22,804 nucleotides of DNA from a virus, in IMG/VR virus record IMGVR_UViG_3300024348_000267, positions 1-22,804 of that record; one strand, given 5' to 3'. Each line of letters opens with the position of its first letter. The first letter of the stretch is position 1. This document shows positions 1 through 22,804 of the stretch, in pieces. The position numbers were made by a program, and so were the translations under genes. Below the pieces are notes generated by a model. It saw nothing but the letters and a program-made list of their open reading frames with translations, was not told where the DNA came from and did not search any database.

Positions 1-902
1 TGACCAGTTTTAAGGTCAATATGAACACCACCAGATTCTTGAAGAAGTTGTGCATCAAGAAGTGGTTTAGGAACAATGTATTGTTGATTAGCAGGAACAG
101 GATAACGATTAAGTAAGCTATCTGTTTCTACTTCTTCTGTGCCAAAAGCATATCCTGCCGCAGACTGTACTTGCTGAGGTACTACACCGTATGTACCACT
201 GCTATAATGTTGCATATCAGGAGAGCCACGGCTAAACACATGCTCTGTACCATGACTATAGTTTGCTTGAGCAGAAGATCCACGATTAAAATCATATACT
301 CTTTCAGTACCATCTTCAAATGAAGATCCGGGTACGTCTGGATGACGATATGCTAATGATGGAACACCACTAGTACCGTCTGCATGGTACTTAGCTTGTC
401 CGGGAGCATCAGAATTACGTACATCTACTGCACCATCTCTCATAGCATTAGCCTTACGACCCTCTTGTACCATACGCTTAATAGCTTTTTTATTCTTAGG
501 ATCTTGTGCGGCTGCACGAGGGATAACAGCCTCTCCGGGAGTAAGCATAGCAGGAACTGTATCAGTGCCTTGTGCTTGAAAGATAGGAGATTGGTTTAAA
601 GAGTGTTGACCTTGCTTAAACATCTCTGTACCCGCCATAGGATTTGTTGAAGGAATACCTAATTTTTGTTTGCTAATAGATGCACTTCTAGGTAAGGGAA
701 TACCCATACCAATAAGTTTAGCATTATTAACTTGCTCTTTGTAACCTAAACCTTGATTAGCTTTTGCGGCTGTTTCTCTAAGTTTAAGTTCATGTAATTG
801 TTGTTTACGACTTTCGTCAAGTTTCATCTTAGCTGCTTCACGAGCTTCTTTATTTTGAAACTTGAGATATTCTCTGTGTTGTTTTCCGGAGAGTGGTCCC
901 AT
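1..902 (-). CDS. Putative large internal virion / DNA-ejection protein, 3'-truncated by window edge
   Basis: Open from an ATG at 902 with no stop before the window edge; about 300 residues are visible and the C-terminus is missing. The start follows AAGGA about 6 nt upstream and lies 9 nt after the preceding stop. Residues 5-50 are highly charged and probably helical. Residues 112-130 read GTDTVPAMLTPGEAVIPRA, a motif I know from phage tape-measure and large podoviral virion proteins. Residues 171-258 hold five GTxxV motifs (GTSGV, GTERV, GTEHV, GTYGV, GTEEV). Coming after other putative ejection proteins, it occupies the place of T7 gp15/gp16. Role inferred from motif and order only; no catalytic domain is visible in the part present. 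Confidence 0.7.
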   Translation of the reverse strand, partial: MGPLSGKQHREYLKFQNKEAREAAKMKLDESRKQQLHELKLRETAAKANQGLGYKEQVNNAKLIGMGIPLPRSASISKQKLGIPSTNPMAGTEMFKQGQHSLNQSPIFQAQGTDTVPAMLTPGEAVIPRAAAQDPKNKKAIKRMVQEGRKANAMRDGAVDVRNSDAPGQAKYHADGTSGVPSLAYRHPDVPGSSFEDGTERVYDFNRGSSAQANYSHGTEHVFSRGSPDMQHYSSGTYGVVPQQVQSAAGYAFGTEEVETDSLLNRYPVPANQQYIVPKPLLDAQLLQESGGVHIDLKTG

Positions 903-911
903 GATTTTTCC

Positions 912-2201
912 TTAAAATAATTTTAGCTTCTTAGCTAAGAGTCCTGCGCCTATAACCCAACCAATAGGATTAGAAGCAAGAGCACCCATCATTGCTGTTC
1001 CACCTGCGCCTAATGCGCTTGTTGCCGCACCTGTTTCAGCTATTGCGGCTCCTGTACCAGCTGCACTAGCTAAGCTTGAAGCACCTGCAGATCCACCAAG
1101 ACCACCTAAAGCCATATCAGCTGAAGCTAATTGAGAAGTGTTTAATGCAGCAGAGCTTAATGGTGCTGCTTTATAAGCGGCATAACCTGCATTAATACCT
1201 TTTTCAGCGGCATCAATTCCTTTACCCATAGCCATAGAAGCTAATTGTTGTTCTGTTTTATCAGGAACACGACCAAAAGCTTGCTCATTAGATGGTTTAA
1301 TTTCTGCGCCTAATGGTGCTGATACTGGCTGTGAAAGAGTCCATGACCAAGGATCATCCTCATTTACTTTTGTTGTACCCATTGCATAACCCTTTACTGA
1401 TGTTGTCCCATTAGACATTGCCATAGTTGCCATTGATTGATCATCAAAATATTTACCACCACCACTAATACCACCACCATAACTACTAAAGTCAGGAGTC
1501 ATAGGGTTATTATTTGATAAATACTTATCAAATTCTTCTGGTAATTCTTCTTGATTAGTTCTTAAACCTCTTGATGGACCAACATCTATAATAGAAGGGT
1601 CATCAAAAAACGATTTATCTTCTTTAGGCACTTCTGGAATATTGGGTATTTCAAGTGGTATCTCTGGAATAATTAAAGGTATATCTTGAACCTTTATAAC
1701 ACCATCATCAGGTATACTAGTAACAATAGGCTTAGTGTAAATATCAGGTATTGTTTCTAGTATATCACCATCAGGTATTAAAGGTATATCACTAGGTTTA
1801 ACTTCAGTTTCATCAGGTATACTAGTAACAATAGGCTTTGTATATATAGTTGGTATTGTTTCTAATATATCCCCTGGTGGTATTAAAGGTATATCACTAG
1901 GTTTAATTTCAGTCTCATCAGGAATATCACTAACAATTTTCTTAGTGTAAATACTGGGTTGTGTATCTGTATTAGTTACTGGTGTGTAATTAGGAGAAAC
2001 AAAGTTATCTCGAGTATCTATTACTTTTTCTTTAGAAATAGGACCAGTAGTTTTATTTAGATATGACTTACCATATATAATAGGTGTACGCATAGCTGTA
2101 AACAAGGGTCTACCGCTGGCGTCTACTGCAGAATAATCTACAGCATTTTTGTTTGATTGGCCTTCTTTAACGCTTGTTGGTTGACCTTGAGCACCAGCCA
2201 T
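912..2201 (-). CDS. Putative internal virion/ejection protein with three 35-aa repeats
   Basis: 429 aa. ATG at 2201 overlaps the upstream TAA (TAATG) and has a strong AGGAGG at 2208-2213. Residues 26-60 contain TPIIYGKSY, shared with the 93-aa protein just upstream. Residues 84-188 are three tandem repeats of about 35 aa with core IYTKPIVTSIPDETEVKPSD, rich in Pro, Ile and acidic residues. A Gly/Ser stretch (240-250) and two GTxxV motifs (265-279) follow. The C-terminus (340-429) is Ala/Gly-rich and ends in a hydrophobic segment NPIGWVIGAGLLAKK, suited to membrane contact. Composition and position before the large ejection-like gene suggest a virion protein released with the DNA. I do not recognise the family firmly. 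Confidence 0.7.
   Translation of the reverse strand: MAGAQGQPTSVKEGQSNKNAVDYSAVDASGRPLFTAMRTPIIYGKSYLNKTTGPISKEKVIDTRDNFVSPNYTPVTNTDTQPSIYTKKIVSDIPDETEIKPSDIPLIPPGDILETIPTIYTKPIVTSIPDETEVKPSDIPLIPDGDILETIPDIYTKPIVTSIPDDGVIKVQDIPLIIPEIPLEIPNIPEVPKEDKSFFDDPSIIDVGPSRGLRTNQEELPEEFDKYLSNNNPMTPDFSSYGGGISGGGKYFDDQSMATMAMSNGTTSVKGYAMGTTKVNEDDPWSWTLSQPVSAPLGAEIKPSNEQAFGRVPDKTEQQLASMAMGKGIDAAEKGINAGYAAYKAAPLSSAALNTSQLASADMALGGLGGSAGASSLASAAGTGAAIAETGAATSALGAGGTAMMGALASNPIGWVIGAGLLAKKLKLF
1638..1952 (-). repeat. Three 105-bp tandem repeats in the 429-aa gene
   Basis: The 105-nt unit encodes about 35 aa (core IPDETEVKPSDIPLIP). The first two copies are close to identical in protein; the third is diverged in its second half and lacks the DILETIP end. 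Copy number could vary by slippage or recombination between strains. Confidence 0.8.
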
Positions 2202-2482
2202 TAGTCACCTCCTGTGCTACTTGAATCAAGTACTATTGTATCTGTGTTACTTGTGTTATTATTATTGTTAGCAGTATTATTAGAATTTACTTTATTAATT
2301 GATAATGGAGCAAAGTCTGTTCCAACATAAGACTTACCATACATAATAGGGGTATTCATAGTAGTTAATGCTGGTTTTCCAAAAGAGTTAACAGGAACAC
2401 CACCACCTTTAACACCAGTGTTTTGGCTTACAGGATGAGCGGCATTATATTTAGTAGCTGTATCGCCTTTAACTCCAGCCAT
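2201..2482 (-). CDS. Small virion-associated protein, paralogous to N-terminus of next gene
   Basis: 93 aa. ATG at 2482 overlaps the previous stop as TAATG, with GGAGGT a few bases upstream. It begins MAGVKGD, like the next gene (MAGAQGQ). Residues 31-65 (core TPIMYGKSY) align with residues 26-60 of the 429-aa protein: V..(S/A)xG(K/R)P..T.M.TPI.YGKSY....P.S..KV. The remainder is Asn/Thr/Ser low complexity (residues 66-93), so it looks like the front part of a duplicated gene without the repeat and C-terminal domains. Function unknown. Position inside the ejection cluster and start/stop coupling on both sides suggest a virion or assembly role. Confidence 0.65.
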   Translation of the reverse strand: MAGVKGDTATKYNAAHPVSQNTGVKGGGVPVNSFGKPALTTMNTPIMYGKSYVGTDFAPLSINKVNSNNTANNNNNTSNTDTIVLDSSSTGGD

Positions 2483-3171
2483 TATTTACCTCCAGTCGCC
2501 TGTTGTCGTGCTGGATTACCGTAAATAGTTGAAGCATAACGCTGGAGACCTTGATATGTAGCATCAAGACCTTGTTGATCAATACCACGTTGTTGATTAC
2601 CAAGGTTAGCCATACTAGATACACCACCTGTAGCAACACCTGCTGCTGTTTGAGCTGTGCCTTGAAGAGCTTGTTCAGCTGCAAGGCGGTTCTTAAACAT
2701 CTGGGTTTCATAATCAGCATCTACTTTAGCAAGTTGACCTGTTGTTTCAGCGTTCTGCGCACCCTGCATAACTGCTTGTCGTGCAGAACCTAATGTTCCT
2801 GCTTGGCCAAAGCCTGTGCTAAGACCAGCAACTTTCTTTTGTGCGTCTGTAAGTATACCTGCCTTTTGTGCGGCTAATACATCAGCACTAGGGGTAGATG
2901 CCATAGTAGAAAGTCTTGTAGCTTGATCACCTAATGAAGCTAACGATTGCTGAGTAGTAGCACCCAACATTTGAGCACCTTCATTAAAAGCAGATTGTTG
3001 AAGTTGAGAAGCACCAGCTACTTTACCTAACTCACCTTCGCTATAAGCAGACTCTGCAGACTTACCTACATTCTCAATATATGGTTTTGCCCAATCAGGA
3101 ATACTTTGAACTGTTGTACCACCACCGCCACCGTAGTTCTTTTTGATTGAACCATTAATCTTATATTTCAT
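2482..3171 (-). CDS. Putative internal virion protein (gp14-like position)
   Basis: 229 aa. ATG at 3171 overlaps the upstream TGA (ATGA) and AAAGGA lies about 7 nt upstream. After a basic start and a GGGGG linker comes the segment VQSIPDWAKPYIENV, then a long Ala/Gln/Gly/Ser-rich helical stretch (residues about 35-215) with no transmembrane segment and no enzyme motif. This composition is typical of small internal or ejection proteins of podoviruses, and the order (GNAT-like gene, this gene, larger proteins) parallels T7 genes 13, 14, 15 and 16. The assignment rests on composition and synteny. A tail assembly protein is the alternative. Confidence 0.65.
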   Translation of the reverse strand: MKYKINGSIKKNYGGGGGTTVQSIPDWAKPYIENVGKSAESAYSEGELGKVAGASQLQQSAFNEGAQMLGATTQQSLASLGDQATRLSTMASTPSADVLAAQKAGILTDAQKKVAGLSTGFGQAGTLGSARQAVMQGAQNAETTGQLAKVDADYETQMFKNRLAAEQALQGTAQTAAGVATGGVSSMANLGNQQRGIDQQGLDATYQGLQRYASTIYGNPARQQATGGK

Positions 3172-3587
3172 TCTAAATCCTTTCGCATTACTACGTAAGC
3201 TTCTTTAAATCCGGGTACATACTTAGGTAGTACCTTTGCCCATCCTGGGCGACCCCATTGTTCGATTGCCTTGCATCCTGCTTGTTTAGCAAACTCTTCT
3301 ACAGTAGGGAATACCTTAGATTGTTCCTCAAAGTTACTACCAGCAAAAACAATAATGTGTAATGTCTTATGCTGTTCATATTGAAGGTATTGTGTTATAC
3401 CAGCACCAACAATATTGTTAGAGTCATCTACTACCGCCCAACAATGAGCCATATCAGTAAGAATCTTTCGCATGTAGTCTGTGAGTGTAGATTCTCCTTG
3501 ACCATGATCAATAGCTTTAATAAGTAAAGCGCATATTGTTGACCAATGTGTTAGTGCCTGTTCAGGCGATAGTAAAATTATCTTCAT
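3168..3587 (-). CDS. GNAT-like protein in T7 gp13-like position
   Basis: 139 aa, ATG at 3587. The order of segments fits a small GNAT fold: an N-terminal helical part, AHCWAVVDDSNNIVGAGITQ (strands around residues 48-66), and a C-terminal GRPGWAKVLPKYVPGFKEAY that ends in a beta strand. The acetyl-CoA loop motif (Q/RxxGxG/A) of active GNAT enzymes is not evident. T7-like gp13 proteins are often annotated as GNAT-like, and this gene sits just before the putative gp14-like gene, so an assembly or virion role is at least as likely as acetylation. No Shine-Dalgarno is visible; the start lies 1 nt after the upstream TAA (TAATATG), suggesting coupled translation. Confidence 0.65.
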   Translation of the reverse strand: MKIILLSPEQALTHWSTICALLIKAIDHGQGESTLTDYMRKILTDMAHCWAVVDDSNNIVGAGITQYLQYEQHKTLHIIVFAGSNFEEQSKVFPTVEEFAKQAGCKAIEQWGRPGWAKVLPKYVPGFKEAYVVMRKDLE

Positions 3588-3588
3588 A

Positions 3589-3861
3589 TTAATTGTTTAA
3601 TATATCAATAAAATGCCATAGGTCTTCATTAAAGTAAGTACCAGCAGGTTTGGTTGGATTCCAAGATGGGTTTGCTGAGTTAAGATCGTCATACATTTCA
3701 TTTCTAATTTCATAGTTTTGAAATTGTTGAGGAACAATAAACTTACCATCAGCGTCAGTATCTCCAACGTTAATTCTAATTAACTTATCATTAGGAAACT
3801 CTTGTAGGTATTGTATATCTTGGTATACAGTTGTCTCGGGGATTGTTGTTTGTCTTGGCAT
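3589..3861 (-). CDS. Hypothetical phage protein between fibre and GNAT-like gene
   Basis: 90 aa, not recognised. ATG at 3861, 2 nt after the TAA of the S74 fibre gene, with AAAAGG partly inside the end of that gene. The protein is acidic and rich in Asn, Asp, Tyr and Trp, has no Cys, no signal peptide and no transmembrane segment, and ends in DLWHFIDILNN. It is tightly spaced on both sides (1-2 nt), so it is co-translated with tail genes. Fibre accessory or tail-assembly roles are possible but not shown. Confidence 0.65.
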   Translation of the reverse strand: MPRQTTIPETTVYQDIQYLQEFPNDKLIRINVGDTDADGKFIVPQQFQNYEIRNEMYDDLNSANPSWNPTKPAGTYFNEDLWHFIDILNN

Positions 3862-3863
3862 AA

Positions 3864-5711
3864 TTAACCTTTTAATCTTGTTTCTAATAATTCAATTTTG
3901 TCTGTAAGCTCTTGTATAGACTTAACTAACGGTGCAATTAAAGAAATATAATCTACTCCTTTAACGCCTTGTTCATTCTCTATTTTGAGAGAATCATTAT
4001 TATTGTTAATTAAACTTTCAACATCTTGAGCAATAAAACCATGTGATTTCCTTTTGTTGCCTATCATATTATAAGTAACTGGCTTTAAAGAATTAACAAA
4101 ATTTAAACCTAATGTTTCAGGTTGGATGTTTTCTTTTAAACGCCTATCTGATACCGGTTCTAAGTACATAAAGTTTGATGTACCACGAAATCGATATCCA
4201 GATATTAAACAATTAAAGTTCATACCTGCACCACCAGCATTACCTGTACCAGTATCTCCTACAAAAATCCTTGCCCAGTTTGAAGAATAAACACCGCCAA
4301 GAGCAACAGAGTCTGAAGCAATTGTAGCTGATCCTGCACTTGTAGCATAAGAAGCTGTGCTAGCTGATCCTGCACTTGTGGCATAAGAAGCGGTAGCCGC
4401 ATTACCTGTTGTGTTTTGGTTTAATGTTGGGAATGTACAATTAGAAAGATTACCACTTGATGGTGTACCTAATGCACTGCCTGATACGTAAAATGAGCTT
4501 GCTGTATATCCTTGCAAATAATTAGCATTAAGGTTTGGTACTTCAAAATTGTTGTTTATTGATGCTTTACCAAGAATATTTAAAGCAAGACCTAAAGCTG
4601 AACTATTAGATGCAATAATTCCTTGACCGTAACCGTCTGCAAATGCATAAACCCCAATACTTGCTGGTCCAGTAGAAGAAGCTTGTATACCAATTCCTCC
4701 TGCGCTTTCAGCTAAAATTGCTTTAGAAAAAATATCTCCACCTTTAGCGTACACACCTACTAAAGTTTGTGAGCCGTCAATAAGTGCAACAGTATTTTGA
4801 GCTACTGCACCTCCGTAAGTATAACCTAACCCAGATAATTTAAATTGACCTTCAGATTCAATGTTACCTGCAAAGGTAGCATTACCCGTTGTAGACTCAA
4901 TAGTAAAAGTGGTCTTAGCGTTTGTTCTACCTGTAATTCCTTTGCTTGTAAAAGCTACACCAGCTCCCGTAACATTACCTGAGCCATCAATAGCAATAGT
5001 ACCAGTCTTGAATCCACCAGCAGAATTAAATGTAATATCTCCGCTAAGAATATCAGAAGCACTTTTATTTAGTTTATTTGCTAAACCGCTTATTGCTGAG
5101 TTAGCAGTGCTTTGTGCGCTAACAGCAGTAGATTGAGCAGTATTAGCTGTGTCTTGAGCTGCAACAGCAGTAGATTGAGCTGTAGTAGCTGTTGATTGAG
5201 CTGTAGTAGCAGTAGACTGAGCTGCAGTAGCTGTTGATTGAGCTGCGGCTGCAGCAGCATTAGCCGTTGAAGCAGTAACAACATCAAGGTCAATAGCTGA
5301 CCCTGAGTCAACTACGTAAGAAGAACTTGGTGCAGAAGTAGCAACAGCAAACGTAATTTGCCGACCACCATTAACTAAATAATATAAAAACTTATTAGTA
5401 CTAAATCCACCAGAGGCTAAGTACCAAGTGTAGTCAGCAGGGTTAGTTGATTCTGTTGTTGATGCACTATTGTTAATTCCAAAGAAAAGTTTATTAGTAG
5501 GTGAGTTAGAAAGGTTAGTACCAATGTTGTCATCAGCATATTTAACTTGAATGTATTGATACAAGTAGTAAAGAATGTTCCCTGTGTTACCATCATAAAT
5601 CTTTCCTGTATTAGAGTCTACTAAGACTCCATTGTTAGCATCTGTCTCAAGAGCTAATTGAGCAAGATAAGCATCAAGCTCACTATTACCAGTAATAGGT
5701 GTATTAAACAT
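3864..5711 (-). CDS. Tail fibre/spike with C-terminal S74 intramolecular chaperone
   Basis: 615 aa. Residues 1-150 form an N-terminal domain that I recognise from many phage tail proteins (YIQVKYADDNIGTNL; NPADYTWYL; GGRQITFAV), probably for virion attachment. Residues 155-205 are heptad-like AQSTATA repeats, likely a trimeric stalk. Residues 220-430 are beta-rich, and 437-465 carry a 12-aa repeat around ATSAGSASTASY. From residue 521, SDRRLKENI opens a Peptidase_S74 chaperone domain, which in endosialidases drives trimerisation and then cuts itself off at Ser-Asp. The Ser521/Lys526 pair fits the catalytic dyad of the family. A C-terminal coiled coil (VKSIQELTDKIELLETRLK) follows. AGGAGA in the previous gene's last codons serves as RBS. 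The S74 call is firm; the receptor is unknown. Confidence 0.88.
   Translation of the reverse strand: MFNTPITGNSELDAYLAQLALETDANNGVLVDSNTGKIYDGNTGNILYYLYQYIQVKYADDNIGTNLSNSPTNKLFFGINNSASTTESTNPADYTWYLASGGFSTNKFLYYLVNGGRQITFAVATSAPSSSYVVDSGSAIDLDVVTASTANAAAAAAQSTATAAQSTATTAQSTATTAQSTAVAAQDTANTAQSTAVSAQSTANSAISGLANKLNKSASDILSGDITFNSAGGFKTGTIAIDGSGNVTGAGVAFTSKGITGRTNAKTTFTIESTTGNATFAGNIESEGQFKLSGLGYTYGGAVAQNTVALIDGSQTLVGVYAKGGDIFSKAILAESAGGIGIQASSTGPASIGVYAFADGYGQGIIASNSSALGLALNILGKASINNNFEVPNLNANYLQGYTASSFYVSGSALGTPSSGNLSNCTFPTLNQNTTGNAATASYATSAGSASTASYATSAGSATIASDSVALGGVYSSNWARIFVGDTGTGNAGGAGMNFNCLISGYRFRGTSNFMYLEPVSDRRLKENIQPETLGLNFVNSLKPVTYNMIGNKRKSHGFIAQDVESLINNNNDSLKIENEQGVKGVDYISLIAPLVKSIQELTDKIELLETRLKG
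4325..4391 (-). repeat. 31-bp direct repeat in the S74 fibre gene
   Basis: Two copies at 4325-4355 and 4361-4391 with one mismatch, period 36 nt, encoding the 12-aa unit ATSAGSASTASY just before the S74 region. Probably a local stalk duplication. Confidence 0.75.
5096..5249 (-). repeat. 21-bp repeats encoding AQSTATA heptads in the S74 fibre
   Basis: About seven units of 21 nt give AQSTATA-type heptads (residues 155-205). The Gln/Ser/Thr/Ala pattern with 7-residue period suggests a trimeric coiled-coil stalk. The same kind of A/S/T stalk, with another unit, is found in giant fibre 1. Confidence 0.8.
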
Positions 5712-5712
5712 A

Positions 5713-7239
5713 TTATCTCCTGTCTGCTGGTTTTACATCGAAAGCAATGATTGGAAGTCTCCAATAGTTTGTTGAGGATATTCTAAAGTTAAGTAACCTA
5801 CCATTAACCCGTGGATCTACTTTGTATCCTTGAGCTTTGTCATTACTAGGTTGAAATATAAATTGATCTGCAGACGTATACGCTGGAGTACTTATAAGAT
5901 TACTTTGACCAATAACACTGATTGTTATATTAGCGTCATTAGGTACCATATCAAAAATAGGGTATATAGAACTGATAAGCGTACTACCTGTTGTATCACC
6001 TGTATTAAGTTTTCTTTTCTCTACATATGAAGTAAATCCAGCAAGAGCTGTTCCATTCCACATCTGATATGCATCATTAGTAATTAATGTTTGTGTTGTA
6101 TTAGTAGTCATGTATACTACTTGTTTACCATATTGAAATTGACTGCTTGCATTAGCTGGTCCTGAAAAAGCATAAGTAATATTACCTAACGATCTCTTAG
6201 TCCATGTATTATTTTTATAGTTATATATTAATGCTTCAGTACACACAGTAGATGATGCTTTAGGAAAATTAATCCAGATTTCTTTATAGAATGGATTCTT
6301 TACAATATGAACTTTATCAATAGCGTTTGTGTTTAGATTAGAAAAGAAATACTTTTTAATCCTGAAGTCTGCAAGGGAATTAATCTCTCCAGAACCATTA
6401 TGAATATAAATATCATTACGGTCTACTACAAAATGTTTACCATCAAACTCGCATACACAGTCTGTATTAAGAATACCGTATGAGTTAGAGTAGTTTGTTA
6501 CCTTACTGATGTTACCTATAGACAATATATTAATACTGTCTGAAGAATACACAAACATGTTTCCTCTTAGCAGAGCCATATCGAGCACAGGAGAAGTAGA
6601 GCTTAACTCAAATTCATCAGCTGTGTCTGTTGTTGTTCCGGGTTGCCATACCTGAGGGATGTTACCTGTAGGAGCCTGAACAGAAACACGAATAGTTCCT
6701 GGGGCATATGTTGTTATACCACTCTGTGTCAGACTTAAATTAGCTGCAACAAGAGAGAAGTTAAGTGATCTGATAACCTTAGCTGTTACTGTAAGACCAC
6801 CAATGTAGTTCCATCCGGGTAAGGGTTGAAATGAAGATCCAGCTGTTGCACTACCATATAAACAATACAGTGGTGTTGTCATACCGTTGTTAAGGATAAT
6901 AGCAAAGCCACCATTAAAGGTAGTACCTTGCCAATCACTGTTGTTGTACAATGCATCACCACTGGTAAACATACTGGAAGCACTTCCAGCAGAATCTACT
7001 CTGACAATATTACCATTCTTAGCAAAGATATTATATCCTTGATCTGGTCGTCTCCAATGGATACCATAGTCAGGACCAATAGCTACCACCCTAGAAGTTG
7101 TTTCTCCAGTAATTGTTTGTACTGAATCGTCATCAAACCTTACGTTCATGACGTCTGTAAATGTGTTCATAGGTACAATTACAGGTGCAAGGTCTGTGTT
7201 CAAACCTCCCTTACCAAGGTCTTTTATTTGTTCTGCCAT
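5713..7239 (-). CDS. Putative tail nozzle / stabilisation protein (beta-propeller type)
   Basis: 508 aa. ATG at 7239, with AAAAAGGAT about 7 nt upstream. The N-terminus DLGKGGLNTDLAPVIVPMNT, then TDVMNVRFDDDSVQTITGE, matches the opening I know from podoviral stabilisation/nozzle proteins related in role to P22 gp10. The body is beta-rich with repeated aromatic strand motifs (GIHWRRPDQG, YNYKNNTWTKRSLG), consistent with a beta-propeller. In podoviruses such proteins extend the head-tail adaptor and close the tail. It is followed immediately by the S74 fibre gene. It lies more than 10 kb from the putative adaptor, with the fibre and lysis genes between. Function inferred from N-terminal pattern, length and context. 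Confidence 0.6.
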   Translation of the reverse strand: MAEQIKDLGKGGLNTDLAPVIVPMNTFTDVMNVRFDDDSVQTITGETTSRVVAIGPDYGIHWRRPDQGYNIFAKNGNIVRVDSAGSASSMFTSGDALYNNSDWQGTTFNGGFAIILNNGMTTPLYCLYGSATAGSSFQPLPGWNYIGGLTVTAKVIRSLNFSLVAANLSLTQSGITTYAPGTIRVSVQAPTGNIPQVWQPGTTTDTADEFELSSTSPVLDMALLRGNMFVYSSDSINILSIGNISKVTNYSNSYGILNTDCVCEFDGKHFVVDRNDIYIHNGSGEINSLADFRIKKYFFSNLNTNAIDKVHIVKNPFYKEIWINFPKASSTVCTEALIYNYKNNTWTKRSLGNITYAFSGPANASSQFQYGKQVVYMTTNTTQTLITNDAYQMWNGTALAGFTSYVEKRKLNTGDTTGSTLISSIYPIFDMVPNDANITISVIGQSNLISTPAYTSADQFIFQPSNDKAQGYKVDPRVNGRLLNFRISSTNYWRLPIIAFDVKPADRR

Positions 7240-7259
7240 GAAATATCCTTTTTATACTA

Positions 7260-7706
7260 TTAGGTACCGAGTAATTGGCATTCAGCTTTACGTCTTTTAT
7301 CTAGACCAGCTAACACTTTACCACCACCCTTATTCCATTTCTTTAACTCATCCTTAGCGGCTGACCAGTCTTGTTCATTAATTTTACGTCTTAATGTACT
7401 TGTCTGTAATCTACCAACACCTAAGTTATAACAGAAGTCAACAATGGCATTTAATTTTTTCTCATCTGTGGCTAACACAGGACAATACTTAAGTGTTCCG
7501 GGTAAATAAGTATGATGTAATTCTTTAAGCAGAAGTTCATAAGCTTCAGGCTCACCCATAGGAGGATCCTGAAGCGTTACTTTTCTACCATCAGCATAGT
7601 ATGTACTGCCGTAACCTATTGTGGCTACATTAGCAGGACACATGTAAGGCTTAGAACTAAAGCCTTCAAAATGTTTACACAAGTCTGCGGCTATAGTTAA
7701 GTTCAT
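7260..7706 (-). CDS. Endolysin, GH24 (T4-type) lysozyme / muramidase
   Basis: 148 aa. Cleaves the glycan strands of peptidoglycan for host lysis. The conserved front half reads HFEGFSSKPYMCPANVATIG; the catalytic positions are Glu14, Cys23 and Thr29, keeping the E-8aa-(D/C)-5aa-T spacing of the family with Cys in place of the T4 Asp20. Later parts fit too: VDFCYNLGVGRLQTSTLRR and a Trp-rich C-terminal segment with KGGGKVLAGLDKRRKAECQL. There is no signal peptide or SAR segment, so export should need the holin encoded just upstream. ATG overlaps the holin stop (ATGA) and has only a weak RBS, suggesting translational coupling. The gene ends in tandem stops TAATAG. Confidence 0.9.
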   Translation of the reverse strand: MNLTIAADLCKHFEGFSSKPYMCPANVATIGYGSTYYADGRKVTLQDPPMGEPEAYELLLKELHHTYLPGTLKYCPVLATDEKKLNAIVDFCYNLGVGRLQTSTLRRKINEQDWSAAKDELKKWNKGGGKVLAGLDKRRKAECQLLGT

Positions 7707-8200
7707 AGTCCACGCTTATTCAATGTACGATCAAGGAACCAATAGTTCAAAGTACCAGAGACAAGAGCAGAGAAGTCTGCTGACATCATTACTTTGAATA
7801 CGTCTACTGGAGGCATACCATTAGTCCATGAGTTATATGCTAACCAAATGTGAACAAATGACCATAGAGCTAAGATCCAGTATGTAACTACAGGTCGTAC
7901 TGAGGCTGACAATGCGGCTACCCATCCACCACCAGCGGCTTTAACCATATCCGCTTGTTGTTCAATAGCAGACTGGAAAGCACCCATAACACCGACATCA
8001 ATAGCGGCATCTCGTTGTGCACCAATCTCAGATAATTTTTGTTGTCCTCGTTGAGCTTCTAAGTCACACTGAAACTTAAACATATTAAGCTCATGTGAAC
8101 GTTCATCTTTCTTATCCATCCACTTAAGGACTTCAGGGGCTAGTCGAAATACACCACCAAGTAGTGATCCGAGAATACCGCCGCTTAACATTTCAAACAT
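7703..8200 (-). CDS. Putative holin, GTA-type 3TM family
   Basis: 165 aa. Residues 5-20 (LSGGILGSLLGGVFRLAP) form a Gly-rich hydrophobic segment. Residues 21-85 are charged and helical. The segment SVRPVVTYWILALWSFVHIW (about 98-117) is a clear transmembrane helix, and a third hydrophobic stretch near 140-155 ends in YWFLDRTLNKRGL. This layout matches the family of three-TM holins named from gene transfer agents. It overlaps the lysozyme gene by 4 nt. I chose ATG at 8200 because GGAAGG at 8209-8214 sits 8 nt upstream; a TTG at 8218 in the same frame has no such support. It probably makes the membrane lesions that release the lysozyme. Confidence 0.75.
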   Translation of the reverse strand: MFEMLSGGILGSLLGGVFRLAPEVLKWMDKKDERSHELNMFKFQCDLEAQRGQQKLSEIGAQRDAAIDVGVMGAFQSAIEQQADMVKAAGGGWVAALSASVRPVVTYWILALWSFVHIWLAYNSWTNGMPPVDVFKVMMSADFSALVSGTLNYWFLDRTLNKRGL

Positions 8201-8205
8201 ATAAT

Positions 8206-8700
8206 TTACCTTCCACAAACGTTAATACTACAATAGTATAGTATTTCATATATACCCCAAGCAATACCTAATAAAGAAACTATAATAACAGAAAGCATAA
8301 GATATAACTCTATTGCTTCACTTAATTCTTTCTTTCTTTTTAATTCTGCTTCTTTTGCTTTTCTTGTAGCATGAGCATCTTCAATATCCATTGCTTGAGA
8401 TCTTGCTTTAATTTTATTCCATACATCTATTTTACCAGCTTGCATAAAAAGTAATTGTAATTCTTTTTCAAACTGTATGGCTTGATCTAACGCCATTTCT
8501 ATCTGGATAGCAGTACCCATACTAGATTTCTTAGGGTCATTCTTTGCTTGTACTACAGCTTTTGTAGCTGTACTCTTAGCATCAAAGTACTTACCTAATA
8601 CGGGTCCTAATGATGATACATCGTCTATTGTTTTAGAAACCTTTTTAACTAAGGCTACTGCAGACTGGATTGCGGCTAGCGCTGTAATAGGATCAATCAT
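8206..8700 (-). CDS. Coiled-coil protein with C-terminal transmembrane helix, lysis cassette
   Basis: 164 aa. Begins MIDPITALAAIQSAVALVKK, followed by Lys/Ala-rich helices and a strongly charged coiled coil (about 85-130; ATRKAKEAELKRKKELSEAI). A single transmembrane helix follows near 132-152 (LYLMLSVIIVSLLGIAWGIY), then a short tail with two Cys. The start overlaps the stop of the 48-aa gene (ATGA), with AAAGGT about 9 nt upstream. I recognise this layout from aquatic phages in front of the 3TM holin, but no function is established to my knowledge. A spanin-like, antiholin or membrane-anchoring role is possible. A Cys-rich tail after a TM is unlike a classic Rz, whose TM is N-terminal. Confidence 0.7.
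   Translation of the reverse strand: MIDPITALAAIQSAVALVKKVSKTIDDVSSLGPVLGKYFDAKSTATKAVVQAKNDPKKSSMGTAIQIEMALDQAIQFEKELQLLFMQAGKIDVWNKIKARSQAMDIEDAHATRKAKEAELKRKKELSEAIELYLMLSVIIVSLLGIAWGIYEILYYCSINVCGR
8209..8214 (-). promoter_or_regulatory. Ribosome binding site fixing the holin start
   Basis: GGAAGG on the minus strand, 8 nt before ATG 8200, lying in the last codons of the 164-aa gene. It decides for ATG 8200 over the upstream in-frame TTG. Confidence 0.7.
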
Positions 8701-8843
8701 TTCTTATCTACCTTTTTCCATTCTAAACAAACAACAACACGGTTGTATACATCACCGTACCACGTCCACTTAATACATCTATATTTATCTTCTTTTACTG
8801 GTGCTTCTAAGGCTATTAAAAGTATTACAGAAGTTAAGAACAT
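8697..8843 (-). CDS. 48-aa micro-protein with hydrophobic N-terminus
   Basis: A short gene, ATG at 8843 to TGA at 8697: hydrophobic start MFLTSVILLIALEAPVKEDK, then YRCIKWTWYGDVYNRVVVCL and a charged tail. Its start shares a base with the previous stop (TAATG) and its stop overlaps the next start (ATGA), the same arrangement as its neighbours, which argues that it is translated. Residues 1-12 could be a short signal or membrane anchor. Two Cys flank a Trp/Tyr core and might form a disulphide outside the cytoplasm. The RCxxWxWxGDVYNR...C pattern resembles small conserved proteins I have seen in aquatic phages; function unknown. Confidence 0.65.
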   Translation of the reverse strand: MFLTSVILLIALEAPVKEDKYRCIKWTWYGDVYNRVVVCLEWKKVDKK

Positions 8844-9067
8844 TACTTATGTATCTTGTTATCTATAGCTAGCCATATTGCACCAAAGAAAGCACCAACA
8901 ATAATAATTGGTTTAACTGCTTTGGCAATCCATTCTAACACAAGGAAAGCACCTTGAGCAGCATTAAAAGCTTGAACAACTGTTTCAGTACTCTTGTCTA
9001 GCTTATCTACTTTGGCTTCAACAGCAAGTAGTCGTTCGTATATTTGTGTATGGGTTATCTCATCCAT
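8843..9067 (-). CDS. Small one-TM membrane protein, holin-like or antiholin candidate
   Basis: 74 aa. Residues 1-40 form a charged heptad-bearing helix (IYERLLAVEAKVDKLDKST), followed by QAFNAAQGAFLVLEWIAKAV and one transmembrane segment near 50-68 (VKPIIIVGAFFGAIWLAID), with a short basic tail. Size, single TM and position at the head of the lysis cassette suggest a small holin or holin regulator. The charged N-terminal coiled coil could oligomerise it or pair it with the 164-aa protein. No good Shine-Dalgarno precedes the ATG; it lies 14 nt after the preceding stop. Its own stop is part of a TAATG overlap with the 48-aa gene. Confidence 0.65.
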   Translation of the reverse strand: MDEITHTQIYERLLAVEAKVDKLDKSTETVVQAFNAAQGAFLVLEWIAKAVKPIIIVGAFFGAIWLAIDNKIHK

Positions 9068-9081
9068 TTACAATTACTTGA

Positions 9082-9384
9082 TTAAGCACTCCAAGGAAGA
9101 GGTGCTGGCTGTGGTGTAGGCACATTAGCTTGTGCAATAAGAAGATCAACTTCATTTTGCATAGCATTAACACGGTTTTCACCCAAGGCACTCTTAGTCC
9201 AAGCCAAAGCTTGTTCTTGAGTGATCTCATTAAATGGGGTGAAGTCATCAGGGTTTGCTGGTAGGAGGTTAACAGAGTAGTTAACCTGTTGACCATCTTT
9301 AGCAATAGTAAAGTTAGACATCACTACTGTTTGTGGTTCAGGTTCATTCATAACCTGTAAAGAATTTACTGTCCAATTATACAT
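9082..9384 (-). CDS. Small phage protein of unknown function ending in PLPW motif
   Basis: 100 aa. The start is set by AGGAGA at 9391-9396, 6 nt before ATG 9384, giving MYNWTVNSLQVMNEP. An in-frame start further upstream would overlap most of the preceding gene. Features are a beta-type N-terminal half, DDFTPFNEITQEQALAWTKS, a helix (RVNAMQNEVDLLIAQ) and a proline-rich end APLPWSA. This order (W.V..L, F.PF..(I/L)T.E....W, ..PLPW) resembles a small family common downstream of tail-fibre genes in cyanophages and other phages. Its function is unknown; a role in tail-fibre assembly is a guess from position. The first bases overlap the end of the 50-aa gene. Confidence 0.7.
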   Translation of the reverse strand: MYNWTVNSLQVMNEPEPQTVVMSNFTIAKDGQQVNYSVNLLPANPDDFTPFNEITQEQALAWTKSALGENRVNAMQNEVDLLIAQANVPTPQPAPLPWSA

Positions 9385-9529
9385 CAACGATCTCCTGATT
9401 TTTAGGTGTTTGTTCTTGCACTTGACGGGCAATCTCATTCATAACAAGGAAAGCACCTGTCTTAGTAGGTAGTTCTCCGAGTACTTGTTGAATAAAGTTT
9501 ACTGTGTTATCGTCTAATTCTAGTTTCAT
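9377..9529 (-). CDS. 50-aa conserved-looking phage micro-protein
   Basis: ATG 9529 to TAA 9377, with a weak CAGGAC about 5 nt upstream. It begins MKLELDDNTVNFIQQVLGEL, continues with PTKTGAFLVMNEIARQVQEQ and ends TPKNQEIVDV. It is probably a compact helical protein. The L.LD..TVNFI...LG.LPT.TGA....EI..Q pattern is one I have met in small genes just after tail fibres in many phages; I know of no assigned function. Its last codons contain the RBS of the 100-aa gene, and the two genes overlap by 8 nt, so they are likely translated together. Confidence 0.65.
   Translation of the reverse strand: MKLELDDNTVNFIQQVLGELPTKTGAFLVMNEIARQVQEQTPKNQEIVDV
9391..9396 (-). promoter_or_regulatory. Ribosome binding site fixing the start of the 100-aa gene
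   Basis: AGGAGA on the minus strand, 6 nt before ATG 9384, embedded in the end of the 50-aa gene. Confidence 0.7.
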
Positions 9530-9541
9530 ATATGTCCTGTA

Positions 9542-9811
9542 TTATACGTCTGTTGCACCAGCGTATTGAGTAAATGTTTTTAGTACACCATATATAGCAG
9601 GGATCAAGTCGCCTGACAGATCTTCCATGTTAATATAGTGGGCTTGTTGTTGAATAGAAGGCCAACCCGCTTTACGAGCTTCCTCTGTTGCGTGAATCTC
9701 AACTTGAACTTGAAGTTGATCCTTAGTACCAAAGAAGTTTGTGATCCTAGCGTAAGCTTGTACCTCAGATTGTCCATTGGTATTGTTTGTTGCTGTAATT
9801 TGTAATGCCAT
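9542..9811 (-). CDS. Small phage protein downstream of fibre genes
   Basis: 89 aa. ATG at 9811 preceded by AAGGAGC, 10 nt after the stop of the second giant fibre gene. A beta-rich first half (MALQITATNNTNGQSEVQAY; ARITNFFGTKDQLQVQVEIH) is followed by a helical segment (SGDLIPAIYGVLKTFTQY). No TM, signal or catalytic motif. Similar small genes follow tail fibres in other aquatic phages. It may be a fibre chaperone or minor tail component; that is inference from position. Composition returns here from the Gly/Ser/Thr-rich fibre to ordinary soluble protein. Confidence 0.65.
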   Translation of the reverse strand: MALQITATNNTNGQSEVQAYARITNFFGTKDQLQVQVEIHATEEARKAGWPSIQQQAHYINMEDLSGDLIPAIYGVLKTFTQYAGATDV

Positions 9812-9821
9812 ATATAGCTCC

Positions 9822-11342
9822 TTAATAAGTCATTTCGGTTGTGCGGATTTGGGCAACAGTCCTAATTGTAGTACTCGCTTGCCCTGTGAAAGTTACTGCC
9901 AACCCGCCATTGGTAGTGTCTGCTGTTACTGCTATCACCCAAGTGGATGCCCCTGCATCTGCGTATGTTGAGGTGACTGTTGGTGTTCCTACTAGGGCTG
10001 TAGAAGCGGCATTAGCACCACGCTTGATAACACCCTCAATAGTCCATCCTTTTGTGTTACCACCGCCTGTTACACCTGATACTACTTCTCCTGTAAAGAA
10101 ATAGGCTGAGTTGTTGGGCAAAATTACTTGGTTGGTTCCAGATGCGGCTGAGGTATCTGAACGTAAAACTGTAGCGGTTGCGTTTGTGGTTTCAATTCCA
10201 AGAACAAGCAATGCGGATTGGCTTACACCATATGCTCCTGCAATTGGTACACTTCCATAGGCAAACGAATTGACAATGCTTCGTGTTGTTCCATAAGCAC
10301 CAGAGGCTACTGCGTAATTTGAACTTGCTATGTTACTATTTCCGCCAATAACCGATGCTCCATATCCACTAGCAATATTATTAAAACCAGCGCCAACAAA
10401 TGCCGCTTGTCCTGAAGCAAGATTTGCCGCAAATTGTCCTTGTTGAATACTTCCATACAAGCCTCCGCCTACAACAGCAGAACCTAATCCACTTGCTGTA
10501 TTTCCATAGCCACCGCCTACAAAAGATGCTTCTTGTGATGCGGAGTTTTTCATACCACCCACAACACTAGCCCACGCACCACTAGCAACATTCCTGTTAC
10601 CAGCCGTTCCAGCATCACCACCACCGCCAATAAAGGAATATGAACCAGTGGCGGTGTTGTTTCCTCCTCCTACTACGATTCCGTGAGGGGTGTAAAAACT
10701 GAGTGTGCTAGTTGATGAGCCTGATGCTACTTGGCTAAGTGTGAGTGATGTGCCAGATATGGCGGCAACGTAGGTGTACGGGGATGTATTGATACTTGTG
10801 CCAGTAATTAACTGACCAACTTTAATAGATGCGTTTGAGCCACTTAATGTAACGGCTGTTGTGCCGTTCATAGTTCCGCTTTGAGTTGTTACCGCAGAAC
10901 CACTTGTTCCTGAGTTGGTAAATCCACCACCTATAAAGTTGTGATAACCAGCGGCAGTATTTGCTTGGCCTCCAGCAACTGTGGCAACGTCTCTGCTACC
11001 TGCTGTATTTGATATACCACCGCCAACAAAACTTAAATATCCTGAAGCAGTATTTGCTTGTCCACCAGCAACAATAGCAACAAGATTATTTGATGTATTT
11101 CCTAACCCAGAACAAACTGCCGAATAGGTGTTTGTTGCAGAATTAACACCGCCTCCACCTACAACTGCATAAAGTCCAGAAGCAGTATTTGTTTGACCGC
11201 CCGCTACAACAGAATAACCTGCACTTGCAACATTACCAGCGTTCGCCCTAGCAGTCTGCCAATCCACCGCATTAGCACCCCTAGCATTACCCCCTGTTGC
11301 TGTGGAATCTGTTTGTTGAGCCTGTAGCGCACCAGTACCTTT
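9822..11342 (-). repeat. Paralogous C-terminal copy, fibre 2 (partner 13189-14598)
   Basis: Counterpart of the fibre 1 C-terminal region, in direct orientation, about 3.3 kb away. It differs by more YadA-like units in front of and behind the inserted domain and by a diverged segment around residues 960-985. Confidence 0.85.
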
Positions 11343-13160
11343 TGGTTGTAGGACTAGGGGGATGTTTGTGTCTGAGCCAAGGGATTGAATAAGAGGGGCA
11401 GTACCAGTAGCACCACCTATTACTCTTACATAATTTACTACCGAAGCCGCTCCACCAACTACAAATGGATAACCAGAATTAGTTAAAACTACAAAGTCAC
11501 CTGAACCTTTTGTAGCCAATATAAAGTTGATACTAGAGTCACTACCTTGCGCAGATATAGTAGGTGAGTTTCCTGTGCTTGACCCCGTTACTTGTACATA
11601 GTTAACAGCAGAGGCTGTGTGGGCTACTGCCGCTTGAGTAGTGCCACCACCATTAGTTCTAAAAAAGACAGTTCCTGTACCATTTGAACCAAGCGAAAGA
11701 TTTGCGTTTGTACTACCTTGAGCAACAATGTAGGGGGTAGTTCCACCACTCAACTGAACAAAACCAGTGCCTGATGAATCAGCAACACGCACCATTTCAC
11801 CAGTGCCTGTATTAAATTTATGCGACCCAGTACCCTTGGTAGTGACATTCAAGTCAATATTTGTATCACTTCCCTGTACGCTTATCGTTGGCCCTGAGCC
11901 TGTAGCCGCACCTGTTGCTTGGACGTAATTGACTGCGGATGCTGTGTGGGTGACTGCAAATTGTGTAAACGCTGTTGAAGCTGTTTGCACAGCAATGGTA
12001 TTAGAACCACCTGCCGTAATAACAGTACTACCGCTTGATCCATAAATTGATCTGTTATATTGATCTCCGCTAATTATGGCGTAAGCATTAGGCGCAGTGG
12101 TTGAACCTGACCCAACTGCTAAGTGTGTTCCATAACTATTGTTGACTTTTAAATAACCAGTACCTTTGGTAAGCAGGTTTAAATCTACATTTGTATCACT
12201 GCCTTGACCACTAAGAGTTGGCCCTGTACCTGTAACCCCACCTGTAGCCAAAACAAAGTTAACAGCAGACGCAGTATGGTTTGCCCTTAATACTTCAGAA
12301 GCAAACGCATTTGTTTGCAAACTTAGGTAACCCGTGCCTTTAGATGTAATGATTCCATTATTGTTTGTTGTAGCCCCTGCAACACGCAAGCCAACTGACC
12401 CTGTTGAACCAATAGCTTCCCAATAATCAACTGTTGGTCTATTTGTATCGGCTACAGAAAATGCTACACCGCCCGCAGTCGCAAGTTGCAATGAGGCAAC
12501 ATTTGACGCTAAAGCCTTTATAGTGGCTATTCCACCAATACCTGCATAAGCAGTAGCACCAGAGCCACCACCCCCGCTAAAGGTTATTGTTGGTTGTTCT
12601 ACATAGCCACTACCTGCGTTGGTAATGGTAAATGTTCCGCCAGCGGCGTAAAACAAACTTGTGAGCGTAAGACCTGTTCCTGTGCCACCGGTAGTGGATA
12701 CAGGAGCAGTTGGCAGTACCAAGTATGGTGCATAATTTACTGCCGTAACAGCCGTAACTACGCCACCAGAAACCGCACTTACTCTAAAAGTTGCCGCAAC
12801 AGTTTGCGGAGTACCGCCAACCCATGAAACAACATCATTCAACGTGTACCCAGTGCCGCCAGATTGAACTGACGCAGTAATTGGCTGCATTACCAACACT
12901 GTTGCAGTAGCTTGAACACCACCCGCCGTGGTTGGAGGGGAAATGGTAATTGTCGGAAACCCCGTGTAACCCCCACTACCGCCTCCGTTATTTGTCAACG
13001 TAATAGCAGTAACAGTCCCGCCATTACTCAGGTTAAGCCCACCAGAGCCAGCCGCTACGTTAAACGCACCTGTGCCTTTAGGATTAACAGTCAACGATGC
13101 GTTAGTCGCAGTATCAGTTACTGTGATTTGTTCCGTTACGTGGTCAAGATTTATAGCCAT
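9822..13160 (-). CDS. Giant fibre/adhesin 2 with YadA-head-like beta-roll
   Basis: 1112 aa. ATG at 13160 with AAGGAGG 7 nt upstream. Residues 1-40 already look like the fibre repeat (VTDTATNASLTVNPKGTGAF). Residues 45-220 carry GGSGGYTGFPTITISPP-like units, three times GxGYxxxPTIT or variants. Residues 290-610 hold four copies of the TASAVNYVQVTGAATG / QGSDTNIDLNLTTKGTG repeat. Residues 645-955 are YadA-head-like units ((V/F)VGGGxxNTASGxYS), probably a trimeric left-handed beta-roll, interrupted by an inserted domain at 748-826. Residues 960-1112 form a C-terminal domain ending RTTEMTY, matching fibre 1. No enzyme motif and no typical anchor at the N-terminus. Likely a receptor-binding fibre; exact role inferred. 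Confidence 0.85.
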   Translation of the reverse strand: MAINLDHVTEQITVTDTATNASLTVNPKGTGAFNVAAGSGGLNLSNGGTVTAITLTNNGGGSGGYTGFPTITISPPTTAGGVQATATVLVMQPITASVQSGGTGYTLNDVVSWVGGTPQTVAATFRVSAVSGGVVTAVTAVNYAPYLVLPTAPVSTTGGTGTGLTLTSLFYAAGGTFTITNAGSGYVEQPTITFSGGGGSGATAYAGIGGIATIKALASNVASLQLATAGGVAFSVADTNRPTVDYWEAIGSTGSVGLRVAGATTNNNGIITSKGTGYLSLQTNAFASEVLRANHTASAVNFVLATGGVTGTGPTLSGQGSDTNVDLNLLTKGTGYLKVNNSYGTHLAVGSGSTTAPNAYAIISGDQYNRSIYGSSGSTVITAGGSNTIAVQTASTAFTQFAVTHTASAVNYVQATGAATGSGPTISVQGSDTNIDLNVTTKGTGSHKFNTGTGEMVRVADSSGTGFVQLSGGTTPYIVAQGSTNANLSLGSNGTGTVFFRTNGGGTTQAAVAHTASAVNYVQVTGSSTGNSPTISAQGSDSSINFILATKGSGDFVVLTNSGYPFVVGGAASVVNYVRVIGGATGTAPLIQSLGSDTNIPLVLQPKGTGALQAQQTDSTATGGNARGANAVDWQTARANAGNVASAGYSVVAGGQTNTASGLYAVVGGGGVNSATNTYSAVCSGLGNTSNNLVAIVAGGQANTASGYLSFVGGGISNTAGSRDVATVAGGQANTAAGYHNFIGGGFTNSGTSGSAVTTQSGTMNGTTAVTLSGSNASIKVGQLITGTSINTSPYTYVAAISGTSLTLSQVASGSSTSTLSFYTPHGIVVGGGNNTATGSYSFIGGGGDAGTAGNRNVASGAWASVVGGMKNSASQEASFVGGGYGNTASGLGSAVVGGGLYGSIQQGQFAANLASGQAAFVGAGFNNIASGYGASVIGGNSNIASSNYAVASGAYGTTRSIVNSFAYGSVPIAGAYGVSQSALLVLGIETTNATATVLRSDTSAASGTNQVILPNNSAYFFTGEVVSGVTGGGNTKGWTIEGVIKRGANAASTALVGTPTVTSTYADAGASTWVIAVTADTTNGGLAVTFTGQASTTIRTVAQIRTTEMTY

Positions 13161-13167
13161 ATAATGA

Positions 13168-13174
13168 CCTCCTT
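13168..13174 (-). promoter_or_regulatory. Strong ribosome binding site of fibre 2
   Basis: AAGGAGG on the minus strand, 7 nt before ATG 13160, in the 28-nt gap between the two giant fibre genes. It shows that fibre 2 is a separately initiated protein and not a read-through product of fibre 1. Confidence 0.75.
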
Positions 13175-13188
13175 ATAATAATTATTCA

Positions 13189-14598
13189 TTAATATGTTAC
13201 CTCAGTTGTTTCTAATTTTGCCACCCATCGTATAGTTGTAGATGCCGCACCCGTGACAGTCACAGCAAGTCCACCATTCGTAGTGTCAGCAGTTAAAGCG
13301 ATAGCCCACGCAGTAGCCCCTGCTGTTGCCGCCACTCGGTTAATTGCGGGTGTTCCTATCAGCACAGTCGATGCCGCATTAGCACCTCGCATGATTGCAC
13401 CTTCAAAAGACCATGAAGCACCATTAGCCGCAGCTGTTACGTTAGCAATGACAGAGCCTTTGAAATAGTATGCTGAGTTGTTGGGTAGGATAATCTGGTT
13501 TGTTGTTCCTGCCGCCCCGCCTTCAGACGTTAAAACAGTTGCTGTTGCATCTGTGGTTTGTTTACCAAGCACAAGCATTGCCGCCTGTGAACCATATGCA
13601 GTTGGTGTTGGAACATAGCACGCAGAAAAAGCAATATATCCAGTTATTCCTCTTGTGGTCGCATAATTTCCAATAGCAGTTGAATACGAGCTTGTAGTTT
13701 GATTTCCTACACCACCAATAATTGATGCGCCGTTTCCAACTGATAGATTTCCCCAACCACCGCCAACAAAAGAGCCTACGCCACTTGCTGTTTGAGCGGA
13801 TAGACCAGAACCATAAGTTCCACCCCCAACAACAATGGCACCAGTATTACTTGCAGTATTTTTTATTCCACCACCAACAAACGACCAATCCCCACTAGCC
13901 ACATTACGATTAGCCGCAGTCCCTGCATCGCCCCCGCCCAAAATAACGCTGTATGCACCTGTGGCCTGATTGTTACCACCGCCTACTACTACTCCGTGAG
14001 GGGTGAAAAAGAATAGGGTTGATGTGGATGAACCGCTTGCTACCTTAGACAGTGTGAGTGATGTGCCACTGATAGCGGCTACATAGGTGTCTGAGGCTAT
14101 GGAAGTGCCTGCAATGTACTGACCAACTTTGATATTTGCGTTACTACCAGACAGCGTGACTGCCGTGGTTGCGTTCATTGTCCCCGATTGGGTAGTTACC
14201 GCAGAACCACTTGTGCCTGAGTTGGTAAAGCCACCACCGATATAATTTAATACACCTGCTGAAGTATTTGCTTGACCACCAATAACTACTGACCTTTCAC
14301 CAGATACAGTATTTCCATAACCACCACCAGAAAAAGAATAGATGCCTGTTGCTGAATTTACAAAGCCACCAACAATAGCACCACCATAAGCAGAGTTGCT
14401 ATTTTGATAGCCTGAACCAATAAAGCCATAAATACCCGAATTTATATTATTAAATCCACCACCAATAACAGAATTTTGTCCACTTGCTACATTAGCCGCT
14501 GAAGCCCTTTGAGTCTGCCAATCAACAGCATTAGCCCCCCTAGCATTACCACCAGTAGCAGATGATGTAGTGGCTTGGGCTTGTAATGCACCAGTACC
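13189..14598 (-). repeat. Paralogous C-terminal copy, fibre 1 (partner 9822-11342)
   Basis: Residues 1113-1581 of fibre 1 align over the whole length with residues 607-1112 of fibre 2, beginning at GTGALQAQ, through GGNARGANAVDWQT, the beta-roll, the inserted domain and the final NGGLAVT(V/F)TG. Some DNA runs are nearly identical, others clearly diverged. The fibre 2 copy has several extra beta-roll units. Confidence 0.85.
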
Positions 14599-17500
14599 AG
14601 CAGGGGATACATACAGAGAACCATCAGACTGTAATCCAATAGTTGATACACCTGAAAAGGATAGGGTAGGAGTTCCGTAAACTGCTGTTGTGGTTGTGGG
14701 GATGTAGGTATTGGCAGTTGAGCCAATTTCTAATTGTGCCCCATAAATAAACGTATTGACAAAACCGCTAGTATTTGCATCTGAAACATATACAATTAAA
14801 TCATTTACTGATGGTGTAAACGTTACAGAATACCTTGTCCAAGTGGTTGTGGCAGTAATAGTTCCATAAATTGTTCCAATGTTATTGCTTGCAATTAGTA
14901 AATTTCTTGTACCAGAAGCAACCCTTACCCAAATACTTGCCGTATATGTGATACCTGCAATACACGTATATAACCTCTCAACTAAAGCCTGATATTGTGT
15001 ATTGTATGAAAGTAAAGTTGCATTTGAGCCACCAAAAGGGTCTGTTTGACCTGTTGTCAATGGCAATGAAAGTACGTTAGTCCATCCAGTAGTATTGTTA
15101 AAAGTATTTGAGTAAACAATTAAATTCTGCCCAGTACCCTTCAAAACTTCTGTCTGAGCAGTAAGCGTCGTAAACACACCCGTAGCAGGGGTTGTTGCGC
15201 CAATAGGCGTGTTGTCTATTGACGTAGCCGCAAATGGCCCGTTGGCTCTGACAGTACCTGTTCCCTTTGGTGTTAGGGTTAGGTCTATGTTTGTGTCTGT
15301 ACCTACGGCTGATACTTGTGGGCCAGAGCCAGTAGCCGCCCCCGTTACCTGAACGTAATTGACTGCAGAGGTTGTTGGTGTTACTTGAAACTGATTTGCA
15401 CCCGCAGAGTTCCTAAATGTTGATGCCCCGTTACCAGTAATATCCCAACCGCCATTACCTTTGGCAAGTAATGTTCCAAAAACAGAAGCATCACTACCTT
15501 GAGTTGAAATAGTTACGTTAGCACCAGTAGCCGCCCCCGTTACCTGAACATAGTTAACAGCAGAGGCTGTGTGGGCTACTTTTAACTGTTGTGTAAAACT
15601 TGTTCCAGCAGTATAAAAATCATGCCCACCTGTGCCTTGCGTTGAATAACTCATCCCAAGGTTTGTATCGCTTCCCCTAGATGCAATAACAGGTAGAAAT
15701 CCAGTTGCTTGTCCTTGTAGGTGAATACGATTAACAGCAGTACCGCCGCTATCAATAATTCTTACTTGCGTTCCAGCACCTGTGTTTAAGTTAACAACAC
15801 CAGTACCCTTGGTAGTCAGGTTTAGGTCTATGTTTGTGTCTGAGCCTTGAGCAAACAAGCGAGGCCCTGAACCCGTAACACTACCAGTAGCCGTTAATCT
15901 GTTGACTGTAGATGATGTGTTTTCAACAGAGAATAAATTGTTAGCCGCATTGTTTTGAAAGTAAACACCGCCATCACCTTTCCATACCGAACCACCGCCA
16001 CCTTTACTTACAAGGCTAATTCCAGTGCTTGCATCAGTACCTTGCGCTGAAATTTGAACATTGCCGCCAGTGGTTGCTCCTGTCAGTTGAACATAATTAA
16101 CTGCTGATGCTGTGGGAGAAACAACTGCTTGAATTGCATTGTTAGCAGTAAATATATGACCGCCACTTGTTCCCTTGGATAAAAAGTTTAAGTCAACATT
16201 ATCATCACTTCCTTGCCCACTAATAGTTGGTCTTCCACCAGTAGCCGCACCAGTCACCTGAACGTAATTGACTGCTGATGCGGTGTGGGAGACAGCCATT
16301 TGCAATGTACCAGCCGCACCAGCCGATGCAAAGTTATGTGCGCCTGTCCCTTTGCTAACCCAAGTAATGCCTACGTTAGTTGCCGCACCATTTGCATAAG
16401 TTCTAGTTGCAGATGCAATTTCATTGCTAATGTTTAAATAGCCAGAAGTTGCACTTGCACCATCTGTAATTCTTAACGCTTCTCCAGTTGTATTTGTAAA
16501 AGATTGTGATGCTCCAATAGTTCTAACAGTTGGAGTTGTTACAGTAGTAAAAGTACCAGCCGCAGGGGTTGTCGCTCCAACTGTTGTGCCGTTAATCGTG
16601 CCGCCTGTGATGGCTACGCTAGTGGCGTTTTGGGTTGACATCGTACCCAAGCCAGTAATATCACCACTAGGAATGGTTGCAGACGCTGTTAATGGGGTTG
16701 TACCGCTTCCCTTGACGTAGCCTGTTAGGGTAGATGCGCCTGTACCGCCATCAGCAACTGCAAGGTCTGTAATGCCTGTGATTGAACCACCAGTAATTGC
16801 TACATTGTTTGCACCTTGTGTAGCAATAGAACCTAATCCAAGATTAGTTCTTGAAGTAGCTACATCAGCAACATCTGAAAGATTATTAGCAGACATCAAT
16901 GCACCAGCTGCAGACACATATGCCGCAACCCACCCTGTAGATGTATACACCTTCATCACATTAGATACTGTATTAAAGTACAATGCACCAGTAATCAAGG
17001 GATTACCGTCATTATCTACTGTAGGATCACTTGCTTTAGGACCCAAATATCTGTCATCAAAATTATCAAATGCCGCAAGAGCCGCATCCTTAGCCGCAAC
17101 AGCAGTTGCCGCTGATGCACTTGCATTAGACGCACTTGTAGACGCACCAGAGGCAGAAGCCGCAGACTGCACTGCATATGCCTGTGAATCAATCGCTGAA
17201 AGGTTAGCACTACCGCTATAGCTTAAAGCACTGTTCTTATACCCTTCAGCTTGTGAAGCTGATGTAGCCGCATTTGAAGCAGAGATACCCGCAGACGTAG
17301 CTGAGGTACCCGCAGTTGTTGCACTGGCAAAAGCTAAGTTAGCCTGTGTAGTCGCTGTGTTAGCTGAAGATAAAGCACTGCTAGCTGAATTACTTGCGTT
17401 AGTCGCTGAAGTAGATGCGTTAGATGCTGAAGTAGAAGCGTTAGACGCAGACGTACTTGCACTAGTAGCACTTGCTAAAGCCTCAGCCGCCTTTGTTGTT

Positions 17501-17934
17501 GCTACACCAGACGCAGATGTTGCAGTGGTAGCTGAATTAGTTGCAGATGTTGCCGCATTAGTTGCCGTTGTTGCCGCAGATGTTGCTGTTGAAGCTGAAG
17601 CTGTAGCAGAGTTTGCTGAAGTTAAAGCATTTGCTTCACTTGTGTCTGCACCTGCAGCACTTGCAGCAGCAGCATCCGCACTGAGTTTAGCTTCAGCTGC
17701 TTTTTGAGCCGCTAATTGCTCATAAGAAAAAGAATCAGAAGTACCTGCATCTTCAAAAGCACCACCTACTGCGGCAGTACTTGTAACACCTGAGTTATAT
17801 TGATACCCACCTGTTGTGTTAGATGTAGTTGGATATACTACAGGATATGAAGAAATACCCGAAGATACACTGCTTTCAAATTCTCCACCTTCTGATTGAG
17901 AAGTAGTACTCCCCGGTTTTTGTTCATATGCCAT
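13189..17934 (-). CDS. Giant fibre/adhesin 1 with coiled-coil stalk, CBM-like domain and YadA-like beta-roll
   Basis: 1581 aa. ATG at 17934 with AAGGAG upstream. Domains: residues 1-75, a Ser/Gly/Thr-rich head with GGEFE and GGAFE; 76-290, an Ala/Ser/Thr stalk (TSASNAS-type repeats, likely coiled coil); 291-345, the common tail-fibre module DDRYLGPKASDPTV...GALYFNT...GWV; 390-465, GGTGAS-type linker; 480-900, about six copies of the TASAVNYVQVTGAATG / QGSDTNIDLNLTTKGTG repeat; 930-1085, a jelly-roll domain resembling carbohydrate-binding modules, closing in QLEIGSTANTYIPT; 1150-1430, YadA-head-like VGGGxxNTASG units with an inserted domain at 1236-1315; 1435-1581, C-terminal domain ending LETTEVTY. 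Probably the main receptor-binding fibre, anchored by its N-terminus. Fibre identity is firm, ligand unknown. Confidence 0.88.
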   Translation of the reverse strand: MAYEQKPGSTTSQSEGGEFESSVSSGISSYPVVYPTTSNTTGGYQYNSGVTSTAAVGGAFEDAGTSDSFSYEQLAAQKAAEAKLSADAAAASAAGADTSEANALTSANSATASASTATSAATTATNAATSATNSATTATSASGVATTKAAEALASATSASTSASNASTSASNASTSATNASNSASSALSSANTATTQANLAFASATTAGTSATSAGISASNAATSASQAEGYKNSALSYSGSANLSAIDSQAYAVQSAASASGASTSASNASASAATAVAAKDAALAAFDNFDDRYLGPKASDPTVDNDGNPLITGALYFNTVSNVMKVYTSTGWVAAYVSAAGALMSANNLSDVADVATSRTNLGLGSIATQGANNVAITGGSITGITDLAVADGGTGASTLTGYVKGSGTTPLTASATIPSGDITGLGTMSTQNATSVAITGGTINGTTVGATTPAAGTFTTVTTPTVRTIGASQSFTNTTGEALRITDGASATSGYLNISNEIASATRTYANGAATNVGITWVSKGTGAHNFASAGAAGTLQMAVSHTASAVNYVQVTGAATGGRPTISGQGSDDNVDLNFLSKGTSGGHIFTANNAIQAVVSPTASAVNYVQLTGATTGGNVQISAQGTDASTGISLVSKGGGGSVWKGDGGVYFQNNAANNLFSVENTSSTVNRLTATGSVTGSGPRLFAQGSDTNIDLNLTTKGTGVVNLNTGAGTQVRIIDSGGTAVNRIHLQGQATGFLPVIASRGSDTNLGMSYSTQGTGGHDFYTAGTSFTQQLKVAHTASAVNYVQVTGAATGANVTISTQGSDASVFGTLLAKGNGGWDITGNGASTFRNSAGANQFQVTPTTSAVNYVQVTGAATGSGPQVSAVGTDTNIDLTLTPKGTGTVRANGPFAATSIDNTPIGATTPATGVFTTLTAQTEVLKGTGQNLIVYSNTFNNTTGWTNVLSLPLTTGQTDPFGGSNATLLSYNTQYQALVERLYTCIAGITYTASIWVRVASGTRNLLIASNNIGTIYGTITATTTWTRYSVTFTPSVNDLIVYVSDANTSGFVNTFIYGAQLEIGSTANTYIPTTTTAVYGTPTLSFSGVSTIGLQSDGSLYVSPAGTGALQAQATTSSATGGNARGANAVDWQTQRASAANVASGQNSVIGGGFNNINSGIYGFIGSGYQNSNSAYGGAIVGGFVNSATGIYSFSGGGYGNTVSGERSVVIGGQANTSAGVLNYIGGGFTNSGTSGSAVTTQSGTMNATTAVTLSGSNANIKVGQYIAGTSIASDTYVAAISGTSLTLSKVASGSSTSTLFFFTPHGVVVGGGNNQATGAYSVILGGGDAGTAANRNVASGDWSFVGGGIKNTASNTGAIVVGGGTYGSGLSAQTASGVGSFVGGGWGNLSVGNGASIIGGVGNQTTSSYSTAIGNYATTRGITGYIAFSACYVPTPTAYGSQAAMLVLGKQTTDATATVLTSEGGAAGTTNQIILPNNSAYYFKGSVIANVTAAANGASWSFEGAIMRGANAASTVLIGTPAINRVAATAGATAWAIALTADTTNGGLAVTVTGAASTTIRWVAKLETTEVTY
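17065..17709 (-). repeat. Ala/Ser/Thr low-complexity stalk repeats in fibre 1
   Basis: Codes residues 76-290 of fibre 1 with short units such as STSASNA and TSATNAA, almost only Ala, Ser, Thr and Asn, with few charged residues. DNA is a series of imperfect 12-21-nt repeats. Because of this, long reading frames without stops also occur on the opposite strand; they are not genes. Confidence 0.75.
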
Positions 17935-17945
17935 TAAATGACTCC

Positions 17946-18857
17946 TTAAATCAGACCACCAGTATTAAAATTAGTTTGGACATTTCCGCCAGAGGCTCTA
18001 CGCCATTTTTCTTCTTTATTAAGGGAAAAGATATTTTCAGTAAATTTCATTTGGTATCTTTGTTCCATTTTATCATCAAACAAATAAGCACCTAAGTTGT
18101 ATAAACCACCCCAAATAAGGAGTCTTTCATTTTGATCACGTAACCAATTAGGTACCTCAGTACCTTCAAACATAACTGTTGTAACAGGAGTAGCATAAGC
18201 TGTTGCCTCTGCAGATGTAGCAAAAGCCTTCTTTACACCAGCTAATGTGCTGAAATACAGGTTAGTTCCACCAGAGGCTACTACATCTAAGTATGGTTGA
18301 TTAGCATCAGATAAACTAATAATATAGTTAATAGGTAATACGCTATACTGCGCATTAAGAGCAGGTAAACGTCTATAATAGTGAATCTCTACTTCTGCAC
18401 CAACAGCTAACTGTGGGTGAATAAAGATCTTGTTGTCTTGCCACATCCAATTGTATACAGAATATTTTTCACTGTATAAGTCAAAAAATGTTCTGCTGTC
18501 TGTTATCTCATTAAATACTTTGCTTACATTAGAAGGAAACGTAGAGTATGATGTACCTAAGTTTTCTTGAGCAAGGGTACGTACATACACAAACTGAGTA
18601 AGGTCTTCAGGAATAAGAAATGATGTATAGGCATTACCATAAGGTAATCCTAAACTATTTTCTCCTTCATTGTCTTCAGCAGTAACAACATACGTTACTG
18701 TAGCTTCTAATGGAGGAATTCTAAGTGTGCGGTAGCATTCATCAGCAGAATACTTTAAGCAATCCTCAATGACGCTGTCTGGAATAGTGTTTACTTCGGG
18801 TTTGTTTGACCAGTCACGTACCTTAGCTACGAGTGCGTCATATTGGGGTGTTGCCAT
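17946..18857 (-). CDS. Putative head-tail adaptor (SU10-type)
   Basis: 303 aa. ATG at 18857 with GGAGAA about 6 nt upstream. The start MATPQYDALVAKVRDWSNKP followed by IPDSVIEDCLKYSADECYRTLRIPPLE is helical and fits the opening of phage adaptor proteins that dock to the portal; I recognise it from podoviruses with SU10-type capsids. A beta-rich centre (EVEIHYYRRLPALNA) and a helical end (KMEQRYQMKFTENIFSLNKEEKWRRASG) follow; the C-terminal helix would fit insertion at the portal-adaptor interface. Its place after the capsid genes and before the fibres agrees with this role. Family assignment by eye only; T7 gp11-type tail tube protein is the functional analogue. Confidence 0.68.
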   Translation of the reverse strand: MATPQYDALVAKVRDWSNKPEVNTIPDSVIEDCLKYSADECYRTLRIPPLEATVTYVVTAEDNEGENSLGLPYGNAYTSFLIPEDLTQFVYVRTLAQENLGTSYSTFPSNVSKVFNEITDSRTFFDLYSEKYSVYNWMWQDNKIFIHPQLAVGAEVEIHYYRRLPALNAQYSVLPINYIISLSDANQPYLDVVASGGTNLYFSTLAGVKKAFATSAEATAYATPVTTVMFEGTEVPNWLRDQNERLLIWGGLYNLGAYLFDDKMEQRYQMKFTENIFSLNKEEKWRRASGGNVQTNFNTGGLI

Positions 18858-18877
18858 ATTATTATTCTCCTAATGTA

Positions 18878-19201
18878 TCAGATTGCTTTTACATTACTTG
18901 TTTTAAGTAATGGATAATCTGTTTCAATAATTTGTTTTAATCGTCTTACATTTGTAGGTTCCTGCATGAATGTATCTGAGTGAATATCAAGACCATACTT
19001 AGTCAAGATATCAATAGCTACAATATCAGGGATAATTGCAAATGAACGGTATGTCCGACCGTTGGCGGCAAATGAATCTAATTCTCTTTGTTGTGCGGCA
19101 TAATCTTTGTATGCACTTACATCTTGTACTAATTGAAAATTTTCTTCATCAGTTTTAACTTGGAAACTATTTTTGTTTCCGTCTTGTGATAGAAAGCCCA
19201 T
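18878..19201 (-). CDS. Small conserved-looking virion or assembly protein
   Basis: 107 aa. ATG at 19201 with AGAGGA 4-5 nt upstream. Mostly helical: an acidic N-terminal half with QLVQDVSAYKDYAAQQRELD, a central hydrophobic motif RSFAIIPDIVAIDILTKYGL, and a helical end RRLKQIIETDYPLLKTS. No TM or enzymatic motif. I have a sense of similar IPDIVAIDIL...YGLDIH proteins near capsid genes of marine podoviruses but cannot name a family. The spacing to neighbours (14 and 20 nt) shows it belongs to the head gene unit. Confidence 0.65.
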   Translation of the reverse strand: MGFLSQDGNKNSFQVKTDEENFQLVQDVSAYKDYAAQQRELDSFAANGRTYRSFAIIPDIVAIDILTKYGLDIHSDTFMQEPTNVRRLKQIIETDYPLLKTSNVKAI

Positions 19202-19215
19202 GTGTCCTCTTTTTG

Positions 19216-19503
19216 TTAGTTAGTCATTGCGGTACTAAAAGCACCGTCAACGGTAAAACAACCGTATTCGTATTTTGTGTTAGCACCTGTAAAAGCTGGT
19301 GTAGCTGCAACAACTAATGCCCCAGCTGTAGCGTTAGCACCATCATAATATTTTACCTGAGTCATTTTACCACGAATAACGTTTGGTGCTCGGTAGTTTG
19401 AACCAGCATCAAGTGTGTCTGCGGAAGTAGCAATATTCACTACATAATTATCAGGAATGTATTGACGAGTACCATCCGTAGCGGTGATTCGTAGAAATTC
19501 CAT
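19216..19503 (-). CDS. Small beta-rich putative head protein
   Basis: 95 aa. ATG at 19503 with AAAGGA about 7 nt upstream. The sequence is short strands and Gly/Ala/Thr turns (MEFLRITATDGTRQYIPDNY; VVAATPAFTGANTKYEYG), without Cys clusters, TM or enzyme motif. Such a composition directly behind the capsid gene would suit a head decoration or completion protein, but I do not recognise a family. The HNH gene separates it from the capsid gene, and if HNH is an insertion, this gene was originally the capsid gene's direct neighbour. Confidence 0.6.
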   Translation of the reverse strand: MEFLRITATDGTRQYIPDNYVVNIATSADTLDAGSNYRAPNVIRGKMTQVKYYDGANATAGALVVAATPAFTGANTKYEYGCFTVDGAFSTAMTN

Positions 19504-19513
19504 TTGTGTTCCT

Positions 19514-19897
19514 TTATATTAGGTCTGAAAAGTGTCTGATCCTATGACAATTAGCACATAGTAAAACACATTTATCAAGTTCTTGTTTTGCTTTTTCATT
19601 TAGGGAAATAGTATCCCGTAGGAAATGAGCAGGTTCTTTGTTTGCTTTTGTAGACGGGTCTGTGTGATGAAATTCAAATGCAGCCTGATGTACTACTGAT
19701 AAACAGTCATTACATTTACCGCCTTTATAAACAATAGCTTCAGCTTTTAAACTTCTAGATTTTTCTTTTCGAAAAATAGACCTACATTCTTTACAATCAC
19801 AATTGTATTTAATACCACTCTTTTTAAGTTTTGTTAGTACAGAAAATTCTGATACCGCTTTGACTTGATTACAAGTCCTACAAGTTTTTGTTTCCAT
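19514..19897 (-). CDS. Free-standing HNH endonuclease
   Basis: 127 aa. A first zinc-binding pair CxxC at Cys6/Cys9 with CxxC at Cys35/Cys38 (CDCKEC), then the HNH core: CNDC (62/65), FEFHHTDP with the catalytic-type His77/His78, and LLCANCHRIRH (Cys114, Cys117, Asn116, His118, His122). This is the four-Cys zinc-supported HNH type frequent as free-standing homing endonucleases in phage genomes. ATG at 19897 has AAGGAA about 6 nt upstream. It lies directly behind a terminator that follows the capsid gene, so it would be expressed by read-through or from an unseen promoter. Very Lys-rich, unlike its structural neighbours. Probably a mobile insertion; a packaging-associated role is less likely here. 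Confidence 0.88.
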   Translation of the reverse strand: METKTCRTCNQVKAVSEFSVLTKLKKSGIKYNCDCKECRSIFRKEKSRSLKAEAIVYKGGKCNDCLSVVHQAAFEFHHTDPSTKANKEPAHFLRDTISLNEKAKQELDKCVLLCANCHRIRHFSDLI

Positions 19898-19911
19898 AAA
19901 TTCCTTATCAA

Positions 19912-19950
19912 TAAAAAAGGGGATATGAACTTGTCATACCCCCTTTTTAA
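19912..19950 (-). terminator. Rho-independent terminator after capsid gene
   Basis: On the minus strand, AAAAAGGGGGTATG, a 7-nt loop, then CATATCCCCTTTTTT. The stem is about 13-14 bp with one A/C mismatch and ends in a T run followed by AT. It lies about 55 nt after the capsid stop and about 15 nt before the HNH start. Its A/T ends would allow partial function on the other strand too, but no gene is seen there. Its place matches the terminator behind gene 10 of T7, where it lowers expression of later genes relative to capsid. Confidence 0.85.
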
Positions 19951-19955
19951 GGTTG

Positions 19956-19997
19956 TTGAGGTTATTGCTCCTCAAGAGTAAGTGATCAGCTTACTCT
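19956..19997 (-). promoter_or_regulatory. Two consecutive RNA hairpins between capsid stop and terminator
   Basis: Two perfect inverted repeats share one base: AGAGTAAG (19975-19982) with CTTACTCT (19990-19997), 7-nt loop; and TTGAGG (19956-19961) with CCTCAA (19970-19975), 8-nt loop. The first begins 7 nt after the capsid stop codon. Neither ends in a T run, so they are not terminators by themselves. They may be RNase III processing sites or 3' stabilisers of capsid mRNA. Structure read directly from sequence; function inferred. Confidence 0.5.
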
Positions 19998-20004
19998 ACC
20001 TAAA

Positions 20005-21120
20005 TTAGGCACCCGACAGACCGAAAATCATTCCGCATCCTTTTGGATTCCTACATTCTAAAGTACCCTCTTCAACGATTTGACCGATGATAGAGTCACC
20101 AAGCTGACCAAGGTCAACTTCTTGCAGAGGACGCAAGCTAGCGTAGCTGAACCACATTGGGTCATATACGAATGCTGTGAAGTTAGCTGTGTTATCCAAA
20201 CCAGAAACAGCAGTATTAGAAATACCCATTACGTAGTTAGGAACAACCATGATGTCACCGAAGTCGGACATGTAGATTTCAACTGACTGACGGAGTTTAC
20301 CGTCTGCGTCAATGTTACGTCTGACGTTACCATCACCAGCATTAGAAGTGCTAGAACCTGCGGACTGAGCCTTAGCAGAGAACACACGACGGTTAGCAGG
20401 AGACAACATCAATTTAGTTGCCTTACCACCGTTTTCGTAGATACCTTGCATAACTGTATCAACGTGTGACAGAGCCAAAGAGACTTTGTCACCAGAAGTA
20501 ACAGTAGTAAATGTACCACAAACACCACCGCCTGGATTAGTAGGAGCAGTGTACTCACCGGGAGTAGCCAATACGTTCAATGCTGTAGCAGGGGTTGTGC
20601 TAGCGGCAGTGTAGTTAATCCAAGACTGATAACCACCGAAAGTACGGGTGCCAGAGCCATTAGAAGACTTCCAAGCGTTTGTCAAATCAAACTCAACGTC
20701 ACGTCGAAGTTCGGTACCACGCTTTTTGAGCTGGTAAGCGTATTCGTCAGCGACACCTGCTTGGTCAACAGCACGCTTAGTTCCAGTAACTGTAACAGTC
20801 TTAGAGTTAATCTGAGTGTAGTTACCCAAACGTGTACGGAAGGGTTCTGCAGCTTGTGCAGAGTTTTGTGTAGAATATGATACACCTTCGGCTACAGGAG
20901 CAGAAGTTGGCGCTGCCAACTCGTCTGTTTGCCATTCGTGAAACACAGCCGTAGCTTTAGTCTTGCCAATAGACGACAAGAAAGGTGTCTCATCACGAGA
21001 GATCATTGAAATAAAGTTCGCTAAGTCTTCACGCTCACCAGCGTTGACAGCGTTACCCGTAGCGGCAGAGCTACGTGCGGCAGCTTTAGGACCGCCTGTT
21101 GCAAAATTATTACCAGCCAT
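20005..21120 (-). CDS. Major capsid protein, SU10/DUF5309 type
   Basis: 371 aa. HK97-fold coat protein that builds the icosahedral head. The signature near residues 30-75 (EREDLANFISMISRDETPFL, SSIGKTKATAVFHEWQTDEL) is that of the SU10-type major capsid family (formerly DUF5309). It continues with KTVTVTGTKRAVDQAGVADE, an E-loop/spine helix region with AYQLKKRGTELRRDVEFDL, and the C-terminal WFSYASLRPLQEVDLGQLGD followed by VEEGTLECRNPKGCG. No N-terminal protease delta domain is present; the separate scaffold gene upstream supplies that role. ATG at 21120 with AAAAGGA upstream. Followed by hairpins and a terminator, consistent with very high expression. Family call made by eye but with strong motif agreement. 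Confidence 0.92.
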   Translation of the reverse strand: MAGNNFATGGPKAAARSSAATGNAVNAGEREDLANFISMISRDETPFLSSIGKTKATAVFHEWQTDELAAPTSAPVAEGVSYSTQNSAQAAEPFRTRLGNYTQINSKTVTVTGTKRAVDQAGVADEYAYQLKKRGTELRRDVEFDLTNAWKSSNGSGTRTFGGYQSWINYTAASTTPATALNVLATPGEYTAPTNPGGGVCGTFTTVTSGDKVSLALSHVDTVMQGIYENGGKATKLMLSPANRRVFSAKAQSAGSSTSNAGDGNVRRNIDADGKLRQSVEIYMSDFGDIMVVPNYVMGISNTAVSGLDNTANFTAFVYDPMWFSYASLRPLQEVDLGQLGDSIIGQIVEEGTLECRNPKGCGMIFGLSGA

Positions 21121-21145
21121 TTGTTATTTTCCTTTTAGTGAGAAA

Positions 21146-22285
21146 TTAAAGTTTTTTGCTCACTGAAGAAATACGTTTTAGAAAATCTAATTCGTCTTGT
21201 TTAGATCCTTGACCTGTAAGAACTTTAGAACGGTTTTCGTTTATTGATTGCTTCTCTTTTTGGGAGGTCGTATTTCCCTTTTTTGATGGGATTGACTTCA
21301 CGTTTGGAGATGCTTTTCTTTTAACTTCACCTGTTTCTTTAGCAGTTTTAAGTTTACGATAATCATTGATGAACTTAACTACGTTAGGGTCATAGACCGC
21401 TTCTAGTAGTTGTTCAGGGATACCTTCTTTAATAGCGAACTCACGAATATTTTTAGCAACTTTTTCTGAATAATCAGGAATGAGGTTAACAATGTTTTCC
21501 TCATACTGTCTCAGTAACACTTGTTGTTGTTCTATTTGTTGAGCTTGAATCTTTTCGACTACAGCTTTAGTTTGTTGTTCACGTTTATTGCGTGCATTCC
21601 AATACTTTTCCTGTACTTCTTCAAGTTGCTCTTTGAGTTCCCTAGCTGTGTAGGAATCACCTTCTTCTCGGGCTTTATCGATTTCGCCTTTGACTTTATG
21701 ATATTGTTGTGCAAGATTAGATTCAACTGCGGTAAGTTCTTCATTAATAACTGTACCTAATTGAATAATCTCTTGTAACTTTTCTGTTCGTTCTTGGTCG
21801 ATCTGTTTCTTCAGTTCGCCTAGTTCACGCCCCTTTTGAGATAGATGCTGATCAGTAGAATAACCCTTACGGATTTCTTCTAGGGTAACGTATTCAGTCT
21901 TACCGTCAACTGTGACGGGTACTTTATACTCCCAGTCAATATCATCTTCAGAAGGCAAATCAGTATTTTGGGTAGACGTATCATCCTCAACTGTATTATC
22001 TTTTTCAGATTCACTTGACTCTTCTTCTTCATCTAGGTCATTTTCAGATTCCGTATCGTTCTCTTCTTGGGCTTCTTCTTCCGATACTTCGTCTGGACCT
22101 GGGACGTCATCGCCTTCTTCTGGTAGAGATTCTTCTTTAAGACCCAACATTTTTGCTGCTGGAGAATTACGTAGAATGTCATCAAGGCTCTTCACTTCCA
22201 AGTCTGCACTATTTGATCCGTCATCAAAACTCTTGCTACTGATTTCAGAAGCTGGAGTGTTGGTAGAGAGATGTGGTAGATTCAT
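21146..22285 (-). CDS. Scaffolding protein
   Basis: 379 aa, directly before the capsid gene (25-nt gap). The N-terminus has SLDDILRNSPAAKMLGL (33-49), then a strongly acidic stretch (51-118, many Glu/Asp/Ser). Residues 121-155 read VPVTVDGKTEYVTLEEIRKG, a segment typical of podoviral scaffolds. A long coiled coil runs from about 150 to 265. The C-terminal third turns basic (KLKTAKETGEVKRKASPNVK), as scaffold tails that bind coat protein do. It would guide procapsid assembly and then leave the head. ATG at 22285 with AAAGGT about 10 nt upstream. No protease motif is seen, so it is not a fused protease-scaffold. Confidence 0.85.
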   Translation of the reverse strand: MNLPHLSTNTPASEISSKSFDDGSNSADLEVKSLDDILRNSPAAKMLGLKEESLPEEGDDVPGPDEVSEEEAQEENDTESENDLDEEEESSESEKDNTVEDDTSTQNTDLPSEDDIDWEYKVPVTVDGKTEYVTLEEIRKGYSTDQHLSQKGRELGELKKQIDQERTEKLQEIIQLGTVINEELTAVESNLAQQYHKVKGEIDKAREEGDSYTARELKEQLEEVQEKYWNARNKREQQTKAVVEKIQAQQIEQQQVLLRQYEENIVNLIPDYSEKVAKNIREFAIKEGIPEQLLEAVYDPNVVKFINDYRKLKTAKETGEVKRKASPNVKSIPSKKGNTTSQKEKQSINENRSKVLTGQGSKQDELDFLKRISSVSKKL

Positions 22286-22307
22286 ATTCTTTTACCTTTG
22301 TGTCCTG

Positions 22308-22544
22308 TTATTGTTTGGCTTCAGCTTTAGCTTTTTTAGCTACAGCCATACGTTCGGCAAAATCATTCTTAGATGGTTCCATCATTCGATTGATTGCATC
22401 AATAGCATTTGTTAGATTAACAAAGGTTGGTGCATAATTACCTGCTCGACCTACGCCGCCATTTGACCCGCATTGGACCAATTCACGTAGGATTTCTTCT
22501 CGTGCTTTCTCAAGCACATCTCTTGCTTTACTCATTTCACTCAT
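22308..22544 (-). CDS. Small helical protein upstream of scaffold
   Basis: 78 aa, ATG at 22544 one base after the previous gene's TAA, with GAGGA about 6 nt upstream. A second Met in frame (MSKARDVL) is possible but lacks better spacing; longer upstream starts would overlap the previous gene. Mostly helical: MSEMSKARDVLEKAREEILR, a glycine turn (CGSNGGVGRAGNY), NLTNAIDAINRMM, and a Lys/Ala-rich end. Function not recognised. Small genes of this kind lie between portal and scaffold in several podoviruses. Confidence 0.65.
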   Translation of the reverse strand: MSEMSKARDVLEKAREEILRELVQCGSNGGVGRAGNYAPTFVNLTNAIDAINRMMEPSKNDFAERMAVAKKAKAEAKQ

Positions 22545-22545
22545 A

Positions 22546-22804
22546 TTATTCCTCAGACCCCTCTTGGGTATTTTTGTTTTGTTGTTGGATGAACTTAACG
22601 TTATTACCGTACATCTCAATACCAACTAACTTCTCTTTAACACTACCTAATGCCATAGCGGTATGATACAGGTACTCTCGTTCTTTAGAACAATGAGGTT
22701 CTGTCTTCAACCACGTAACAAAAAGGTCAGCTAAGATTTCGCTGTATGCGTCACCAAAGAATTGTTCACGCTCACGTTGAACAAACTCTGCACGACCAAG
22801 AGCT
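22546..22804 (-). CDS. C-terminal part of small hypothetical protein, 5'-truncated by window edge
   Basis: Open reading frame entering from the right edge and ending at TAA 22546; about 86 residues seen. It is helical and charged: ALGRAEFVQREREQFFGDAY, SEILADLFVTWLKTEPHCSK, EREYLYHTAMALGSVKEKLV, then a Gln/Asn-rich tail ending EEGSEE-like (QEGSEE). This resembles small helical proteins found between portal and scaffold genes in phages with SU10-type capsids; function unknown. The portal and terminase genes would be expected further upstream, outside the window. Confidence 0.7.
   Translation of the reverse strand, partial: ALGRAEFVQREREQFFGDAYSEILADLFVTWLKTEPHCSKEREYLYHTAMALGSVKEKLVGIEMYGNNVKFIQQQNKNTQEGSEE

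What the first reader, a model, noticed from the sequence alone, without database searches (positions are those of the whole stretch)
9822..17934. Tandem pair of giant YadA-like fibre genes filling more than a third of the window
Two neighbouring genes of 1581 and 1112 aa share their last 470-510 residues, built of VGGGxxNTASGxYS units like the head repeats of trimeric autotransporter adhesins such as YadA. A podovirus with two adhesin-like fibres plus a third S74 fibre could carry alternative receptor specificities or a branched fibre. The repeat likeness is seen in the sequence; structure and role are inferred.
Basis: partly seen in the sequence, partly recalled or inferred. Interest (0 to 1): 0.65.

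Follow-up and report, generated by a model that had tools for sequence, protein, structure and literature searches.

The report
Two-part phage fibre with matched couplers
Two neighbouring giant phage genes each encode a fibre ending in a YadA-like adhesin head, and comparison with hundreds of uncultured phages suggests they are not alternative fibres but two sections of one: the first section's end domain belongs to a special class that is always followed by a second gene starting with a short conserved 'plug'.

Summary
F1 (1581 aa) and F2 (1112 aa) share 59% identity over their last ~490-520 residues. The shared part is a YadA/UspA1-type beta-roll head (profile vs UspA1 3pr7 E=2.4e-18; 3ntn superposes at 1.4 A), split by an inserted beta domain and followed by a separate ~133-aa C-terminal domain (CTD).

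The reading as alternative fibres is weaker than a serial one. Across relatives from unrelated phages the CTD falls into classes fixed by position. All 39 unique class A/A' CTDs (F1 type) are followed by a gene whose product starts with a conserved N-terminal cap (F2 type), none by g9811. Of 103 class B CTDs with room, 102 are followed by g9811, an 89-aa gene found here at 9542-9811. Conversely, 27 of 27 cap-bearing genes have class A upstream. Second genes lack the phage-specific N-termini of first and single genes.

Best explanation: F1 is anchored to the virion, F2 plugs onto F1's CTD, and CTD-B with g9811 ends the fibre. Docking is inferred; linkage and orthogonal trimerisation stay open. 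Multi-part fibres and YadA heads in phages are known; I found no report of the coupler rule.

The parts
13189..17934 (-). F1, 1581-aa fibre: N-terminus + Ala-rich coiled coil + stalk repeats + YadA-like head + class A CTD
   Evidence: (N-terminal part matches PHROG tail-fibre family phrog_38058, E=1.6e-33)
17065..17934 (-). F1 residues 1-290: N-terminus shared with the sister phage L247 and Ala/Thr/Ser-rich 7-residue-periodic stretch (presumed virion anchor and coiled coil)
   Evidence: 21-bp tandem repeats at 17254-17591; 96% aa identity with L247 over F1 1-463, dN/dS 0.15; only 2 near-full matches in viral contigs
14665..16437 (-). F1 ~500-1090: stalk repeats (TASAVNYVQVTG...SDTNIDLxLxxKGTG) and a possible carbohydrate-binding-like segment (905-1090; inference, no Pfam hit)
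   Evidence: sequence read directly; similarity to F2 stalk repeats
13591..14595 (-). F1 YadA/UspA1-like head (residues ~1114-1448)
13192..13590 (-). F1 C-terminal domain, class A (residues 1449-1581), proposed joint
   Evidence: CTD tree: all 15 first-position CTDs in one 100/99-supported group; 39/39 class A/A' followed by N-cap gene
13161..13188 (-). 28-nt gap between F1 stop and F2 start with Shine-Dalgarno sequence (aaggaggtcattatATG)
9822..13160 (-). F2, 1112-aa second fibre: N-cap + stalk repeats + YadA-like head + class B CTD
13065..13160 (-). F2 N-cap (residues 1-32, MAINLDHVTEQITVTDTATNASLTVNPKGTGA), proposed plug
   Evidence: alignment A4; 20/22 second genes, 0/49 class B singles, 0/24 class A first genes
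10224..11336 (-). F2 YadA/UspA1-like head (residues ~609-979), including an inserted beta domain (~756-825; window 10686-10895)
9825..10223 (-). F2 C-terminal domain, class B (residues 980-1112), proposed tip
9542..9811 (-). g9811, 89-aa protein (phrog_18037) that follows the last fibre gene; proposed tip cap or assembly chaperone
   Evidence: identical protein in sister phage with 5 synonymous changes only
9082..9438 (-). DUF7936 protein (PF25590, E=1.9e-10), whose relatives sit next to g9811 in other phages

Best explanation
F1 and F2 are two sections of one long receptor-binding fibre joined end to end. F1's phage-specific N-terminus attaches to the virion. Its stalk and YadA-like head lead to a class A C-terminal domain that serves as a joint. 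F2 has no virion anchor of its own; its conserved ~30-residue N-terminal cap docks onto CTD-A, and its own stalk and head lead to a class B C-terminal domain that ends the fibre together with the small protein g9811 (tip cap or folding helper). Shown: the domain architecture, the position-fixed CTD classes, the cap, the pairing rule in both directions, and replacement of the interiors of both genes between sister phages with ends kept. Inferred: that the proteins trimerise, that cap and CTD-A bind each other, that both are in the virion, and what g9811 does.
For: (1) CTD tree: every first-position CTD falls in one group (100/99), last and single CTDs in another and intermixed. (2) 39/39 unique class A/A' CTDs (21 clusters at 90% identity; 24 not used in training the class models, 13 clusters) are followed by an N-cap gene, 0 by g9811; 102 of 103 class B with room are followed by g9811, 0 by N-cap. 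(3) Converse: all 27 loci found by scanning for the cap have class A directly upstream. (4) Second genes lack the N-termini of first genes; single class B genes carry the same kinds of N-termini as first genes, so the anchor cannot be what recruits F2. (5) The pairing holds on nine unrelated sets of upstream genes. (6) Type matching: CTD-A' is followed by a different cap (MTINFND...), and a triplet runs A -> cap/A' -> cap'/B. (7) In L261 the second gene has the cap but no YadA head and a different tip, yet still follows CTD-A, so CTD-A pairs with the cap and not with the head. L332 looks the same, but its upstream CTD is only a fragment that leans to class A (65 vs 52 bits). (8) In most pairs the junction is 2-4 nt, which fits translational coupling of partners. 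(9) Precedent: in Klebsiella phages a second receptor-binding protein without anchor is thought to dock by a 7-29-residue conserved N-terminal peptide (PMC6872550).
Against: No structure or binding data. Cap and CTD-A are physically adjacent in the genome, so they may simply be inherited as one junction; close linkage would give the same statistics without contact. Residues ~14-31 of the cap resemble an ordinary stalk repeat, so only ~12 residues are cap-specific. L281 has an intermediate CTD followed by a cap gene, and L291 has an intermediate CTD followed by g9811 and then another cap gene. Sequences are related; counts are not independent events.
Confidence: 0.5

Rival explanations
1. Two separate homotrimeric fibres per virion (alternative receptors); CTD-A and CTD-B diverged so that the two homologous chains, made in one cell, do not form mixed trimers (orthogonal trimerisation). 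F2 attaches by its cap to some other virion part.
For: Explains why no tandem A-A or B-B pair was seen and why a triplet has three different CTD types. Sixteen class-diagnostic positions, including loss of charged residues in class A. C-terminal trimerisation domains are common in fibres (general knowledge).
Against: Does not explain why A is always first and why only cap genes follow it, nor why class A persists in L261, whose second gene has no CTD-B. The cap is shared by nine unrelated sets of upstream genes, so a common docking partner other than F1 would have to exist in all of them.
Confidence: 0.2
2. Branched fibre: F2 docks by its cap at a side site of F1 (as proposed for Klebsiella KP32/KP34-like and G7C-like systems), so both heads are exposed tips.
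For: Known principle: anchorless second receptor-binding protein with a short conserved N-terminal peptide (PMC6872550).
Against: The element peculiar to first genes across unrelated phages is the CTD class, at the end of F1, not a branch domain near the anchor; first genes and single genes share the same kinds of N-termini. No T4gp10-like domain hit in F1.
Confidence: 0.15
3. Junction linkage only: the stretch CTD-A stop / cap start is one cassette spread by recombination, with no contact between the two proteins.
For: The two elements are usually 2-4 nt apart; fibre loci here are highly recombinogenic.
Against: Cap and CTD-A are diverse (caps down to ~51% identity) and the pair stays intact even where a ~670-nt HNH endonuclease insert separates them. 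CTD-A and CTD-B are ~60% identical, so recombination should often produce CTD-A-last genes; none of 39 is seen.
Confidence: 0.1
4. F2 is a spare, undisplayed tip cassette (or the two chains form mixed trimers through their heads).
For: Some second genes are little more than head plus CTD (488-523 aa). L094 has a single gene joining the anchor of the tandem lineage to a class B CTD identical to theirs, as recombination between copies would produce.
Against: Good ribosome-binding site and low dN/dS in the F2 cap (0.23, on only 32 codons) and CTD (0.16). Mixed trimers: head lengths differ in 18 of 18 pairs and L261's second gene has no head.
Confidence: 0.05

Closest known systems
UspA1 / YadA head domain of trimeric autotransporter adhesins (PDB 3pr7, 3ntn; PF05658, PF18792)
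   Same: Repeat sequence and beta-roll fold of the head
   Different: No membrane anchor or autotransporter domain; head is split by an inserted beta domain and followed by a phage-type CTD
YadA-domain tail fibres of marine phages (pelagiphage-like C24 cluster in PMC3909814; cyanophage S-SZBM1 and others in PMC9146016)
   Same: YadA-like adhesin domain at or near the end of a phage fibre, in a variable region; YadA-domain protein detected in virions of S-SZBM1
   Different: Single genes in those reports as far as read; no CTD class or cap described in the passages read
Anchor-branch receptor-binding protein systems of Klebsiella phages (KP32, KP34, Menlow groups; PMC6872550)
   Same: First protein with anchor, second without anchor but with a short conserved N-terminal peptide; single-gene and two-gene variants among relatives
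   Different: Docking site there is a T4gp10-like domain near the first protein's anchor; here the partner appears to be the C-terminal domain; no depolymerase domain found
T4 long tail fibre (gp34-gp35-gp36-gp37 with gp38/gp57A), from general knowledge
   Same: Fibre made of several trimeric sections joined end to end, tip gene followed by a small tip/assembly gene
   Different: No sequence relation tested or seen; T4 sections are not homologous tandem copies with YadA heads
Roseobacter phage CRP-7 (MK613349)
   Same: Closest isolate by major capsid protein (52%); same order capsid - two small genes - adaptor-position gene - long tail structural gene
   Different: One long gene (gp51, 3501 nt) at the F1 position, followed by two small genes; no YadA-type match there

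Membership tests
YadA/UspA1-type head domain | Head repeat sequence | tested here: met
   phmmer 3pr7 E=9e-9; profile E=2.4e-18; Pfam YadA_head only in 1 of 73 relatives, UspA1_rep weakly in 15
YadA/UspA1-type head domain | Left-handed parallel beta-roll fold | tested here: met
   AlphaFold2 model, head blocks mostly pLDDT 79-93 in the first half; Foldseek best hit UspA1, 3ntn 1.4 A over 105 columns. Handedness taken from the match, not measured
YadA/UspA1-type head domain | Homotrimer | not testable with these tools
   Only monomer prediction offered
Trimeric autotransporter adhesin (type Vc secretion) | C-terminal membrane-anchor beta-barrel and signal peptide | tested here: not met
   No Pfam match in F1 or F2; C-terminus is a soluble-looking beta domain; genes sit in a phage structural module. 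Signal peptide not tested. Not a TAA
Two-part docked receptor-binding protein system (Klebsiella KP32/KP34 principle) | Second protein lacks the anchor and carries a short conserved N-terminal peptide | tested here: met
Two-part docked receptor-binding protein system (Klebsiella KP32/KP34 principle) | T4gp10-like branching domain in the first protein | tested here: not met
   No Pfam match of any kind in F1; profile-profile search not available. Works like it, but not filed as a member
CRP-7-like podoviruses | Capsid gene similarity and gene order | tested here: met
   52%; order. Short tail known for CRP-7 (PMC6918029), not for this phage

The most novel reading that the evidence does not exclude
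Phages of fresh and marine waters build fibres of variable number of sections by a portable coupler code: a C-terminal domain class (A, A', B) on each section specifies which N-terminal cap (or the terminator protein g9811) may follow, so sections can be added, removed or swapped between unrelated phages.
Probability: 0.3. Interest if true: 0.75.

Novelty: new variant of a known kind. Interest (0 to 1): 0.5.

Why it matters
If right, it gives a simple sequence rule for reading how many sections a phage fibre has and which gene is the distal, host-contacting one, in a large group of uncultured aquatic phages that public phage records barely cover (two partial F2 matches and no g9811 match in 50,697 records). 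It would also explain how unrelated phages exchange host-recognition parts while keeping the assembly workable, and it names a small protein family (g9811) as a candidate fibre-tip or assembly factor that can be tested.

Tried and rejected
Recent duplication of one gene into two: rejected as recent, because F1 and F2 share only 59% and each CTD groups with its positional class in other phages, not with its neighbour. Trimeric autotransporter of the host: rejected, the genes lie between phage adaptor and lysis genes. Strict pairing of g9811 with CTD-B: first suggested, then weakened, because L326, L344, L357, L261 and L332 have g9811 after fibres with a different tip; it follows the last fibre gene more generally. 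Mixed trimers of F1 and F2: disfavoured. Fold of g9811: no PDB match (best E 0.17), only uncharacterised viral proteins. CTD alone against PDB: no credible sequence match. Host: bacterial genome scan gave only 16 weak hits (36-56% over the best segment), mainly Acetobacteraceae, so no host can be named. Searching the annotated phage records with CTD alone failed on a coordinate slip and was not repeated.

Full report
1. Observation. The window is a 22.8-kb virus fragment. F1 (13189..17934, -) and F2 (9822..13160, -) are present as described. BLASTP aligns F1 1096-1581 to F2 591-1112 at 59% identity (E=9e-151). The shared part has three pieces: a YadA/UspA1-like repeat head, a ~70-aa beta domain inserted in it, and a ~133-aa C-terminal domain (CTD). 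The head matches UspA1 by sequence and by fold. Upstream of the head both proteins carry another repeat (TASAVNYVQVTG...SDTNIDLxLxxKGTG), read directly from the sequence.

2. Setting. The capsid protein is 52% identical to that of the podovirus CRP-7 (short tail per PMC6918029), and 482 stretches of IMG/VR encode relatives. Gene order is capsid, small genes, SU10-type adaptor (PF24175), fibre cassette, small genes, lysozyme, an S74 fibre. The cassette is hypervariable: phages with 98% identical capsid proteins carry unrelated fibres. A sister phage (L167/L247, 94-96% identical DNA in flanks) keeps F1 1-463, both CTDs and g9811 but has different interiors in both F1 and F2; it too is a tandem pair (1829 + 790 aa).

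3. The CTD classes. A scan with the F2 head+CTD found 421 relatives, 80 kept. Of 83 contigs, 19 held two or three such genes. A tree of the CTD put all 15 first-position CTDs in one group with two singles (support 100/99), while last and single CTDs were intermixed in the other (133 columns only, many forks unresolved). Sixteen positions distinguish the classes; class A has lost charged residues that class B keeps.

4. The cap. Second genes all begin with one of a few related ~30-residue sequences. First and single genes have phage-specific N-termini of the same kinds as each other. In unique genes: cap in 0/24 class A first genes, 20/22 class B second genes, 0/49 class B single genes. The two second genes without it have a variant cap, which turned out to follow CTD-A'.

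5. The rule tested. Scans with CTD-A, g9811, the cap and CTD-A' gave a pooled table of 188 unique CTD ends: class A/A' 39/39 followed by a cap gene, 0 by g9811; class B 102 of 103 with room followed by g9811, 0 by a cap; intermediate CTDs 32 followed by g9811, 1 by a cap, 9 by neither. The 39 reduce to 21 clusters at 90% identity; 24 were not in the training set of the class models. All 27 loci from the cap scan have class A upstream. The pairs lie behind nine unrelated upstream genes. Five class A genes are separated from the cap gene by an insert; where read, it encodes an HNH endonuclease.

6. Discriminating cases. L261's second gene has the cap but neither YadA head nor CTD-B, and still follows CTD-A; this argues against mixed trimers and for CTD-A/cap pairing. 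L332 is similar, but its upstream CTD is a short fragment only leaning to class A. Head lengths differ in 18 of 18 pairs. L155 has a triplet with A, A', B in order and caps to match. L094 has a single gene with the anchor of a tandem lineage and a CTD-B identical to theirs.

7. g9811. This 89-aa gene (phrog_18037) follows the last fibre gene and is not seen between tandem fibre genes (0 of 21). It is preceded by a CTD in 65 of 69 hits with room in its own scan, one of these class A at long range (L381, the same contig as L261), and follows other tips in a few phages. It is predicted with fair confidence as beta-beta-beta-alpha-beta-alpha (pLDDT 87), without PDB match but with many uncharacterised viral matches. 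Role as tip cap or folding helper is a guess from position.

8. Mechanism. The simplest account of points 3-6 is a fibre built of sections in series, with CTD-A as joint and the cap as plug, ended by CTD-B and g9811. The main alternatives are orthogonal trimerisation of separate fibres, side-branching, and mere linkage of adjacent sequences; none is excluded without structural or binding data.

9. Novelty. YadA-like domains in phage fibres (PMC3909814; PMC9146016) and docking of anchorless second receptor-binding proteins by short N-terminal peptides (PMC6872550) are known. Five paper searches showed no report of position-fixed CTD classes paired with caps; only open-licence papers were searched.

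Noticed in passing
L105 6237-6917; L258 6403-7068; L115 7368-7999; L383 3303-3992: HNH endonuclease ORFs inserted right after the CTD; their last residues (TVELVY, TTEMTY) resemble the CTD's own end, as if the insert re-creates the 3' end of the fibre gene. May promote exchange of fibre ends.
   Followed up: partly
window 19514-19897: HNH endonuclease (PF01844, E=0.0023, below Pfam's cut-off) between the capsid gene and the next small gene; present in some close relatives and absent from others.
   Followed up: no
L155 2763-9395; L269, L270: Triplet of tandem fibre genes with CTD classes A, A', B in order.
   Followed up: yes
L291 1-6931: Order CTD-A gene, cap gene with intermediate CTD, g9811, then another cap gene: does not fit the simple rule.
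   Followed up: partly
L292-L311 group (e.g. L310 4469-5767): Short fibres (432-447 aa, starting MQSYYDVVTDSGNRPIAGAQVFVYN) with head+CTD but no g9811 downstream.
   Followed up: no
L398, L400, L402, L403, L405-L411: Distant head/CTD relatives in Acetobacteraceae genomes (Roseococcus, Belnapia, Siccirubricoccus and others); could be prophage or tailocin fibres.
   Followed up: no
window 1705-1953: 2.4 copies of a 105-bp (35-aa) repeat in the 429-aa protein at 912-2201.
   Followed up: no
window 9082-9438: DUF7936 protein (PF25590) beside g9811; relatives lie between the last fibre gene and g9811 in L344, L357, L261 and L332.
   Followed up: partly
window 5121-5246: Ala/Thr-rich 7-residue repeats in the S74 fibre (TAAQSTA), a likely coiled coil.
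   Followed up: no
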